A stretch of 64,000 nt of DNA from Achromobacter insuavis (GTDB taxonomy: Bacteria; Pseudomonadota; Gammaproteobacteria; Burkholderiales; Burkholderiaceae_B), in assembly GCF_902859645.1 (NCBI RefSeq), contig NZ_CADIJR010000004.1, positions 62,001-126,000 on the forward strand, written 5' to 3'. Position numbers and translations under genes: made by a program. A model generated the notes under the pieces. The model did not search any database, was not told where the DNA came from, and saw nothing but the letters and a program-made list of their open reading frames with translations. Below are positions 1 to 64,000 of this stretch, piece by piece. Positions within the stretch are counted from its first letter, which is position 1; each line of letters starts with the position of its first letter.

Positions 1-360
1 CCCCATCTGCGCATGCGTGGGCGCGGCGGCGATCAGCGCACAGCCCAGACCCATCAGCCACAGCGTCAGCGTCATGGCGGCGCGGCGGCCATGGCGGTCG
101 GCGTAAGAGCCGATCAGCATGCCGCCCACCGGCCGCATCAGGAAGCCGACGCCGAAGGTGGCCGTGGTCAGCAGCAGTTGCCCGTAGCCGGAGGCCGCCG
201 GAAAGAACAGCGGCCCGATGACCAGCATCAGGAAAGTGAATACGGTGAAGTCGAAGAACTCGAGCGCGTTGCCGATGGTGGTGCCGGCGATGACCCGCCG
301 GCGCATGGAAGGCGTATGCAGGCTGCGCGCGCCGGCGCCGGCCGCGATGGCGATAGACAT
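1..360 (-). CDS. MFS transporter (metabolite:H+ symporter type), N-terminal part only
   Basis: The gene starts at 360 and runs off the left edge; 120 codons are visible, about a quarter of an MFS protein. After a short cytoplasmic N-terminus with a basic MRRRV stretch, the first membrane helix contains GNALEFFDF, typical of the metabolite:H+ symporter (MHS) branch. The loop between helices 2 and 3 reads GSYADRHGRR, a close match to the MFS signature GxxxDRxGRR. It would be an inner-membrane proton-coupled uptake carrier for a small organic acid or similar substrate, which cannot be read from this fragment. It is divergent from the LysR gene at 511, the obvious candidate regulator. Confidence 0.85.
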   Translation of the reverse strand, partial: MSIAIAAGAGARSLHTPSMRRRVIAGTTIGNALEFFDFTVFTFLMLVIGPLFFPAASGYGQLLLTTATFGVGFLMRPVGGMLIGSYADRHGRRAAMTLTLWLMGLGCALIAAAPTHAQMG

Positions 361-448
361 GTTTTCCCCTTGATGTCCGATCCGTCTCCGCCGGTCCGTG
401 TGCCGGTATCCGTGCGGTGCTAGTGAATATACGGATGGCGGGCGAAAC

Positions 449-486
449 GCAAAAGACAGTATTTTTGCTGCAGCGATGACTTTTGC
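449..486. promoter_or_regulatory. Inverted repeat between divergent MFS and LysR genes, candidate regulator site
   Basis: Arms GCAAAAG (449-455) and CTTTTGC (480-486) are perfect complements. Their centres are 31 bp apart, about three helical turns, between two divergent start codons. This placement suits a LysR-type binding region, but no -35/-10 pair is convincing. Confidence 0.3.
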
Positions 487-510
487 TTATACCCCACCGT
501 GCCCGCTCCG

Positions 511-1401
511 ATGAACCTGCGCCAGCTGCGCGCCTTCGTGCTGATCGCCGAGCACGGCAGCATCCGCGCCGCCGCGCGCGCCCTGTGCGTGACGCAGCCG
601 GCGGCCACGCGCAGCCTGCGCGAACTGGAACAGAGCCTGGGCGCGGAATTGGTGCGGCGCAGCGCCAAGGGCGTCGAGCTGACGCCCTACGGCCAGGCGC
701 TGCACAAGCGCGCCGTGCTGATCCTGCAGGAAGCGCGGCGGGCGCAGGAAGACATCGACCAGATGCGCGATGGCGAGGGCGGCACGCTCAACCTGGCCAT
801 CAGCTCGTCGGTGCTGCCGATCCTGCCGACGGCGCTGGCCGCGTTCCGCGCGCGCATGCCGCGCGTCGCCGTGGCCTTCCATGAGGTCGCGCCGCCCTAC
901 AGCCACGAACAGCTGGAAACCGGCCGCTATGACCTGGTGGTGCAGACCGAATACGACGGCGACATCTACGACGGCTTCGCCCGCACCACGCTGTTCACCC
1001 TGCCGCTGGCGGTGGGCGCGCGCGCCGACCATCCCCTGCGCCACGCGACCGACCTGGCCGAGCTGAGCGACCTGCTGTGGCTGATGCCGGGCAATACGCA
1101 GACGCCCACCAACCTGCTGCGGCTGGCCTACTCCGAACGCGGCCTGCCGCCGCCCGCCGACGTGATTCCCTGTCAATCCATTGCCATCGCCCTGGCGATA
1201 CTGGGCCAGAGCGACGCCGTGGGTTTCTTCGTGCGCAACGGCTTGCATCGCGTGCTGGCGCCGACGTCGCTGTGCATCCTGCCGCTGGCGCATCCGCTGC
1301 CCGCGGCGCGGGTGTCGATCCTGACGCGGGCGGATTCGCCGCCGACGCCGGCCGCGCAGTATTTCATCGACTGCCTGAACCGCGCCCGCGCGGCGGCGTG
1401 A
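511..1401 (+). CDS. LysR-family transcriptional regulator
   Basis: This is a LysR regulator of about 296 residues, the usual family length. The N-terminal winged helix-turn-helix reads NLRQLRAFVLIAEHGS, with a recognition-helix region around VTQPAATRSLRELE. The rest is a periplasmic-binding-protein-like co-inducer domain (about residues 90-290). I prefer ATG 511 because LysR proteins usually begin MNLRQL; an in-frame GTG at 499 would add four residues. Neither start has a strong Shine-Dalgarno sequence. It is divergent from the MFS transporter gene, so it probably activates that gene in response to the transported compound. The inducer is unknown. Confidence 0.93.
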   Translation: MNLRQLRAFVLIAEHGSIRAAARALCVTQPAATRSLRELEQSLGAELVRRSAKGVELTPYGQALHKRAVLILQEARRAQEDIDQMRDGEGGTLNLAISSSVLPILPTALAAFRARMPRVAVAFHEVAPPYSHEQLETGRYDLVVQTEYDGDIYDGFARTTLFTLPLAVGARADHPLRHATDLAELSDLLWLMPGNTQTPTNLLRLAYSERGLPPPADVIPCQSIAIALAILGQSDAVGFFVRNGLHRVLAPTSLCILPLAHPLPAARVSILTRADSPPTPAAQYFIDCLNRARAAA

Positions 1402-1468
1402 GCCGGCGGGTTATCATGAGCCCCCCATCCCAGAGCCACGTCCCGCCCGCCTTGCGCGGTCCCATGCC

Positions 1469-2176
1469 ATGGCGTTTCCCCGACTCCACACGCCCCCCAC
1501 GCTGACCGATACGGTGGCCAAGCAGTTGCTCGCCGAGATCGACGCGGGCCGCGTGCTGCCCGGCGAAAAACTGCCCACCGAAACGCGCCTGGCCGAGCAG
1601 TTCGGCGTCAGCCGCACCGTCATCCGCGAAGCAGTGTCGCGGCTGCGCCAGGACGGCATCGTCGAGGCGCGCCAGGGCAGCGGCGTGTTCGTCACCGGCC
1701 AAGGCGGCCAGCGCGCGCTGCGCATCGACGCGGCCGAACTGTCGTCGCTGGACGCGGTGCTGCACATCGTCGACCTGCGGCGCGCGCTCGAAACCGAAAT
1801 CGCGGCGCAGGCCGCGGCCCAGCGCAGCAAGCGCGACATGGCGGCCATCGACGACGCGCTGGCGGCCATTGCCGCCGCGGTCGAGCGCGGCGGCGACGGC
1901 GTCAAGGAAGACGTGGCCTTCCACCGCTGCATCGCGCAGGCCACCGGCAACCCCTACTTCCTGGCCACCCTGGCGTTCGTCAGCCAATACCTGGAAGCCG
2001 CCACCCGCGTCACGCGCGGCAACGAGGCGCGCCACGCCGACCAGATGCGCGCGGTGCTGCAGGAACACGCCGCCATCGCGGATGCCATCCGCCGCCAGGA
2101 CGTGGAGGCGGCGCGCGAAGCCGCCCGCATCCACATGGTCAACGCCGCCGGACGCCTGCGCCAGGCGCATCGCTGA
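1469..2176 (+). CDS. GntR-family regulator (FadR/FCD subfamily), probable regulator of the otn operon
   Basis: The protein has 235 residues. An N-terminal GntR winged helix (about residues 10-78) contains LPTETRLAEQFGVSRTVIREAVSRL and the wing ARQGSGVFV. An all-helical FCD domain (about 95-225) keeps the His positions that bind a metal or carboxylate ligand in this family (VAFHRC, LQEHAA, ARIHMV). FCD regulators typically sense sugar acids or other small carboxylates and repress nearby catabolic genes. The gene converges on the tetronate/threonate operon at 2251-6886, and such operons usually carry a GntR or DeoR regulator. Control of otnC-otnK is therefore likely but inferred. Confidence 0.93.
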   Translation: MAFPRLHTPPTLTDTVAKQLLAEIDAGRVLPGEKLPTETRLAEQFGVSRTVIREAVSRLRQDGIVEARQGSGVFVTGQGGQRALRIDAAELSSLDAVLHIVDLRRALETEIAAQAAAQRSKRDMAAIDDALAAIAAAVERGGDGVKEDVAFHRCIAQATGNPYFLATLAFVSQYLEAATRVTRGNEARHADQMRAVLQEHAAIADAIRRQDVEAAREAARIHMVNAAGRLRQAHR

Positions 2177-2218
2177 GGCGGCTCGTCAATCCGCCTGGTT
2201 GAAATGCGGCCTCAATAG

Positions 2219-2257
2219 GCGCCGCCAATACGCGCCGTCAATGCGCGCCGTCAGGCG
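2219..2257. repeat. Three tandem 13-bp imperfect repeats at the otnK stop codon
   Basis: Three consecutive 13-bp units (2219-2231, 2232-2244, 2245-2257) share GCGCCG(T/C)CA and vary only in the last few bases. The third unit includes the otnK stop codon. The array lies between the convergent GntR and otnK ends. It looks like slippage-generated sequence; no function is evident. Confidence 0.6.
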
Positions 2258-3513
2258 TCCTGGCCGAAGGCCCGCGTGAAGAAATCCACGCCGCCGAAAT
2301 TGCCTGACTTCAGGGCGATGCTGATGCGCGCCCCCACCGCCTGCGCCTGGCCCGCGCACCACGGCACCCCCGGATCGATCTGCTCGCCGATGGCCAATTG
2401 CGTCAGGCCCAGCGCCTGCACCACCGCGCCCGAGGTCTCGCCGCCGGCCACGATCAGCTGCCGCACCCCGAGCCGCGCCAGGCCCGCCGCGATCCGCGCG
2501 ATCGCGTCTTCGACCAGCGCCCCGGCGCGCGCCGCGCCCAGGCTGGCCTGGGTCGCCTGCACGGCGTCGGGCCGGGCGGTCGAATAGATCAGTACCGGGC
2601 CATCGGGCAGGCGCGGCGCGGCCCAGGCCAGCGCCTGCGCCACCACGTCGTCACCCGCGGCGATGCGCAGCGGATCGAGCGCCAGCGCCGGCCCGCCCGC
2701 CGCGATGAACGCGGCGACCTGGCCCTGGGTCGCGATGGAGCAACTTCCCGCCACCACCGCCTGCGTTCCCGGCTCGCGCGGCAGGCCGGCGGCCGCGCCC
2801 CGCGCCAGCCCCCAGTTGCCGGGCAGGCCGATGGCCACGCCCGAGCCCGCCGTCACCAGCGGCATGCCCTTGAGCGCCGGCCCCAGCGCCAGCAGGTCAT
2901 CGTTGGAAATGGCGTCGACGATGGCGATCTCCACGCCCTCGCGCCGCAACGCATCGATGCGGCCTCGAATCGCCTCGGCGCCACGCGCCACCACCGCATA
3001 GTCGATCAGGCCGACCTTGCGCCGGGTCTGCGCCGACAGCACGCGCACCAGGTTGGCGTCGGTCATCGGCGTCAGCGGATGATGCTGCATGCCCGATTCA
3101 TTCAGCGGTACGTCGCCGGCGAACAGGTAGCCCTTGAACACCGTGCGCTTGTTGTCCGGAAAGGCCGGCGTGGCGATGGTGAAATCGGTGCCGAGCGCCG
3201 TCATCAGCGCGTCGGCGACCGGGCCGATATTGCCCTGCGTCGTGCTGTCGAAGGTCGAGCAGTACTTGAAATATATCTGCTCGGCGCCCTGCGCGCGCAG
3301 CCATTCGAGCGCGGCCAGCGACTGCGCCACCGCGTCGGCGGCTGGCAAGGTGCGGGTCTTCAATGCCACCACGACCGCGTCGGCGGGCGTCTCCAGCGCG
3401 CCGTCGGGCACGCCGATGGCCTGCACCGTGCGCATGCCGGCGCGCACCAGGTTGTTGGCCAGATCGGTGGCGCCGGTGAAATCGTCGGCGATGCAGCCCA
3501 GCTTGATCGTCAT
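2251..3513 (-). CDS. otnK: 3-oxo-tetronate 4-kinase (DUF1537 / four-carbon acid sugar kinase)
   Basis: The 420-residue protein matches the family length and the two-domain plan of DUF1537 kinases. The N-terminal substrate domain starts GCIADDFTGATDLANNL, with the conserved Asp-Asp. The C-terminal nucleotide domain contains VAGSCSIATQGQ and VAGGETSGAV. The family phosphorylates a 3-oxo-tetronate at O4, giving the substrate of OtnC. The ATG at 3513 overlaps the ltnD stop as ATGA, implying translational coupling; long upstream extension of the frame is antisense coding noise. It is the last gene of the five-gene operon otnC-otnI-denD-ltnD-otnK. The assignment rests on the motifs and the complete operon. 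Confidence 0.94.
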   Translation of the reverse strand: MTIKLGCIADDFTGATDLANNLVRAGMRTVQAIGVPDGALETPADAVVVALKTRTLPAADAVAQSLAALEWLRAQGAEQIYFKYCSTFDSTTQGNIGPVADALMTALGTDFTIATPAFPDNKRTVFKGYLFAGDVPLNESGMQHHPLTPMTDANLVRVLSAQTRRKVGLIDYAVVARGAEAIRGRIDALRREGVEIAIVDAISNDDLLALGPALKGMPLVTAGSGVAIGLPGNWGLARGAAAGLPREPGTQAVVAGSCSIATQGQVAAFIAAGGPALALDPLRIAAGDDVVAQALAWAAPRLPDGPVLIYSTARPDAVQATQASLGAARAGALVEDAIARIAAGLARLGVRQLIVAGGETSGAVVQALGLTQLAIGEQIDPGVPWCAGQAQAVGARISIALKSGNFGGVDFFTRAFGQDA

Positions 3514-4418
3514 GCGGACTCCGGCAAGGTGATTCCGGGAAAGATCTTGATGACCGCGCTGTCGTCCTCGCGCCCGTGTCCGGCGGCCGACGCCTGCATG
3601 AACATCTGGTGCGCGGTGGACGCCAGCGGCAGCGGAAACTTGCTGTGGCGCGCGGTGTCCAGCACCAGTCCCAGGTCCTTGACGAAGATGTCCACCGCCG
3701 ACAACGGCGTGTAGTCGCCCGCCAGCACGTGCGCCATGCGGTTCTCGAACATCCAGCTGTTGCCGGCGCTGTGGGTGATGACCTCGTACAGCGCATCGGC
3801 ATCGACCCCTTCGCGCAACCCCAGCGCCATGGCTTCGGCGGCGGCGGCGATATGCACGCCGGCCAGCAGCTGGTTGATGATCTTGACCTTGCTGCCCGCG
3901 CCGGCGCGGTCGCCCAGCCGGTAGACCTTGGCCGCCATCGCGTCCAGCACCGGCCCGCACGCCGCGTAGGCGGCCGGCGCGCCGGCGGTCATCATGGTCA
4001 TCTCGCCCGCCGCGGCCTTGGCCGCGCCGCCCGAGATCGGCGCATCCAGGTACAGCACGCCCAGGGCCGCCAGGCGCGCCTCCAGCGCGCTCGACCAGGA
4101 CGGATCCACGGTCGAGCACATCACGAACACGCTGCCGGGCCGCAGGGCCGCCGCCAGATCGCCGTCGCCGAACAGCACGCTCTCGGTCTGCTGCGCGTTC
4201 ACCACCACGCTGACCACCACGTCGCAGGCCGCGGCCAGCGCCGCCAGCGTGTCGCAGGCCACGCCCCCCTGTTCGGCGAACGCCGCCGCCACGCCCGGCC
4301 GGATATCGTAGGCATGCACCCGATGGCCGGCGCGCCGCAGGCTCTGCGCGATGCCCGCGCCCATGGCGCCCAGGCCGATCACGCCGACATCGCGCGCGGC
4401 TTGCTCATGATGGCTCAT
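3510..4418 (-). CDS. ltnD: L-threonate dehydrogenase (beta-hydroxyacid dehydrogenase family)
   Basis: The 302-residue protein is of the 3-hydroxyisobutyrate dehydrogenase type. The N-terminal NAD-binding fold begins GVIGLGAMGAGIAQSL. The substrate loop is DAPISGGAAKAAAGEM. The catalytic lysine segment is SKVKIINQLLAG, with the usual K-x-x-N spacing. In operons of this makeup the enzyme oxidises L-threonate at C2 to 2-oxo-tetronate, which OtnI isomerises. Both ends overlap neighbours by 4 bp (ATGA), so denD, ltnD and otnK are translated as a coupled set. Specificity for threonate rather than another hydroxyacid is inferred from context. Confidence 0.9.
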   Translation of the reverse strand: MSHHEQAARDVGVIGLGAMGAGIAQSLRRAGHRVHAYDIRPGVAAAFAEQGGVACDTLAALAAACDVVVSVVVNAQQTESVLFGDGDLAAALRPGSVFVMCSTVDPSWSSALEARLAALGVLYLDAPISGGAAKAAAGEMTMMTAGAPAAYAACGPVLDAMAAKVYRLGDRAGAGSKVKIINQLLAGVHIAAAAEAMALGLREGVDADALYEVITHSAGNSWMFENRMAHVLAGDYTPLSAVDIFVKDLGLVLDTARHSKFPLPLASTAHQMFMQASAAGHGREDDSAVIKIFPGITLPESA

Positions 4419-5392
4419 ACCGTTCCCCGCAAGTCGTCGCCGATGTAGGCGCGGATGATCTCGGCGAAATCGCTGTCGCCTTCCAGGCCCAGTTGCGTGG
4501 CCCGCGCCGTGTCCCAGCGCCCCGGCCAACTGCCGACGATGGCCTGCACCCGCGCATCGGCCTGCCAGCTGATGCGGTCGGCGACCGCATCGCCCGCGAT
4601 CTCGCGCAGCGCCCGCGCCATGTCGGCGGCGGTCACCGACACGCCCGGCAGATTGATCGGCCGGCGATCGGCCACCGCGGCCGCGTCCAGCTCGCAGCCC
4701 GCGATCAGCGCCTGCACCGCGCGCCGCGGCGACAGCAGCCACAGGCGCGTGTCCGGCCCCACCGGGCAGGCCGCCGGCTCGCCATTGAGCGGCTCGCGGA
4801 TGATGCCGCTGGCGAACGACGAGGCCGCCGCGTTGGGCCGGCCCGGCCGCACGCTGATGGTCGGCAGCCGCAACGCGCGGCCATCGACGAAGCCGCGCCG
4901 CGTGTAGTCGGCCAGCAGCAGCTCGGCGATCGCCTTCTGCGTGCCGTAGGAAGACTGCGGATTGAGCGCGGTGTCGTCGCGCACCGTCTCCGGCAACGCG
5001 CCGCCATAGACCGCGACCGAACTGGTGAACACCACGCGCGGCCGGTGGCCACGCTGGCGGCAGGCCTCGAGCAACGCCCGCGACGCATCCAGGTTGATGC
5101 GCATGCCCAGGTCGAAATCGGCCTCGGCCTGGCCGCTGACGATCGCGGCCAGGTGGAACACCGCCGCCGTGTCGGCGCCGATCAGGGCATCCAGGACCGC
5201 CGGGTCGGCGATGTCGCCCTGGACCGAGCGCACGCGGGTGTCGTTGATGGCGTCGGTGCGCGTGACGTCCAGCAGGTCGATCTGCGTGATGGGTTCGGGC
5301 GCGCCGCCCAGCGCCAGCCTTCCCTGCTCCAGCAGCTTGCGCGCCAGGCGCTGGCCGAGGAAGCCCGCGCCGCCGGTGATCAGTATCTTCAT
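4415..5392 (-). CDS. denD: D-erythronate dehydrogenase (extended SDR / NAD-dependent epimerase family)
   Basis: The 325-residue protein is an extended short-chain dehydrogenase. It has [10 protein letters not shown] for NAD binding near the N-terminus, the active-site segment TSSVAVYG and the catalytic Tyr-Lys pair in [10 protein letters not shown]. DenD enzymes oxidise D-erythronate and feed the same 3-oxo-tetronate kinase/decarboxylase route as threonate. The ATG at 5392 overlaps the otnI stop by 4 bp and the gene's own stop overlaps the ltnD start. Presence of both ltnD and denD suggests the operon handles both C4 aldonates. Confidence 0.9.
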
Positions 5393-6180
5393 CGCTCGCC
5401 TCCCGCGAGATAGGGTCGGGCCCACGCCAGGCCCGCCGACGTCGCGCCCTGGGGCCGGTATTCGCAGCCGACCCAGCCCGTGTAGCCCAGGGAGTCGATC
5501 AGCGCCAGCAGGTAGGGGTAATTGAGTTCGCCCAGGTCCGGTTCGTGCCGGTCCGGCACCCCGGCGATCTGGATATGGCCGATGCCCGCCATGTCGCGGC
5601 GCAGCTTGACCGCCAGGTCGCCCTCGACGATCTGGCAGTGATAGCAATCGAATTGCACGCGCAGGTTGTCGGCGCCGACCTCGGCGCGGATGGCCTGCGC
5701 CTCGTCCTGGCGGGTCAGGAAGAAGCCGGGCATGTCGCGCGGGTTGATCGGCTCGATCACGATGGTCACGCCGGCCGAGGCGGCGGCGCGCGCCGCGCTT
5801 TCCAGATTGCGCAGGTAGACCTCGCGGTGGGCGGCGCGGTCGCTTCCCGGCGCCACCAGGCCCGCCATCACGTGCAGCCTGCGGTTGCCCAGCGCCGCCG
5901 CATATTCCAGCGCCAGATCCAGCCCGCGGCGGAACTCGTCCTCGCGCCCCGGCAGCGCGGCGATGCCGCGCTCGCCCGCCGCCCAGTCGCCGGGCGGCGC
6001 ATTGAACAGGGCCTGCGACAGGCCGTGGCCATCCAGCCGCGCGCGGATCTCGGCGGCGGCGAATTCGTAGGGGAACAGAAACTCCACCCCCTGGAAGCCG
6101 TCGCGCGCGGCCGCGCCGAACCGGTCCAGGAAAGCGTGCTCCGCATACATCATGCTCAGGTTCGCGGCCAGGCGCGGCAT
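5389..6180 (-). CDS. otnI: 2-oxo-tetronate isomerase (hydroxypyruvate isomerase-like)
   Basis: The 263-residue TIM-barrel protein belongs to the xylose-isomerase-like / Hyi family. Metal-ligand segments [23 protein letters not shown] and VGCEYRPQG carry the Glu, Asp, His and Glu expected. In this pathway it converts 2-oxo-tetronate to 3-oxo-tetronate. The stop overlaps the denD start (ATGA); 67 bp separate it from otnC upstream. A plain hydroxypyruvate isomerase would have similar sequence, so the OtnI call depends on the flanking otnC, denD, ltnD and otnK genes. Confidence 0.9.
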
Positions 6181-6247
6181 CTCGTCGTCTCCGTAGGTTC
6201 GCGGTCCGCGTCCACGCGGACCGCCGGCGCGCGGGGCGCCCGTCGTA

Positions 6248-6886
6248 TCAGTAGCGCGCGCCGAAGGTGGCGCGCAGTTCCTCGATGGCGTCCTCGGACA
6301 GCGGCGCGGGGCGCGGATCGGACATCAGCCACAGCCGCGCGGTCTCTTCCAGTTCCTCCAGCGCATAGGAGGCATGCGACACCGAGCGTTCCCACACCAC
6401 CGGCCCGAGACGCTCAAACAGCGCCCCGCGCACCTGCGCGGCCAGCGCCGCCACCTGCGCCGCCGCCACCGGATCGCCGGGGCGGCGATAGGGAATCAGC
6501 GGAATGCGCCCGACCTTCATCACCTGGTACGGCGTGATCGGCGGCAACACCTCGTCCTCGCGCCACACGCCCGCCAGCGTCAGCGCGACCAGATGGGTCG
6601 AATGGGTGTGCACGACGCCGCGCGCGGCGGGGTCGGCCTGGTAGATGCCCTGGTGCAGCGCCAGGGTCTTGGAGGGCTTGGCGCCCGAGACCCAGTTGCC
6701 GGCCAGGTCGACCTTGGCCAGCTCGGCCGGGTCCAGGCGGCCCAGGCAGACATCGGTGGGCGTGATCAGCCAGCCGTCGTCCAGCCGGGCGCTGATGTTG
6801 CCGGCCGCGCCGACGGTGTAGCCGCGCTGGTAGAGGCTGGCGCCGACCGTGCAGATCTCCTCGCGAATGCGGGTTTCCGGGGTCAT
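6248..6886 (-). CDS. otnC: 3-oxo-tetronate 4-phosphate decarboxylase (class II aldolase family)
   Basis: The 212-residue protein is a class II aldolase/adducin-fold enzyme. It has [18 protein letters not shown] near the N-terminus and the zinc ligands HTHSTH in the middle. In this pathway it decarboxylates 3-oxo-tetronate 4-phosphate to dihydroxyacetone phosphate, which enters glycolysis. It is the first gene of the operon. The start at 6886 gives the N-terminus expected for the family. This ATG overlaps the stop of a 17-codon frame (6883-6936) as ATGA, suggesting coupling to a leader peptide. Confidence 0.92.
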
Positions 6887-6936
6887 CGCGCGCTCGCCAC
6901 GAGGCGGCCGCGGGCGGCGGAAAGCGGGTACGGCAT
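6883..6936 (-). CDS. Possible 17-codon leader ORF coupled to otnC
   Basis: The ATG at 6936 is preceded by GGGAG with about 7 nt spacing, a better ribosome site than otnC itself has. The frame encodes 17 residues beginning MPYPLSAARG, and its TGA overlaps the otnC ATG. The same 4-bp overlap recurs between the later operon genes. The peptide has no recognisable family. It may serve only to deliver ribosomes to otnC, or it may be chance. Confidence 0.4.
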   Translation of the reverse strand: MPYPLSAARGRLVASAR

Positions 6937-6959
6937 GGGGAACTCCCGGGGCTTATTCA

Positions 6960-6972
6960 TATGGTCATCATA
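6960..6972. promoter_or_regulatory. Candidate GntR operator upstream of otnC
   Basis: TATG (6960-6963) and CATA (6969-6972) form a 4-bp dyad with a 5-bp spacer, in the AT-rich patch upstream of the operon. Read on the minus strand it includes TATGAT, usable as a -10 box. FCD-type GntR operators are short dyads of this kind, but the exact motif of this regulator is unknown. Confidence 0.3.
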
Positions 6973-6986
6973 CAAATTTTGCCGAA

Positions 6987-7004
6987 AATCCCGGTATCGG
7001 GATT
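6987..7004. repeat. 7-bp-arm inverted repeat between the 7026 gene and otnC
   Basis: AATCCCG (6987-6993) and CGGGATT (6998-7004) are perfect complements with a 4-nt loop. On the minus strand the stem follows the stop codon of the 7026-7463 gene by about 20 nt and is followed by TTTC. It may be a weak terminator for that gene or a second operator for the otn operon. Confidence 0.45.
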
Positions 7005-7025
7005 ACCCGGAATGCCCCGCCGGAT

Positions 7026-7463
7026 TCAGACCGAGTAGTGGTAGTTGCAGTTGACCGTGGCCTTGAGCGGCTGATTCGCGCCCGGTCCGCCCGGACGCGG
7101 CCCGGTGAGCTTGGCCTGGAAGGTGCCCACCACGGCGCCGGTGCCATCCTTCTTGACCGCCACGCTGGCCGGCAGCGCATACAGCGTCAACGGCCAGACC
7201 TCGTCCGGCGCCACCAGGGTGAAGACGCCCAACGGAAAATCCGACACGACATAGGCGGGATCCCGGTCCGCGTCGAATCCCAATGTGGCGCCGACATACG
7301 TCAGCGTCAGCTTGAGCTCTTCCGAAGACGGCGACGGGATGACGCCGCGCAGCGCGACCTTGCCGCTCTCCGACACACACGACAGTTCGGCGGGCGCCGA
7401 ACCCGCGTGGGCAACGCCCGCCAGCAGCAGACAGGACAGGAACCAGGGGGCATGCAGCTTCAT
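7026..7463 (-). CDS. Small exported protein of unknown function
   Basis: The 145-residue protein begins with a clear signal peptide: MKLH, hydrophobic stretch, cleavage after GVAHA. The mature part is about 125 residues, beta-rich in appearance, with two cysteines (SCVSES near the N-terminus and VNCNYHY at the end) that could form one disulfide. I do not recognise a family. ATG 7463 is chosen because it gives the signal peptide; upstream frame extension does not. It is divergent from another small exported protein at 7657, and downstream on its strand lies otnC after a small inverted repeat. Confidence 0.75.
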   Translation of the reverse strand: MKLHAPWFLSCLLLAGVAHAGSAPAELSCVSESGKVALRGVIPSPSSEELKLTLTYVGATLGFDADRDPAYVVSDFPLGVFTLVAPDEVWPLTLYALPASVAVKKDGTGAVVGTFQAKLTGPRPGGPGANQPLKATVNCNYHYSV

Positions 7464-7656
7464 GGGACGGGTTTCCTCGGAGCGGCCGGCGGATCCGCGG
7501 CCTGGGACGATCATCGAGCCGACATATTAGCGGCCAACAATCCGCGCTCAAAGGCCGGCGGCAGGCAATGCCAGCGTTCGCATACAAGTCGTAATATGCG
7601 GCGCCGCCGATCGGGCTAGGATGCCGGCATCGATCCGTCCGTTTCCCGGAGCCCCC

Positions 7657-8094
7657 ATGAGCGCCTTCCGATCCCTCGCCTGCGCCGCCCTGCTGCTGGC
7701 CGCCGCCGCCTCCCACGCCGAGACCGTGGCCCTGCGCGCGCAGAGCGCCACGCCCGGCATCGAACCGCAGACCAAAATGCGCTTCGTCGACGTGGTGCTG
7801 CAACCCGAGAGCCGCCAGGTCCTGGCCGACTTCACCCGCAACCGCGTCGGCAAGCGCGTGCAGCTGCGGTCAAACGGTGTGCTGCTGTCCTCGGCCACGC
7901 TGCAAAGCCCGCTCGAGGGCGACAGCTTCCGCATCGTCGCCGGCGAGCACGGCTTTGGCGGCAAGTCCGCCGACGACATCGCCAAGGGCATCATGTCCGG
8001 CGGCGGCCTCACCGTGGACGACGAAAGCGGCGCCGCCAACGACGCCGGCGCCCGCCCGACGCGGCGCGCGCCGGGGTCGGATTCCGGCGGCTGA
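7657..8094 (+). CDS. Exported protein with a single SecD periplasmic-head-like domain
   Basis: The 145-residue protein has a signal peptide ending ASHA and a mature part of about 125 residues. Residues around 45-105 contain FTRNRVGKRVQ, then SATLQSPLEGDSFRI, resembling the SecD first periplasmic (P1) head pattern FTxxNxGK...QSxLxGxSFRI. There are no SecD membrane helices, so it is not a translocase subunit. The C-terminal 40 residues are Gly/Asp/Ala/Arg-rich and probably disordered. A second isolated domain of this type occurs in the lipoprotein at 29296-29847. Function is unknown. Confidence 0.75.
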   Translation: MSAFRSLACAALLLAAAASHAETVALRAQSATPGIEPQTKMRFVDVVLQPESRQVLADFTRNRVGKRVQLRSNGVLLSSATLQSPLEGDSFRIVAGEHGFGGKSADDIAKGIMSGGGLTVDDESGAANDAGARPTRRAPGSDSGG

Positions 8095-8148
8095 CGCCGC
8101 CCACGGCGGCGCGTCCGGCCTGGACGTCGCCAGCCTTGGCCCCGCGCC

Positions 8149-9033
8149 TCAGACCGGCAACTGTGCCAGGCTGTCGAGCAGCCCCGGCCCCGTCGGCCGC
8201 CATCCCAGCCGGTCGCGCGTAGCCGCGCTCGAGGCCGACATGTCATGGCCGACGAAGTGCGACAGCCAGCCGAAATGCGCGGCCGCCGCCGCCTCGTCCA
8301 TGCGGATCACCGGCACGCCCAGGCGGTCGCCGATGGCCTGCGCGATATCGCGGAACGGAATGGGCGACTCGGCCGTGGCGTGATAGCGCGCGCCGGCCTC
8401 GCCGTGTTCCAGCGCCGCGCGGTACAGCCGCACCGTGTCCGACACATGGGCCGCCGACCAGCCGTTGGCGCCGTCGCCGACATAGCCCGACACGCCCCTG
8501 GCCCGCGCCAGCGCCACCATCTCGGTCACCAGCCCCTGCTTCTCGGTGTCATGGATCTGCGACAGGCGCACCACCGACACGCGGACGCCGCGCGCCAGCA
8601 ATTCCTCGCCCGCCAGCTCCGACGCCTTGCGCGGATTCGGATGCGCCGGATTGAAATGGTCCTCGGTGGCCGGCTGGCCGGGCGCCGCGCTGCCCATCGG
8701 CGTGCCCGAGGTGATCAGCAGCGGCCGCGCCGACCCCTGCAACGCCTCGCCCAGCGCGAGAATGACGCGCCGGTCCTTCTCGCAGTTGGCCACGAAATGG
8801 GCGAAGTCGTGGTCGAAGGCGGTATGGATCACGGCGTCGCAGGCGGACGCGCCGCGCCGCAGGCTGTCCAGGTCCTCGATGTCGCCGGCGTGCGCGTCGG
8901 CGCCCGCCAATTGCAGCGCCCGGGCGCCGCGGTCGGAGCGGGCCAGGCCAAGCACCTGGTGCCCCGCGTTGATGAGTTCGGGCACGATTTTCGAGCCGAT
9001 GAAGCCGGTCGCGCCGGTCAGAAAGATGCGCAA
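8149..9033 (-). CDS. NAD(P)-binding SDR-family oxidoreductase (atypical/extended SDR)
   Basis: The 294-residue protein has an N-terminal Rossmann motif FLTGATGFIGSKIVPEL. The rest is of the NAD-dependent epimerase/dehydratase type, with DVIHTAFDHD and VRLSQIHDTEKQG. The catalytic Tyr-x-x-x-Lys is not obvious, as in several atypical SDRs (nucleoside-diphosphate-sugar epimerase-like stress proteins). It is divergent from the XRE-family regulator at 9131 with a 97-bp gap. Regulator/SDR pairs like this are common in Burkholderiales and suggest local control. The substrate cannot be predicted. Confidence 0.88.
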   Translation of the reverse strand: MRIFLTGATGFIGSKIVPELINAGHQVLGLARSDRGARALQLAGADAHAGDIEDLDSLRRGASACDAVIHTAFDHDFAHFVANCEKDRRVILALGEALQGSARPLLITSGTPMGSAAPGQPATEDHFNPAHPNPRKASELAGEELLARGVRVSVVRLSQIHDTEKQGLVTEMVALARARGVSGYVGDGANGWSAAHVSDTVRLYRAALEHGEAGARYHATAESPIPFRDIAQAIGDRLGVPVIRMDEAAAAAHFGWLSHFVGHDMSASSAATRDRLGWRPTGPGLLDSLAQLPV

Positions 9034-9130
9034 GATCGCTCTCCTGGGTTGTCAGGCTGCCATCATGCGACGCCGATCTATCCTGTTAAAGTAGTGAGCT
9101 TATAGGGGTATATATCTCAACTGGCTGGCC

Positions 9131-9982
9131 ATGACATCGCCCACCGACAACCCGCTCGGCGCCTACCTGAAGGACCGCCGCGGCCGGCTCGACCCGGCCG
9201 CGTTCGGCTTCACCGCCAGCCGCCGCCGCACGCCGGGCCTGCGCCGCGAAGAGGTGGCGCAGCTCTCGAACATCAGCGCCACCTGGTACACCTGGCTCGA
9301 ACAGGGCCGCGGCGGCGCGCCCTCGGCCGACGTGCTCAACCGCATCGCCGCCGGCCTCATGCTGACCGAGGCCGAGCGGCATCATCTGTTCCTGCTGGGC
9401 CGTGGCCATCCCCCGGACGTCAAATACCAGTCGGCCCAGGGCGTGACGCCGCGCCTGCAGCGCCTGCTGGACGCGCTCGAAATCAGCCCCGCCATCATCC
9501 GCACCGCCACCTGGGACGTGGTCGCCTGGAACCGCGCGGCCGCGGTCGTCCTGACCGACTACGGCGCCCTGGCGCCCGAGCAGCGCAACATCCTGCGGCT
9601 GGTCTTCTGCAATCCCCGCGTGCGTCAGGCGCAGGACGATTGGGAGGGCATTGCCCGTTTCGTGGTGGGCGCCTTTCGCGCCGACGTGACCCGCGCCGGC
9701 GCCGCCTCCGAAGTCGCCCGGCTGGTCGAGGAATTGAGCCGCGACAGCGCGGAATTCGCGGCGCTGTGGCGCGACAACGACGTGCGCGTCCACGGCGAAG
9801 GCACCAAGCGCTTGCGCCACGCCCGCGCCGGCCTGCTCGAACTGGAATACTCCGGGTTCTCGGTCGACGGCCGGCCGGACCTGTCCATGGTGGTCTATCA
9901 CCCCGCCTCGCCGCAGGCCGCCGATCGCATCCGCGCGCTGCTGGCGTCAACGCCCGTTGGCGGCGTCGATGAATCCCGCTAG
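9131..9982 (+). CDS. XRE-type helix-turn-helix regulator with MmyB-like ligand domain
   Basis: The 283-residue protein has an N-terminal HTH (about residues 20-85). It contains SRRRTPGLRREEVAQLSNIS and WYTWLEQGRGG, the hallmark of the MmyB-like XRE subfamily. Residues about 100-270 form the associated ligand domain, starting ISPAIIRTATWDVVAWNRAA. In characterised relatives this C-terminal domain binds a small hydrophobic ligand such as a fatty acid. It is divergent from the SDR oxidoreductase at 8149-9033, its probable target. Its 3' end overlaps the convergent hydrolase gene by 36 bp. Confidence 0.92.
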   Translation: MTSPTDNPLGAYLKDRRGRLDPAAFGFTASRRRTPGLRREEVAQLSNISATWYTWLEQGRGGAPSADVLNRIAAGLMLTEAERHHLFLLGRGHPPDVKYQSAQGVTPRLQRLLDALEISPAIIRTATWDVVAWNRAAAVVLTDYGALAPEQRNILRLVFCNPRVRQAQDDWEGIARFVVGAFRADVTRAGAASEVARLVEELSRDSAEFAALWRDNDVRVHGEGTKRLRHARAGLLELEYSGFSVDGRPDLSMVVYHPASPQAADRIRALLASTPVGGVDESR

Positions 9983-10855
9983 ATCGCGGTTGAAGCGCTC
10001 GGCCTCCTCCAGGAATGGCGCGTGTCCCGACGCCGCATACACCGTGGCCTGCAGGCGCGGATTCAGGCGCCTGGCGCGCTCCAGCGACGGCTCGACGCGC
10101 ACCAGCGCATCGCGCGCCCCGTAGATCAGCCACAGCGGCTTGCGCATCGCGCCCAGGCCTTCGCGCGCCGCGATCGTCATCCGCGGCACCGCGGCCTGCA
10201 TCCCGGGCGACGCCAGCGCGGCATTGGCCAGCAGCCGCTCGAATGTCACCGTGTCGGGCTGCGTCGCGAAGCACAGCGCCAGGAACGCGCGCTCGGCGTC
10301 CAGGTGCGTCTTCAGGTCGCTCGACGCCATGCCGCGATACACCTCGGGATGCGGCGCGATCTGGCTGGCTTCCAGTTCGATCACGCCCCCCACGTAGACC
10401 GCGCCGGCGATGTCCGCGTCGCCATGCGCGGCCAGGTAATTGGTCGTCACGGCCGCGCCCAGCGACCAGCCCACCAGCACCGGCCGGCGCACGCCCGACG
10501 CCGCGATCACGGCCGCCAGGTCATCGGCCCAGCGGCGCCCGTCGGTGTAGGCCTGCGGCGCGGTCGGCTGGCCCGACTGGCCATGGCCGCGCAGGTCGTA
10601 CGTGATCAGGCGGTAGCGCTGCAGCAACGGGCTGGATACTTGCGCGTCCCAGCTGAGGCGGCTGCCGAGCAGGCCGTGGACGAACACCACGGCGGGGCCG
10701 GCCGGATCGCCGGACTCCTGGATGGCCAGGGTCACGCCGTCGGGCGCGACGGCGGTGTACTGGCGGCTGTCGGCATGCGCCGCGGCGCTCGCCAGGAGCA
10801 GCGCGGCGGCCGCCAGCAGGCGGCGGAAACAACGGAAAAACAAGGGGCCCGGCAT
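9947..10855 (-). CDS. Exported alpha/beta hydrolase
   Basis: The 302-residue protein has an N-terminal signal peptide (FRRLLAAAALLLASAAAHA). The alpha/beta hydrolase fold shows an oxyanion segment VFVHGLLGSRLSWD, nucleophile elbow GWSLGA, acid in YGARDALV and catalytic His in SGHAPFLEEAERF, so the full Ser-Asp-His triad is present. It is probably a periplasmic esterase or lipase-like enzyme; the substrate is unknown. The divergent MerR gene at 10946 and a MerR-type promoter between them suggest it is the regulated target. Confidence 0.9.
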   Translation of the reverse strand: MPGPLFFRCFRRLLAAAALLLASAAAHADSRQYTAVAPDGVTLAIQESGDPAGPAVVFVHGLLGSRLSWDAQVSSPLLQRYRLITYDLRGHGQSGQPTAPQAYTDGRRWADDLAAVIAASGVRRPVLVGWSLGAAVTTNYLAAHGDADIAGAVYVGGVIELEASQIAPHPEVYRGMASSDLKTHLDAERAFLALCFATQPDTVTFERLLANAALASPGMQAAVPRMTIAAREGLGAMRKPLWLIYGARDALVRVEPSLERARRLNPRLQATVYAASGHAPFLEEAERFNRDLAGFIDAANGR

Positions 10856-10889
10856 GGGACTGACTCCTGGATGACAAAAGGGGAATCAC

Positions 10890-10921
10890 AGTCTCAACCG
10901 TCACACCGGTGTTAGAGTCAA
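10890..10921 (-). promoter_or_regulatory. MerR-type promoter (20-bp spacer with central dyad) for the hydrolase gene
   Basis: On the minus strand a -35 TTGACT (10916-10921) and a weak -10 GAGACT (10890-10895) are separated by 20 bp. The perfect palindrome ACACCGGTGT (10903-10912) is centred in the spacer. Overlong spacers carrying an operator are characteristic of MerR-activated promoters, and a MerR gene starts 25 bp away in the opposite direction. Confidence 0.6.
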
Positions 10922-10945
10922 GCGGTCGTTTCGTGAAGATATGCC

Positions 10946-11332
10946 ATGACGCCCCCGCCCGCCGCCAAGCCGATGTCGATCGGCGCCCTAGCCCGCGCAA
11001 CCGGCGCCAGCCTGCGCTCGATCCGCCATTACGACGCGCACGGCCTGCTGGCCTCCTCGCGCGCCGCCAATGGCTACCGCAGCTTTGCGTCCGCGGCGGT
11101 CAGCCAGGTACGGCAGATCCAGCGCCTGATCGCGACCGGCTTCAGCCTCGCCGAAATCCAGGGCTTTCCCGATTGCATGCGCATGATCGAAGGCGCGGCG
11201 GCCTGCCCGGAAACCTCCGACGTGCAGCGCCAACGGCTGGCCTCGGTCGAACGGCAGATCGCCGACCTGGAACGGCGCCGCGCCCGACTGCGCCAGATGC
11301 TGGCCGAGGGCGCCACGGCCCCCGGGAAATAG
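10946..11332 (+). CDS. MerR-family transcriptional regulator
   Basis: The 128-residue protein has the MerR winged HTH at the N-terminus (MSIGALARATGASLRSIRHYDAHGLL, then NGYRSF). A dimerisation coiled coil follows (about residues 80-118), containing QRLASVERQIADLERRRARLR. Two cysteines (PDCMRM and AACPET) lie between the domains but do not match the SoxR or CueR metal sites. Start 10946 is chosen; an in-frame ATG at 10973 is also possible. It is divergent from the exported hydrolase and probably activates it by untwisting the 20-bp spacer promoter. Confidence 0.9.
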   Translation: MTPPPAAKPMSIGALARATGASLRSIRHYDAHGLLASSRAANGYRSFASAAVSQVRQIQRLIATGFSLAEIQGFPDCMRMIEGAAACPETSDVQRQRLASVERQIADLERRRARLRQMLAEGATAPGK

Positions 11333-11360
11333 CCGCCCGCGGCCACGCCGTTCGCGGCGG

Positions 11361-12224
11361 TCAAGCGCGCAAGCGCGGCTCCTGCTGCACGCACTCCACC
11401 AGGAAATCCATCACCGCCTTGACCGCGGGCGACCGGCGCAGATCCGGAAACACCGCCAGCCAGAGATCGCGCGAGGGCGCCTCGCCCTCCACCGCCAGCC
11501 GTTGCAGCATGGCGTCGCTGTCACCGACGATCGTCGGCAGCACCACCGCGCCCAGCCCCGACCGCGCCGCCATCTGCTGCGCCGCCAGGTCGCTGGCCGC
11601 GAACACCACCGGCCGGTGGCGGCGGATCTGGTGCAACCAGGCCTGCTGCGGCAGCGCATCGCCGCTTTCGTCGTACGCGATGAAGCGCCACTGGTCGGCG
11701 GGCTGCTCGCCGAACCCGGGACTGCCGTACAACGCGAAGCGCACCACGCCGATCTTCCTGCGCACCAGCGCCTCCTCTTCCGGACGCACGGTGCGCAGCG
11801 CGATGTCGGCCTCGCCCCGGTCCAGCGCCACCCGCGACCGCGACGGCAACAGCACCACGTTGAGTTTCGGATGCCGCTCGCGCAGCGCGGCCATGCACGG
11901 CGCAATGCAATGGCTCGCCAGCGACGGCGGCGCGCTGACCCGCACCGTGCCGGCCACCTCGATCGAGGCAATGCGCGACAGCTGCTCGACGCCCGTGGCG
12001 ATCTCGGTCATGGCGCCGGCCAGGCGCGCCAGCGCGCGGCCGTCCTCGGTCAGCGGCCGGCTGCGCGGCAACCGGTCCACCAGCCGCAGGCCCAGCGATT
12101 TCTCCAGCGCGTCGATGCGGCGCCCCACGGTGGCATGCTCGACCTGCAACTCGCGGGCGGCCGCCGACAACGATTGGGTGCGGGCCAATACGGTGAAGTA
12201 ATACAGGTCCTGCCAGTCGAACAT
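11361..12224 (-). CDS. LysR-family transcriptional regulator
   Basis: The 287-residue LysR protein has an N-terminal HTH starting FDWQDLYYFTVLARTQSLSA, with the recognition region VEHATVGRRIDALE. An effector domain of normal length follows. The VEHATVGRRI form belongs to the group that often regulates adjacent oxidoreductases or exporters. It lies 96 bp downstream of the esterase gene on the same strand and converges with the MerR gene. Its target is uncertain; the esterase at 12321 and the quinone-oxidoreductase-like gene at 13628 are the nearest candidates. Confidence 0.9.
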   Translation of the reverse strand: MFDWQDLYYFTVLARTQSLSAAARELQVEHATVGRRIDALEKSLGLRLVDRLPRSRPLTEDGRALARLAGAMTEIATGVEQLSRIASIEVAGTVRVSAPPSLASHCIAPCMAALRERHPKLNVVLLPSRSRVALDRGEADIALRTVRPEEEALVRRKIGVVRFALYGSPGFGEQPADQWRFIAYDESGDALPQQAWLHQIRRHRPVVFAASDLAAQQMAARSGLGAVVLPTIVGDSDAMLQRLAVEGEAPSRDLWLAVFPDLRRSPAVKAVMDFLVECVQQEPRLRA

Positions 12225-12320
12225 CGGATTACCTGCTCACGAAGAGAAAGATCTTGTGGGAGAAAATTCCCGGATCCTGATTCCGTTTTTACCATGCGCC
12301 GTCCTGACGCCTGGGCACGC

Positions 12321-13316
12321 CTACGGTTCGACGGCGACCTGCAACGCGTGCGCCAGCGACACCCGCAGCATCTCGCCATGGCCGAACTGCGGGAACGCCT
12401 CGTAGCGGGCATCCGCGCCGCCCTCACGCAGGCCAGCCACCATCGCGCGCACGGCAGGCTGCAAGTCGATCGGCGTGCCATCCGGCCGCGTCGACGGCGC
12501 ATCGGGCCGCTGGCGCGCCGGGTCGCGCGGCCGGGTGCCCGCCAGCACGATCACGCGCTTGCCGGCCGCGCGCCGCGCATCGAAGCGCCGCCACTCCCGC
12601 AGCAAGGCGCCGTCCGCCCACCAGGCCGAGGGGTCCCCCGTGATGTAGCGCGCGAACGTGTCAGGCTGCGTGAACAGCACATGCAACGCGAACAGGCCGC
12701 CATAGGAATGGCCCCACAGGTATTCGCGCTTCACGTCGACCGCGGCGCGCCCGCGCACCAGCGGCTTGACCCGTTCCCGCAGGAAAGCCAGGAACACGTC
12801 GGCGCCGCCGCCCGCGCGGCCCAGCACCACTGGATCCGGCTGCCGCACGCCTTGCTCGAACACGGGCGGCGTGTAGTCATAGGCGCGCGCAACCACGTCG
12901 TTGCGCGTCGGCACGTCATAGCCCACGGCCACCAGCACCGGCGCGCCGGCCGCGCCCAGCCGGGCCAGATCGGCGTCGGTCAGCGTGGCCAGCGCCGCGT
13001 TGCCGTCCAGCAGGTACAACACCGCGCTGCCGCCAGCCGGCGCGGCCTGGCGCGGCACGGCGATCTGGATGCGGTAATGGCGCTTGCCATCGGCCGAATC
13101 GAGGCGATGCGTTTCAAAGCGATAGACCGTCGACGGCCGGTCGGCCACGGTTTCGCCGACGAGCTGGTCCCCGCGCGCGGCCGGTGCGCCGGCGGCGGAG
13201 GGCGTCCGCGCCGGTATCTGCGTTGGTGCCGGTGCCTGCGCCTGTGCGCCCAGGCTACCGAAGACGCCGCTGAACATGGCGGCCAGGCAAAGACGGAACA
13301 GGGTGCGGGAGGACAT
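12321..13316 (-). CDS. Exported alpha/beta hydrolase of the siderophore-esterase (IroE/Fes) type
   Basis: The 331-residue protein has a signal peptide (LFRLCLAAMFSGVFG, then AQAQ) and a Pro/Ala-rich linker. The putative-esterase fold has VLYLLDGNAAL near the start, nucleophile elbow GHSYGG and a late His in FPQFGHGEML. This layout matches IroE/BesA-type periplasmic esterases that hydrolyse ferric-siderophore trilactones, and many uncharacterised esterases. No siderophore genes are visible nearby. ATG 13316 is chosen because it places the signal peptide at the N-terminus. Confidence 0.82.
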   Translation of the reverse strand: MSSRTLFRLCLAAMFSGVFGSLGAQAQAPAPTQIPARTPSAAGAPAARGDQLVGETVADRPSTVYRFETHRLDSADGKRHYRIQIAVPRQAAPAGGSAVLYLLDGNAALATLTDADLARLGAAGAPVLVAVGYDVPTRNDVVARAYDYTPPVFEQGVRQPDPVVLGRAGGGADVFLAFLRERVKPLVRGRAAVDVKREYLWGHSYGGLFALHVLFTQPDTFARYITGDPSAWWADGALLREWRRFDARRAAGKRVIVLAGTRPRDPARQRPDAPSTRPDGTPIDLQPAVRAMVAGLREGGADARYEAFPQFGHGEMLRVSLAHALQVAVEP

Positions 13317-13530
13317 CGGCTTCTCGGAATCATGCGTGCCGGCAGGCGCGGGCCTGGCGGCAACAGGGGAAACAACGCGGCGCGCCAGCACGGCTGGCGC
13401 CTGCCGCAGGATAGCCCAGACAGGAGCGCGACTCGATCCTGCTTTTCAGGCCAAGGCCGCGTCCGATCCGGCGCCCCCGGCTGGCGCGCCTGGCCCTCGC
13501 CCGTTCCGATCATTTCCGCACGGACCCCGT

Positions 13531-13547
13531 GAATTCCTGGGGAATTC
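13531..13547. promoter_or_regulatory. Perfect 7-bp inverted repeat in the esterase / quinone oxidoreductase divergent gap
   Basis: GAATTCC-TGG-GGAATTC is a perfect dyad in the 311-bp gap between the esterase start (13316, minus) and the oxidoreductase start (13628, plus). It lies about 80 bp upstream of the latter. It is the only strong palindrome I see in this gap and is a candidate repressor site; the cognate protein is unknown. Confidence 0.4.
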
Positions 13548-13627
13548 CCAGACCGATTCACGCCTTCTACGATGGCTGGCACTGATCGGCGCGACCACGC
13601 GCCCCTCCCCACAAGGAATCCTTCGCA

Positions 13628-14635
13628 GTGAAAGCCATCCTGATAGAACGCTACGGCGGCCCCGAGGTCCTGCAGCTACGCACGGACCATCCCATGCCCG
13701 CCGCCGCCCCCGGCCACGTGGTGGTGCGGGTCGCCTACGCCGGCATCAACTTCATGGACGTGCACACCCGCCAGGGCAAGTACGCGGCCTCCGCCACCTA
13801 CCCCGTGCGCCTGCCCTGCACCCTCGGCATGGAAGGCGCCGGCGACATCGTCGCGGTCGGCGCCGACGTCACGCACCTGGCGCCGGGCGACCGCGTCGCC
13901 TGGTGCATCGCCTGGGGCAGCTATGCCGAGTACGCCAGCGTGCCGGCGGCCAAGGTCGCGAAGATCCCCGACGCCATCCCGTTCGACCTGGCCGCCGCCG
14001 CGATCTTCCAGGGCGCCACCGCGCACTACCTGGTCGAAGACATCGCCCGGCTCGGCCCCGGCAGCACCTGCCTGATCCACGCGGCCTCGGGCAGCATCGG
14101 CCAGTTGCTGGTGCAGATGGCCGCGCGGCGCGGCGCCACCATCTTCGCCACCGCCAGCAGCGCGCAGAAATGCGCCGTCGCCCTCGCGCGCGGCGCGCAT
14201 CACGCCCTGCCCTACGACGATGGCCGCTTCGCCGACCGCATCCGCGAGGCCACCGGCGGCGCGGGCGTGGACGTGGTGTTCGACGCGGTCGGCAAGACCA
14301 CCCTGCGCGACAGCTTGCGCGCCTGCCGCACGCGCGGACTCGTCATCAACTACGGCAACGTCTCCGGCTCGGTCACCGACCTGGACCCGATCGAACTGGG
14401 CGAGGCCGGCTCGCTGTTCCTGACGCGGCCGCGCCTGGCCGACCACATGCGCGACGGCGCCACGGTGCAGCGCCGCGCCGACGCGGTATTCGGCGCGCTG
14501 CTCGAAGGGTCGCTCGATATCGCCATCGAAGGCCGCTACGAGATGGAAGACGTGCAACGGATCCATGCCCGGCTCGAGGCGCGCGAACAGATCGGCAAGT
14601 CCGTGATGCGCGTCGGGGCCGCGCATCACACATAA
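13628..14635 (+). CDS. Zinc-independent quinone oxidoreductase-like protein (MDR superfamily)
   Basis: The 335-residue protein is a medium-chain dehydrogenase/reductase of the NADPH:quinone oxidoreductase type. The N-terminal catalytic domain has GINFMDVHTRQGKY, and the Rossmann segment is ASGSIGQLLVQMAARRGA. The zinc-binding cysteines of alcohol dehydrogenases are absent. The start is GTG 13628, preceded by AAGGA; it gives the usual MKAILIERYGGPE N-terminus. It is probably an NADPH-dependent reductase of quinones or enones. A LysR-like dyad overlaps its stop codon but more likely serves the operon downstream. Confidence 0.93.
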   Translation: MKAILIERYGGPEVLQLRTDHPMPAAAPGHVVVRVAYAGINFMDVHTRQGKYAASATYPVRLPCTLGMEGAGDIVAVGADVTHLAPGDRVAWCIAWGSYAEYASVPAAKVAKIPDAIPFDLAAAAIFQGATAHYLVEDIARLGPGSTCLIHAASGSIGQLLVQMAARRGATIFATASSAQKCAVALARGAHHALPYDDGRFADRIREATGGAGVDVVFDAVGKTTLRDSLRACRTRGLVINYGNVSGSVTDLDPIELGEAGSLFLTRPRLADHMRDGATVQRRADAVFGALLEGSLDIAIEGRYEMEDVQRIHARLEAREQIGKSVMRVGAAHHT

Positions 14636-14647
14636 CCTTTGGTTATG
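14631..14647. promoter_or_regulatory. LysR-box-like palindrome upstream of the permease operon
   Basis: CATAACC-TTT-GGTTATG is a perfect 7-bp dyad. It contains T-N11-A (14633-14645), the consensus of LysR-type operators. It overlaps the TAA of the upstream gene and lies 217 bp before the permease start. No poly-T follows, so a terminator is unlikely. The nearest LysR gene is at 11361-12224; no regulator is adjacent. Confidence 0.45.
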
Positions 14648-14863
14648 GTCACACCCGCACCACTCATTTGAACCTGTCGCCCGTCGCGCCCACACTCTCA
14701 CCGTCCAGCGCCGGGCCGCCCGATGCGGCCTGGCGACCTGGACATGGGACCGCTGGGCATCCACGCCTGCCGCACCGCAGGACGGGATCACAACAATAGG
14801 CCGACACCGCCGGATGCGCAGCGCGTCACGGCCTGGCCACAAATCGATAGGGACGGAGAAGAC

Positions 14864-16309
14864 ATGACTTCATTGGCACAGACGGCGGCGGCGCCACGCC
14901 CGCCCGCCGGCGGCTCGCTGCACCCGCGCCGGCGCAATGCCGCCATCGCGGCATTCCTGGTGGGCCTGGCGATCGCGCTGTACACCCATTTCACCCTGCC
15001 CGGCCAGACCAGCCTGTGGGGCCTGACGCCCGTGCTGGTGTTCGCCATCATCGCGCTGCTGGGCGTGGACATCGTGCTGTCCACCATCGCCGCCATCGTG
15101 CTCGGCGCCATCATGACCGGCACCACGCCCATCGCCATGGGCAAGCTGCTGGCCGACTCGCTCGGCTCGTTCATCGCGGTGGTCGGCCTGATCATCGTGC
15201 TGGGCGCCGGCGTGGGCGAAGTCGCCGCGCGCACCGGCGCCGCGGAACAGATGGTGCGCGCCATCGTGCGCCGCATCGGCCTGTCGAACCAGGTGCGCGT
15301 GCGCCTGGGCATCATGGTGACCTCGACCCTGATCTGCGGCGCCCTGGGCACCCTGGCCGGCGGCAACGCCATCATCGCCGCGGTGGTCATCCCGATCGCC
15401 GCCGCCGTGCGCCTGTCGCCGCCCACGGTGGCCGCCCTGTTCCAGACCGCGGGCTCCGCCGGACTGGTGCTGGGCCCCTTCACGCCCAACGTGGTCACGG
15501 TGACCGGCCTGACCGGACTGAGCTATCCGCAGTACCTGATGGTGGCGGGCATCCCGATGGCCGTGGCGACGCTGCTGGCGGGCTGGTTCATGTCGGGCCG
15601 CATCCAGAAAAAGACCGAAGCCAGCCACCAATACGACGAAGCCGGCGCCGGCGCGGCCGCCTTCGACCTCGATGCGGCCCCCTCGCGCAGCGCCGTGCGG
15701 GCGGCGTGGGCGTTCTGCCTGACCATCGTTCTCCTGGCGATCGTCGGCGTGCTCGCCAAGGCGGGTTATGCCTTCGCCATCATCGTCATGGTGGCGCTGG
15801 CCACCACCACCGGACTGGCCGGCGGCATGGGTCCGCGCGCGATCCTGCAGGCGATGTACGCGGGCGCCGGCAAGCTGATCTGGATCTTCTTCCTGTTCTG
15901 GCTGTTCAATCCGGTGCTGGTGCTGGTGGACCAGCTCAACGCCTACCACGCCGTGCTGGAGCTGGCGAAGCCGCACCTGGCCGGCATCAGCGGCGCCATG
16001 CTGTGCGTCATCGTGCTGTGGTTCAACGTGATCGGCCACATCCCCGGCGCCGCGGTCGCGCAGATGACCTTCACCGCGAAGATCTTCGGCCCGCTGCTGG
16101 CGGCCGCCGGCGTCGGCCCCGCCGCCACCACCGCGGTCATCCTCGGCAGCTCGCAGATCGACTGGTTCGGCCCGTTCCCCACCTCGGACATGTTCGGCCA
16201 GATGGGCCTGGCGCGCTCGGGTGAGCTCAAATACATGCTCTACAACGGATGGGCGGTGATCCTGGTGAACCTCTGCCTGTTCTCGTCCCTGTTCTTCTTC
16301 CTGGTCTGA
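14864..16309 (+). CDS. Inner-membrane permease, ion transporter (IT) superfamily
   Basis: The 481-residue polytopic membrane protein has roughly twelve hydrophobic segments. Two related halves carry Gly-rich re-entrant-like segments ([13 protein letters not shown] in the first half, [15 protein letters not shown] in the second). The general pattern is that of IT-superfamily carriers (Na+/H+ antiporter- or dicarboxylate-carrier-like); I cannot assign a substrate. GGAGAAG precedes ATG 14864 at proper distance. Twelve bp separate it from the serine hydrolase and 13 bp separate that gene from the amidase, so the three form one operon. The carrier probably imports the compound the two hydrolases act on. 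Confidence 0.8.
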
Positions 16310-16320
16310 GGAGATCGACC

Positions 16321-17184
16321 ATGTTCCCATTGGGATCGCAGCCGCTGGACCACCATGCCTTGCGCCAGCACGTCGACGCGGCGCTGGCGCCCCTGCTGGC
16401 GGCCACGCCCGCGCGGGTCTCGCTGAGCCTGCGCGACCTGGATGGCGGCGTCGTGCTGGCGCGCCAGGCCGACCGCGCGCAACCGTCGGCCAGCATCATC
16501 AAGATCCCCATCCTGCTGGCGCTGCTCGAAGCCGTGGCCGGCGGCCGCTACACGCTTGGCCAGCCGCTGGTGCTGCCCGCCTGCGCCGACCGCGCCGGCG
16601 GCACCGGCATCCTGGCCCAGTTGCCCAGCGTCACCATCCTGTCGCTGGCCGAACTGGCGCGGCTGATGATCGTGCTCAGCGACAACGTCGCCACCAACGC
16701 GCTGATCGAGCTGCTGGGGTTCGACGAGATCAACCAATGGAGCCAGCGCGCCGGACTGCCGGCGAGCCGCCTGCAGCGCCGCATGATGGACGCCGCCGCG
16801 CGCGAGGCCGGCCGCGACAACTTCACCAGCGCCGACGACGCCACGGCCGCGCTCTGCTGGCTGCTGCGCGACGGCATGCTGCCCGCGCCCCTGCGGACCT
16901 TCGCGCTCGACCTGCTGGCCGACCAGCGCGAACGCGCCCACTTCGGCGCCGCGCTGCCCGCGCCGGCCCATCTGGCCAGCAAGGCCGGCCAGTTGCCGGG
17001 CCTGCGCCACGATGCCGGCATCCTCACCGTGGCCGACCGCAGCGTGGTGCTGGCGGTGCTAGCCGACGGTTTCACCGATTGGCAGACCGCGCACACGCTC
17101 CAGGGCGGCGAAGGCGCCGCGCTGCTGGGCCAGATCGCGCGCGCCGTCGCGCTGGGGCTGCAGGCCCAGGCGCGGGAACACTGA
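16321..17184 (+). CDS. Class A beta-lactamase-like serine hydrolase, without signal peptide
   Basis: The 287-residue protein has the three penicillin-recognising motifs in order: SIIK (Ser-x-x-Lys, about residue 60), SDN (about 120) and KAG in place of KTG (about 222). The omega-loop region reads RMMDAAAREAG with no clear equivalent of the class A Glu166, so hydrolysis of beta-lactam acyl-enzymes may be poor. No signal peptide precedes the fold, unlike true beta-lactamases, so a cytoplasmic location is expected. It sits between a permease and a nitrilase-family amidase. A role in cleaving an imported amide, lactam or peptide is inferred; antibiotic resistance is not indicated. Confidence 0.85.
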   Translation: MFPLGSQPLDHHALRQHVDAALAPLLAATPARVSLSLRDLDGGVVLARQADRAQPSASIIKIPILLALLEAVAGGRYTLGQPLVLPACADRAGGTGILAQLPSVTILSLAELARLMIVLSDNVATNALIELLGFDEINQWSQRAGLPASRLQRRMMDAAAREAGRDNFTSADDATAALCWLLRDGMLPAPLRTFALDLLADQRERAHFGAALPAPAHLASKAGQLPGLRHDAGILTVADRSVVLAVLADGFTDWQTAHTLQGGEGAALLGQIARAVALGLQAQAREH

Positions 17185-17197
17185 CAAGGAAACCCCC

Positions 17198-18028
17198 ATG
17201 TCCATCCGAGTCGCAGCCATCCAGCTCGACAGCCGCGGCGACCGCGACGCCAACCTGGCGGCGCTGGAACACGCGATCACGGCCGCGGCCAACGACGGCG
17301 CCAGGTTGATCGTCACGCCCGAATACAGCGACGTGCGCGGCGCCCCATCCACGCTGCGGGCCGCCGCCAGCCCGATTCCCGGCGAGGTCACCGCGCGCCT
17401 GGCCGCGCTGGCGCAACGCCACGCCTGCTGGATCCACCTGGGTTCGATGCATGAACGGCTGGCGGGCCAGGAGCGGCTCGGCAACACCGGCGTCACCTTC
17501 GCCCCGGACGGCAGCATCGCCGCCGCCTACCGCAAGGTCCACCTGTATGACGCGGTGGTCGACGGCACGCCCTACCGCGAATCCGCCGACTTCGCGCCGG
17601 GCGCCCATCTGCAGACGGTCGAGGCCGCCGGCCTGACGCTGGGCCTGAGCATCTGCTACGACCTGCGCTTCGCCGAGCTCTACCGCGCGCTGCGCGGACG
17701 CGGCGCCAACGTGCTGGTGGTGCCCGCGGCGTTCAACCTGCACACCGGGCGCGACCATTGGGAAACCCTGCTGCGAGCCCGCGCCATCGAAAACCAGTGC
17801 TACGTGATCGCCGCCGCGCAGATCGGCGGCGACGGCCCGGGCCTGCCCTGCCTGGGGCGCAGCATGATCATCGACCCCTGGGGCACCGTGCTGGCCTGCA
17901 TGCCCGACCGCACCGGCCACATCACGGCCGACCTCGACCCGGAACGGGTGGCCACCCTGCGCGCCGGCCTGCCGGCCTGGGAGCATCGCCGCACGGATCT
18001 CTATGACGGCAGCGCCATGAAGGACTGA
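17198..18028 (+). CDS. Nitrilase-superfamily carbon-nitrogen hydrolase (amidase)
   Basis: The 276-residue protein has the complete Glu-Lys-Cys triad: E42 in VTPEYSDV, K113 in YRKVHLYD and C153 in [10 protein letters not shown]. Length and CYDLRF context fit the Nit1/Nit2-like omega-amidase or deaminated-glutathione amidase branch rather than aliphatic nitrilases. It is cytoplasmic, with no signal peptide. It is the last gene of the permease/serine-hydrolase/amidase operon, starting 13 bp after the hydrolase stop. It would release ammonia from a small amide, possibly the product of the preceding enzyme. Confidence 0.92.
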
Positions 18029-18080
18029 CCTTCGCGCCACCGGGACACGCGCCAGCGGGTGCCATGTCGGGAAAACACGG

Positions 18081-18109
18081 TTGACTGTACTTGTATAGGC
18101 AAGTACAAA
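18081..18109 (+). promoter_or_regulatory. Promoter with overlapping HutC/GntR-like palindrome
   Basis: A -35 TTGACT (18081-18086) and -10 TACAAA (18104-18109) are 17 bp apart. The perfect dyad TGTACTTG (18086-18093) / CAAGTACA (18100-18107), with 6-bp centre TATAGG, fills the spacer, so a bound protein would block polymerase. The centre TTGTATA..CAAG resembles operators of the HutC branch of GntR regulators. The gene downstream is a histidine-ammonia-lyase homologue. No HutC gene is in the window. Confidence 0.6.
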
Positions 18110-18146
18110 AGACTCCCTCCGACATTGCACTTTCTGGAACGTGTCC

Positions 18147-19943
18147 ATGAATGCAACGCAGTGCGCTACGCCATCGTTTTCCCGCGCCCTTGCAGGGCCG
18201 CGCTCCATCAGGGGCTTCCGACGAAAGCTGAGCGCGGTCTCGCGCAGGCTCGCGGGACCGCTGCTGCTGGCCCTGGCGGCAACCTTGCCCGCCACGCCCA
18301 CCGCGGCCGCTGCGCCGCCCGAGGCGCAAGCGCGCGTCGCGGACAAGCAAAGCTCCCTGGCGCTGGACGGCGGGTCGCTCACCCCGTCGGACGTGATCGC
18401 GGTGGCCCGGCGCGGCCAGGCGGTGGCGCCCACCGACGCCTCCTGGCAGCGCGTGACCCGCTCGCACGACCTGCTGCTGGCATATGGCCGCCTGGGGCAG
18501 CCCGTCTACGGGCTGAACCGTGGCGTCGGCCAGAACAAGGACCAGACGATTTTCTCGGGCGACACGCTGTCCGACGAGGCCCGGGCAGCGTCAGCCGCCT
18601 TCAATCACCGCATGCTGCTGTCGCACACCGTCGCCTACGGCGAGCCGGCGAAGACCGAAACCGTGCGCGCCGCCATGTTGATCCGGCTGAATACCGCGCT
18701 GTTCGGCGGCACCGGCATGAGCCCGCCCCTGGTGCGCCAATACGTCGACTTCCTCAACAAGGGCCTGACGCCCGTCGTACTCGGGCAGGGGTCGGTCGGC
18801 CAGGCCGACATCACCATCCTGCCGCAGATCGGCCTGGCCATGATGGGCGAAGGCATGATCGAGCTGGACGGCAAAGCCATGCCCGCGACCGACGCGATGC
18901 GCCGCGTCGGCCTGGCGCCGGTCAAGCCCTACGCCAAGGACTCGCTGTCCCTGCTCAGCTCCAATGCCTACGGCGCCGCGCTGGCCATCCTGGCCGCGGA
19001 CGAAGCCGGGCGCATGCTCGACCGCGCGGATGAAGTCGCGGCCCTGTCACTCGAGGGCTTGAACGGCAATATCGCGCCCCTGCTGGCCATCACCCAGGCG
19101 CAGCGGCCCTATCCGGCCCAGCAACAGGTGGCCCAACGCATCCTGTCCCTGCTCGACGGCAGCGCGCTGTGGCAGGCGGACGAGCAGCGCTCGCTGCAGG
19201 ACCCGCTGAGCTTTCGCACCGTGAGCCAGGTGCACGGCGCGGCGCGCGAAGCCCTGCGGCAGCTGGATGTCCAGTTGCGGGTGCAGATCAACAGTTCCGA
19301 CGACAACCCGACCGTGATCCTGGACGCGGCGCCGCCGCCCGGCGTTTCTGCCCAGGAAGCCCGTTACTACGTGACCCAGGGCCCACAGCGCGGCGCCGTG
19401 GTGCCCAGCGCCGGGTTCGATCCCACGGCCTGGGTGGTGCCCCTGCAATCGGTCGGGATCGCGCTGTCACAGGTGGCGCAGTCCTCGGCGCAACGCGTGC
19501 TGCGCATGGGCGATCCCGCCTTCACCAGGCTGCCGCGCTTCCTGTCGCCCAACGACACCACGCTGGCCTACACCACCATCCAGAAGCCCGTCTCGTTGCT
19601 GGCCACCGAGATCCGCGCGCTGTCGCATCCCGTCTCGTCCGATGCGCTGGCGGTCGCCGGCAACATCGAGGACGTGGCCACCAACGGGCCGCTGGCCGCG
19701 CAGCGCCTGGGCCAACAGGCCGTGCGCCTGCGCACGTTGCTGGGCATCGAACTGATCCACGCCGCGCAGGCGGTGGACCTGCGCACGCGCGCCGATGGAC
19801 AGCGCCCGGTGGGCAAGGGAACCGGCGCCGTGCTGGCCGCATTCCGCCAGGAAGTACCGTTTCTTTCACAAGACAGGAGACTGGCCGACGACATTGCGCG
19901 CGCCGAACGGTTTCTTGATGAAGAGCGCGCCGTCACACCGTAG
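18147..19943 (+). CDS. Exported aromatic amino acid/histidine ammonia-lyase homologue lacking the MIO triad
   Basis: The 598-residue protein is of the HAL/PAL superfamily. It has VYGLNRGVGQNKD near the N-terminus (HAL: YGINTGFG), KDSLSLLSSNAYGAAL, INSSDDNPTV and late NIEDVATNG, all at positions expected for the fold. The loop that should read GSVG-ASG-DLAPL instead reads GSVG-QA-DITIL (residues 215-223), one residue shorter. The Ala-Ser-Gly that cyclises to the MIO electrophile is therefore missing. Unlike normal lyases it has an N-terminal signal sequence (basic RRKLSAVSRR, hydrophobic LLLALAATL, Ala-rich cleavage region) and should be periplasmic. ATG 18147 is preferred over GTG 18141 for Shine-Dalgarno spacing. 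It may be a binding protein or use other chemistry; lyase activity is doubtful. Confidence 0.88.
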   Translation: MNATQCATPSFSRALAGPRSIRGFRRKLSAVSRRLAGPLLLALAATLPATPTAAAAPPEAQARVADKQSSLALDGGSLTPSDVIAVARRGQAVAPTDASWQRVTRSHDLLLAYGRLGQPVYGLNRGVGQNKDQTIFSGDTLSDEARAASAAFNHRMLLSHTVAYGEPAKTETVRAAMLIRLNTALFGGTGMSPPLVRQYVDFLNKGLTPVVLGQGSVGQADITILPQIGLAMMGEGMIELDGKAMPATDAMRRVGLAPVKPYAKDSLSLLSSNAYGAALAILAADEAGRMLDRADEVAALSLEGLNGNIAPLLAITQAQRPYPAQQQVAQRILSLLDGSALWQADEQRSLQDPLSFRTVSQVHGAAREALRQLDVQLRVQINSSDDNPTVILDAAPPPGVSAQEARYYVTQGPQRGAVVPSAGFDPTAWVVPLQSVGIALSQVAQSSAQRVLRMGDPAFTRLPRFLSPNDTTLAYTTIQKPVSLLATEIRALSHPVSSDALAVAGNIEDVATNGPLAAQRLGQQAVRLRTLLGIELIHAAQAVDLRTRADGQRPVGKGTGAVLAAFRQEVPFLSQDRRLADDIARAERFLDEERAVTP

Positions 19944-19983
19944 GCGCCGCGCCGCAGCCAGATCTGCAACAAGGGGAATGACC

Positions 19984-20967
19984 ATGAACAAGTATGTCGC
20001 GCTGTGCCTGAGTAGCACCCTTCTCGCCACTGCCTTGTCCGCGCCCGCCGGCGCGGCCGACGGCAAGTATCCCGCCCGCCCTGTCACCATCGTCGTCCCG
20101 TTCGGCGCCGGCGGCATCGCCGACGCGCTGCCGCGCATCGTCGGCCAGGAACTCAACAGCAAATGGGGCGTGCCGGTCATCATCGAGAACAAAGTCGGCG
20201 CGTCCGGCAATATCGGCATGGACTATGTCGCGCGCGCCAATCCGGACGGCTACACGCTGGCCCTGGCGCCGGCGGGCAATCTGACGGTCAACCCGTTGCT
20301 CTACACCAAGCTGCCCTTCGACACGGCCAGGGACTTCGCGCCGGTGACCATGCTGGCCACCTCGCCCAACGTGCTGGTGGTCAACGCGCGCGTGCCCGCC
20401 AAGACCTTCACCGAACTGGTGGCCTACGCCCGCCAGCATCCGGACAAGCTCAATTACTCCTCCCCCGGACCTGGCAGCGGTGCCCATCTGGCGGGTGAAT
20501 TGCTCAACCAGTCGGCCGGCATCGTCACGCGCCATATCCCGTACAACGCCATGGCCGCGGCGGTCAACGACGTGGTGGCGGGCAACGTCGACATGATGTT
20601 CGCCGGCGTATCCACCGTATTGCCGCACATCCAGTCCGGCAAGCTGCGCGCGCTGGCCGTGGCTGGCCCGCAGCGCCTGCCGCAACTGAAGGACGTGCCC
20701 ACCGTGGCCGAGAGCGGCTACCCGGGCTTTGACGTGACCTCCTGGTACGGCATCGTCGCGCCGGCCAAGGTGCCGCCCGACATCCTCGATCAGTTGCAGG
20801 CCGATATCGCCGCCGTGCTGCAGAAGGAATCCGTGCGCCAGAAGTTCGCCGGCCTGGGCGTGGATCCGGCCGGATCCAACCGCGCCGACTTCGGCCAGGC
20901 GATCAAGCAGGAAACCGACAAATGGGCGGCCATCGTCAAGCAGGCCGGCATCCAGCCAATTCAATAA
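19984..20967 (+). CDS. Bug-family (TctC-type) tripartite tricarboxylate transporter receptor
   Basis: The 327-residue protein has a signal peptide ending SAPAGAADGKYPARP. The Bug fold shows VTIVVPFGAGGIADALPR, VIIENKVGASGNIG and GVDMMFAG-like segments typical of TctC periplasmic receptors. These bind carboxylates or amino acids and normally deliver them to TctA/TctB membrane partners. None are encoded here, which is common for the expanded Bug families of Bordetella and relatives. It lies 40 bp after the lyase homologue and 14 bp before the cyclodeaminase homologue, so it belongs to their operon. Confidence 0.95.
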   Translation: MNKYVALCLSSTLLATALSAPAGAADGKYPARPVTIVVPFGAGGIADALPRIVGQELNSKWGVPVIIENKVGASGNIGMDYVARANPDGYTLALAPAGNLTVNPLLYTKLPFDTARDFAPVTMLATSPNVLVVNARVPAKTFTELVAYARQHPDKLNYSSPGPGSGAHLAGELLNQSAGIVTRHIPYNAMAAAVNDVVAGNVDMMFAGVSTVLPHIQSGKLRALAVAGPQRLPQLKDVPTVAESGYPGFDVTSWYGIVAPAKVPPDILDQLQADIAAVLQKESVRQKFAGLGVDPAGSNRADFGQAIKQETDKWAAIVKQAGIQPIQ

Positions 20968-20981
20968 ACAAGGGAGACAAC

Positions 20982-21986
20982 ATGCAATCCATCGACATCA
21001 CCTATCTGAACGGCCCTGACGTGCGCGCGCTGGGCCTGACCGACGCCGAAATCCTGGCCGCCGTGCAAAGCGCGCTGGACGCCCAGGGACGCGGCCAGAC
21101 CGTCATCGAGCCGCGCATGCATCTGGTGCCGGAATCCTCCGACAAGGGGCATTTCAACGTGCTGCGCGGCTATATCGCGCCGCTGCATGTGGCCGGCGTG
21201 AAGGTCGTCAGCGACTTCGTCGACAACTACAAGGTCGACCTGCCTTCCGAGATGGCCTTGCTAAACCTGTTCGATCCGGTCAACGGCAAGCCGCTGGCGG
21301 TGGTGGACGCGACCGCCATTACCGACATGCGCACCGGCGCGGTCACCGCGCTGGGCGCCAAGTACCTGGCCCGCAAGGACAGCAAGGTCCTGGGCCATAT
21401 CGGCTCGCGCGGCACCTCGTACTGGAATGTGCGCCTGCTCGACAGCCTCTACGACTTCGACGAGATCCGCGTGCATTCGCGCCGCCCCGAAAGCCAGCAG
21501 GCCTTCGGCGAACGCCTGTCGCGCGACCTGGGCAAGCCCGTGAAGGTCGTCAACGACTGGGAATCCTGCGTGCGCGGCGCCGACATCGTGGTGGAGGCCT
21601 CGCGCCTGCCCCAGCCCACGCCGCTGCTCAAGACCGAATGGATCAAGCCCGGCGCCCTGGTCATGCCCTATGGCACCATGAGCGCGGTGGAACTGAGCCT
21701 GACCGACATCATGAGCAAAGTGGTGGTCGATGACTGGGGCCAATGCCGCAAGGGTCTGCCCTACGGCGCATTGCGCGCCCACGTCGACAGCGACCGCATT
21801 ACCGAGAAAAACCTGCACGCCGAACTGGGCCAGATCGTCGCCGGCCTGAAGCCGGGCCGCGAGCGCGATGACGAGACCATCCTGTTCTGGCACCGCGGCC
21901 TGTCCACCACCGACATCGCGCTCGGCCACGCCATGCTGGAGAAAGCCCGCAAGATGGGCCTCGGCCAGACCCTCAAGTTCGCGTAG
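20982..21986 (+). CDS. Ornithine cyclodeaminase / mu-crystallin family protein
   Basis: The 334-residue protein of the OCD/mu-crystallin family has an N-terminal substrate domain with PRMHLVPESSDKG. The NAD-binding domain shows VLGHIGSRGTSYWNVRLL and IRVHSRRPESQQAFGERL. The family includes ornithine cyclodeaminases, ketimine reductases and alanine or other amino acid dehydrogenases. AGGGAGA before ATG 20982 is a strong ribosome site. Its place after an ammonia-lyase-like protein and a receptor suggests the operon handles an amino acid or imine. The true substrate is unknown. Confidence 0.9.
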   Translation: MQSIDITYLNGPDVRALGLTDAEILAAVQSALDAQGRGQTVIEPRMHLVPESSDKGHFNVLRGYIAPLHVAGVKVVSDFVDNYKVDLPSEMALLNLFDPVNGKPLAVVDATAITDMRTGAVTALGAKYLARKDSKVLGHIGSRGTSYWNVRLLDSLYDFDEIRVHSRRPESQQAFGERLSRDLGKPVKVVNDWESCVRGADIVVEASRLPQPTPLLKTEWIKPGALVMPYGTMSAVELSLTDIMSKVVVDDWGQCRKGLPYGALRAHVDSDRITEKNLHAELGQIVAGLKPGRERDDETILFWHRGLSTTDIALGHAMLEKARKMGLGQTLKFA

Positions 21987-21996
21987 GAAGCCGGCC

Positions 21997-22815
21997 ATGG
22001 AATTCATGACTTCGACGCGCATGTACGACGTCGCGCCCGCGGCGCGGGCCGCCTGGCATGCGCTGCTGCGGGCCGCGCATGATCGCGCCGGGCTGCGCGT
22101 GCGATTCGTCGAACATGGCTGGCCGGCGCCGATCGGCGAGCTTTGGGAACGGCCCGGCCTGTGCGGCGTCTTCATGTGCGGCTGGCCCTACGTGAGGGCG
22201 CTGAAGGCCGGCAGGGCATTCGGCGCCATGGCCGCGGTGGTGCCCGACTGGCCGGCCTACGAGGGCCTGCCACGCTATCGCAGCGAATTCCTGGTTCGCG
22301 CCGACTGCACGTGGTCGTCGCTGGCCGACGCGGCCGGCAGCCGCTATGGCTGGATGGTGCAGGACTCGCAATCCGGCTGGAACGCGCCGCGCGCGGCGCT
22401 CGCCAAGGTTGCCCCGCCCGGCGGCGCCCTGTTCGCGGCCTCCAAGGGGCCTTACGGCAACCCGCGCGGCCTGCTGCGCGCCCTGGCCGACGGCGAGATC
22501 GACCTGACCGCCGCGGACGCCTGGTATCTGGATCTGCTGCGCGAGCATGATCCGGCCGCGCTGGCCGGGCTGCGCACGCTGGCGTACACGCCCTGGACCC
22601 CGAACCCCTTGCTGGTGGCGGGCCCCGACGTGGATCCGGCCGCCGCACAGGCCCTCTCGGACGCACTACTGGCCATGCATGAGGATCCGGCGCACAAGCC
22701 GCTGCTGCGCGCCGCCCACGTGGCGCGTTTCACCCGGCCCGACCCGGCCGCGTACACGGTGCTGGACGGCATGGCACAGGCGGCCGAGACGGCCGGCTAC
22801 GCGGTGATCCGCTGA
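21997..22815 (+). CDS. PhnD-like substrate-binding-fold protein, no signal peptide
   Basis: The 272-residue protein resembles the periplasmic phosphate/phosphonate-binding (PhnD-type) domain. It has [29 protein letters not shown] and [13 protein letters not shown] in the order seen in that family. Typical PhnD proteins are exported, but this one starts [14 protein letters not shown] and has no hydrophobic leader. It may be cytoplasmic or the start may be mis-set; no better upstream start exists without overlapping the previous gene heavily. It is 10 bp after the cyclodeaminase gene and ends the operon. No ABC permease or ATPase is nearby. Confidence 0.7.
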
Positions 22816-22936
22816 CCCGGCGGCGTGTACAGGCCGGCGACGTATTGGCTGGCAACGTATTCGCCGGCCATGCCGACCGCACGCCCCTGCCGCGCACGAT
22901 CCCGCGCCGCTTCCCCCGATTACGGGCCCCAGACGC

Positions 22937-22968
22937 AAAAAAGCCGGCGCCGCTTTCGCGGATCCGGC
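22937..22968 (-). terminator. Intrinsic terminator downstream of tRNA-Pro
   Basis: On the minus strand a GC-rich stem (GCCGG, CCGC, GAAA loop, GCGG, CCGGC with a 2x2 internal mismatch) is followed directly by TTTTTTG. It lies about 50 nt after the 3' end of the tRNA. Confidence 0.85.
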
Positions 22969-23016
22969 TATTGCTGATGGTGTCGGGAACACCACCAAGA
23001 ATTCGACCACAGATAA

Positions 23017-23094
<78 letters not shown>

Positions 23095-23262
23095 AGTCTG
23101 GGTATGGGCCTATACATCACCCACACCTTACAGCTACTGACTTCGTTGCGCTCAGTGCAACCAAATCATCTTTCCGCTTCGGCTTGAAGGCTTGGGCCTT
23201 CCCGCCTGGTGAACATTTCACCACCACGCTGTTTAGCGACTGTTTCCAGCACTGCTTTTCAG

Positions 23263-24228
23263 CTAGCGATCTCTATTCACCGCGAAAGCGCAGAATTCTA
23301 ACAGAGAATTTAGAAAAGGGGAAACGGGATACGAAGAAAGTGCTTCGCGGGCCCGATTCGCCTCGACCTCGGCGGCCTGGCGGGCGTGTTCCAGCGCGTC
23401 CGTCGCCTGGATGGCGGCGGCCACGGCGGCGAAATCGGCATCGCCCGTCTTGATGGCGTCGCGGATCAATTGCTGCTGTTCCGGGGTGCCCACTTCCATC
23501 ACGCGGATCAGCGGCAGCGTCGGCTTGCCCTCGCGCAGGTCATCGCCCACGTTCTTGCCCAGCGCGGCGGCATCGCCGCTGTAGTCCAGTACGTCGTCGA
23601 CCAGCTGGAAGGCGGTGCCCACATGCCGGCCATACGCGGCGGCGGCGGCTTCCTGCTCGGGCGTGGCGCCGGCCAGCACCGCGCCCACCTGGGCCGCGGC
23701 CTCGAACAGCTTGGCGGTCTTGTAGCGCACGACTTGCAGGTAGCGCTCCTGCGACACGTCCGGATCGTGCACGTTCAGCAGCTGCAGCACCTCGCCCTCG
23801 GCGATCACCGTGGTGGCCTCGGACAGGATGCTCATGATGCGCATCGAGTCGGCCTCGACCATCATCTCGAACGAACGCGAATAGAGATAGTCGCCCACCA
23901 GCACGCTGGCGGCGTTGCCGAACACCGCGTTGGCGGTCTCGCGGCCACGGCGCAGGTCGGACTCGTCGACCACGTCGTCATGCAGCAGCGTCGCCGTATG
24001 GATGAATTCCACGACGGCGGCCAGCAACTGGTGATGCGTCCCTTCGTAGCCCAGCGCGCGCGCCACCATCAGCACCATCGCCGGACGCATGCGCTTGCCG
24101 CCGGCGCCAATGATGTAGTCGCCGATCGTACGGATCAGCACCACCTCGGAATTCAGCCGCTCGCGGATAACCGCATCGACGGCTTTCATATCGTCAACTA
24201 TGGGAGCAATGAGCGCGGGGAGATTCAA
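23263..24228 (-). CDS. ispB: Octaprenyl diphosphate synthase
   Basis: The 321-residue trans-prenyltransferase has GGKRMRPAMVL, first Asp-rich motif LLHDDVVDESDLRRG and second motif FQLVDDVLDYSG, with EFIHTATLLHDD strongly like E. coli IspB. It makes the polyprenyl side chain for ubiquinone in the cytoplasm. I place the start at TTG 24228, giving NLPALIAPIVDDMKAV, which aligns with the MNLEKI start of E. coli IspB. An internal ATG (MKAVDAV) would remove conserved N-terminal residues. It is divergent from rplU, a Burkholderiales arrangement. Confidence 0.95.
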   Translation of the reverse strand: MNLPALIAPIVDDMKAVDAVIRERLNSEVVLIRTIGDYIIGAGGKRMRPAMVLMVARALGYEGTHHQLLAAVVEFIHTATLLHDDVVDESDLRRGRETANAVFGNAASVLVGDYLYSRSFEMMVEADSMRIMSILSEATTVIAEGEVLQLLNVHDPDVSQERYLQVVRYKTAKLFEAAAQVGAVLAGATPEQEAAAAAYGRHVGTAFQLVDDVLDYSGDAAALGKNVGDDLREGKPTLPLIRVMEVGTPEQQQLIRDAIKTGDADFAAVAAAIQATDALEHARQAAEVEANRAREALSSYPVSPFLNSLLEFCAFAVNRDR

Positions 24229-24479
24229 GACGTATCCGGAGAGTGAAACGAGCCGTATGTAACAGCTCTTACCGCTGGGCCGCCGCAATGGCGGGGGATT
24301 CGACCAGCGATTATACGGGCTGTCAGGAACCAAAGCCGGACCCGGGAACGCCCCGCGCCCCGGGACGCGCCCGCCATCGACGGCCGTCATCCGCATTGAT
24401 CGGCCCCCCTTTTTTCACCATCCGGAACGGCCGCCGCGGCGTCCAGGCGACACCTAAGCCCTTACCCCGCAAGCGCTTT

Positions 24480-24508
24480 TTGACTTTTCCCCAGCCCCAC
24501 GCTAATAT
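24480..24508 (+). promoter_or_regulatory. Sigma-70 promoter for rplU-rpmA
   Basis: TTGACT (24480-24485), a 17-bp spacer and TAATAT (24503-24508) form a near-consensus promoter. Transcription would begin near 24515, giving a leader of about 240 nt before rplU. Confidence 0.75.
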
Positions 24509-24514
24509 CCCGGA

Positions 24515-24752
24515 TTCGGTCAGTGATGGCCGAATTACGTCGGTGAATTACGCACTACGCGCCCGGTAAACCGCAGGGAAGCAAACGCGGGGAAAAGCGG
24601 ATGGGCCCAGAGTCCACGCCCGCTTGATACGCAGCCTTCCAGCATGCAGCACGGCCCCGAACATCCAGGGTCGTCCAACCGCCAGGCAAGTACCGCCAGC
24701 CCAGCAGGGCCGGCAAGCGAATAAGCCCATTTACCTATTTAAGGAATACCCC
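24515..24752 (+). other. Long rplU 5' leader / ispB-rplU intergenic region
   Basis: No gene fits in the 524-bp gap between ispB and rplU. The upstream half holds the promoter; the downstream half would be a transcribed leader. A six-codon ATG frame at 24526 (MAELRR) lacks a convincing ribosome site. L21 operons often have leaders, but I recognise no defined RNA class. Confidence 0.4.
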
Positions 24753-25064
24753 ATGTACGCGGTCGTAAAAACCGGTGGCAAGCAGTACCGTGTTGCCATT
24801 GGCGAAAAACTCAAGGTAGAACAGATACCGGCTGACATTGGGCAAGAAATCACCCTGGATCAAGTGCTGTCCGTGGGCGAAGGCGACCAACTGAAAGTTG
24901 GTACGCCCCTCGTCGCCGGCGCCGTGATCAAGGCAACGGTTCTTGCGCAAGGCCGCCACGACAAGGTCAAGATCTTCAAGATGCGCCGTCGCAAGCACTA
25001 TCAGAAGCGTCAGGGCCACCGTCAGAACTACACCGAAATCCGCATCGAAGCCATCACGGCTTAA
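24753..25064 (+). CDS. rplU: 50S ribosomal protein L21
   Basis: The 103-residue protein is the standard length. It begins [25 protein letters not shown] and ends with the basic [21 protein letters not shown] segment that binds 23S rRNA. ATG 24753 follows AAGGAA. It is the first gene of rplU-rpmA, with obgE beyond a terminator. Confidence 0.99.
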
Positions 25065-25099
25065 GACGCGACTCGGTACCACATTAGCAGGAGCTAAAC

Positions 25100-25360
25100 A
25101 TGGCACAGAAAAAGGGCGGCGGCTCTACGCGAAACGGACGCGACTCAGAATCGAAGCGTCTGGGCGTCAAGGCTTTCGGCGGTGAACTGATTCCCGCTGG
25201 TTCGATCATCGTGCGTCAGCGCGGTACCCGTTTCCACGCTGGCGTGAACGTCGGCATGGGCAAGGACCACACCCTGTTCGCGCTGATCGACGGCAAGGTT
25301 CAATTCGGCTTCAAGGGCGCGTTGAACAAGCAAACCGTTTCGATCGTCGCCGCCGAGTAA
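25100..25360 (+). CDS. rpmA: 50S ribosomal protein L27
   Basis: The 86-residue protein begins [21 protein letters not shown], the conserved N-terminus that reaches toward the peptidyl-transferase centre, and contains [20 protein letters not shown] lies properly before ATG 25100. It is cotranscribed with rplU (35 bp gap) and followed by a strong terminator. Confidence 0.99.
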
Positions 25361-26674
<1,314 letters not shown>

Positions 26675-26731
26675 GCCATAATCGCAATCTCATTCGATTA
26701 CGCCTTTTTCGCGCCGCAGCCCGCCGCCATC

Positions 26732-27868
26732 ATGTCTGCCGAATCACCCGCCGTTTCCGTCGTCACCCACGCCCAGCGCCTTGTCGCCAAGGTCGGCTCG
26801 TCGCTGGTCACCAATGAAGGCCGAGGCCTGGATCGCGCCGCCGTGGCGCACTGGGCCGCCCAGATCGCCGCGCTGCACAAGCAGGGCAAGCAGGTGGTGC
26901 TGGTGTCCAGCGGCGCCATCGCCGAAGGCATGGCCCGCCTGGGCTGGCGCAAGCGCCCGTCGGTGATGCACGAACTGCAGGCCGCGGCGGCGGTGGGCCA
27001 GATGGGCCTGTGCCAGGCCTACGAAGCGGCCTTCGCCGAATACGGCCTGCGCACCGCGCAGATCCTGCTGACCCACGAAGACCTGGCCGACCGCCACCGC
27101 TATCTGAACGCGCGCAGCACGCTGTTCGCGCTGCTGCGCCTGGGCGTGGTGCCGATCGTCAATGAAAACGACACCGTGGTCACCGACGAGATCCGGCTGG
27201 GCGACAACGACACGCTGGGCGCGCTGGTCACCAACCTGATCGAAGCCGACACGCTGATCATCCTGACCGACCAGCGCGGCCTGTACGACTCCGACCCCCG
27301 CAAGAATCCCGACGCCAAGTTCATGGCCCACGCCCAGGCCGGCGATCCGGCGCTGGAAGCCATGGCAGGCGGCGCCGGCAGCGGCATCGGCACCGGCGGC
27401 ATGCTGACCAAGGTGCTGGCGGCCAAGCGCGCCGCGCACAGCGGCGCGCACACCGTGATCGCCTCGGGCCGCGAACGCAACGTGCTGACGCGCCTGGCGC
27501 AAGGCGAATGCATCGGCAGCGAGTTGCGCGCCGTACTGCCCGTCTGGTCGGCGCGCAAGCAATGGCTGGCCGACCACCTGCGCCTGCGCGGCCGCGTGGT
27601 GCTGGACGACGGCGCCGTGCAGGCGCTGCTGCGTGAAGGCAAGAGCCTGCTGCCGATCGGCGTGGTGGACGTGGAAGGCGAATTCGGCCGCGGCGACGTG
27701 GTCGCCTGCGTCGACGGCCAGGGCCGCGAATGCGCGCGCGGCCTGATCAATTATTCGTCGGTGGATACGCGCCGCATCCTGCGCCAGCCGTCATCGCAGA
27801 TCGCGCGCATCCTCGGCAGCATGACCGACCCCGAACTGATGCATCGCGACAACCTGGTCGTGCTCTGA
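26732..27868 (+). CDS. proB: Glutamate 5-kinase
   Basis: The 378-residue protein has an amino acid kinase domain (residues about 15-260) with [32 protein letters not shown] and [19 protein letters not shown]-terminal PUA domain (about 280-372) contains [25 protein letters not shown]. It performs the first step of proline synthesis, ATP-dependent phosphorylation of glutamate, and is normally inhibited by proline. Its place after obgE is conserved in Burkholderiales. A strong terminator follows. Confidence 0.98.
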
Positions 27869-27893
27869 CAGGCACCGCCGGTTGACGATGAAG

Positions 27894-27920
27894 AAGGCGC
27901 CCTCAGGGGCGCCTTTTTTT
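27894..27920 (+). terminator. Intrinsic terminator after proB
   Basis: AAGGCGCCC (27894-27902) pairs with GGGCGCCTT (27907-27915), loop TCAG, followed by TTTTTTT overlapping the arm end. Confidence 0.93.
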
Positions 27921-28013
27921 GTGGTCGGGACAGCGCCTGCTTGCGACCGGGAGCACGTGATCGCAATGGCCGTCCGCACCGCGCCAGCCGGACCGCGCCG
28001 GCGGCGGGCCAGG

Positions 28014-28703
28014 TTACTGCTGTTCGGCCGGCACGCCCTGCGGCAGCAGCATGTAGCCCCACCCGCGCACGGCCAGCACCGGCAGGTCGATGTTGAGCCG
28101 ACGCGCCTTGGAACGCAGGCGCGACACCAGCACATCGACACGCCGCGCGCCGTCCAGCGAATCACGCGTGGCATCGGGGAAGAAGCCCTCGCGCGGCAGG
28201 CACTGGTGCGGCGCATTCAACAAGCTGACGAAAAAGGCGCGTTCGGTGTTGGTCAGGGGCAGCCGTTCACCGGCGGGCCCGGCCAGCATGCGGCCACGGC
28301 CATCGACGCGCCAGCGCGGCATGGCGTCGGCCGCGGGATGCTGGTAGCGAATCAGGTTGCGCAGGACGGCATCCCATTCGGGGATGTTCGCCTGCAGCGG
28401 CACGCACACATGAGCGCCCGCGTCGAGCGCGGCGATGCGGGCCGGCGCGGAATCTTCGGGGGATTGCCAGACCACGGCGCAACCCGGCGCGGCGCGACGC
28501 AACGCCGCAATCAGTTGCGGCAGGTCGTCGGTGGCGCCGCGCAACACGATGGCATCGGCGGGTTCATTGCGCAGCCGCGCCAACAGGCCCTCCGGCGAGC
28601 GGCACAGACCGACCTCCCATTGAAATTGACGTAAGGTATGCACGAACTTGTTGCATGCCATTCCACCAAGTTGCACGACGAGGACGTAACCTCTTTCCTG
28701 CAT
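28014..28703 (-). CDS. OmpR-type winged-helix regulator with degenerate receiver domain
   Basis: The 229-residue protein has an N-terminal half (residues 1-115) with the spacing of a CheY receiver, but no phosphorylatable Asp is seen; the beta-3 end reads AIVLRGATDD. Residues about 130-222 form an OmpR/PhoB DNA-binding domain with LPLTNTERAFFVSLL, RRVDVLVSRLRSKA and VLAVRGWGYML. No histidine kinase is adjacent, so it is probably a phosphorylation-independent orphan regulator. It is divergent from an XRE-type regulator with an AT-rich dyad between them. The target is unknown. Confidence 0.88.
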   Translation of the reverse strand: MQERGYVLVVQLGGMACNKFVHTLRQFQWEVGLCRSPEGLLARLRNEPADAIVLRGATDDLPQLIAALRRAAPGCAVVWQSPEDSAPARIAALDAGAHVCVPLQANIPEWDAVLRNLIRYQHPAADAMPRWRVDGRGRMLAGPAGERLPLTNTERAFFVSLLNAPHQCLPREGFFPDATRDSLDGARRVDVLVSRLRSKARRLNIDLPVLAVRGWGYMLLPQGVPAEQQ

Positions 28704-28722
28704 GTGAGCGCCTCTTCGAACT

Positions 28723-28738
28723 TATCACTTAAGTAATA
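28723..28738. promoter_or_regulatory. AT-rich dyad between two divergent regulators
   Basis: TAT-C-ACTT / AAGT-A-ATA forms a dyad broken by one mismatched pair, with the central ACTTAAGT (28727-28734) perfect. It is within 20 bp of one start codon and 45 bp of the other, in a region unusually AT-rich for this genome. It is a likely operator for mutual or autoregulation. Confidence 0.45.
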
Positions 28739-28782
28739 TTTATATCCACCAAAGTGCCTACGGCGCAAGCTTCAATCGACGC

Positions 28783-29232
28783 GTGAAGACTTTTTCAGAC
28801 CGACTGAAGCACGCCCGTCTTTTGCGTGGCCACACGCAGAAAACCTTGGCGCGCCTGACCCGCCTGTCGCAGAGCGCGATCGGCAGCTATGAGAGCGGGC
28901 TGCGGCATTCGAGCCGTTCCCTGCGCAAGCTGGCGCAGGTGTTGAAGGTGGAACTCGAATGGCTGGAGACCGGCAAGGGTCCCATGGAACTGCCCATGGA
29001 AAGCTACGACCTGAGCGATACGCTGCCGGCCACCGGCGTCTCGGAGCCCCTGCCCCGCGCCATTGCGCGACGCGGGCGGCCGTTGGCGCCATGGCCCTAC
29101 GCCACGATCTCGCCCGCCATGCTCGACACGCTCACGGCCGAGGACCGGGTGGCGCTGGAGGCGGTGACACTGGCCTTCATTGAAGCCATGACGGCGCGTC
29201 GCGGCGTCAAGCCGCGCGGCCGCAAGGGCTGA
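28783..29232 (+). CDS. XRE-family helix-turn-helix regulator
   Basis: The 149-residue protein has a Cro/CI-type HTH at residues 1-65: SDRLKHARLLRGHTQKTLARLTRLSQSAIGSYESG. The C-terminal half has no recognised domain, is proline-rich in the middle and ends basic. The start is GTG 28783; no alternative ATG precedes the HTH. It is divergent from the OmpR-type orphan regulator at 28014, possibly a regulatory pair. A bidirectional terminator follows. Confidence 0.87.
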   Translation: MKTFSDRLKHARLLRGHTQKTLARLTRLSQSAIGSYESGLRHSSRSLRKLAQVLKVELEWLETGKGPMELPMESYDLSDTLPATGVSEPLPRAIARRGRPLAPWPYATISPAMLDTLTAEDRVALEAVTLAFIEAMTARRGVKPRGRKG

Positions 29233-29254
29233 GACAAGGGCGGAAGCAGGACAA

Positions 29255-29281
29255 AAAAAACCCGGCATCGCCGGGTTTTTT
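29255..29281. terminator. Bidirectional intrinsic terminator
   Basis: AAAAAACCCGGC (29255-29266) and GCCGGGTTTTTT (29270-29281) form a 12-bp perfect hairpin with loop ATC. It gives poly-U tails on both strands between the convergent XRE and lipoprotein genes. Confidence 0.95.
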
Positions 29282-29295
29282 CATGCCTGGAAAGA

Positions 29296-29847
29296 TCAGG
29301 GCTTGGCGGGCGCCGGGGCCGGCGCGCTTTCGCCACGGATCTTGGCGGCGATGTCGGAGGCCGCTTGCGCCGACGGCACGCCGAAGGCCAGCACGCCACG
29401 GTTCAGCGGTTCGCCAATGCGCGGGGCGGCGATCAGTTCACGATCGATCACCAGCGCCAGCATGTTGCCGACGTTCTGGGTGCTGATCTCGGTCAGCTTG
29501 CGCGTGCCGGCTTCCGAGAAACGCAGACCAACGAAATTGGCGCCTTGGCGATCCACCAGGGCGGCGGCTTCGGTCAGGTCGGCGCGCGTCAGCACGGGCT
29601 GCTGCTGCATGTAGAGCTTGCCGTCGGGCAGGCTGACTTCGACCAGGCCAGGGGCGGCCTGGGTCTGGGCCACGTAGAACTCGACCACCGAGGCGGTGGC
29701 GGGCTGCTGCTGCCCGGAGGATTGCTGCTGGCCGGCCGCATCGGGCGTGGCGGCGGCGCCGGATTTGGTCGGGGCGGTCTTGCAACCCGCAAGCGCAAGG
29801 GTCATGACCACCAGGGCGGGTGCCAGTTTGCGTAGGGTAAGTTGCAT
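29296..29847 (-). CDS. Lipoprotein with a single SecD periplasmic-head-like domain
   Basis: The 183-residue protein has a lipobox LALAGCKT (Cys at about residue 22), followed by a Gln/Ala/Ser-rich linker. Residues about 75-170 contain LRFSEAGTRKLTEISTQNVGNMLALVIDRELIAAPRIGEPL. This matches the SecD/SecDF P1-head pattern FDxxGAxKFxEiTxxNVGKxLAIVLDGxVxxAPxIxExI. No SecD membrane part exists. It would be an outer- or inner-membrane lipoprotein facing the periplasm. ATG 29847 is chosen for the lipobox position. Function is unknown; an exported homologous domain occurs at 7657-8094. Confidence 0.82.
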   Translation of the reverse strand: MQLTLRKLAPALVVMTLALAGCKTAPTKSGAAATPDAAGQQQSSGQQQPATASVVEFYVAQTQAAPGLVEVSLPDGKLYMQQQPVLTRADLTEAAALVDRQGANFVGLRFSEAGTRKLTEISTQNVGNMLALVIDRELIAAPRIGEPLNRGVLAFGVPSAQAASDIAAKIRGESAPAPAPAKP

Positions 29848-29956
29848 GCTCGTTTCCTTCTTGAGTGGACTGAGGCCGGAGGGCTGACCCCCGGCTGACC
29901 GAAAAAGTGTACAGAACCTATATGGCACTGTCTCCGCAGACTGATTCCAAATGTAA

Positions 29957-32131
<2,175 letters not shown>

Positions 32132-32203
32132 TCTTCTGAACGGATTTCGCCTTTGCCGGGCTGGTCGCTGATGGCGGCGGTTTGGTGGACTTGGGGCGAT
32201 ATG

Positions 32204-32236
32204 AAAGGCCTGGATGCGTTGCTCCAGGCCTTTTTT
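32204..32236 (+). terminator. Intrinsic terminator after thiC
   Basis: AAAGGCCTGGA (32204-32214) pairs with TCCAGGCCTTT (32223-32233), followed by more T residues. Confidence 0.95.
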
Positions 32237-32409
32237 GTTATCCGTGGTGTTTTTTTGCGGAGTTGGTCTGATCTTGGGTTGCGAGGGTTGGATTCTTGAG
32301 ACGCCCGGAGCGGTGTCGGTGTGGGCGGTCGCCGGGGATATCTGCGTACTTGGCATTTTTGCGGGGGCCGGGGTATTTTCAAAAGGGCTGGGCATGCCCG
32401 CCAAAAGCC

Positions 32410-32432
32410 GGCCGCGCGGGCGGCCTTTTTTT
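32410..32432 (+). terminator. Second intrinsic terminator downstream of thiC
   Basis: GGCCGC (32410-32415), loop GCGG, GCGGCC (32420-32425), then seven T residues. No gene ends immediately before it, so it either backs up the thiC terminator or ends an unrecognised small transcript. Confidence 0.75.
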
Positions 32433-32810
32433 GGCTTACGCGAGGTCGACGAGTGCCGGGTGGCGCTGCGCGTTTCTCGAAGGCGCTACGAATGGATGGC
32501 AATGATCTGCGTGCATCAGGCTTGGAGAAGCGAATAGCTAAGCGCGCGGGATCCCTGGCTTGCAGAGAGCGAACTCGATGGCGAGAGAAAAGAGAGAAAA
32601 GGAAGACCGTCGAAAAACCGAAGTCCAAAAGCCGCGCGCCACAGAAACACCGCAAGCCCCACGACTGTTTGGGGGCGGCGCAAGCGCTCGCCACGCGCAA
32701 ACCAGTACCCACCGCACCGCCCACCACCGCCCCCCAAAGGAGATGGGCGCACCAGAAAACCACTCTGCACCATCGCGCAGCGCACCCAAATCACTTGCAG
32801 CGACACAAAC

Positions 32811-32844
32811 GCCCATTGCGGCCGCCCGCGCGGCCGCAATGGGC
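32811..32844. repeat. Perfect 15-bp-arm palindrome
   Basis: Arms 32811-32825 (GCCCATTGCGGCCGC) and 32830-32844 are perfect complements around a CCGC loop. There is no poly-T on either side, so it is not a canonical intrinsic terminator. Confidence 0.8.
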
Positions 32845-32902
32845 AGCCCTGCAGGTTTCATGCCCTGCACACAGGTCTAGCAGCGCACCGAGCCAAGACG
32901 CA

Positions 32903-33074
32903 CGTAGCCCCTCGGTCGGGCGGACCCGATGGCGGGCAACCTCGATGCGCCCGAGGGAATCCGAAGGGAGCCGAAGGCGGACGAGGATGACAACGGGGAA
33001 GTCCGGAGCGAACGCTCCGGACCGCAATCGTGGGCGCCCGCCATCGGGTCCGCCCGGACGAGGGGCGACCTACG
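32903..33074. repeat. Structured dispersed repeat, copy 1 (conserved core inside long inverted arms)
   Basis: Inverted arms 32917-32937 and 33036-33056 are a perfect 21-bp match. Pairing continues outward as GCCCCTCG (32907-32914) with CGAGGGGC (33059-33066). The 98-nt interior holds block A (32944-32967, GATGCGCCC..GAAGG) and block B (32999-33031), which contains the hairpin GTCCGGAGC-GAAC-GCTCCGGAC and ends CGCAATCGT. Blocks A and B recur almost identically in copy 2 at 44948-45125, whose arms are unrelated in sequence. It lies 32 bp before the stop of the minus-strand oxidase gene. I do not recognise the family; no coding function is supported. Confidence 0.85.
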
Positions 33075-33105
33075 AAGCGCCTTCCCCCCCGCCAACAAGC
33101 CCCTC

Positions 33106-34518
33106 TTACAGCAACTTTCCAGGATTCATAATCCCCTTAGGATCCAAAACCCGCTTGATCTCCCGCATCAACCGCAACTCCACCGCATCCTTGCTATGCA
33201 GGAAATGCTCCCGCTTGAGCTGCCCGATCCCGTGCTCCGCGCTGATGCTGCCGCCGTAGCGGTTGACCTCGTCCAGGACCGCGTCGGTGATGGCGGCGCC
33301 GTGTTCGGCCACCCAGCCGCGATCCGCGCCCGCCGGGCGCGACAGGTTGTAGTGCAGGTTGCCGTCGCCGAAATGGCCGAAGATGAAGGGGCGGATGTCC
33401 GGGTACAGCGCGCGCACGCGGGCTTCGGCCGACACCATGAAATCGGGAATGCTCTCGATCGGCAGCGACACATCGTGCTTCAGGTGCGGGCCGTCGGCGC
33501 GTTGCGCTTCGGAGATTTCCTCGCGCAGCTTCCATAGCGCCTGCAGCTGCGCCAGCGACGCGGACACGGCCGCGTCCAGGCACAGGCCGCGTTCGAGCGC
33601 GGTGCCGATCACGTTTTCCAGCAGCGCGGTCAGGGCCGCTTCGTCGGTGGTGTCGGCCAGCTCGACCAGCACATAGGCGGGGTAGCGCTGATCGAACGGC
33701 TCCTGCACGCCGGCGGCGTGCGTCAGGACCAGGTCGAGGCAGTCGCCGGAGAAATACTCGAAGGCCTGCAGGCGCGCGCCGCATTGCTCGAACAGGATCT
33801 CGAACAGCTGCAGCGCCTGCGCCGGCGATTCGACCGCGGCCAGCACCACCGAGCGCACGTCGGTGCGCGGGTACAGGCGCAGCGCCACGGCCGTGATGAC
33901 GCCGAGCGTGCCTTCGGAGCCGATCAGCAGCTGCTTGAGGTCGTAGCCGGTGTTGTCCTTGCGCAGGGTGCGCAGGCCGTTGAAGATCTCGCCGTTGGGC
34001 AGCACCGCTTCCAGGCCCAGCACCAGCTCGCGCGCCATGCCGTAGCGCACCACGTTGACGCCGCCGGCGTTGGTGGCGACGTTGCCGCCGATCTGGCTGG
34101 AGTCTTCGGCGGCCAGGCTCAACGGCAGCAGGCGGCCGGCGTCCTGCGCGGCGCGGCGCAGATTGCCGAGGATGCAGCCGGCTTCGGCGACCATGGTGTT
34201 GGCGACGGTGTCGATGGCGCGCACCGCGTTCATGCGGTCCAGGCTCAGCACGACGTTGACGGGCGCGGCATCGGGCGTGGCGCCGCCGCACAGGCCGGTG
34301 TTGCCGCCGCGCGGCACCACCGGCACGCCGGCCTCGTTGCAGAGCGCCAGGCAGGTGGCGACGTCGGCGGTGGTGCGAGGACGGACCACCGCCTGCGCGT
34401 GGCCGTTGTACAGGCCGCGCCAGTCGGACAGCCAGGGCGCGATGTCCTCGCTGGCGGTGAAGACGGTGTCGGGGCCGAGGGCCTGGACCAGGCGCTGGGC
34501 GATGTCGGTTGGGCTCAT
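33106..34518 (-). CDS. FAD-linked oxidoreductase (GlcD / D-2-hydroxyacid dehydrogenase type)
   Basis: The 470-residue protein has a PCMH-type FAD-binding domain (about residues 35-215) with VVPRGGNTGLCGGATP and GGNVATNAGGVNVVRYG. The C-terminal FAD-oxidase domain carries FGHFGDGNLHYN and a final AEHGIGQLKREH. These are features of D-lactate/D-2-hydroxyglutarate dehydrogenases and glycolate oxidase subunit D. As a single subunit without GlcE/F nearby it resembles D-2-hydroxyglutarate dehydrogenase. Its ATG overlaps the stop of the GntR gene (ATGA), so the two are cotranscribed, regulator first. Confidence 0.92.
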   Translation of the reverse strand: MSPTDIAQRLVQALGPDTVFTASEDIAPWLSDWRGLYNGHAQAVVRPRTTADVATCLALCNEAGVPVVPRGGNTGLCGGATPDAAPVNVVLSLDRMNAVRAIDTVANTMVAEAGCILGNLRRAAQDAGRLLPLSLAAEDSSQIGGNVATNAGGVNVVRYGMARELVLGLEAVLPNGEIFNGLRTLRKDNTGYDLKQLLIGSEGTLGVITAVALRLYPRTDVRSVVLAAVESPAQALQLFEILFEQCGARLQAFEYFSGDCLDLVLTHAAGVQEPFDQRYPAYVLVELADTTDEAALTALLENVIGTALERGLCLDAAVSASLAQLQALWKLREEISEAQRADGPHLKHDVSLPIESIPDFMVSAEARVRALYPDIRPFIFGHFGDGNLHYNLSRPAGADRGWVAEHGAAITDAVLDEVNRYGGSISAEHGIGQLKREHFLHSKDAVELRLMREIKRVLDPKGIMNPGKLL

Positions 34519-35234
34519 GATGTCTGCCTGGAGGCGGGAAAGAGGGAATCGAGGCGCAGGCGGCTGGCCGCCTGGCGCAGGTGGCGTTCGGCCATGAGCC
34601 GCGCGCGCGGCGCATCGCTGTCGCGGATGGCCTCGAACACGGCGACGTGTTCGTGGTGCACGGCGTCCGTCATGCCGGCCAGCTGGCGGCTGTTGGCGCG
34701 CGCGGTGCTGACAGCCAGGCGCAATTGCAGGTTCAGGTACTGCAGCAGGTCCTGGTAGAACGGATTGTGGGTCGCGGCCGCGATCGCCAGGTGGAAGGCG
34801 ATGTCGTGCTCGACCCCGTGTTCGGGATGGTGCTGGTGATGTTCCAGGTCGGCCAGGGCGCTAGCCATGGCCTCCAGGTCGGCGGCGTTGCGACGCTCGG
34901 CCGCCAGCGCGGCGGCGCCGCCTTCCAGTTCCATGCGCAGTTCGTAGACGCTGGCCAGCTGCTCGCGGCTGACGGCGATGTCGGCGGGCACCTGGAAGCC
35001 CTGCGCGCCGGTGCGCGCCAGCACCACGCTGCCCGATCCCTGGCGGCTCTGCACCAGGCCCTGCGCGCGCAGGCGCTCGGTGACCTCGCGGATGACCGCG
35101 GCGCTGACGCCGTACTGTTCCGCCAGCACGCGGCCGGCCGGCAGCTTGGCGCCCACGGGATAGACGCCATGGGCGATGTCGCCCGCGATCTGGCGGGCGA
35201 CCTGTTCGGTCAGGGTGAGGCTCTTGGTCAGCAT
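34515..35234 (-). CDS. GntR-family regulator (FadR/FCD subfamily)
   Basis: The 239-residue protein has an N-terminal GntR winged helix (LPAGRVLAEQYGVSAAVIREVTERLRAQG, then SRQGSGSVV). An FCD domain follows with the His ligands EHDIAFHLAIA, VHHEHVAVF and AERHLRQA. FCD members of this kind commonly sense lactate, glycolate or related 2-hydroxyacids. It lies directly upstream of and overlaps the FAD-linked 2-hydroxyacid dehydrogenase by 4 bp, so it very probably controls its own operon. A perfect dyad 30 bp upstream of the start is a likely binding site. Confidence 0.94.
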   Translation of the reverse strand: MLTKSLTLTEQVARQIAGDIAHGVYPVGAKLPAGRVLAEQYGVSAAVIREVTERLRAQGLVQSRQGSGSVVLARTGAQGFQVPADIAVSREQLASVYELRMELEGGAAALAAERRNAADLEAMASALADLEHHQHHPEHGVEHDIAFHLAIAAATHNPFYQDLLQYLNLQLRLAVSTARANSRQLAGMTDAVHHEHVAVFEAIRDSDAPRARLMAERHLRQAASRLRLDSLFPASRQTS

Positions 35235-35263
35235 AGCGGCCGAGTATAGCGCAGACTTTTCAG

Positions 35264-35276
35264 GTTATCTGATAAC
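35264..35276. promoter_or_regulatory. Perfect dyad GTTATC-T-GATAAC upstream of the GntR gene
   Basis: This 13-bp palindrome lies 30 bp before the GntR start codon (35234, minus strand). Size and position fit an FCD-type GntR operator for autoregulation of the regulator/oxidase operon. Confidence 0.6.
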
Positions 35277-35333
35277 TTTGAAGAAACCGGGGAATGTGTC
35301 GTGCCTTGGGCTTGCGGCTTGAGGCGCCAGCCC

Positions 35334-36551
35334 TCAGGCCGTCGCGGCGGCGTCGCCGGTCTCGCGGACTTCGTCCAGATCGGGCGCGCCGGCGACCGCG
35401 CAGCGGCGGCCGCCCTGCGCCTTGGCGCGGTACAGCGCCGCGTCGGCCGAATCCAGCACCGACTGCGCCTTGCGGTCGGCGCCGGAAATGATCGAGATGC
35501 CGATCGACAATCCCACGCTGACCCGCGTGCCGTCGGCCAGCGTGATCGGCTGGATGGCATCGCGCAGCAGATGGTTGCCCAGGCGCAGCGCGGCGGTGGC
35601 GTCGATGCCGGTGGCCAGCACGATGAATTCATCGCCGCCGATGCGGGCCGCGACGTCGTCCACCCGCAGCATGGCGCGCATGCGCTGGGCGATGGTTTTC
35701 AGCACATGGTCACCGGCGGCGTGGCCGTGGGTGTCGTTGATGATCTTGAAATCATCCATGTCCATGTAGAACAGCGCGGCGGCGCTGTCCTGCCCGCGCG
35801 CGCTGGCGCAGATGCGTTCGAGCGCCGCTTCCAGCCCGGCGCGGTTGGCCAGGCCGGTCAACGCGTCCAGGCTGGCGCGGCGTTCGTTCTCGCGCTCGGC
35901 CAGCATGGTGGACACCAGGATGCGGCGCAGCCGCTGCGAGGCGATGCTCATGCTGACCAGGTAGAACGGGATCTGGATGAAGACGATGGCGGTGACGTAT
36001 TCGCCGGCGAACAGCGCGCCCAGGCACATCGGCCCCAGGCTCAGGAAGATCATCGCGGCCACCAGCCGCGGCGCGCCGTAGTTGCGAAAGCAGATGCCGC
36101 CCGCCATGGCGCCGCAGGACACGCCGGCCAGCGTGGCGGCCAGCCAGTCATGGTTGAGGAAGGTGACGAAGACGCCGTAGCCGACGCTGAACGCCCACAG
36201 CAGCGCCAGCACGATATAGATGTCGGTATGGGTGTTGCCGCCCCGGGCGGCGTTGCGCAAGGCCGAGCGCAGGATGGTGACCCGCACCACCGCCAGCACG
36301 ATCTCCAGGGCCAGCCAGGAGATATAGAGCGGCTCGGGCCGGCGCCAGGCGACCACGCCCGAGATCATCAGGGTATTGATGACGCCGCCCGCGAAGATGG
36401 GCAGGGTGCCGAACAGACTGGCAATCAGCGCGGCGCGGATGTCCGCAGGCGTGTGCTGCCCGGAATCCGTCAACCATCGGGTCAGCCGCCATTTCGGCAG
36501 GCTGAAGCTCAATCCTGTTTCCACTCCGATACGTCCAAAGCTGCCTGCCAT
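35334..36551 (-). CDS. Membrane-bound diguanylate cyclase (GGDEF)
   Basis: The 405-residue protein has an N-terminal membrane region (about residues 45-220) of several hydrophobic segments. A C-terminal GGDEF domain begins RRASLDALTGLANRAGLE and carries the intact active-site motif ARIGGDEFIVLA. The product-inhibition I-site R-x-x-D (RVDD) lies five residues before GGDEF. It should make cyclic-di-GMP and be feedback inhibited. The sensory signal is unknown. It is a single gene with no EAL domain. Confidence 0.94.
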   Translation of the reverse strand: MAGSFGRIGVETGLSFSLPKWRLTRWLTDSGQHTPADIRAALIASLFGTLPIFAGGVINTLMISGVVAWRRPEPLYISWLALEIVLAVVRVTILRSALRNAARGGNTHTDIYIVLALLWAFSVGYGVFVTFLNHDWLAATLAGVSCGAMAGGICFRNYGAPRLVAAMIFLSLGPMCLGALFAGEYVTAIVFIQIPFYLVSMSIASQRLRRILVSTMLAERENERRASLDALTGLANRAGLEAALERICASARGQDSAAALFYMDMDDFKIINDTHGHAAGDHVLKTIAQRMRAMLRVDDVAARIGGDEFIVLATGIDATAALRLGNHLLRDAIQPITLADGTRVSVGLSIGISIISGADRKAQSVLDSADAALYRAKAQGGRRCAVAGAPDLDEVRETGDAAATA

Positions 36552-36661
36552 GAGAGGAAGGCTGGCTGGCGTTATAGCAGGTATTTCAAACCTTTAATAT
36601 TGTTCGCACGGATCATGACATGCAGATTTTACGGGGACAGAATATCCACGGGGCGGACGGA

Positions 36662-37417
36662 TCAATGCCCTCGGGCCGCGCAAACCGCGCACTCGGGATC
36701 GCGCTGCACGTTGACGCTGCGCCACTGCATGGTGCGCACGTCGAGCCACAGCAGGCGCCCCGACAGGCTCTCGCCCACGCCGGAAAGCAGCTTGAGCGCT
36801 TCGGCCGCCTGCATGCTGCCGATGATGCCGACCACCGGGGCGAACACGCCCATGGTGGCGCAATTGGCCTCTTCGACGTCGTCGGCCTCGGGAAACAGGC
36901 AGTGATAACAAGGCGCCTCGGGGTCGCGCAGGTCGTAGACGCTGACCTGCCCGTCGAAGCGGATGGCCGCGCCCGACACCAGCGGCTTGCGATGCTGCAC
37001 GCAGGCGCGGTTGATGGCGTGGCGGGTAGTGAAGTTGTCGGTGCAGTCCAGCACCAGGTCGGCCTGCGCCACGGCGTCCGACAGGGCCTGGCCCTGCAAC
37101 CGCTCGACGCGGGCATGCACGCGGGTCTGCGGATTGAAGGCGGCCAGCATATCGCGGCCGGACTCGGCCTTGGGCCGGCCGACGCTCGCGGTGGTGTGGA
37201 GGATCTGGCGCTGCAGGTTGCTGAGCTCGACGACGTCGTCATCGGCCAGCGTGATGTCGCCGACGCCGGCGGTGGCCAGGTAGAGCGCGGCGGGCGAACC
37301 CAGTCCACCCGCCCCTACGATAAGCACACGCGCCGCCAGCAGTCTTTCCTGCCCTTCGATACCCAGCTCGTCGAGCAGGATGTGGCGGGCGTAGCGCAGT
37401 AGTTGCTCGTCGTTCAT
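36662..37417 (-). CDS. moeB: MoeB/ThiF-family adenylyltransferase
   Basis: The 251-residue E1-like enzyme has the nucleotide motif VGAGGLGSPAALYLATAGVG, DDDVVELSNLQRQILH and the zinc site CYHC with CAVC near the C-terminus. Members adenylate the C-terminal Gly-Gly of a sulfur-carrier protein (MoaD or ThiS). Both MoeB and ThiF fit by sequence; MoeB is preferred on length and because no thi gene adjoins. Its start overlaps the ctpA stop (ATGA) in the gpmA-envC-ctpA-moeB operon, an order common in Burkholderiales. Confidence 0.9.
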   Translation of the reverse strand: MNDEQLLRYARHILLDELGIEGQERLLAARVLIVGAGGLGSPAALYLATAGVGDITLADDDVVELSNLQRQILHTTASVGRPKAESGRDMLAAFNPQTRVHARVERLQGQALSDAVAQADLVLDCTDNFTTRHAINRACVQHRKPLVSGAAIRFDGQVSVYDLRDPEAPCYHCLFPEADDVEEANCATMGVFAPVVGIIGSMQAAEALKLLSGVGESLSGRLLWLDVRTMQWRSVNVQRDPECAVCAARGH

Positions 37418-38859
37418 TTGTCCTTGCTGGGCTCGACTCCGGTCGGCGTGATCTTCATGCGCTGGGCGTTGCCGGCGCCGGGCTTGGCGTCAGCCTTGGC
37501 CTGGGCGCGGGCCGAGCCCTTCTGCACCGGCTTGCCGGCCAGCAGGTTGATCGCCTGCTGCAGCTGGAAGTCATCCTTGCCGCCGAACTCGAACACCTTG
37601 GTCGGCACGTCGACGTTGTCCTGGTCCGAGTTGGACTTCACTTCGTTGGCCGTGCCCGGGTTCGACAGGTGACGCTGCAGGTCGGCTTCGCGCGGCAGGC
37701 GGAACAGGTCGCCGTCGGCGGTGTCGGCCACGACGTAGTCGGGCTCGATGCCGGTGGCCTGGATCGAACGGCCGCTGGGCGTGAAGTAACGCGAGGTGGT
37801 GAGCTTGACCGCGGTGGTTTCCGACAGCGGCAGGATCACCTGCACCGAGCCCTTGCCGAAGGTGCGGTTGCCCAGCACCTTGGCGCGCTTGTGGTCCTGC
37901 AGCGCGCCGGCCACGATCTCGGAAGCCGAGGCCGAACCGACGTTGACCAGCACCACCATCGGCACGGTCTTGGTCCAGGCCGGCAGGCCCGACAGGTAGT
38001 TGCTTTCGCCGCGGGCGTATTCCGACGGGGTCGCCAGGTACTTGTGGCGGGCGTCCGGGGTGCGGCCGTCGGTCGACACCACCAGGGCGTCGGCCGGCAG
38101 GAACGCGCCGGACACACCGATGGCGCTGGTCAGCAGGCCGCCCGGGTCATTGCGCAGGTCGAGCACCAGGCCCTTGGGGGCTTCCTTGGCGCCCAGGTCC
38201 TTGAGCTGCTTGGCCAGGTCGACGCCGGTCTTTTCCTGGAACTGGGCGATGCGCACGTAGGCCACGCCGTTGTCCAGCATCTTGCTGCGCACGCTGCGCA
38301 CCTTGATGATGTCGCGCACGATCTTGAGCACGATCGGCTGCGGCCGGTCGGCGCGCATGATGGTCAGCGTGATGGGCGACTTGGGCGCGCCGCGCATGAG
38401 CTTGACGGCGTCGTTCAGCGACATGCCCTTGGTGGGCGTGTCGTCGATCTTGATGATGAGGTCGCCGGCCATGACGCCCGCGCGCGCGGCGGGGGTGTCT
38501 TCGATGGGCGAAATGACCTTGACGAAGCCGTCTTCGGCGCCGACTTCGATGCCCAGGCCGCCGAATTCACCCTGCGTGGCCGTCTGCATTTCGCGGAACG
38601 CGTCGGCATCCAGGTAGGCGGAGTGCGGGTCCAGGTTCGACACCATGCCGGAGATGGCGTTGTCGATCAGCGTCTTGTCGTCCACCGACTCGACGTAGTT
38701 GTTCTTGATGGCGGCGAAGACGTTGCTCAGTTGCCTGAGTTCATCCAGCGGCAAGGGGCTGCCGCGCTGGGCGACAGCCGTCACGCCCACGCTGAGCAAG
38801 ACACCTGCCACCGCACCGATGGCAATCAGACCGAAACCGCGAAACTTGCGAGTGCTCAT
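37414..38859 (-). CDS. ctpA: Carboxy-terminal processing protease (S41 family, CtpA/CtpB type)
   Basis: The 481-residue protein has an N-terminal membrane anchor or signal segment (GLIAIGAVAGVLLSVGVTAVAQ) and a PDZ domain (about residues 85-165, with GGLGIEVG and GVMAGDLIIKIDD). The S41 catalytic core has Ser in VGSASASEIVAGAL and Lys in RTFGKGSVQ. It cleaves periplasmic or lipoprotein substrates near their C-termini. ATG 38859 is preferred to an in-frame GTG two codons upstream. It is directly downstream of the EnvC-type murein hydrolase activator, which suggests a link to cell-wall hydrolase turnover. Confidence 0.96.
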   Translation of the reverse strand: MSTRKFRGFGLIAIGAVAGVLLSVGVTAVAQRGSPLPLDELRQLSNVFAAIKNNYVESVDDKTLIDNAISGMVSNLDPHSAYLDADAFREMQTATQGEFGGLGIEVGAEDGFVKVISPIEDTPAARAGVMAGDLIIKIDDTPTKGMSLNDAVKLMRGAPKSPITLTIMRADRPQPIVLKIVRDIIKVRSVRSKMLDNGVAYVRIAQFQEKTGVDLAKQLKDLGAKEAPKGLVLDLRNDPGGLLTSAIGVSGAFLPADALVVSTDGRTPDARHKYLATPSEYARGESNYLSGLPAWTKTVPMVVLVNVGSASASEIVAGALQDHKRAKVLGNRTFGKGSVQVILPLSETTAVKLTTSRYFTPSGRSIQATGIEPDYVVADTADGDLFRLPREADLQRHLSNPGTANEVKSNSDQDNVDVPTKVFEFGGKDDFQLQQAINLLAGKPVQKGSARAQAKADAKPGAGNAQRMKITPTGVEPSKDK

Positions 38860-38901
38860 GCACACTTCCCGAATGGTTTTCGCCCTTGAGGGTTTTTGGC
38901 T

Positions 38902-40503
38902 TTACTGGGCCAGCCACTGGGCTGGATCCACAGGAGCGCCGCGATGGCGAATTTCAAAGTATAGGCCGGATTCCACTTGGCCGCCGGTTGCGCCTACCGT
39001 AGCAATAGTATCTCCCGCCGCGACGGAATCGCCCACCCGTTTGAGCAGACTTTGGTTGTAAGCATAGACGGTCAAATATTGCTGGCCATGATCCACAATG
39101 ATGAGATTGCCAAAACCCCTCAGCCAATCGGCATAGACCACCGTGCCAGGGGCCACCACCTTCACCGGCGTGCCTTCGGCCGCGCGCAGCACCACGCCGC
39201 GCCAGACGCCGCCATCCGGGCGGTCGACCCCGAAGCGTCCCTGCACCTGGCCCCGCACCGGCGCGGCCAGGCCGTGACGCAGGCCGTTGCCGCCGCCCAC
39301 CGGGGCGGCGCGCGGAGTCTGCTGGGTCGACGCACTACGGGTTGGAGCGGCTTCTTCCTCGACAGGTTCCGTCTTTTTGGGGGGATCCGCGGGTTTTGTC
39401 GCGGGCGGCGTCTCGGCCGGGCCGGTCAGGCGCGGATGGCGGGTGTCGGCCGGGCGCAGGCCGGCGGCGTCCGGATCGGCCACGACCACCGGGCCGCGGC
39501 CTTGGCGCGACGCGGCCTCGACCTGTTCGCGCGCCTCGGCGGCCTCGCGGGCCTCGCGCGCGTTGCGGTCGCGGCGGGCGTTGTCGGCCGTGGCCTTGTC
39601 GGCCGCCGCCTTGCGGTCGGCCTCGGCTTTCTTGCGGGCTTCCTCGGCGCGGCGATCGGCTTCGGCCTTCTTGCGCGCCTCTTCGGCGCGCCGGGCTTCC
39701 TCGGCCTTGCGCGCTTCCTCGGCGCGACGCCGCGCTTCCTCGGCCTTGCGGGCCTCTTCGGCCTGCTTGACGATGGCCGCGTCCAGGTCGGTGATCAGGC
39801 GCGACAGGCGCTGGTCGTCACGCCCCAGCTTGTTGGCTTCGGCGCGCTGGGCGGCGATCTGGCCTTCCAGCTGCGCCAGCAGGGTGCCGCGCTCTTTCTG
39901 CTGGGCGACCAGGGCGGCCTTCTGCTCGGAGGTTTCGGCCACCAGCTTCTCGATCTCGGCGCGGCGGGCGTCGGCGCGGCCCTGCAGGGCCGCCAGGCGG
40001 TCGATGTCGGCGCGCAGCGCCTCGACGGCGCGGGCGCGGGCCTGGGACACGTAATCGAGGTAGCCCAGGTTGCGGCCCAGCACCTGGGGATCGTCGCCGG
40101 ACAGCAGCGCGGTCCAGGGCGACAGGCCGCTGGTGTACTGGGTGCGCAGCTGGTCGGCCAGCTCGACCCGGCGCTTGACCAGCACGGCCTGCTGGGCCGT
40201 GATCTGCTTTTCCAGGCCGGACAGGTCGGTGGTCGCCTGGCGGCTGGACTCGGCCAGTTCCTTCAGGCGCAGATTGATGCGGGAAATCGCCGATTCCGAC
40301 TGCTTCAAGGCGTCGGCGGCTTCCTTGCGGGCGGCCTCGCGCGTATCGATGTCCTTTTGCAGATTCTCGATACGGTCGCGCAGCTGCGCCTGCTGTTTCT
40401 CGGCTTCGGACTGGCGGCCGGCGAGATCGTTGGGCGCGGCGCCCGCCGGCAGCGCCCCGCCGGCCAGCATGACCGCCAACAACCACCCCGCCATGCGCAC
40501 CAT
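38902..40503 (-). CDS. envC: EnvC-type murein hydrolase activator (degenerate LytM/M23 domain)
   Basis: The 533-residue exported protein has a signal peptide (GWLLAVMLAGGALPAGA), then a long coiled coil (about residues 27-245). A low-complexity Ala/Glu/Arg/Lys helix repeat follows (about 247-330), then a Pro-rich linker. The C-terminal LytM domain (about 405-533) contains VKVVAPGTVVYADWLRGFGNLIIVDHG. The zinc/catalytic positions are altered (TVYAYN where active enzymes have YAH), as in EnvC proteins that activate amidases rather than cut wall themselves. It acts in cell separation in the periplasm. It lies 5 bp after gpmA and 42 bp before ctpA. Confidence 0.93.
   Translation of the reverse strand: MVRMAGWLLAVMLAGGALPAGAAPNDLAGRQSEAEKQQAQLRDRIENLQKDIDTREAARKEAADALKQSESAISRINLRLKELAESSRQATTDLSGLEKQITAQQAVLVKRRVELADQLRTQYTSGLSPWTALLSGDDPQVLGRNLGYLDYVSQARARAVEALRADIDRLAALQGRADARRAEIEKLVAETSEQKAALVAQQKERGTLLAQLEGQIAAQRAEANKLGRDDQRLSRLITDLDAAIVKQAEEARKAEEARRRAEEARKAEEARRAEEARKKAEADRRAEEARKKAEADRKAAADKATADNARRDRNAREAREAAEAREQVEAASRQGRGPVVVADPDAAGLRPADTRHPRLTGPAETPPATKPADPPKKTEPVEEEAAPTRSASTQQTPRAAPVGGGNGLRHGLAAPVRGQVQGRFGVDRPDGGVWRGVVLRAAEGTPVKVVAPGTVVYADWLRGFGNLIIVDHGQQYLTVYAYNQSLLKRVGDSVAAGDTIATVGATGGQVESGLYFEIRHRGAPVDPAQWLAQ
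39514..39765. repeat. Tandem Ala/Glu/Arg/Lys codon repeat within envC
   Basis: Irregular repeats of a unit encoding AEEARKAEEARR-like heptads extend over about 84 codons. At DNA level, blocks such as GCTTCCTCGGC recur. It lengthens the coiled coil and is a likely site of length variation between strains. Confidence 0.75.
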
Positions 40504-40508
40504 GGATA

Positions 40509-41261
40509 TCAGTCCTTCTTAGCCTTGCCCTGGGCCGCGACCGCGGCCATGGCCGCCTCGATCTCGGCGGCATCGCCGAGATAATAGTGGCGGATCGGAC
40601 GCAGGTCATCATCCAATTCATACACCAGCGGCTGGCCAGTGGGGATGTTCAGGTTGACGATGTCGTCGTCCGAGACGTTGTCCAGGTGCTTGATGAGGGC
40701 GCGCAGGCTGTTGCCGTGGGCGGCGATCAGCACCTTGCGGCCGGCGCGGATGGCCGGGGCGATGGACTCGTTCCAGAACGGCAGCACGCGCGCCACGGTG
40801 TCCTTCAGGCACTCGGTGGCCGGCAGCTGGTCGGCCGGGATCTTGGCGTAGCGGCTGTCGAAGCGCGGGTGACGCTCGTCGTCCAGCGCCAGGGGTTCCG
40901 GCGCGATGGCGTAGGCGCGGCGCCAGACCAGCACCTGCTCGTCGCCGTACTTGGCGGCGGTCTCGGCCTTGTTCAGGCCCTGCAGGGCGCCATAGTGGCG
41001 CTCGTTCAGGCGCCAGTTCACGCCCACCGGGGTGTACATGGCATCCATGGCGTCCAGGGCGATCCACAGGGTGCGGATGGCGCGCTTGAGCACCGACGAG
41101 TAGGCCAGATCGAAGGTGTAGCCTTCTTTCTTGAGCAATTCGCCCGCCTTGCGGGCCTGTTCACGGCCGGTTTCGGTCAGGTCGACGTCAGTCCAGCCGG
41201 TGAAACGGTTTTCCAGATTCCACTGGCTTTCGCCGTGGCGCATCAGAACGAGTTTATGCAT
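40509..41261 (-). CDS. gpmA: 2,3-bisphosphoglycerate-dependent phosphoglycerate mutase
   Basis: The 250-residue cytoplasmic glycolytic enzyme interconverts 3- and 2-phosphoglycerate. It has the phospho-His signature [10 protein letters not shown] at the N-terminus, [15 protein letters not shown] in the middle and [14 protein letters not shown] near the end, matching dPGM enzymes of this length. It is first in the gpmA-envC-ctpA-moeB operon and divergent from the rhodanese gene. Confidence 0.98.
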
Positions 41262-41301
41262 GGTTTGGCACGCTTGTAACGCGGGTTAAAGTTGCGGAAT
41301 G

Positions 41302-41322
41302 CGCTCATTTTATAATTGAGCG
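41302..41322. promoter_or_regulatory. Dyad enclosing a TATAAT box between gpmA and the rhodanese gene
   Basis: CGCTCA (41302-41307) and TGAGCG (41317-41322) flank an AT-rich centre that holds consensus -10 TATAAT (41311-41316) on the plus strand. No well-spaced -35 is obvious (TTAAAG is 19 bp away). It may be a promoter with an embedded operator serving the secB operon. Confidence 0.4.
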
Positions 41323-41422
41323 ATTTTGCCCTTGATTTTGCCCCGGCGCACCCGTGAATTTGGCGGCGCGGCGCTTCAGGGTTCGCCCTTACCAGGCTAG
41401 ACGCCGCCCTTCAGGATGCCCC

Positions 41423-41845
41423 GTGGACCTTCTGCAATTCTTGCTCGATAAAAACAACATCTTCATTGTCGCCGTAACCGTCGTTTCCGGCGTCATGCTG
41501 GCCATTCCCGCCCTGCGCAAGGGCCGCACCGGCTCGGCCGTCAGCACCACGGAAGCCATCCAGATGGTCAACCAGCGCCAGGCCGTGTGGGTCGACGTGC
41601 GCCCCGCCGAACAGTTCCAGGCCGGCCACATCGCCCAGGCCCGCAGCGTCCCGGCCGCCGATCTGGAACAGAAGGCCGCCTCGCTGCCCAAGAACAAGCC
41701 GCTGGTCGTGGTTTGCGACAATGGCCGTGATTCCGCCCGCGCCGCCGCCAAGCTGCGCGCGCAGGGCTTCGCCGACGTGGTGCCGCTCGATGGCGGCATG
41801 CGCGCCTGGCTGGCCGCCAGCCTGCCGGTCACCCAGAAGGGTTGA
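41423..41845 (+). CDS. Membrane-anchored rhodanese-like protein (YibN type)
   Basis: The 140-residue protein has an N-terminal transmembrane segment (NNIFIVAVTVVSGVMLAIPAL). A single rhodanese domain follows with active-site Cys in LVVVCDNGRDSARAA. The start is GTG 41423, preceded by CAGGA at proper distance; it gives VDLLQFLLDKNN, the usual N-terminus of the family. It heads the conserved rhodanese-grxC-secB-gpsA cluster. E. coli yibN holds the same place beside grxC and secB. It may transfer sulfur or act in thiol redox. Confidence 0.93.
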   Translation: MDLLQFLLDKNNIFIVAVTVVSGVMLAIPALRKGRTGSAVSTTEAIQMVNQRQAVWVDVRPAEQFQAGHIAQARSVPAADLEQKAASLPKNKPLVVVCDNGRDSARAAAKLRAQGFADVVPLDGGMRAWLAASLPVTQKG

Positions 41846-41895
41846 ACGCGGGCGACGCGCCCCCATCTTATCGACAGAATCCGCCTGGAGCGCCT

Positions 41896-42153
41896 ATGAA
41901 TAAAGTTGTCATGTACAGCAAGGACTATTGTCCCTACTGCGCCCGCGCCAAGGCGCTGCTGGAGCAGCGCGGCGTGACCGACCTGGAGATCATCCAGATC
42001 GACCGCGAGCCCGGCCAGCGCGATCGCATGATCGAACGCACCGGCCGGCGCACGGTACCGCAGATCTTCATCGGCGATACCCACGTCGGCGGTTGCGACG
42101 ACCTGATGGCGCTGGACCGCTCGGGCGGCCTGACCCCATTGCTCAACGGCTAA
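41896..42153 (+). CDS. grxC: Glutaredoxin 3
   Basis: The 85-residue protein begins NKVVMYSKDYCPYCARAKALL with the CPYC dithiol active site. It has the cis-proline segment TVPQIFIGDTHVGGCDDL, typical of glutaredoxin 3. It is a glutathione-dependent cytoplasmic reductant. ATG 41896 follows GGAG. It sits between the rhodanese gene and secB. Confidence 0.98.
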   Translation: MNKVVMYSKDYCPYCARAKALLEQRGVTDLEIIQIDREPGQRDRMIERTGRRTVPQIFIGDTHVGGCDDLMALDRSGGLTPLLNG

Positions 42154-42189
42154 CGCCCCTTTTTGCCCCTCCCACCAACGGAAACACTC

Positions 42190-42723
42190 ATGGCTGATCA
42201 AGACCAAAACACCCAGCAAGAAGGCGGCAACGACGCGCCCTCGTTCAATCTGCAGCGCGTCTACCTGAAAGACCTTTCGCTGGAAATGCCGAACGCGCCC
42301 CACGTCTTCCTGGAGCAAGAAGCGCCCCAGGTTGAAGTGAGCATCACCGTGGGCGGCCAGCGCCTGGCCGAAACCGTGTTCGAGACCACGGTCACCGTCA
42401 CCGTCACCACCCGCATCAACGACAAGGTCGTGTACCTGGTCGAGGGCACCCAGGCCGGCATCTTCGAAGCCGCCAACATCCCCGAAGAGCAGCTCGATCC
42501 GCTGCTGGGCATTGTCTGCCCGACGATGCTGTACCCGTACCTGCGCGCCAACATCGCCGACGCGATCACCCGCACCTCGATGCCGCCGCTGCACCTGACC
42601 GAAGTCAACTTCCAGGCCCTGTACGAACAGCGCCTGGCGGAACTGCAACAGCAGCAAAGCAACGCCAACGGCAATGGCAGCGACTCGGGCATCATCCTGC
42701 CCGCCAGCGCCACCCGCCAATAA
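42190..42723 (+). CDS. secB: Protein-export chaperone SecB
   Basis: The 177-residue protein is slightly longer than E. coli SecB. It has an N-terminal Gln/Asn-rich tail, then [43 protein letters not shown] and [15 protein letters not shown] with late [10 protein letters not shown]. It binds unfolded preproteins and delivers them to SecA. It follows grxC by 36 bp and precedes gpsA by 18 bp, the conserved secB-gpsA pair. Confidence 0.98.
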
Positions 42724-42741
42724 GGCAGACCGCGGCGCCCC

Positions 42742-43791
42742 ATGAACCAGCCCACTCCGCCCAGCCTGCGCGTCGCCGTCCTGGGCGCGGGCAGCTGGGG
42801 CACCGCGCTGGCGGCGGCCGCGAGCCGCCGCCACCCCACCGTACTCTGGGCGCGCGATCCGGCGCAGGCCGCCGACATGGCCGCCCGCCACGAAAACGCG
42901 CGCTACCTGCCTGGCATCGCCCTGCCCCAGGCACTGACGATTACCCCTGATCTCGACGCCACGCTGCGCAGCCTGCAACAGGACGGCGCGGCGGGGCTGA
43001 TCATCCTCGGCGTCCCGGTGGCCGGCCTGGCCGCCACCTGCGCGGAACTCGCGCGCCGCCTGCCCGCACTGGGCCTGCAAGACACGCCCATCGTCTGGAC
43101 CTGCAAGGGCTTTGAAGCCGACACGGCCAGGCTGCCCCACGAAATCGTGCGCGAGGCCCTGCCCGGCGCCGTCGGCGGCGTCCTGTCGGGTCCGTCGTTC
43201 GCTCGCGAAGTCGCCCAGGGACTGCCCGTGGCGCTGACCGTCGCCAGCGACAACGCCGCCCTGCGCGCCGCCACCACCCAGGCCCTGCACGGCGCCGCGC
43301 TGCGCGTCTACGCCAGCGGCGACCTGGTCGGCGTGGAAATGGGCGGCGCCCTCAAGAACGTCATCGCCGTGGCCTGCGGCATCGGCGACGGCCTGGCGCT
43401 GGGCACCAACGCCCGCGCCGCGCTGATCACCCGCGGCCTGGCTGAAATGACGCGCTTCGGCGTCGCGCTGGGCGCGCAGCCCGAGACCTTCGCCGGCCTG
43501 ACCGGCCTGGGCGACCTGGTCCTGACCGCCACCGGCGAACTGTCGCGCAACCGCCGCGTCGGCCTGGAAATCGGCGCCGGCCGCAAGCTGGCCGACATCC
43601 TGGCCAGCGGCATCACCGCCGAAGGCGTGCGCTGCGCGCGCGCCGCGCTGGAACGCGCCCGCGCCATCGGCGTCGAACTGCCCATCACCGAAGCCGTATG
43701 CGCCGTGCTGTTCGACGGCGTCGCGCCCATGACGGCCGTATCCACTCTGCTGGCGCGCGACGCCCGCGACGAACACGGCAACGCGGGCTGA
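42742..43791 (+). CDS. gpsA: NAD(P)H-dependent glycerol-3-phosphate dehydrogenase
   Basis: The 349-residue protein has the Rossmann motif [32 protein letters not shown] and catalytic Lys in [18 protein letters not shown]. It makes glycerol-3-phosphate for phospholipid synthesis. It is the last gene of the rhodanese-grxC-secB-gpsA operon. A Bug receptor gene follows after 73 bp and is probably separate. Confidence 0.98.
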
Positions 43792-43864
43792 CACCGCCCG
43801 CGCTCCCGGACCCCATCCCCGTCCTCATAACAACACGACGCACGACACCCAGGAGACATCCTTC

Positions 43865-44860
43865 ATGACGCAAACCCGCACGTTCCGGGTCGGCCCCCTG
43901 CTGCGCGGCCTCTGCCTGAGCCTGGCGGCCATCCTGCCCGCCGCCGCCCACGCCGATTGGCCTGACCGCCCCATCCACATGGTGGTGCCGTTCCCGCCCG
44001 GCTCATCGCCCGACATCCTGGCGCGCACCATCTCGGAACCGCTGGCGCAGGCGCTGGGGCAACCCATCGTCATCGACAACAAGACCGGCGCCGGCGGCAA
44101 CATCGGCACCCGCATCGTCGCCCAGGCCAAACCCGACGGCTACACCCTGCTCTACACGATCAACGGCCCGCTGGTCACCGCGCCCACGCTCTACAAGAAG
44201 ACGCTGGGCTACGACCCGCTGCAGGACCTGGCGCCCGTGACGCTGGTCGGCACCAGCCCCAATGTGCTGACCGTGCCCGGCAACCTGAAGAACGTCAATT
44301 CCGTGCAGGACTTCGTCCGCATGGTGAAGGAACACGGCAGCTCGCTGAACTACGGCTCCGTCGGCCCCGGCAGCTCGGCCCACCTGGCCATGGAAATGTT
44401 CAAGGAACGCGCCGGCATCGACATGGCGCACATCCCCTACGCCGGCTTCCCGCAGGTCATCAGCGCCATCATCGGCGGCGACATCCAGGCCGGCTTCATG
44501 GTCCCCGCCATTGCCGTGCCCCAGACCCGCGACGGCAAGGTCAAGATCCTCGCCGTCACCAGCCTGCAGCCCAGCGACACCCTGCCCGGCATCCCCACCA
44601 TGGCCTCGCAGGGCTACCCCGACTTCGAAGCCATCTCCTGGAACGCCATCCTGGTCCCCGCCGAAACGCCGATGCCCATCATCGAGCGCCTGAACAGCGA
44701 ACTGAACCGCATCATCAACAGCGACGCGGTCCGCAAGCAGATGGCCCTGCAATACTTCACCCCCGCCGCCTCCACCCCCGAGGCCCTGACCGTCCGCATC
44801 CAGGACGAAAAGGCCCGCTGGGACCAAGTCATCCAGAAGCTGAACCTGTCACTGGACTAA
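43865..44860 (+). CDS. Bug-family (TctC-type) periplasmic receptor
   Basis: The 331-residue protein has a signal peptide (LLRGLCLSLAAILPAAAHA) and the Bug pattern DWPDRPIHMVVPFPPGSSPDI, VIDNKTGAGGNIGT, then LNYGSVGPGSSAHLA and GIPTMASQGYPDF. It is expected to bind a carboxylate or aromatic acid in the periplasm. No tctA/tctB genes are nearby, as is frequent for orphan Bug proteins of Bordetella-type bacteria. AGGAG lies before ATG 43865. The structured repeat copy 2 follows the gene. Confidence 0.95.
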   Translation: MTQTRTFRVGPLLRGLCLSLAAILPAAAHADWPDRPIHMVVPFPPGSSPDILARTISEPLAQALGQPIVIDNKTGAGGNIGTRIVAQAKPDGYTLLYTINGPLVTAPTLYKKTLGYDPLQDLAPVTLVGTSPNVLTVPGNLKNVNSVQDFVRMVKEHGSSLNYGSVGPGSSAHLAMEMFKERAGIDMAHIPYAGFPQVISAIIGGDIQAGFMVPAIAVPQTRDGKVKILAVTSLQPSDTLPGIPTMASQGYPDFEAISWNAILVPAETPMPIIERLNSELNRIINSDAVRKQMALQYFTPAASTPEALTVRIQDEKARWDQVIQKLNLSLD

Positions 44861-44947
44861 GCCCGCAAGCCCTCTCCCCCAAAGATTGCCGGCAAAAACG
44901 CCAAGCAAACAACTCGCCCCACCACCCGCGGTCAAGTCACGACGCGA

Positions 44948-45125
44948 GCGAGTGACGGGGCAGGCGGGGGATGGCGGGGCGTGTAGATGCGCCCGAGGGA
45001 ATCTGAAGGAACAGCCGAAGGCTGTGACGAAGATGACGAAGGGGGGGGCCGCCTAGGCAAGTCCGGAGCGAAGGCTCCGGACCGCAATCGTAGCCCCGCC
45101 ATCCCCCGCCTGCCCCGTCACTCGC
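44948..45125. repeat. Structured dispersed repeat, copy 2 (conserved core inside long inverted arms)
   Basis: Perfect 33-bp inverted arms at 44948-44980 and 45093-45125 enclose a 112-nt core. Block A (44986-45009) matches copy 1 at 23 of 24 positions; block B (45059-45091) matches at 32 of 33, again with the hairpin GTCCGGAGC-GAAG-GCTCCGGAC. The variable middle is longer here and contains ACAGCC-GAA-GGCTGT. The arms share no sequence with those of copy 1. It lies between the convergent Bug receptor and trmL genes, 12 bp from the trmL stop. It may act as a bidirectional transcript end or be a mobile non-coding element. Confidence 0.87.
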
Positions 45126-45136
45126 GCCTAAAGAAC

Positions 45137-45607
45137 CTAAGTCCCCCCCTCATACCCCAACTGCCGCCAAGCCTCAAACACCGTAACCGCCACGGCATTG
45201 GACAAATTCAAGCTCCGCTGCCCCGCCCGCATCGGCAACCGCAACCGCTGCTGCGGCGCGAACATCGCATGGTGCTCCGCCGACAACCCGGCGCTCTCCC
45301 GCCCGAACACGAACACATCCCCCTCCTCGAACCGCACATCCCCCACGCTGCGTTGCGCCTGCGTGGTCAAGGCATAGATGTGGGAAGCCGCCGCCCCCGT
45401 ATCCGCCAGCGCCTCCTGCAGCGTGTCGTGCACGCGCACCGGCTGCCACTCGTGATAGTCCAGCCCCGCCCGCCGCATGCGCGCATCGTCCAGTTCGAAA
45501 CCAAGCGGGCGCACCAGGTGCAATTGCGCGCCGGTATTGGCGCACAGGCGGATCGCATTGCCCGTGTTGGGCGGAATCTCGGGGCAGACGAGGATGACGT
45601 GGAACAT
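45137..45607 (-). CDS. trmL: tRNA (cytidine/uridine-34-2'-O)-methyltransferase
   Basis: The 156-residue SPOUT methyltransferase has motifs [18 protein letters not shown] (motif 1), [12 protein letters not shown] (motif 2) and [25 protein letters not shown] (motif 3). These are characteristic of TrmL/YibK, which methylates the wobble base of tRNA-Leu isoacceptors. ATG 45607 gives the standard N-terminus [17 protein letters not shown]. It lies downstream of comF on the same strand. Confidence 0.97.
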
Positions 45608-45739
45608 GGCGGACGGATGCAAAGACGTTGAATGACGGGCGGCCGGCCTTGGCCGCGCAGCAGCGATTGTCGCCGATTTGGACGGCCGCCCCGGCCCGCG
45701 AGGCCGCATGGCGCGCAGCCCCCGCGCCGGCGCCGGGCG

Positions 45740-46489
45740 TCAGCCCGTGCGCGGCGTGCGCGCCGCGACCAGCACCGTCACGCTGGCCGCGCCCGCGGCC
45801 AGCAACGCGCGAGCAGCCGCATCCGCGGTACTGCCCGTGGTCATGACGTCATCCACCAAGCCGACATGGCGGCCTGAAAGGTCGCGCGGGCAATGGAACA
45901 CGCCCCGGGCGCCGCTCAGCCTGGCGCGGCGCCCCAGGGCGGTCTGCCGGGGCGTTTCACGCCGCCGCCGCAAGGCCCCGCGCAGCAGCGGCCAGCCCAG
46001 CAGCGCCGCCAGGCCGCGGGCGATCTCGGCCGCCGGATTCATGCCGCGCCGACGCAGCGACGCGCGGCTGGACGGCACCGGCGCCAGCAGCAAGGCGTGC
46101 GGCGGCGGCTCGGACCACACCGCATGCGCCAGCAGCCGCGCCAATACCGGCGCCGCGCTGAGCCGCAGCTGGGTCTTGAGCTGGCGGATCAACACCTCGG
46201 CGGGCGGCTCGTAGTCGAAGGCGGCGATCGTGCCGGTGAAAGCCGGCGGCCGCGCCAGGCAGTCGGCACAATGCAGCGCGTCCGGCGCCAGCCGCTGGGC
46301 GCACCGCGGACAGCGCGGCGCCAGCGACGCTTCGGCCAGGTCGGTTTCGCAGCCCTCGCACAGGCGGGCGCCACCGACCCGCGCCCCGCACAGCGGGCAG
46401 TCGCAGGGCACCCGGGCCAGCAACCGCCGCCCCATGGCCTGTAGGGACAATCGGCCGCCGCGGCCGGGATGGGCAATAATGTGAGCCAT
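45740..46489 (-). CDS. comF: ComF-family phosphoribosyltransferase-like protein
   Basis: The protein is about 249 residues from ATG 46489; other in-frame ATGs at 46504 and 46435 are possible. N-terminal zinc-finger cysteines CPLCG, CEGC, CPRC and CADC are present. The C-terminal PRPP-binding loop reads VGLVDDVMTTGSTADAA. ComF proteins act in DNA uptake and processing in competent bacteria, with biochemical role unresolved. It is divergent from the BioC-like methyltransferase with only 50 bp between, a pairing seen in many betaproteobacteria. Confidence 0.92.
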   Translation of the reverse strand: MAHIIAHPGRGGRLSLQAMGRRLLARVPCDCPLCGARVGGARLCEGCETDLAEASLAPRCPRCAQRLAPDALHCADCLARPPAFTGTIAAFDYEPPAEVLIRQLKTQLRLSAAPVLARLLAHAVWSEPPPHALLLAPVPSSRASLRRRGMNPAAEIARGLAALLGWPLLRGALRRRRETPRQTALGRRARLSGARGVFHCPRDLSGRHVGLVDDVMTTGSTADAAARALLAAGAASVTVLVAARTPRTG

Positions 46490-46539
46490 CCCCCATGAAA
46501 TCATGATCCGCCCGCGGCGCCGCCCCGGGCGCGACCGAA

Positions 46540-47472
46540 ATGTCCCTGCCCGCACCCGCCACCCCGCCCTCGCTCCCGCTCGTCGCCGCCGACGTGCCGC
46601 GCCAATTCGCCCGCCGTGGCGACCTGTCGGACGCCCAGTTCCTGTACGGCGAAGTCGCCCGCCGCATGCTCGGCAGGCTGCAGTACATCCGCGTGCAGCC
46701 CCAGGCCATGCTCGACGCCGGCTGCGGCGCCGGCGACAACCTGGCGCTGCTGCGCGAACGCTATGCCGAAGCCGCCTACACCGGCCTGGACAACTGCGAG
46801 CCGCTTCTGGAGATCGCCCGCAAGCGCCACGCCCCGGCCGGCCTGTCGGCCTGGATCGGCAAGCTGGCGCGGCGCGGTCCGGCCAATGGCTTCGTCAACG
46901 CCGACCTGGCCGCCACCGGCCTGGCGCCGGAATCGCTGGAACTGGTGTGGTCCAACCTGGCCCTGCACTGGCACCGCGAACCGCATGCCGTGCTGGCCGA
47001 ATGGCGCCGCATCCTCAAGGTCGGCGGGCTGGCGATGTTTTCCTGTCTGGGGCCGGCCACGCTGCGCGAATTGCGCCAGGCGCTGGACGACGCCGGACTG
47101 CGCACCGCCACCCCGGCCTTCGTCGACATGCATGACTTCGGCGACCTGCTGGTGGAAAACGGCTTCGCCGATCCGGTCATGGACCAGGAGATTCTGACGC
47201 TGACCTACCGCACCCCGGAAAAGCTGCTGCAGGACGTGCGCGCCCTGGGCGGCAACCCCGCCGCCGGCCGCCGCGGCGGCCTGGTCGGGCGCGACTGGCG
47301 GGCGCGCCTGTGCGCCGCGCTGGAGGCCCAGCGCCGCCCGGACGGCGTCATCGCCCTGAGCATCGAAGTAGCCTACGGCCACGCCTGGCGCGCCGCCACC
47401 CACCGCGGCACCGCCGGCGAGACCCGGCTGTCGGTCAGCGCCATCGGCGGCCGCCAGCGCGGCACGCCCTGA
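46540..47472 (+). CDS. SAM-dependent methyltransferase, BioC-like
   Basis: The 310-residue protein has motif I in MLDAGCGAGDNLALLRERY. LVWSNLALHWHREPHAVLAEWRRILKVGGLAMFSCLGPATLREL is the arrangement of BioC malonyl-ACP methyltransferases (SNLAxxW...RVLKPGG...F.T.GP.TL.EL). BioC starts pimelate synthesis for biotin. Other biotin genes are absent here, so the activity is probable but not certain. It is divergent from comF. Confidence 0.8.
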   Translation: MSLPAPATPPSLPLVAADVPRQFARRGDLSDAQFLYGEVARRMLGRLQYIRVQPQAMLDAGCGAGDNLALLRERYAEAAYTGLDNCEPLLEIARKRHAPAGLSAWIGKLARRGPANGFVNADLAATGLAPESLELVWSNLALHWHREPHAVLAEWRRILKVGGLAMFSCLGPATLRELRQALDDAGLRTATPAFVDMHDFGDLLVENGFADPVMDQEILTLTYRTPEKLLQDVRALGGNPAAGRRGGLVGRDWRARLCAALEAQRRPDGVIALSIEVAYGHAWRAATHRGTAGETRLSVSAIGGRQRGTP

Positions 47473-47547
47473 AACAAGACGCCCCGGCGTGCCGCCCCCG
47501 AAACGGGACGGCCAGCCGGGGCGGATGGGCCCGGAAAGGCCTGGCGC

Positions 47548-48789
47548 CTAGTGCAGGCGTTCGGGCAGCGGCGCGGTGACGCCCGGTTCCGCCGGCGAGA
47601 GGGGCTGCATCGGCTCGGACGTGGCGCGGATCCGCCGCCGCAACACCGCGGTCGGCTCGGCCGGCGCGGCCTGGGCGGACTCGCCGCGCCAGGCCTGCGA
47701 CATCGATTCCACCACCAGCGGCAGGTCGCGCAGGCGATGGAACTGGCTGCGCAGCCAGCGCGAATCATTGCCGCTGCGCATGGCCTCGTCGCGCAGCGAC
47801 GCGATCATGTCGCCGGTCCCCAGCTCTTCGGCCACCGGCATCAGCCGCTGGAACAGCGCGCGCAGGTGATCCATCAGGCGCAGGCGCTGGCCGTCCGGCG
47901 TCACGTAGCTGCCCTGCAGGCCGAAACGGCAGGCCTGGAAGTGGTTGCTGCGGTAGGACAGCCAGGCCTTGTCGCTGGGATCGTCCTCCCGCATCAGCAG
48001 CACCGCCAGCGCCTGGGCGAAGGCCGCCATCTGGCAGGCGCGCTCGACGGTCAGCGGCGTATCGCAGACGCGGATTTCCACCGTGCCGAATTCGGGCTTG
48101 GGGCGGATGTCCCAGTACAGGTCCTTGATGCTCTCGGCCAGGCCATAGGCGCGCAGTTGCGCAATGTGGGCCTCGAACTGGTACCAGTCCTTGACCTCGG
48201 GCGGCATGTGGCCGGCCAGCGGGAAGCTGTTGACCGCGTTCAGACGCGAACACGAGAACAGGGTATCGACGCCCTCGCAGTACGGCGACGAGGCCGACAG
48301 CGCGATAAAGTGCGGCACATAGGGCGACAGCCGGCGCAGCAGCTTGATGGCTTCGTCGCCGCTTTTCACGCCCAGGTGGATGTGCTGGCCGAACACCGTG
48401 AATTGACGCGCCAGGTAACCATACATTTCGGCCAGGTACTGGAAGCGCGGGGTATCCGAGATGGAGCGTTCCTGCCAGCGCATGAATGGGTGAGCGCCGC
48501 CGCCGGCCACCGAAACGCCCACGGCGTCGGCCGCTTCGACCAGGGCATCGCGCATTTCGCGCATTTCCGCCAGCAGGCCCATGGGGTGCTCGTGCACCGA
48601 GGAATTCAGTTCGATCATGGAGCGCGTGATTTCCGGTTTCACGCGATCGGCGATGGGGTGGTTGGCCATTTGGGCCAGCAGCTCGTCAGAGGCTGCGGTC
48701 AGGTCGAAACTGCGGGGGTCGATCAGTTGCAGCTCGAGTTCGATGCCCAGGGTGTTGGGGGCCGACGAAATGAACGGGATCTGTTCCAT
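47548..48789 (-). CDS. YbdK-type carboxylate-amine ligase (glutamate-cysteine ligase 2 family)
   Basis: The 413-residue protein is of the YbdK/GCS2 family. It begins [19 protein letters not shown], with [27 protein letters not shown] and FGQHIHLGV. YbdK enzymes have weak glutamate-cysteine ligase activity; in some bacteria members of the family serve as the real GshA. ATG 48789 follows a purine-rich site and gives a normal N-terminus. The last 50 residues (Pro/Arg/Ala-rich) extend beyond the conserved fold. The 373 bp upstream contains palindromes but no gene. Confidence 0.88.
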
Positions 48790-49162
48790 CTCGGACTCCT
48801 TCGGATGTTTGATGAGGGGGTGCGCCGTTCGACCTTGAAGCCCGGCAACTTCCCGGGGGGCGCTAGACGGCGGCTTGTGAACGCATAATAGCCGCATGTT
48901 TGTGGCAAAACGATTGAAAATCGTGACATTTGTGTGCAACATCACGATGCATTCGGTTTTGCCCTCTAGAACAAAGTGAGCGAGCACTCACAACGTAATG
49001 ACGGCGCGGCTCGCCGGACCGGGCGGCCCGCGAGCGCAGTCTGGGCGCGGCTTTTCAGTGTGGGCGGGATAACCCGAATCAGGGTTATCCCTTATGAATT
49101 GGATCCGTCCCCGAGGGCCTGCGGCTCGACGTCCAAGGCCCCGGACATCCGGGCGACGCCGC
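48790..49162. other. Gene-free interval with several palindromes (YbdK upstream / trkH downstream)
   Basis: No gene is supported. ATCGTGA (48920-48926) and TCACGAT (48942-48948) form a dyad with a 15-bp spacer. GTGAG..CTCAC forms a tighter dyad about 25 bp further on. A perfect 10-bp hairpin lies at 49066-49091. TATTAT on the minus strand about 100 bp upstream of the YbdK start could be its -10 box, without a good -35. Confidence 0.5.
49066..49091. repeat. Perfect 10-bp-arm hairpin downstream of trkH
   Basis: GGGATAACCC (49066-49075), loop GAATCA, GGGTTATCCC (49082-49091). It lies 72 bp after the trkH stop on the minus strand. There is no poly-T, so it may protect the 3' end or be a protein site rather than an intrinsic terminator. 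Confidence 0.65.
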
Positions 49163-50632
49163 CTACTTGCGCCAGAAGATCGGCGTGAACAGCACCAGCA
49201 CGGTCAGCAGCTCCAGGCGGCCGATCAGCATGGCGAAGGTGCAGACCCAGATCTGGAAGTCCGACAGCACCGCGAAATTCCCCATGGGCCCGACCGGTCC
49301 CAGGCCGGGGCCGGTGTTGTTGACGCTGGCGAACACGGCCGAGAAGGCCGTGATCGGGTCCAGCCCGGACAGCAGCAGCAGGCTGGTGAAGACAGCGATG
49401 GACAGGCCGTAGAACAGCATGAAAGCCAGCACCGACGACATGGTGCGGGCCTCGACCGCGCGGCCGTTGACCCGCACGGGGCTGACGGCATGCGGATGCA
49501 ACATGGTGACCAGCTCGTTGCGCGCCTGCTTGACCAGCAGGATGGCCCGGATCATCTTGATCCCGCCCCCCGTGGACCCCGCCGAGGTGGCAAACCCGGA
49601 CAGCAGCAGCATGGTCAGGGGCGCGAACAGCGGCCACTGGGCGAAATCGGTATTGGCGTAGCCCGTGGTGGTGGCCATCGAAATGGTGTTGAACATGCCG
49701 TAGCGCAGGGCCTCCAGCGGCTCCTGGTAGACGCCCTTGACGTACAGGAACACCGAAATCACCAGCCCCACGCCCAGCACCACGACCAGGTACGGAATCG
49801 CCTCCGGGCAGCGCAGGTAGGCACGCCCGCTGCGCTGGCGGAAGGCATTGAAGTGCGTGGCGAAGTTGATGCCGGCGATCAGCATGAACACCATGGCCAC
49901 CATCTCGACCGCCACCGAATCGAAGTGCGCGAAGCCGTCGTCCCAGGTCGAGAACCCGCCCAGCCCCATGGTCGTGGCCATGTGGCACCAGGCTTCGAAC
50001 CAGGACAGGCCGACCGCGCGGTAGGCCAGAAAGCACAGGATGGAAAAGGCGAAGTACACCGCGTACAGCGCCTTGGCGGTGCTGGCGATGCGCGGCGTCA
50101 GGCGCTCGTCCTTCATCGGGCCGGGCGTCTCGGCCCGCACCACCTGGTGCCCGCCCACGCCCAGCAGCGGCAGGATCGCCACCGCCAGCACCAGGATCCC
50201 CATGCCGCCGACCCAGACCAGGGTGGCGCGCCACAGGTTGATCGACGGCGGCAAGGCATCCAGATTGGTCAGCACGGTCGCGCCGGTGGTCGTCAGTCCC
50301 GACATGGCCTCGAAATAGGCCCCGGTGAACGACAGCGGCAGGCCGGCGCGGTGGAAGTAGATCAGCAGCGGGATCGCCGCCAGCAGCGGCAGGCCGGCCC
50401 ACACCGCCGACACCAGCACGAAGCCGTCGCGGGCGCGCAGCTCGCTGCGGGCCCGCCGCGTCAGCGCCGCCAGCGCGACGCCGATGCCGACGGAAATCAG
50501 GAAGCCATGCAGGAAGGCGTCGCGCGCCGCGTCGCCGCCGATGTAGGCCACCCCCAGCGGGATCAGCATGGTCAGGGCGAACATCACCATGGTCAGGCCG
50601 AGGATGTGCAGGGTCGCCAGGACGCGCCTCAT
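49163..50632 (-). CDS. trkH: Trk potassium uptake protein, membrane subunit
   Basis: The 489-residue inner-membrane protein has about ten to twelve hydrophobic segments and the repeated selectivity-loop glycines: MSGLTTTGATVL, ATTMGLGGFSTWDDG, ATTTGYANTDF and ASVNNTGPGLG. These are the four pore signatures of TrkH/KtrB channels. GSTGGGIKMIRAILL is also typical. It works with TrkA, encoded 52 bp upstream. It is the last gene of the rsmB-to-trkH run. Confidence 0.97.
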   Translation of the reverse strand: MRRVLATLHILGLTMVMFALTMLIPLGVAYIGGDAARDAFLHGFLISVGIGVALAALTRRARSELRARDGFVLVSAVWAGLPLLAAIPLLIYFHRAGLPLSFTGAYFEAMSGLTTTGATVLTNLDALPPSINLWRATLVWVGGMGILVLAVAILPLLGVGGHQVVRAETPGPMKDERLTPRIASTAKALYAVYFAFSILCFLAYRAVGLSWFEAWCHMATTMGLGGFSTWDDGFAHFDSVAVEMVAMVFMLIAGINFATHFNAFRQRSGRAYLRCPEAIPYLVVVLGVGLVISVFLYVKGVYQEPLEALRYGMFNTISMATTTGYANTDFAQWPLFAPLTMLLLSGFATSAGSTGGGIKMIRAILLVKQARNELVTMLHPHAVSPVRVNGRAVEARTMSSVLAFMLFYGLSIAVFTSLLLLSGLDPITAFSAVFASVNNTGPGLGPVGPMGNFAVLSDFQIWVCTFAMLIGRLELLTVLVLFTPIFWRK

Positions 50633-50684
50633 GCGGCCTCCCCGGCCGCCGCCGGTCCGTCGGGAAACGGGACGCGCGGGCTCA

Positions 50685-52064
50685 TCAGAAGAACGACGCC
50701 GAGACTTGGAACAGCTTTTCCACGCGCGGCATCTGCTTGCGCGAGGGCACGAAGACGATGACGTGGTCGTCGGTCTCGATCACGGTATCGGCATCCGGCA
50801 GGATGATCTCGTCCTCGCGCACCAGCGCGCCGATGCTGGCGCCCTTGGGCAGGCTGATCTCGCCCACCTTCCGCCCCACCACCTTGGAATTGGAGCGGTC
50901 GCCGTGGGCGATGGCTTCCAGCGCCTCGGCCACGCCCTGGCGCAGCCGATGGACCGCCGCCACGTCGCCGCGGCGCACGTGGCGCAGCAGCTCGCTCATG
51001 GTGGCCTGCGACGGCGACACGGCGATGTCGATATGGCTGCCCTGCATCAGCTCGCCATAGGCCTGGCGGTTGATCAGCGCGATCACCTTGCGCGCGCCCA
51101 GCCGCTTGGCCAGCAGCGACGACATGATGTTGTCCTCGTCGTCGCTGGTCAGCGCCAGCCAGGTGTCCATGTCCTCGATGTTCTCGCGCTCCAGCAGCGC
51201 CTCGTCGGTGCCGCTGCCGTGCAGCACCAGCACGCTGTCGGGCAGCTGCGTGGCCAGGTATTCGCAGCGCTTGAGGTCGCGCTCGATGATGCGCACGCTG
51301 TAGTTCTCTTCGGCCAGCGCGCGCGCCAGCCGCAGGCCGATATTGCCGCCGCCGGCGATCATCACGCGGCGCACGGCCTTTTCGGCTTCGCGCAGCTGCC
51401 GCACGGCGCGGCGGGCGTGGCGCGTGTCCACCACCAGCACCACCTCGTCGCCCGGGGCGATCACGGTGCCCGAGCCGGCCCGCAGCGGGCGGCCGCCGCG
51501 CAGCACGTCGATCACCCGCGCCGTGACGTCGGGCCAGACATCGCGCAGCTTGTCGACGGGATGATGCGCCATCGGGCTGCCATGGCTGACGCGCACGGTC
51601 ACGACGCTGACGCGGCCCTCGGCGAACTCCACCACCTGCAGCGCCTCGGGGAACTCGATCAGGCTGTGCAGATAGGTGGTGACGCTGCGCTCGGGGCTGA
51701 TGATGGCGTCGATGCAGAAGCCCTCTTCGCTCATCAACTCGGGATGTTCGGAGAATTCGCCCGAGCGGATGCGGGCGATGCGGCGGGGGATGTTGAACAG
51801 CTGGCGGGCGATCTTGCAGGCCACCATGTTGGCCGCGTCGGAGGCGGCGCAGGCGATCAGCAGGTCGGTATCGGCGGCGCCGGCGCCTTCCAGCACCGAC
51901 ACCTGCGAGCCGTCGCCATGGACGACGCGCAGGTCGAAGTGTTCTTGCAGGTATTGCAGCTGCGAGGGATCCGAATCGATCACCGTGATGTCGTTCTGCT
52001 CGGACACCAGGTTCTCAGCCACGCTGGTGCCTACGCGACCAGCGCCGATGATCAGGATCTTCAT
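50685..52064 (-). CDS. trkA: Trk potassium uptake regulatory subunit
   Basis: The 459-residue cytoplasmic protein has two RCK repeats. The first NAD-binding domain begins KILIIGAGRVGTSVAENLVSEQNDITVIDSD; the second begins VMIAGGGNIGLRLARALAEENYSVRIIERD. Each is followed by a TrkA-C domain. It binds NAD(H) and gates TrkH. Its start overlaps the stop of the response-regulator gene (ATGA), so potassium transport and the two-component system are translationally coupled. Confidence 0.98.
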   Translation of the reverse strand: MKILIIGAGRVGTSVAENLVSEQNDITVIDSDPSQLQYLQEHFDLRVVHGDGSQVSVLEGAGAADTDLLIACAASDAANMVACKIARQLFNIPRRIARIRSGEFSEHPELMSEEGFCIDAIISPERSVTTYLHSLIEFPEALQVVEFAEGRVSVVTVRVSHGSPMAHHPVDKLRDVWPDVTARVIDVLRGGRPLRAGSGTVIAPGDEVVLVVDTRHARRAVRQLREAEKAVRRVMIAGGGNIGLRLARALAEENYSVRIIERDLKRCEYLATQLPDSVLVLHGSGTDEALLERENIEDMDTWLALTSDDEDNIMSSLLAKRLGARKVIALINRQAYGELMQGSHIDIAVSPSQATMSELLRHVRRGDVAAVHRLRQGVAEALEAIAHGDRSNSKVVGRKVGEISLPKGASIGALVREDEIILPDADTVIETDDHVIVFVPSRKQMPRVEKLFQVSASFF

Positions 52065-52750
52065 GCGCCCCGTTTGCGCGCCGACTCGATGCCCAATTGC
52101 TTGAGCTTGCGGTAGAGGTGGGTGCGCTCGAGGCCGGTGCGCTCGGAAACGCGGGTCATGCTGTGGCTTTCGCGGACCAGGTGGTATTCGAAGTAGATGC
52201 GCTCGAACTCATCGCGCGCCTCGCGCAGCGGCTGGTCCAGCGAGATGCTGCCCAGCTGGCCGTTGGCGGTGACCGGGACTTCGTTGGCCGGCGCCGTCGA
52301 CAGGGCCGGCGGATCGAGCTCGTCTTCGAGGGCCACGGTGGCGCTGGCCGTCGCGGGCGCGGCCGCGGGCGCCGGATGCGGCACGCGGCCACGGGCCAGG
52401 CCGGCGGCCACGGTCTTGAGCAGACGCTGCAGCGTGATCGGCTTTTCGAGGAAATCCATGGCGCCGATGCGGGTGGCCTCGACCGCCGTGTCGATGGTGG
52501 CGTGGCCGCTCATCATGATGACGGGCATGTCCAGCAGGCCCTGCGAGCCCCATTCCTTGAGCAGGCTGACGCCATCGGTGTCCGGCATCCAGATGTCCAG
52601 CAGCACCAGATCGGGACGCATGCGAAGGCGCGCGGCGCGCGCTTGCGCCGCGTTTTCGGCCAATTCGACCGTGTGCCCTTCGTCGTAAAGGATTTCCGAC
52701 AAAAGCTCGCGAATACCGACTTCGTCGTCAACCACCAGAATTCTGGCCAT
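52061..52750 (-). CDS. NtrX-like response regulator lacking the AAA+ sigma-54 domain
   Basis: The 229-residue protein has a receiver domain (residues 1-120) with ILVVDDEVGIREL, phospho-acceptor LVLLDIWMPDTDG and FLEKPITLQRLL. A low-complexity linker of about 45 residues follows, then a C-terminal Fis-type HTH (SMTRVSERTGLERTHLYRKLKQLGI). Receiver and HTH match NtrX, but the central ATPase domain is missing, so it cannot activate sigma-54 promoters in the usual way. It follows the NtrY-like kinase by 11 bp and overlaps trkA. Confidence 0.92.
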   Translation of the reverse strand: MARILVVDDEVGIRELLSEILYDEGHTVELAENAAQARAARLRMRPDLVLLDIWMPDTDGVSLLKEWGSQGLLDMPVIMMSGHATIDTAVEATRIGAMDFLEKPITLQRLLKTVAAGLARGRVPHPAPAAAPATASATVALEDELDPPALSTAPANEVPVTANGQLGSISLDQPLREARDEFERIYFEYHLVRESHSMTRVSERTGLERTHLYRKLKQLGIESARKRGA

Positions 52751-52761
52751 AAAGCATCCAC

Positions 52762-55083
52762 CTATTGCGTAGCCGCATTATCCTTTTCTTGCGCGGTCGC
52801 GTCCATAGTATCTGCCCCGGGAGCAAGCCGGGTCAACAAGATGGAGATCCGCGCGCCTCCTTCCTTGCGATTCGCAAGGTCGATCCGCCCGCCATGCTCT
52901 TCAACGATCTTGCGTACGATTGCCAATCCTAACCCAGTCCCGTGGGACTTGGTGGTTACGTAGGGCTCGAAGGCCCGCTGCATGACCTGCGGCGGGAAGC
53001 CCGGCCCGGTGTCGGCCACCGTGAAACGCAGGGCCTGCTGGTCGGCGCGGTCGGGCTGCTCGCTGCGCATCAGCTGGGTGGTGACGCTGACCCGGCCTTC
53101 TCCGCCCTTCTCGGCGATGGCGTCGCGGGCGTTGGACAGCAGGTTGTGGATCACCTGGCGCAGCTGGGTCGGATCGCCCTCGATGGCCGGCAGGTCCGCG
53201 CCCAGGCTGACGTCCAGGTTCAGCGCCTTGCCGGAGGTCGAACGCACCGAGGCGGCGCCGTCCGGCTCCCAGCCGTACAGGGACAGCACGTCCGCCACCA
53301 GCGCGTTGAAGTCGATGCGCTGCATCACCGCCGGCGGCGTGCGGGCGTATTCGCGGAAATCATCCACCATCTGCTTGAGCGAGGCCACCTGGTTGACGAT
53401 GGTGTTGGTGGAACGCTCGACGATCTGGGCCTCGGCCGGCGGCAGCTTGCCTTCCAGCTTCATCGCCAGGCGCTCGGCGGACAGCTGGATCGGCGTCAGC
53501 GGATTCTTGATTTCGTGGGCCAGGCGGCGCGCCACTTCGCCCCAGGCAACGGTGCGGTTGGCCGATATCACCTCGGTAATATCGTCGAACACCACCAGGT
53601 AACCGTTGCCGCGGCCGTCCACCCGCAGGTGGGTGCCGCGCGCCAGCAGCGTCAGCGCCTGCGGCCCGTTGGGGGTGTCGCCCTGCTTGGGCGCGATCTC
53701 GAACTGCTGCTGCCAGTGCTGGCGTTCGGAGCCCACGGCGGCGTGGGTGGAGAACGCCTGCCGCACGACATTCGCGAATTCGAGCATGCCGTCCACGGTT
53801 TCCAGCGGCCGCCCGATCACCGAGCGCAGGTCGGCCTGCAGGATGGTCTGGGCGCCCTGGTTGACGGTGGTGACGCGGAAGGACTCGTCGAACACCAGCA
53901 CGCCCGAGGACAGATTCGACAGCACGCTTTCCAGGTAGACGTTGGACCGTTCGAGCTGCTGGCGGTTGCTCTCGACCATGCGGCGGGCCTCGTCGAGCTG
54001 GCGCGTCATGGCATTGAAGGAGCGGGTGAGCTGGCCGACCTCGTCGCGTTCGGGCGGTTCGGGCAGCGGCCGGTAGTCGCCCACGCCCACGGCCTGGGTG
54101 CCGCCCGCCAGGCTGAGCAGCGGCCGCACCAGCCGCTTGGACAGCGACAGCGCCACGGCGATGGCGCCAAAGGCGGCCAGCAGCAGCGCCAGGGTCAGCG
54201 TGATGCCATAGAGCTTGCGCAGGCCAAGCCGCGACAGGGCCAGTTCCTGGTAGTCGCGAAAGCCCTGCTGCACCAGGTTGGCGTTGTGCGCGATCTGCTC
54301 GGGCACCGGCTGCAGCAGCTGCAGCCAGCGCGGCTCCGAGGCGGCGCCCAGCAGGTTGTCGTAGCGGTCGGGGCCGGTCAGCGGAATCACCACGCGCAGG
54401 TGCAGCCCGCCGTCGGTGCCGGGCTTGACCGGATCGTCGGCCTCGGCCGCCGAATAGCCGCGCGACAGCCGCAGCTGGTTCATGACCGTGGATGGCGGCA
54501 TCGCCGGCAGCAACTGGCCGTACTGGCTGGTGGAGAAGGCCACCATGCGGCCGCTGCCGGTGAAGACCATGGCTTCCTGCACGCCGTTGGCTTCGCGCAG
54601 CCGGGTCAGGGCCAGCGTCACGCCGGTATCGGAATTGCGGTTCAGTTCGGCCGCCATCGAGCGGGCGCGGGCGTCCAGGTCGGCCAGCAGCGAGTCGAGC
54701 GCGGCGCGGCCCAGGTTCAGGCCGGCCTCCAGCGCGGTGTCGACCCGCACGTTGAACCAGGACTCGATCGAGCGCGACATGAACTGCACCGAGACCGTGT
54801 AGATCAGGGCGCCGGGCACCACGCCGATCAGGGCGAAGGCCAGCGAGAAGCGGGCCGTCAGCCGGGCGCCGAACTGCCGCCGCCGGATCTGCCGCGCCAG
54901 CCGCACCGTCAGCGCCACCACCCAGACGAACAGCGCCAGGGCGAAGATACCGTTGAGAATCAGCAGGGTGTCGTAATAACGGGCGAAGCGCGAGGCATTG
55001 CCCGTGGACCATGCCAGCAGGCCCAGCAACGCCAGGCCGCTCACCGCGCCGACCATCAGGGCCAGCCGAAGCAACAGCCTCAT
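52762..55083 (-). CDS. NtrY-like membrane sensor histidine kinase
   Basis: The 773-residue protein has three N-terminal membrane segments (about residues 5-30, 40-65 and 80-110), a periplasmic region and a fourth segment near residue 295. A HAMP domain is followed by a PAS domain and HisKA with phospho-His in RRLAHEIKNPLTPIQLSAERL. The ATPase domain has HNLLSNARDAIAEKGG and GPGFPP. The architecture is that of NtrY. It overlaps the DUF4390 gene upstream by 4 bp and precedes its cognate regulator. The signal in this lineage is not defined; nitrogen or redox sensing is known for homologues. Confidence 0.95.
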   Translation of the reverse strand: MRLLLRLALMVGAVSGLALLGLLAWSTGNASRFARYYDTLLILNGIFALALFVWVVALTVRLARQIRRRQFGARLTARFSLAFALIGVVPGALIYTVSVQFMSRSIESWFNVRVDTALEAGLNLGRAALDSLLADLDARARSMAAELNRNSDTGVTLALTRLREANGVQEAMVFTGSGRMVAFSTSQYGQLLPAMPPSTVMNQLRLSRGYSAAEADDPVKPGTDGGLHLRVVIPLTGPDRYDNLLGAASEPRWLQLLQPVPEQIAHNANLVQQGFRDYQELALSRLGLRKLYGITLTLALLLAAFGAIAVALSLSKRLVRPLLSLAGGTQAVGVGDYRPLPEPPERDEVGQLTRSFNAMTRQLDEARRMVESNRQQLERSNVYLESVLSNLSSGVLVFDESFRVTTVNQGAQTILQADLRSVIGRPLETVDGMLEFANVVRQAFSTHAAVGSERQHWQQQFEIAPKQGDTPNGPQALTLLARGTHLRVDGRGNGYLVVFDDITEVISANRTVAWGEVARRLAHEIKNPLTPIQLSAERLAMKLEGKLPPAEAQIVERSTNTIVNQVASLKQMVDDFREYARTPPAVMQRIDFNALVADVLSLYGWEPDGAASVRSTSGKALNLDVSLGADLPAIEGDPTQLRQVIHNLLSNARDAIAEKGGEGRVSVTTQLMRSEQPDRADQQALRFTVADTGPGFPPQVMQRAFEPYVTTKSHGTGLGLAIVRKIVEEHGGRIDLANRKEGGARISILLTRLAPGADTMDATAQEKDNAATQ

Positions 55084-55670
55084 GAGGGGTCTTTCTCCTT
55101 GTCACCCAGCGAGAACGAGAAATCGGTCCACGGCGTGCCCTGGACCCAGGAGCTGCTGTTCAGGGCATTGACCTGGAACGGCCGGGGCAGCAGCGACGTG
55201 TCCAGCCGCAGCCGCAACTGGCCGCCATAGACCACGCCTTCGTCGAAATCGTCGGCATCGGCCACCTGCCAGTTGCGCACGTGGCGGATGACGCTCATGG
55301 CGTCGTCCAGCGACGCCACCGGGAAGGACAGCTCGCCGACCCCGGCGCGCCACTGGCGCGTCAGCGCGTTGTAGATCACGCGCCAGGTGCGGGAAGTGTC
55401 CACCAGGGATTTGTCGAACCACCACCAGCGCTCGCGCGTGATGGTCAGGTCGGCGGTGAAGTACAGGGGCACGCCGCGCTGGGCGGCGTCACGCAGTTGC
55501 TGGTTCAGTTCGAACTCGATGTCGGCGTCGATTTCAAGCTTGTCGCCCCGCACCACCGGTTCGACGCGCACCACCTTCGGTTCGGACCCGTGTGCCTGAC
55601 CGGCCGGCGCCAACGACAGCGCGGCAGTTACGAACAACAACCCCAGAAATAAGCGTGAAATGATGGACAT
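55080..55670 (-). CDS. Exported DUF4390 protein
   Basis: The 196-residue protein has a signal peptide (SRLFLGLLFVTAALSLAPAGQAHG) and the beta-rich DUF4390 domain, with FELNQQLRDAAQRGVPLYFTADLTITRERWWWFDK. The function of the family is not established. It is regularly found between rsmB and ntrY in Burkholderiales, as here. ATG 55670 gives the signal peptide; its stop overlaps the kinase start (ATGA). A role in signal input to the kinase is plausible but unproven. Confidence 0.9.
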   Translation of the reverse strand: MSIISRLFLGLLFVTAALSLAPAGQAHGSEPKVVRVEPVVRGDKLEIDADIEFELNQQLRDAAQRGVPLYFTADLTITRERWWWFDKSLVDTSRTWRVIYNALTRQWRAGVGELSFPVASLDDAMSVIRHVRNWQVADADDFDEGVVYGGQLRLRLDTSLLPRPFQVNALNSSSWVQGTPWTDFSFSLGDKEKDPS

Positions 55671-55710
55671 ACGACACCGAAACCCCGTCATGCCCCCTAT
55701 TCTTGGCGAT

Positions 55711-57048
55711 TCAGGACTGCTTGGCAAACAAGGCGTAGAAAAATCCATCGCGTTGCGCCGCGGGTGTTGCATCGACCGCAACTGGCAGCAATTGGCCCGG
55801 CGCGTCCAGGCGCTGGGCCTCGGGGTGGCGCTGCAGGAACTCGAGTGCCTGGCGCGTGCCCTCGATCGGGAAGATCGAGCAGGTCACGTACAGCAGGCGG
55901 CCGCCGGGCGCCACGGTGCGCCAGAGCGCGTCCAGGATCCGCGCCTGCAGCGTGGCGGTGCGGCGCACGTCGTTTTCGCGGCGCAGCCAGCGGATATCGG
56001 GATGGCGCCGCACGATGCCCGAGGCGGTGCACGGCACGTCCGCCAGCACGGCGTCGAAGGGCTTGCCGTCCCACCAGGCGTCCAGGTCGGCGGCGTCGGC
56101 GGCCTGCAGCCGCGCCCGCTCGCTCGCCAGGCCCAGGCGGTCCAGGTTCTGGCCGACCCGCACCAGACGGTCGGCGTCGGCGTCCAGGGCCAGCAGGTCG
56201 ATGTCGGCCAGCTCCAGCAGGTGGGCGGTCTTGCCGCCCGGCGCGGCGCAGGCGTCCAGCACCCGCATGCCGTCCTTGGGCGCCAGCAGTTCGGCGGCCA
56301 ATTGGGCGCCGGCGTCCTGCACCGACCACCAGCCCTCGGCGAAACCGGGCAACTGGGTCACCGGGCGCGGCGTGGCCAGCACCAGGCCGGCCTGGCCCAC
56401 CGGCTCGGCGGCCAGGCCCGCGTCCTGGAACGCGGCCAGCACCTGCTCGCGGCTGGCGCGGCGGCGGTTGACGCGCAGGGTCAGCGGCGCCGGCACGTTG
56501 GCCGCCCGCAGGATCTCCTGCCATTGCTGCGGATAGGCCACGCGCAATTGCTTGACCCACCAGCCCGGATGGTTCCATTCGGCCTCGGGGCTGTCGGCCA
56601 CCGCGGCCTCCAGCGCCGCGCGCTCGCGCAGGAAGCGGCGCAGGCAGGCGTTGAGCAGGCCCTTGAACGAGGCCAGGGAACGGGTCGAGGCCGCGGCCGT
56701 GACGGCCTGGTCCACCACCGTGTGGGGCGCGTAGACCGGCATGCCCGGCAGCGCGGCCGCGGCCTCGCCCTCGGCCTTGAGCAGCGTCAGCGACACCAGC
56801 AGCAGCGACTCGAACAGCACGTTGGGGTAGCGCTGCACCAGTTCGCGGCCGACCGCGTCGGCCCAGCCCAGGTAGCGCATCGCGTGGAACGACACCGCCT
56901 GCGCCGCGGGGCGCAGGGCGCCGTCGACCTCGGCCAGGGCATCGGTCAACGAGCGGCCTTCCAGGACGTCCTCCACCACGCGCGCGCTGGAAAGCAGGAC
57001 GGCGGAAAGCGGGGGAGCCAGATGGGGGGTATCGGAACGCGTGGACAT
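55711..57048 (-). CDS. rsmB: 16S rRNA (cytosine-967-C5)-methyltransferase
   Basis: The 445-residue protein has an N-terminal NusB-like RNA-binding domain (about residues 1-140). The Rossmann methyltransferase core shows VLDACAAPGGKTAHLLEL, the motif IV cysteine DVPCTASGIVRRHPD and the motif VI catalytic cysteine YVTCSIFPIE. It methylates C967 of 16S rRNA. It begins the co-oriented run rsmB, DUF4390, ntrY, ntrX, trkA, trkH. Confidence 0.97.
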   Translation of the reverse strand: MSTRSDTPHLAPPLSAVLLSSARVVEDVLEGRSLTDALAEVDGALRPAAQAVSFHAMRYLGWADAVGRELVQRYPNVLFESLLLVSLTLLKAEGEAAAALPGMPVYAPHTVVDQAVTAAASTRSLASFKGLLNACLRRFLRERAALEAAVADSPEAEWNHPGWWVKQLRVAYPQQWQEILRAANVPAPLTLRVNRRRASREQVLAAFQDAGLAAEPVGQAGLVLATPRPVTQLPGFAEGWWSVQDAGAQLAAELLAPKDGMRVLDACAAPGGKTAHLLELADIDLLALDADADRLVRVGQNLDRLGLASERARLQAADAADLDAWWDGKPFDAVLADVPCTASGIVRRHPDIRWLRRENDVRRTATLQARILDALWRTVAPGGRLLYVTCSIFPIEGTRQALEFLQRHPEAQRLDAPGQLLPVAVDATPAAQRDGFFYALFAKQS

Positions 57049-57179
57049 GGCAGCAAATCAAAGGACAAGACCGCTATGGTAGCCCGGCGCGGGCCGCCGC
57101 CCCCGCCGACGGCCTCGTGGCGGGCGCTGGACGAACCGCGCCGGGCGCGTCACACTGGCCGCTTGCCTCGGAGCCCGCC

Positions 57180-57812
57180 ATGTCCACCGCCACGCTGCTG
57201 CTGTTCATCCTGGCCTCGGCCGTCGCCATCGTGACGCCCGGCCCGACCGTCCTGCTCGCCATGAGCAACGGTTCGCGCCACGGCGTGCGCACCGCCTGCT
57301 GGGGCATGGGCGGCGCGGTGCTGGCCGACTTCATCCTGGTGGGCGCGGTGGCTTCCGGCCTGGGCGTGGTGCTGGCCGCTTCCGAGGTCGCCTTCCATGC
57401 CATCAAATGGGCGGGCGCGGCCTATCTGGCCTACCTGGGCTGGAAGATGCTGCGTTCGGACGCCGCGCTGGTGCTGCCGGCCGCCGAACCCGGCGCCGCC
57501 CGGCCCGTGGGCCTCAAACTGGGCCTGCGCAGCTTCGTGGTGGCGCTGACCAACCCGAAGGCGCTGCTGTTCATGTCCGCCTTCCTGCCGCAGTTCATCA
57601 ACACCCAGGCGCCCCTGCTGCCCCAATACGCCACCGTGGCCGCCGTGCTGGCGCTGATGAACATCCTGACCATGCTGGCCTACGCCACCCTGGGCGCGCA
57701 GCTGGTGCGGGCCTTCCAGGGCTCGGGCCTGCGCTGGCTGAACCGGGTCTGCGGCTCGCTCATGATCGGGCTAGCCGGCACCCTGGCGCTGTATCGCCGC
57801 AGCGGCGCGTGA
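57180..57812 (+). CDS. LysE/RhtB-family amino acid exporter
   Basis: The 210-residue inner-membrane protein has about six hydrophobic segments and the family signature VTPGPTVLLAMSNGSRHGVRTACWGMGGA near the N-terminus. LTNPKALLFMSAFLPQFI lies in the middle. Relatives export amino acids such as homoserine, threonine or lysine. ATG 57180 gives MSTATLLLF. It stands alone between rsmB (divergent) and rimO. Confidence 0.92.
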   Translation: MSTATLLLFILASAVAIVTPGPTVLLAMSNGSRHGVRTACWGMGGAVLADFILVGAVASGLGVVLAASEVAFHAIKWAGAAYLAYLGWKMLRSDAALVLPAAEPGAARPVGLKLGLRSFVVALTNPKALLFMSAFLPQFINTQAPLLPQYATVAAVLALMNILTMLAYATLGAQLVRAFQGSGLRWLNRVCGSLMIGLAGTLALYRRSGA

Positions 57813-57961
57813 CGCCCGGCGGCGCCCCTCCGGATATTGGGGACGCACTTCAATCGCTGACGCGCCCGGCAACCCGCTAAAATAACGGCCCCCCGCCCTG
57901 CCGCGCTAAAATTGCGCAGTATTTGATCATTGGCGCCGGCTCGCGCCCACCGAGGTATTCC

Positions 57962-59278
57962 ATGTCTTCCCCCAAAGTCGGCTTTGTCAGCCTGGGCTGT
58001 CCCAAAGCCCTGGTCGACTCCGAACGCATCCTGACCCAACTGCGCACCGAAGGCTACCAAGTCACGCCCGAGTACAACGACGCGGACGTCGTGGTGGTCA
58101 ACACCTGTGGTTTCATCGACAGCGCCAAGGCCGAGTCGCTGGAAGCCATCGGCGAGGCGCTGGCCGAGAACGGCAAGGTCATCGTCACCGGCTGCATGGG
58201 CGTCGAGGAATCGGTGATCCGCAACGTGCACCCCAGCGTGCTGGCCGTGACCGGCCCGCAGCAGTACGAGGAAGTGGTGCGCGCCGTGCACAACGCCGCG
58301 CCGCCCAAGAAGGACCACAACCCCTACCTGGACCTGGTGCCGCCGCAGGGCGTCAAGCTGACCCCGCGCCACTACGCCTACCTGAAGATCTCGGAAGGCT
58401 GTAATCACCGTTGCAGCTTCTGCATCATCCCGTCGATGCGCGGCGACCTGGTCAGCCGCCCGGTGGGCGATGTGCTCAGCGAGGCCGAGCGCCTGGTCAA
58501 GGCCGGCGTCAAGGAACTGCTGGTGATCTCGCAGGACACCAGCGCCTACGGCGTCGACGTCAAGTTCCGCAGCGGCTTCTGGAACGGCCGCCCGGTGCGC
58601 ACCCGCATGACCGAGCTCTGTACGGCCTTGTCCGAAATGGGCGTCTGGACGCGCCTGCATTACGTGTATCCGTATCCGCACGTGGACGAAGTGATTCCGC
58701 TGATGGCAGAGGGCAAGATCCTGCCCTACCTGGACATCCCGTTCCAGCACGCCAGCCCGCGCATCCTCAAGGCCATGAAGCGTCCGGCATTCGAGGACAA
58801 GACGCTGGCGCGCATCAAGAAGTGGCGCGAGATCTGCCCCGACCTGACCATCCGCTCGACCTTCATCGTCGGCTTCCCCGGCGAGACCGAGGAAGACTTC
58901 CAGTACCTGCTGGACTGGATGCAGGAAGCCCAGCTCGACCGCGTCGGCTGTTTCCAGTATTCGCCGGTGGAAGGCGCGCCCGCCAACCTGCTCGACAATC
59001 CGGTGCCGGACGAGGTCAAGCAGGAACGCTGGGAACGCTTCATGGAACTGCAGCAGTCGATTTCCACCGCGCGCCTGGCGCGCAAGGTCGGCCGCGAGAT
59101 CGACGTGCTGATCGACGAAGTGGATGAAGATGGCGCCGTGGGCCGCAGCGCCGGCGACGCGCCGGAAATCGACGGTTGCGTCTACGTCAGTTCGGACCGC
59201 GCCCTCAAGGCCGGTGACATGGTGCGCGTGCGCGTCACCGACTCCGACGAATACGACCTCTGGGCCGACACGATCTAA
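57962..59278 (+). CDS. rimO: Ribosomal protein S12 methylthiotransferase
   Basis: The 438-residue radical-SAM enzyme has an N-terminal UPF0004 domain with [20 protein letters not shown] and [22 protein letters not shown]. The SAM [4Fe-4S] motif [11 protein letters not shown] is followed by [12 protein letters not shown]-terminal TRAM domain includes [27 protein letters not shown]. It adds a methylthio group to an aspartate of ribosomal protein S12. The length and motifs separate it from MiaB. Confidence 0.98.
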
Positions 59279-59289
59279 CTGTCCTGCCT

Positions 59290-59311
59290 GCCGGCGGCGT
59301 CCGCCGCCGGC
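59290..59311. terminator. GC hairpin between convergent rimO and SMR genes
   Basis: GCCGGCGGCG (59290-59299) and CGCCGCCGGC (59302-59311) form an almost loopless perfect stem, 12 bp after the rimO stop and 6 bp before the SMR stop. There is no T-run, so it may be Rho-linked or simply a 3' stabilising hairpin. Confidence 0.5.
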
Positions 59312-59316
59312 TGCCT

Positions 59317-59634
59317 TCAGGCTTCCAGCAGTTTCAATCCCGCCACGCCGCCCACGATCAGCGCGATGCACGCCAGGCGCGCGACCGACGGCGAATCCCC
59401 GAACAGCGCGATCCCCAGCACAGTGATGCCCACGGAACCGATGCCGGTCCAGACCGCGTAGGCGGTGCCAGCGGGCAGATGCCGCATCGCCAGCGTCAGC
59501 AGGAAGATGCTGCCCAGGGCCGCGACGATGCCGATGGCGCTGGGCCAGAACCGCGTCCAACCGTCGGCGTACTTCAACGCCAGCGCCATCACGATTTCCA
59601 CCGCGCTCGCGGCCAACAGGATCCACCAGGCCAT
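59317..59634 (-). CDS. Small multidrug resistance (SMR/EmrE-SugE family) exporter
   Basis: The 105-residue inner-membrane protein has four transmembrane helices. The essential Glu of helix 1 lies in AASAVEIVMALALKYADGWTRFWPS, followed by LPAGTAYAVWTGIGSVGI, the SMR signature around helix 3. The GTAYAVWTGIG form occurs in both EmrE-type drug and Gdx/SugE-type guanidinium exporters; no guanidine riboswitch is seen upstream. It is divergent from the HxlR regulator at 59730, which probably represses it. Confidence 0.93.
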   Translation of the reverse strand: MAWWILLAASAVEIVMALALKYADGWTRFWPSAIGIVAALGSIFLLTLAMRHLPAGTAYAVWTGIGSVGITVLGIALFGDSPSVARLACIALIVGGVAGLKLLEA

Positions 59635-59678
59635 CGCGGCCTCCCTTCGAGATTGGAATGCGGCCAGCTTAGGGCCTA

Positions 59679-59716
59679 TAGTTACCCAGGCACAAGTACG
59701 CACCTTTTGGTAACCA
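59679..59716. promoter_or_regulatory. HxlR-type operator between the SMR exporter and HxlR regulator
   Basis: TAGTTACCCA (59679-59688) and TTGGTAACCA (59707-59716) are inverted copies matching at 8 of 10 positions, with the GTTACC/GGTAAC cores perfect and 28 bp centre to centre. The pair lies in the 95-bp divergent gap, close to the HxlR start. Confidence 0.55.
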
Positions 59717-59729
59717 TGAAGGGCCCGAC

Positions 59730-60113
59730 ATGGCTGTCTCTCCCGCTTCCTCCGGCGACGTCTTCGACGCCGCCTGCCCGTCGCGCCGCGCGCTCGAGCT
59801 GATCTCCGGCAAGTGGGTGCCGCTGGTGCTGCCGGCGCTGGCGCGCGGCCCGCTGCGCAACAACGAACTGCTGCGCAAGCTCGACGGCATTTCACAGAAG
59901 ATGATGACGCAGACGCTGCGCGACCTGGAACGCCACGGGCTGGTGCGGCGCGAGGACATGCGCACCGTGCCGCCGCACGTGCGCTATCACCTGACCGACC
60001 TGGGGAAATCGTTGAACGTGGCGCTGGTGGCGCTGGACCGCTGGGCCGAAAGGCACCATGCGCAACTGGATGCGGCGGCGCGCCGCCACGATGCGGCCGC
60101 CGGCGCTCCGTAA
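59730..60113 (+). CDS. HxlR-family transcriptional regulator
   Basis: The 127-residue winged-helix regulator has the HxlR signature CPSRRALELISGKWVPLVLPALARGPLRNNELLRKLDGISQKMMTQTLRDLERHGLV. It retains the N-terminal cysteine found in thiol- or aldehyde-sensing members. It is divergent from the SMR exporter and likely controls it through the GTTACC/GGTAAC dyad. It converges with the ferritin-like gene. Confidence 0.94.
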   Translation: MAVSPASSGDVFDAACPSRRALELISGKWVPLVLPALARGPLRNNELLRKLDGISQKMMTQTLRDLERHGLVRREDMRTVPPHVRYHLTDLGKSLNVALVALDRWAERHHAQLDAAARRHDAAAGAP

Positions 60114-60137
60114 AGGCCGGCACGGGCCGGCAACACC

Positions 60138-60698
60138 TCAGTGCTTGGCCAGGAAATCGGACATGTCGTCCGCGTGCTCTTCCTCGACCGCCAGGATCTC
60201 TTCGAGCAGGCGGCGCGTGGTCGAATCCTGTTCGCCGATGTAGTCGATCATCTGCCGGTAGCTGTCGATGGCGATGCGCTCGGCGATCAGGTTTTCCTTG
60301 ATCATCTCCTCAAGCGTGGCGCCCTCGATGTACTCGGAGTGGCTGCGCTCGAGCAGGCCCTTGGGCGACAGGTTGGGCTCGCCGCCCAGCTGCACGATGC
60401 GTTCGGCCAGCCTGTCGGCGTGGTCCTGTTCCTGGGTGGCGTGCTCGGCGAATTCCGCCGCCACCGGCTCGGCGTTCAGGCCGCGGGCCATGAAGAAGTG
60501 GCGCTTGTAGCGCAGCACACAGACGATCTCGGTGGCCAGCGCTTCGTTCAGCAGCTTGAGCACGGTCTTGCGGTCCGCGCGGTAGGTGTCGGTGACGGCG
60601 CCGGACTCGATGTCCTGGCGCGCCTTGGCGCGAATCGCCTTCACATCCATGTCGAAGGGGCGGCTCGCCTTGTCGTGGTTACGGGTCGTGTTTTCCAT
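60138..60698 (-). CDS. Ferritin-like diiron protein (bacterioferritin/Dps type)
   Basis: The 186-residue protein is a four-helix bundle by pattern. Metal-binding residues are seen in LNEALATEIVCVLRYKRH, AEHATQEQDHADRLAERI (E-x-x-H), ENLIAERIAIDSYRQM and ILAVEEEHADDM (E-x-x-H), the arrangement of ferritin-like diiron centres. No heme-ligand Met is evident at the bacterioferritin position. A 30-residue polar N-terminal extension precedes the bundle. The start is ATG 60698. Likely roles are iron storage or peroxide protection in the cytoplasm. Confidence 0.88.
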   Translation of the reverse strand: MENTTRNHDKASRPFDMDVKAIRAKARQDIESGAVTDTYRADRKTVLKLLNEALATEIVCVLRYKRHFFMARGLNAEPVAAEFAEHATQEQDHADRLAERIVQLGGEPNLSPKGLLERSHSEYIEGATLEEMIKENLIAERIAIDSYRQMIDYIGEQDSTTRRLLEEILAVEEEHADDMSDFLAKH

Positions 60699-60926
60699 AT
60701 CGTTAGCTCCTTGTGGGGTTGGCAATACGACGCTGGACTTCCAGTCGTTCCGAACAACCCAGTCTACCGGCCATGCGAAAAGATGCTGTGTCCAAACATT
60801 GCCCATGGCCCCATATCGGGCTTTCGCGCGCCGCGCAAAAACGCGTCCGGCGCTTCTCGTAAACTATCGGCTTCCCGGACGGCCCGTGACGCAATCTGTA
60901 ACGGGCCCGGCAATTAGTAGCTTCAT

Positions 60927-61529
60927 ATGACCCTGAAGAACATCTGCGTGTATTGCGGCTCCAATCCCGGCGCGCGCCCCGAATACCTGGAACAGGCCCG
61001 CGTGCTGGCCCGTGAACTGGTCAAGCGCGACCTCGGCCTGGTCTACGGCGGCTCGGTCGTCGGCATCATGGGCGTGATCGCCAACGAGGTGCTGGCCGGC
61101 GGCGGCCGCGTGATCGGCGTGATCCCGGAACTGCTGCAGAAGAAGGAACAGGCCCATCGCGGCCTGACCGAACTGCATCTGGTGCAGAGCATGCACGAGC
61201 GCAAGGCCATGATGATGGACAAGGCCGACGGCTTCATCGCGCTGCCCGGCGGCGCCGGCACGCTCGAGGAATTCTTCGAGGTCTGGACCTGGGCCCAGCT
61301 CAGCATGCACAGCAAGCCCTGCGGCCTGCTCAACATCGCCGGCTACTACGACGCGCTGATGCAGTTCGTCGACCATGCCGTCGACGAAGCCTTCATGCGC
61401 CCGCAGCATCGCGACATGCTGGTGGTGGAAAGCGATCCGGCGACGCTGCTGGACCGCTACGCCATCTACGAGCCGCCCAACGTTTCCAAGTGGTTCGAGC
61501 CGGTCAAGCCCGAGCATCGCGCCCCCTAA
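60927..61529 (+). CDS. LOG-family protein (nucleoside 5'-monophosphate phosphoribohydrolase)
   Basis: The 200-residue Rossmann-like protein begins KNICVYCGSNPGARPEY and has GGSVVGIMGVIANEVLAGGGRVIGVIP. The LOG signature PGGAGTLEEFFEVWTWAQL (PGGxGTxxE) is intact, with the MxDKAD segment before it. Such enzymes cleave cytokinin riboside monophosphates or other nucleotides at the N-glycosidic bond. It starts the plus-strand run 60927-63301. Confidence 0.95.
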   Translation: MTLKNICVYCGSNPGARPEYLEQARVLARELVKRDLGLVYGGSVVGIMGVIANEVLAGGGRVIGVIPELLQKKEQAHRGLTELHLVQSMHERKAMMMDKADGFIALPGGAGTLEEFFEVWTWAQLSMHSKPCGLLNIAGYYDALMQFVDHAVDEAFMRPQHRDMLVVESDPATLLDRYAIYEPPNVSKWFEPVKPEHRAP

Positions 61530-61552
61530 ACCGCCCCCAAGGAAAACCCGCA

Positions 61553-62113
61553 ATGTCCACCGGTTCGTCGTCTCCCGCCAGCACCGAGTCCGTATTGCGC
61601 GATTACTTCCACGCCAAGGACGAAAACCGCCCGCACTACATGGCGCGCGCCTTCGCGCCGCAGGCGGTGCTGAAGATGGCGCTGCGCACGCAGGCCATCG
61701 CCTTTCCGCCCGAATCCCACGGCCTGGCCGCGATCACCGACACGCTGGTGCGCAAGTTCGGCCAGACCTACGACAACGTCTACACCTTCTACCTGGCGCG
61801 GCCCGAGGCGGACGTGCGTCTGTCCGATTATTCCTGTGACTGGATCGTCGGCATGACCGAGAAGGCCACCGGCAACGTGCGCGTGGGCTGCGGCCGCTAC
61901 GCCTGGACCTTCCAGCCGGAGCCGTACCGCGCCACCCACCTGACCATTACGATCGAGACCATGGTGACGCTGCCGCCCGCCGACGCCGAAGCGGTATTCG
62001 GCTGGCTGCTGGCGCTGGACTACCCCTGGACCAACGCCCAGCGCGTCGTCGCGGGCGCACCGCCGCTTGAAGACCTGGCGCCGGTGGTGCAGTATCTGCT
62101 TCACCCCATGTAG
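61553..62113 (+). CDS. NTF2/SnoaL-like protein of unknown function
   Basis: The 186-residue cytoplasmic protein has no signal peptide. SVLRDYFHAKDENRPHYMARAFAP at the N-terminus, a central LSDYSCDWIVGMTEKATGNVRVGCGRYAWTF and a C-terminal helix fit an NTF2-like cone fold (nuclear transport factor 2/SnoaL superfamily). The catalytic role, if any, is unknown. It starts 24 bp after the LOG gene, with AAGGA upstream, and precedes the HAD gene by 20 bp, so these genes are probably one operon. Confidence 0.75.
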   Translation: MSTGSSSPASTESVLRDYFHAKDENRPHYMARAFAPQAVLKMALRTQAIAFPPESHGLAAITDTLVRKFGQTYDNVYTFYLARPEADVRLSDYSCDWIVGMTEKATGNVRVGCGRYAWTFQPEPYRATHLTITIETMVTLPPADAEAVFGWLLALDYPWTNAQRVVAGAPPLEDLAPVVQYLLHPM

Positions 62114-62132
62114 ATCGGCATCGGATTTTTTC

Positions 62133-62759
62133 TTGAAATACGACATCGCAGCTTTTGATTTCGACGGAACCCTGGCGGACACCATGCCCTGGTTCAATTC
62201 CATCCTCAACACGGTGGCCGACAAGTACGGCTTCCGCAAGATCGACGCCGCCGAGCGCGACCAGCTGCGCCACCGCGATGCCGGCGAGATCCTGAAGTTC
62301 CTCGGCATCCCGCTGTGGAAACTGCCCGCCATCATGGCGCACGTGCGCACCCTGATGCAGGAGATCGATCCCAGCGTGCACCTGTTCGACGGCATCCCCG
62401 ACGCGCTGGCCCGCCTGAAGGCGGGCGGGCTGCGGCTGGCGGTGGTCAGCTCGAACTCGCTCGAAAATGTGCAGCGCGTGCTCGGCCCCGACACCGCGGC
62501 GCTGTTCGACGACTACGAATGCGGCACCGACCTGTTCGGCAAGGCCGCCAAGATCGACCGCCTGCTGCAGCGCCACGGCACCGCGCCGGAACGTTTCCTG
62601 CTGGTGGGCGACGAAATGCGCGACATCGACGCGGCCCGCAAGGCCGGCGTGCGCGTGGGATCGGTGGCCTGGGGCTACAACCACGTCGACGCGCTGCGCG
62701 ACCGCGGCCCCGACGAATTGTTCATGCAGGTCGCCGAACTGCCGGCCGCGCTGGCCTGA
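62133..62759 (+). CDS. HAD-family phosphatase (phosphoglycolate phosphatase-like)
   Basis: The 208-residue protein has HAD motif I FDFDGTLADTMPWF, motif II VVSSNS, motif III Lys in GKAAKIDRLLQ and motif IV VGDEMRDIDAARKAG. The cap domain between I and II fits the Gph/PGP branch. The start is TTG 62133 (LKYDIAAFDFDG); no ATG gives a complete motif I with a sensible ribosome site. It is a cytoplasmic phosphatase of a small phosphorylated metabolite and lies upstream of a CYTH-domain gene by 26 bp. Confidence 0.9.
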   Translation: MKYDIAAFDFDGTLADTMPWFNSILNTVADKYGFRKIDAAERDQLRHRDAGEILKFLGIPLWKLPAIMAHVRTLMQEIDPSVHLFDGIPDALARLKAGGLRLAVVSSNSLENVQRVLGPDTAALFDDYECGTDLFGKAAKIDRLLQRHGTAPERFLLVGDEMRDIDAARKAGVRVGSVAWGYNHVDALRDRGPDELFMQVAELPAALA

Positions 62760-62785
62760 CGCGGCGCCCCGACAAGGACACGCTG

Positions 62786-63301
62786 ATGGCGCGCAACGTC
62801 GAAATCAAGGCCAGGGTCGCCAGCCTGGCGGCCCTCGAACCGCTGGCGGCGGCGTTGTCCGGCAAGGCGCCGGTCGCCATCGCGCAGGACGACACCTTCT
62901 TCGCCTGCCCCGACGGCCGGCTCAAGCTGCGCGTGTTCGCCGATGGCAAGGGCGAACTGATCTTCTACCGCCGCGCCGACGCCGCCGGCCCCAAGGAAAG
63001 CTTCTACGTCATTTCGCCGACCGCCTCGCCCGACACCCTGCGCGATGCGCTGGGGCTGGCCTATGGCGTGATCGGGCGCGTGCGCAAGCAGCGCCTGCTG
63101 TTCATGGCCGGCCGCACCCGCATCCACCTGGATCGGGTCGAGGGGCTGGGGGAATTCCTGGAACTGGAAGTGGTGCTGCGCGACGGCGAAAGCGTCGAGG
63201 ACGGCATGGCCGAGGCCCATGAACTGCTGGCCAGCCTGCAGATCGCGCCGGAGCAGTTGTTGTCGGGCGCCTATCTGGACCTGCTGGCCCGGCGTCCCTG
63301 A
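62786..63301 (+). CDS. CYTH-domain protein (class IV adenylate cyclase / triphosphate-tunnel family)
   Basis: The 171-residue protein begins ARNVEIKARVASL, the E-x-K segment of the CYTH fold. Alternating charged strands follow (LKLRVFADGKGELIFYRRAD, RVRKQRLLFMAGRTRIHLDRVEGLGEFLELEVVL), the last being the typical LGxFxExE segment. CYTH proteins hydrolyse thiamine triphosphate or polyphosphate, or make cAMP. Specificity is unclear. It follows the HAD phosphatase in the same run. Confidence 0.88.
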   Translation: MARNVEIKARVASLAALEPLAAALSGKAPVAIAQDDTFFACPDGRLKLRVFADGKGELIFYRRADAAGPKESFYVISPTASPDTLRDALGLAYGVIGRVRKQRLLFMAGRTRIHLDRVEGLGEFLELEVVLRDGESVEDGMAEAHELLASLQIAPEQLLSGAYLDLLARRP

Positions 63302-63352
63302 AAACGGTCCGCCCGCCCCACGGCGGCCGGACCCTGGCGGCGACGGCCGGCC

Positions 63353-64000
63353 TCAGGCCGGCTGCCAGCCCCGCACGAACACGTCCACCGGCTGGCGCTT
63401 GCCGCCGGCCTTCTGCAACTCCAGCAAGCGCAATACGCCCTCGCCGGTCGCGATGTCGATGCCCTCGGCGTCCGCGCGCAGCACGCTGCCGGGCGCGGCC
63501 GTGGCGGGCTGCGGCAAGGCCTGGGCGCGCCACACCTTCACCGGATCGGCCAGGCCTGGCAGGCGGATGCTGGCGCCCGGCACCGGGTTGAAGGCGCGCA
63601 CGCGGCGCGCCAGCAGTTCCGCCGCCTGGCTGCAATCGAGCGCGGCCTCGGCCTTGTCCAGCTTGGCGGCGTAGGTCACGCCTTCCTCGGGCTGCGGGGT
63701 CGGCGTCAAACCGCCCTGGCCCAGCGCGGCCAGGGCCGCCACGATCGCCTCGCCGCCGGCCAGCGCCAGCGCGTCGTGCAATTGCGCGGCATTGGTGTCG
63801 GCGCCGATCGGCACGATGCGTTCCAGCAGCATGTCGCCGGTGTCCAGGCCCGCGTCCATCTGCATGATGGTGACCCCGGTGCGGTCATCGCCGGCCTCGA
63901 TGGCGCGCTGGATCGGCGCCGCGCCGCGCCAGCGCGGCAACAGGCTGGCGTGGATGTTCAGGCAACCCAGGCGCGGCAGGTCCAGCACCCACTGCGGCAG
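63353..64000 (-). CDS. fmt: Methionyl-tRNA formyltransferase, C-terminal two-thirds (truncated by window edge)
   Basis: 216 codons are visible; the N-terminus lies beyond the right edge. The catalytic segment [24 protein letters not shown] (Asn-Ile-His of formyltransferases) and [18 protein letters not shown] are clear. The C-terminal domain includes [12 protein letters not shown]. The enzyme formylates initiator Met-tRNA using 10-formyltetrahydrofolate. It converges with the CYTH gene. Confidence 0.97.

Follow-up and report, generated by a model that had tools for sequence, protein, structure and literature searches.

How can a long stem differ in sequence from one copy of a repeat to the next and still be paired throughout? 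The question is raised by two copies of a structured element in the window analysed here, a stretch of 64,000 nucleotides of the Achromobacter insuavis genome. Copy 2 lies between the ends of a Bug-type receptor ORF (43865-44860, + strand) and a TrmL-like ORF (45137-45709, - strand), both named from their translations. As the sequence-only reading stated, its arms (44948-44980 and 45093-45125, + strand) are perfectly complementary over 33 nt; they are separated by 112 nt, and the predicted + strand fold reaches -136.5 kcal/mol, compared with -77.3 +/- 4.6 for shuffled sequences (z = -12.8). Just outside the 5' arm is a 5' box region (44915-44947), for which a loose consensus, ..CCCCa.c..ccg.....aag.c.ca.c..gA, was derived by column from 74 upstream regions of the same type (type B). 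The arm is followed by the inner junction GTGTA (44981-44985), which faces GTA on the 3' side and is found in 74 of 132 elements, and by a conserved core (44986-45090) that was delineated from an alignment of 38 copies, pair counts and the predicted fold, and consists of P1 (GATGCG/CGCAATC), a P2-P3-P4 branch and the P5 hairpin. P3 (ATCT/AGAT) closes the P4 hairpin ACAGCC-GAA-GGCTGT (45001-45034), and both helices covary, G-U-type one-sided changes being absent; the stem of P5 (GTCCGGAGC-GAAG-GCTCCGGAC, 45061-45082) is invariant across the 38 aligned copies. Between P2 and P5, copy 2 carries an optional 14-nt insert (GGGGCCGCCTAGGC, 45045-45058) that is also present at loci L002, L010 and L013. 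Downstream of the 3' arm, the conserved 3' box GCCTAAAGAACC (45126-45137; consensus G.CT.AAGAACcc in the 74 type-B elements) abuts the convergent TrmL-like ORF at its stop codon. All these parts of the element are on the + strand.

Copy 1 (32907-33066, + strand) belongs to a second type (type A) and is located between thiC and a glcD-like ORF, names that were read by eye from the translations. Its arms occupy 32907-32937 and 33036-33066, and its core 32944-33030. The 21 perfect pairs reported previously are indeed there and are followed by a G.T pair at the outer end; pairing resumes past this short disruption, so that the true arm is 31 nt long. Copy 1 is embedded in a longer composite repeat unit (32656-33078, + strand) with a sharp 3' edge after CCTACGAAG; the unit was recognized because, among the matches listed from other genomes, many span query positions ~957 to 1378-1379, others beginning later. 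Downstream of the element at L213 (G006) and L216 (G024), the 3' box CCTACGAAG occurs in several degenerate tandem repeats. Other hairpin modules, with the motif GGCCGCCCGCGCGGCC, are found at 32801-32850 of the window and between the paired elements of L002, L011, L021 and L034. These modules, which lie between diverging element pairs, have variable, paired arms of their own and tails such as CGGGCCCCGC, and may evolve in the same way as the element arms.

Junctions and arms were typed for 132 elements of five genomes (plus 2 others). Type A, with 40 elements, combines an arm of mostly 31 bp with the junction AACCTC/GTGGGC, and is flanked by CAgCGC and CGTA upstream and CTACGAAG downstream of the stem; type B, with 74 elements, has arms of mostly 33-34 bp, the junction GTGTA/GTA and the downstream box CT.AAGAAC. 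A GTAG-like foot (consensus CGTA-G across the 5' foot) is present in type A only, the corresponding type B consensus being gA-G. Box positions were also used to look for inversion of the spacer between the arms: the 3' box is located downstream of the stem in 119 of the 132 elements, and a bulk count put a loose reverse pattern upstream in 11. Overall, the predicted fold of the + strand is a conserved three-way junction borne by a 31-34-bp stem. The core model is based on 38 of the 42 copies listed; another alignment, which misplaced the short P4 hairpins, was not used. Across these 38 copies, 97.7% of the 1078 core cells are paired, with 59 double changes and no G-U-type single change, and 22 of the 25 unpaired cells fall at a single P4 pair. 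The covariation score of the core exceeds that of all 500 shuffles; 6 pairs have a double change and 9 further pair types occur, numbers that do not rise above those of the shuffles.

The genome from which the window comes yields 59 covariance-model matches, among which 40 are full-length copies above 110 bits; the matches at or below this score appear to be fragments, copies interrupted by insertion sequences, or opposite-strand echoes. The family-level search gave a match in 56 of the 268 genomes, comprising 42 of the 43 members of the genus (the exception, G023, is a useful negative species) and 14 genomes elsewhere, 6 of which, with best E-values no better than 2e-5 to 8e-4, may represent chance matches. 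In a sample of the order, 4 of 399 genomes match, three in the same family and one weakly. The genus members listed singly have 3 to 78 model matches per genome, fragments and opposite-strand echoes included; counts leave out degenerate copies too divergent for the core patterns, which tolerate up to 2 and 3 substitutions. When named genomes were scanned with a pattern, 19 stretches were recovered, all from Bordetella (genomosp. 2, 4, 7 and B. petrii), and the covariance model matches all 19. Three genomes of a second genus in our set (g8) carry the same DNA as Bordetella records, with 23 of 23 40-mers identical at the loci compared, and this genus is therefore Bordetella. In these relatives, the arms are ~30 bp long, and P5 and P1 have different sequences that are still paired in the predicted folds. 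In another genus of the family (g9; L170 and L182), P4 holds an extra segment of tens of bases. The plasmids and phages searched for the element gave no match. The core seems to be a target of IS110-family insertion: a copy in G036 contains, inside its core, an insertion with an IS110-family transposase gene (PF01548, PF02371; L184:433-1389, - strand), and seven cores of the window's own genome (L003, L009, L020, L026, L027, L028, L036) are cut at ..ACGA^GGATGA.. by similar insertion ends.

The sequence-only reading described the arms of the two copies as entirely different. This holds for copy 1 and copy 2, although across the family the arms have a common length and common end motifs: the stem is 31-34 bp long in 145 of 150 elements and shorter than 30 bp in the remaining 5, and these 150 elements carry 116 distinct arm pairs. 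The arms are not always locus-specific and perfect. Unrelated loci bear the same arm, the 5' arm of copy 2 itself recurring unchanged at L005 (G000:C14), and 54 of the 145 full-length arms are imperfect; both observations are among those that the sequence-only reading had named as refuting its proposal. Among the 116 distinct arm pairs, located by a script that seeks pairing and is thus biased toward paired arms, 87 of 3718 cells are non-Watson-Crick, with G.T outnumbering A.C 50 to 8.

The suggestion that pairing is preserved by coordinated change is supported by orthologues, which were matched through their flanks (112 reciprocal-best pairs, 99 with arms of equal length). In the 99 equal-length comparisons, which have loci in common and accordingly are not independent, 348 of the 379 differences in the 5' arm are accompanied by one at the partner base; shifting the register by 1 to 4 positions in either direction leaves 103-138 coincidences, with 132-133 at a shift of one. 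Binned by divergence of the adjacent 45 nt, four comparisons with flanks at most 5% diverged contain no double and one single change; 16 comparisons at 5-10% contain 34 double and 4 single changes, where independent change would yield 0.84 and 68; 48 comparisons at 10-20% contain 134 and 41 (expected 9 and 357); and 31 comparisons above 20% contain 180 and 14 (expected 21 and 380). Ten of the 13 unequal-length pairs differ by one base per arm, which is partly so by construction given that arms are defined by pairing.

Among the double changes from one Watson-Crick pair to another, 219 of 333 are transversions, 97 of them CG<->GC, a spectrum similar to that of single changes in the flanks (793 transversions to 505 transitions). 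Without G006, transversions make up 79 of 132, and between the closest genomes, G000 and G011, 28 of 52. Double changes cluster in tracts, with 85 close neighbours versus 65 in simulations and none of the 2000 simulations as high (26 comparisons). The ratio of the pair rate to the single-site rate in the adjacent 45 nt ranges from 0.29 to 1.27 across genome pairs, with wide bootstrap intervals, so the notion that the arms evolve faster than their surroundings was dropped; three comparisons involving G006 give 1.15, 1.21 and 1.27, and the fourth, represented by one locus, 0.85.

The account that we consider the probable one, if well short of certain, combines selection on the + strand structure with repair of the stem by templated copying from arm to arm. 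The family is an old and dispersed one, and a single + strand, either the RNA of a 3' untranslated region or single-stranded DNA, is predicted to fold into the conserved three-way junction carried by the 31-34-bp stem. The two arms would evolve as a unit: a mutation in one would soon be copied to the other through templated hairpin repair, that is, replicative template switching or hairpin/cruciform correction. Each base pair would then change at about the rate of a nearby unpaired base, with pairing staying nearly perfect. Template switching is reportedly able to homogenise the arms of inverted repeats, according to one study. From the sequence comparisons, we infer that the coupling probably reflects templated synthesis, because all types of substitution are involved, changes come in tracts, one-armed states are few and the pair rate is close to the free single-site rate. 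Selection on the fold is also needed, because the core is conserved across genera, G.T exceeds A.C 50:8 and orientation is biased. Neither slow compensation nor ectopic conversion fits these observations as well as arm-to-arm copying with selection.

The chief rival, to which we assign a distinctly lower but still appreciable probability, is a structured RNA that changes by slow compensatory substitution, with homologous exchange of finished alleles between species producing sudden jumps. Between G000 and G011, the near flanks have diverged by 11% compared with 3.5% further out, and alignments often break upstream near the element; this raised divergence leaves room for slow compensation combined with allele exchange. 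Given such flanks, ready-paired alleles may have been imported from other lineages, which would make more time available for slow compensation than assumed here. The excess of G.T over A.C and the sense orientation of the elements (see below) are in line with slow compensation as well, as is the absence of double changes, with one single change, in the four least diverged comparisons. Two further observations count against templated copying: the transversion excess is weaker in the closest genome pair (28 transversions versus 24 transitions), and the pair-rate ratio varies widely. The excess of G.T itself could result from a C-to-T bias on one strand. However, compensatory change through G-U intermediates is expected to be biased toward transitions and to lag far behind the rate of change in free DNA, and population genetics predicts far slower pair change when intermediates are deleterious. 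Against this expectation, the majority of double changes, even in the closest pair, are transversions, for which there is no G-U route, and the pair rate is close to the flank rate in three of the four G006 comparisons, with few one-sided states.

Arm-to-arm copying might also be more than an accident of replication. It is possible, but in our judgement unlikely, that a dedicated cycle, belonging to the host or linked to the element, makes regular use of the folded + strand as the template for arm re-synthesis, renewing the arms and keeping the core. If so, the element would be a hairpin system that corrects and diversifies itself, not a side effect of slips in replication.

Ectopic gene conversion, in which arms and core would be swapped as a unit from copies at other loci, is improbable as the source of arm change. 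It has the recurrent arms in its favour: a second arm no more than 4 edits away, in some cases identical, exists in the same genome for 17 of the 39 full-length arms of G000 and for 19 of the 38 of G011. The remaining arms, 22 of 39 and 19 of 38, respectively, are separated by 5 or more edits from all others in their genome, so that unique arms are not the rule that they were initially taken to be. These two classes provide a test for donors. Both the G000 and the G011 arms are unique at 17 loci, and the 14 of these with equal arm length have 48 double and 5 single changes, 26 of the 46 clean double changes being transversions; of the 10 loci with arms that have near relatives, the 9 with equal arm length have 6 double and 8 single changes. 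The loci for which no donor arm was found are thus precisely those with the strongest coupling, and on this test ectopic conversion was rejected as the main cause of arm change. By eye, L022, L081, L084 and L088, which represent a single locus, retain locus-specific outer and inner arm ends around a middle part that is altered on both sides, which also disagrees with a swap of whole units. Conversion may nevertheless shuffle cores and recurrent arms: the orthologues L008 and L109 have different core types and nearly identical arms.

Still less probable is a REPIN or MITE mobilised by a transposase in trans, even though the family is dispersed and intergenic, reaches tens of matches in some genomes and, in type A, has a GTAG-like foot. 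The Y1/RAYT transposase domain (PF01797), the only transposase type searched for, has no match in the window's own genome, whereas 5 of 14 control genomes are positive, and mobilisation by Y1/RAYT was rejected on this basis. The stems are 31-34 bp long, not 5-13 bp, and the variable part is the arms, the reverse of REP and MITE ends. A MITE has conserved terminal inverted repeats and a target duplication; here, the arms are variable, and neither the TrmL nor the thiC sites contain, by eye, a clean insertion with a target duplication. In the thiC-glcD spacers of 11 species, the covariance model scores a type-A copy above 95 bits in 7; by eye, the 5' side of one of these, in G020, has been lost. 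G006 and G014 are the two species in which an inverted partner scores above 100 bits, and the spacers of G040 and G018 give no model match. The G011 and G009 spacers are, by eye, deletion products, and in that of G009 (L210) two inverted copies are apparently fused via the palindromic P5. The element-less copy-1 sites look like the result of deletion of an older pair, not like vacant targets.

That the core inserted itself and duplicated its flanks as an inverted copy, as the sequence-only reading proposed for perfect arms that differ between loci, is barely credible given the fixed arm length, the conserved borders, the arms common to unrelated loci and the different arms of orthologues at one locus, and because, at the TrmL site, where 15 of the 19 loci with both neighbours lack the element, no one-arm remnant was found, 12-mers of the window arms being absent from 14 of the 15 and present once, somewhere in a 3.5-kb locus, in the other.

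The position of the elements bears on what the fold is selected for. They lie in spacers at gene ends; by a simple codon-usage ORF script, which gave a callable upstream ORF for 96 of the 132 elements, 90 of these 96 share the orientation of the upstream gene. The nearest downstream ORF is convergent in 80 cases, and in 60 its stop codon is 18-105 bp away. At 11 loci, the element occurs as a diverging pair of copies separated by other hairpin modules. The gene-end position and sense orientation suggest that the fold is a transcript-boundary or 3'-end structure, and we infer that it would act at gene ends, in the delimitation or protection of transcripts. RNA is a possible functional molecule. 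The loops follow the d(GNA)/d(GNAB) rules, and these rules together with the lack of G-U in the core had pointed to DNA as the molecule that must be functional; this argument is weakened by the different loops in other species and by the excess of G.T over A.C in the arms.

Both interspersed structured repeats and template switching are already known. Template switching at imperfect inverted repeats is documented, along with a role in hairpin maintenance (PMC8794818), and Monttinen and Loytynoja (2022), in the portion of their article consulted, describe multi-base compensatory changes that restore perfect stems and propose template switching as their cause (PMC8794818). Matched multi-base changes in both arms occur in the present family too; the cases in the consulted part of that article come from rRNA and microRNA genes, with the rRNA stems called short, whereas here stems of 31-34 bp are dispersed over tens of loci per bacterial genome. 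REP, BIME and GTAG palindromes are likewise palindromic repeats with many copies, often dimers, and type A has a GTAG-like foot; according to the excerpt used, their reported stems are 5-13 bp long (PMC3733652), unlike the 31-34-bp stems, three-way-junction core and variable arms of the present elements. A 2008 survey describes Bor-1 and Bor-2 of Bordetella bronchiseptica as intergenic, structured stem-loop families of 117 and 167 bp (PMC2267715). Compared by description only, Bor-1 or Bor-2 may be a relative of this family; arm coevolution is absent from the part of their description that was available (PMC2267715). Structured RNAs in Rfam resemble the element in their covarying helices and junction core, but no Rfam 15 family reaches its gathering score on the element, and the sub-threshold matches are mostly to long-hairpin microRNA models. 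Literature searches for this repeat family found no description of it.

What is new is how clearly, and on what scale, the arms of a multi-locus bacterial family are seen to evolve in a coupled way. A structured repeat family, lacking an Rfam entry and present in Bordetella and a related genus, should be recognised in genome annotation. The elements also bear on an old puzzle, namely how a long, perfect stem can acquire a new sequence while avoiding intermediates in which pairing is broken. In many species of the genus, tens of loci per genome carry the same type of stem, and with the flanks as a clock, the rate of arm copying, the length of its tracts and its spectrum become measurable in nature. 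The family is thus a natural test bed for how perfect hairpins remain perfect.
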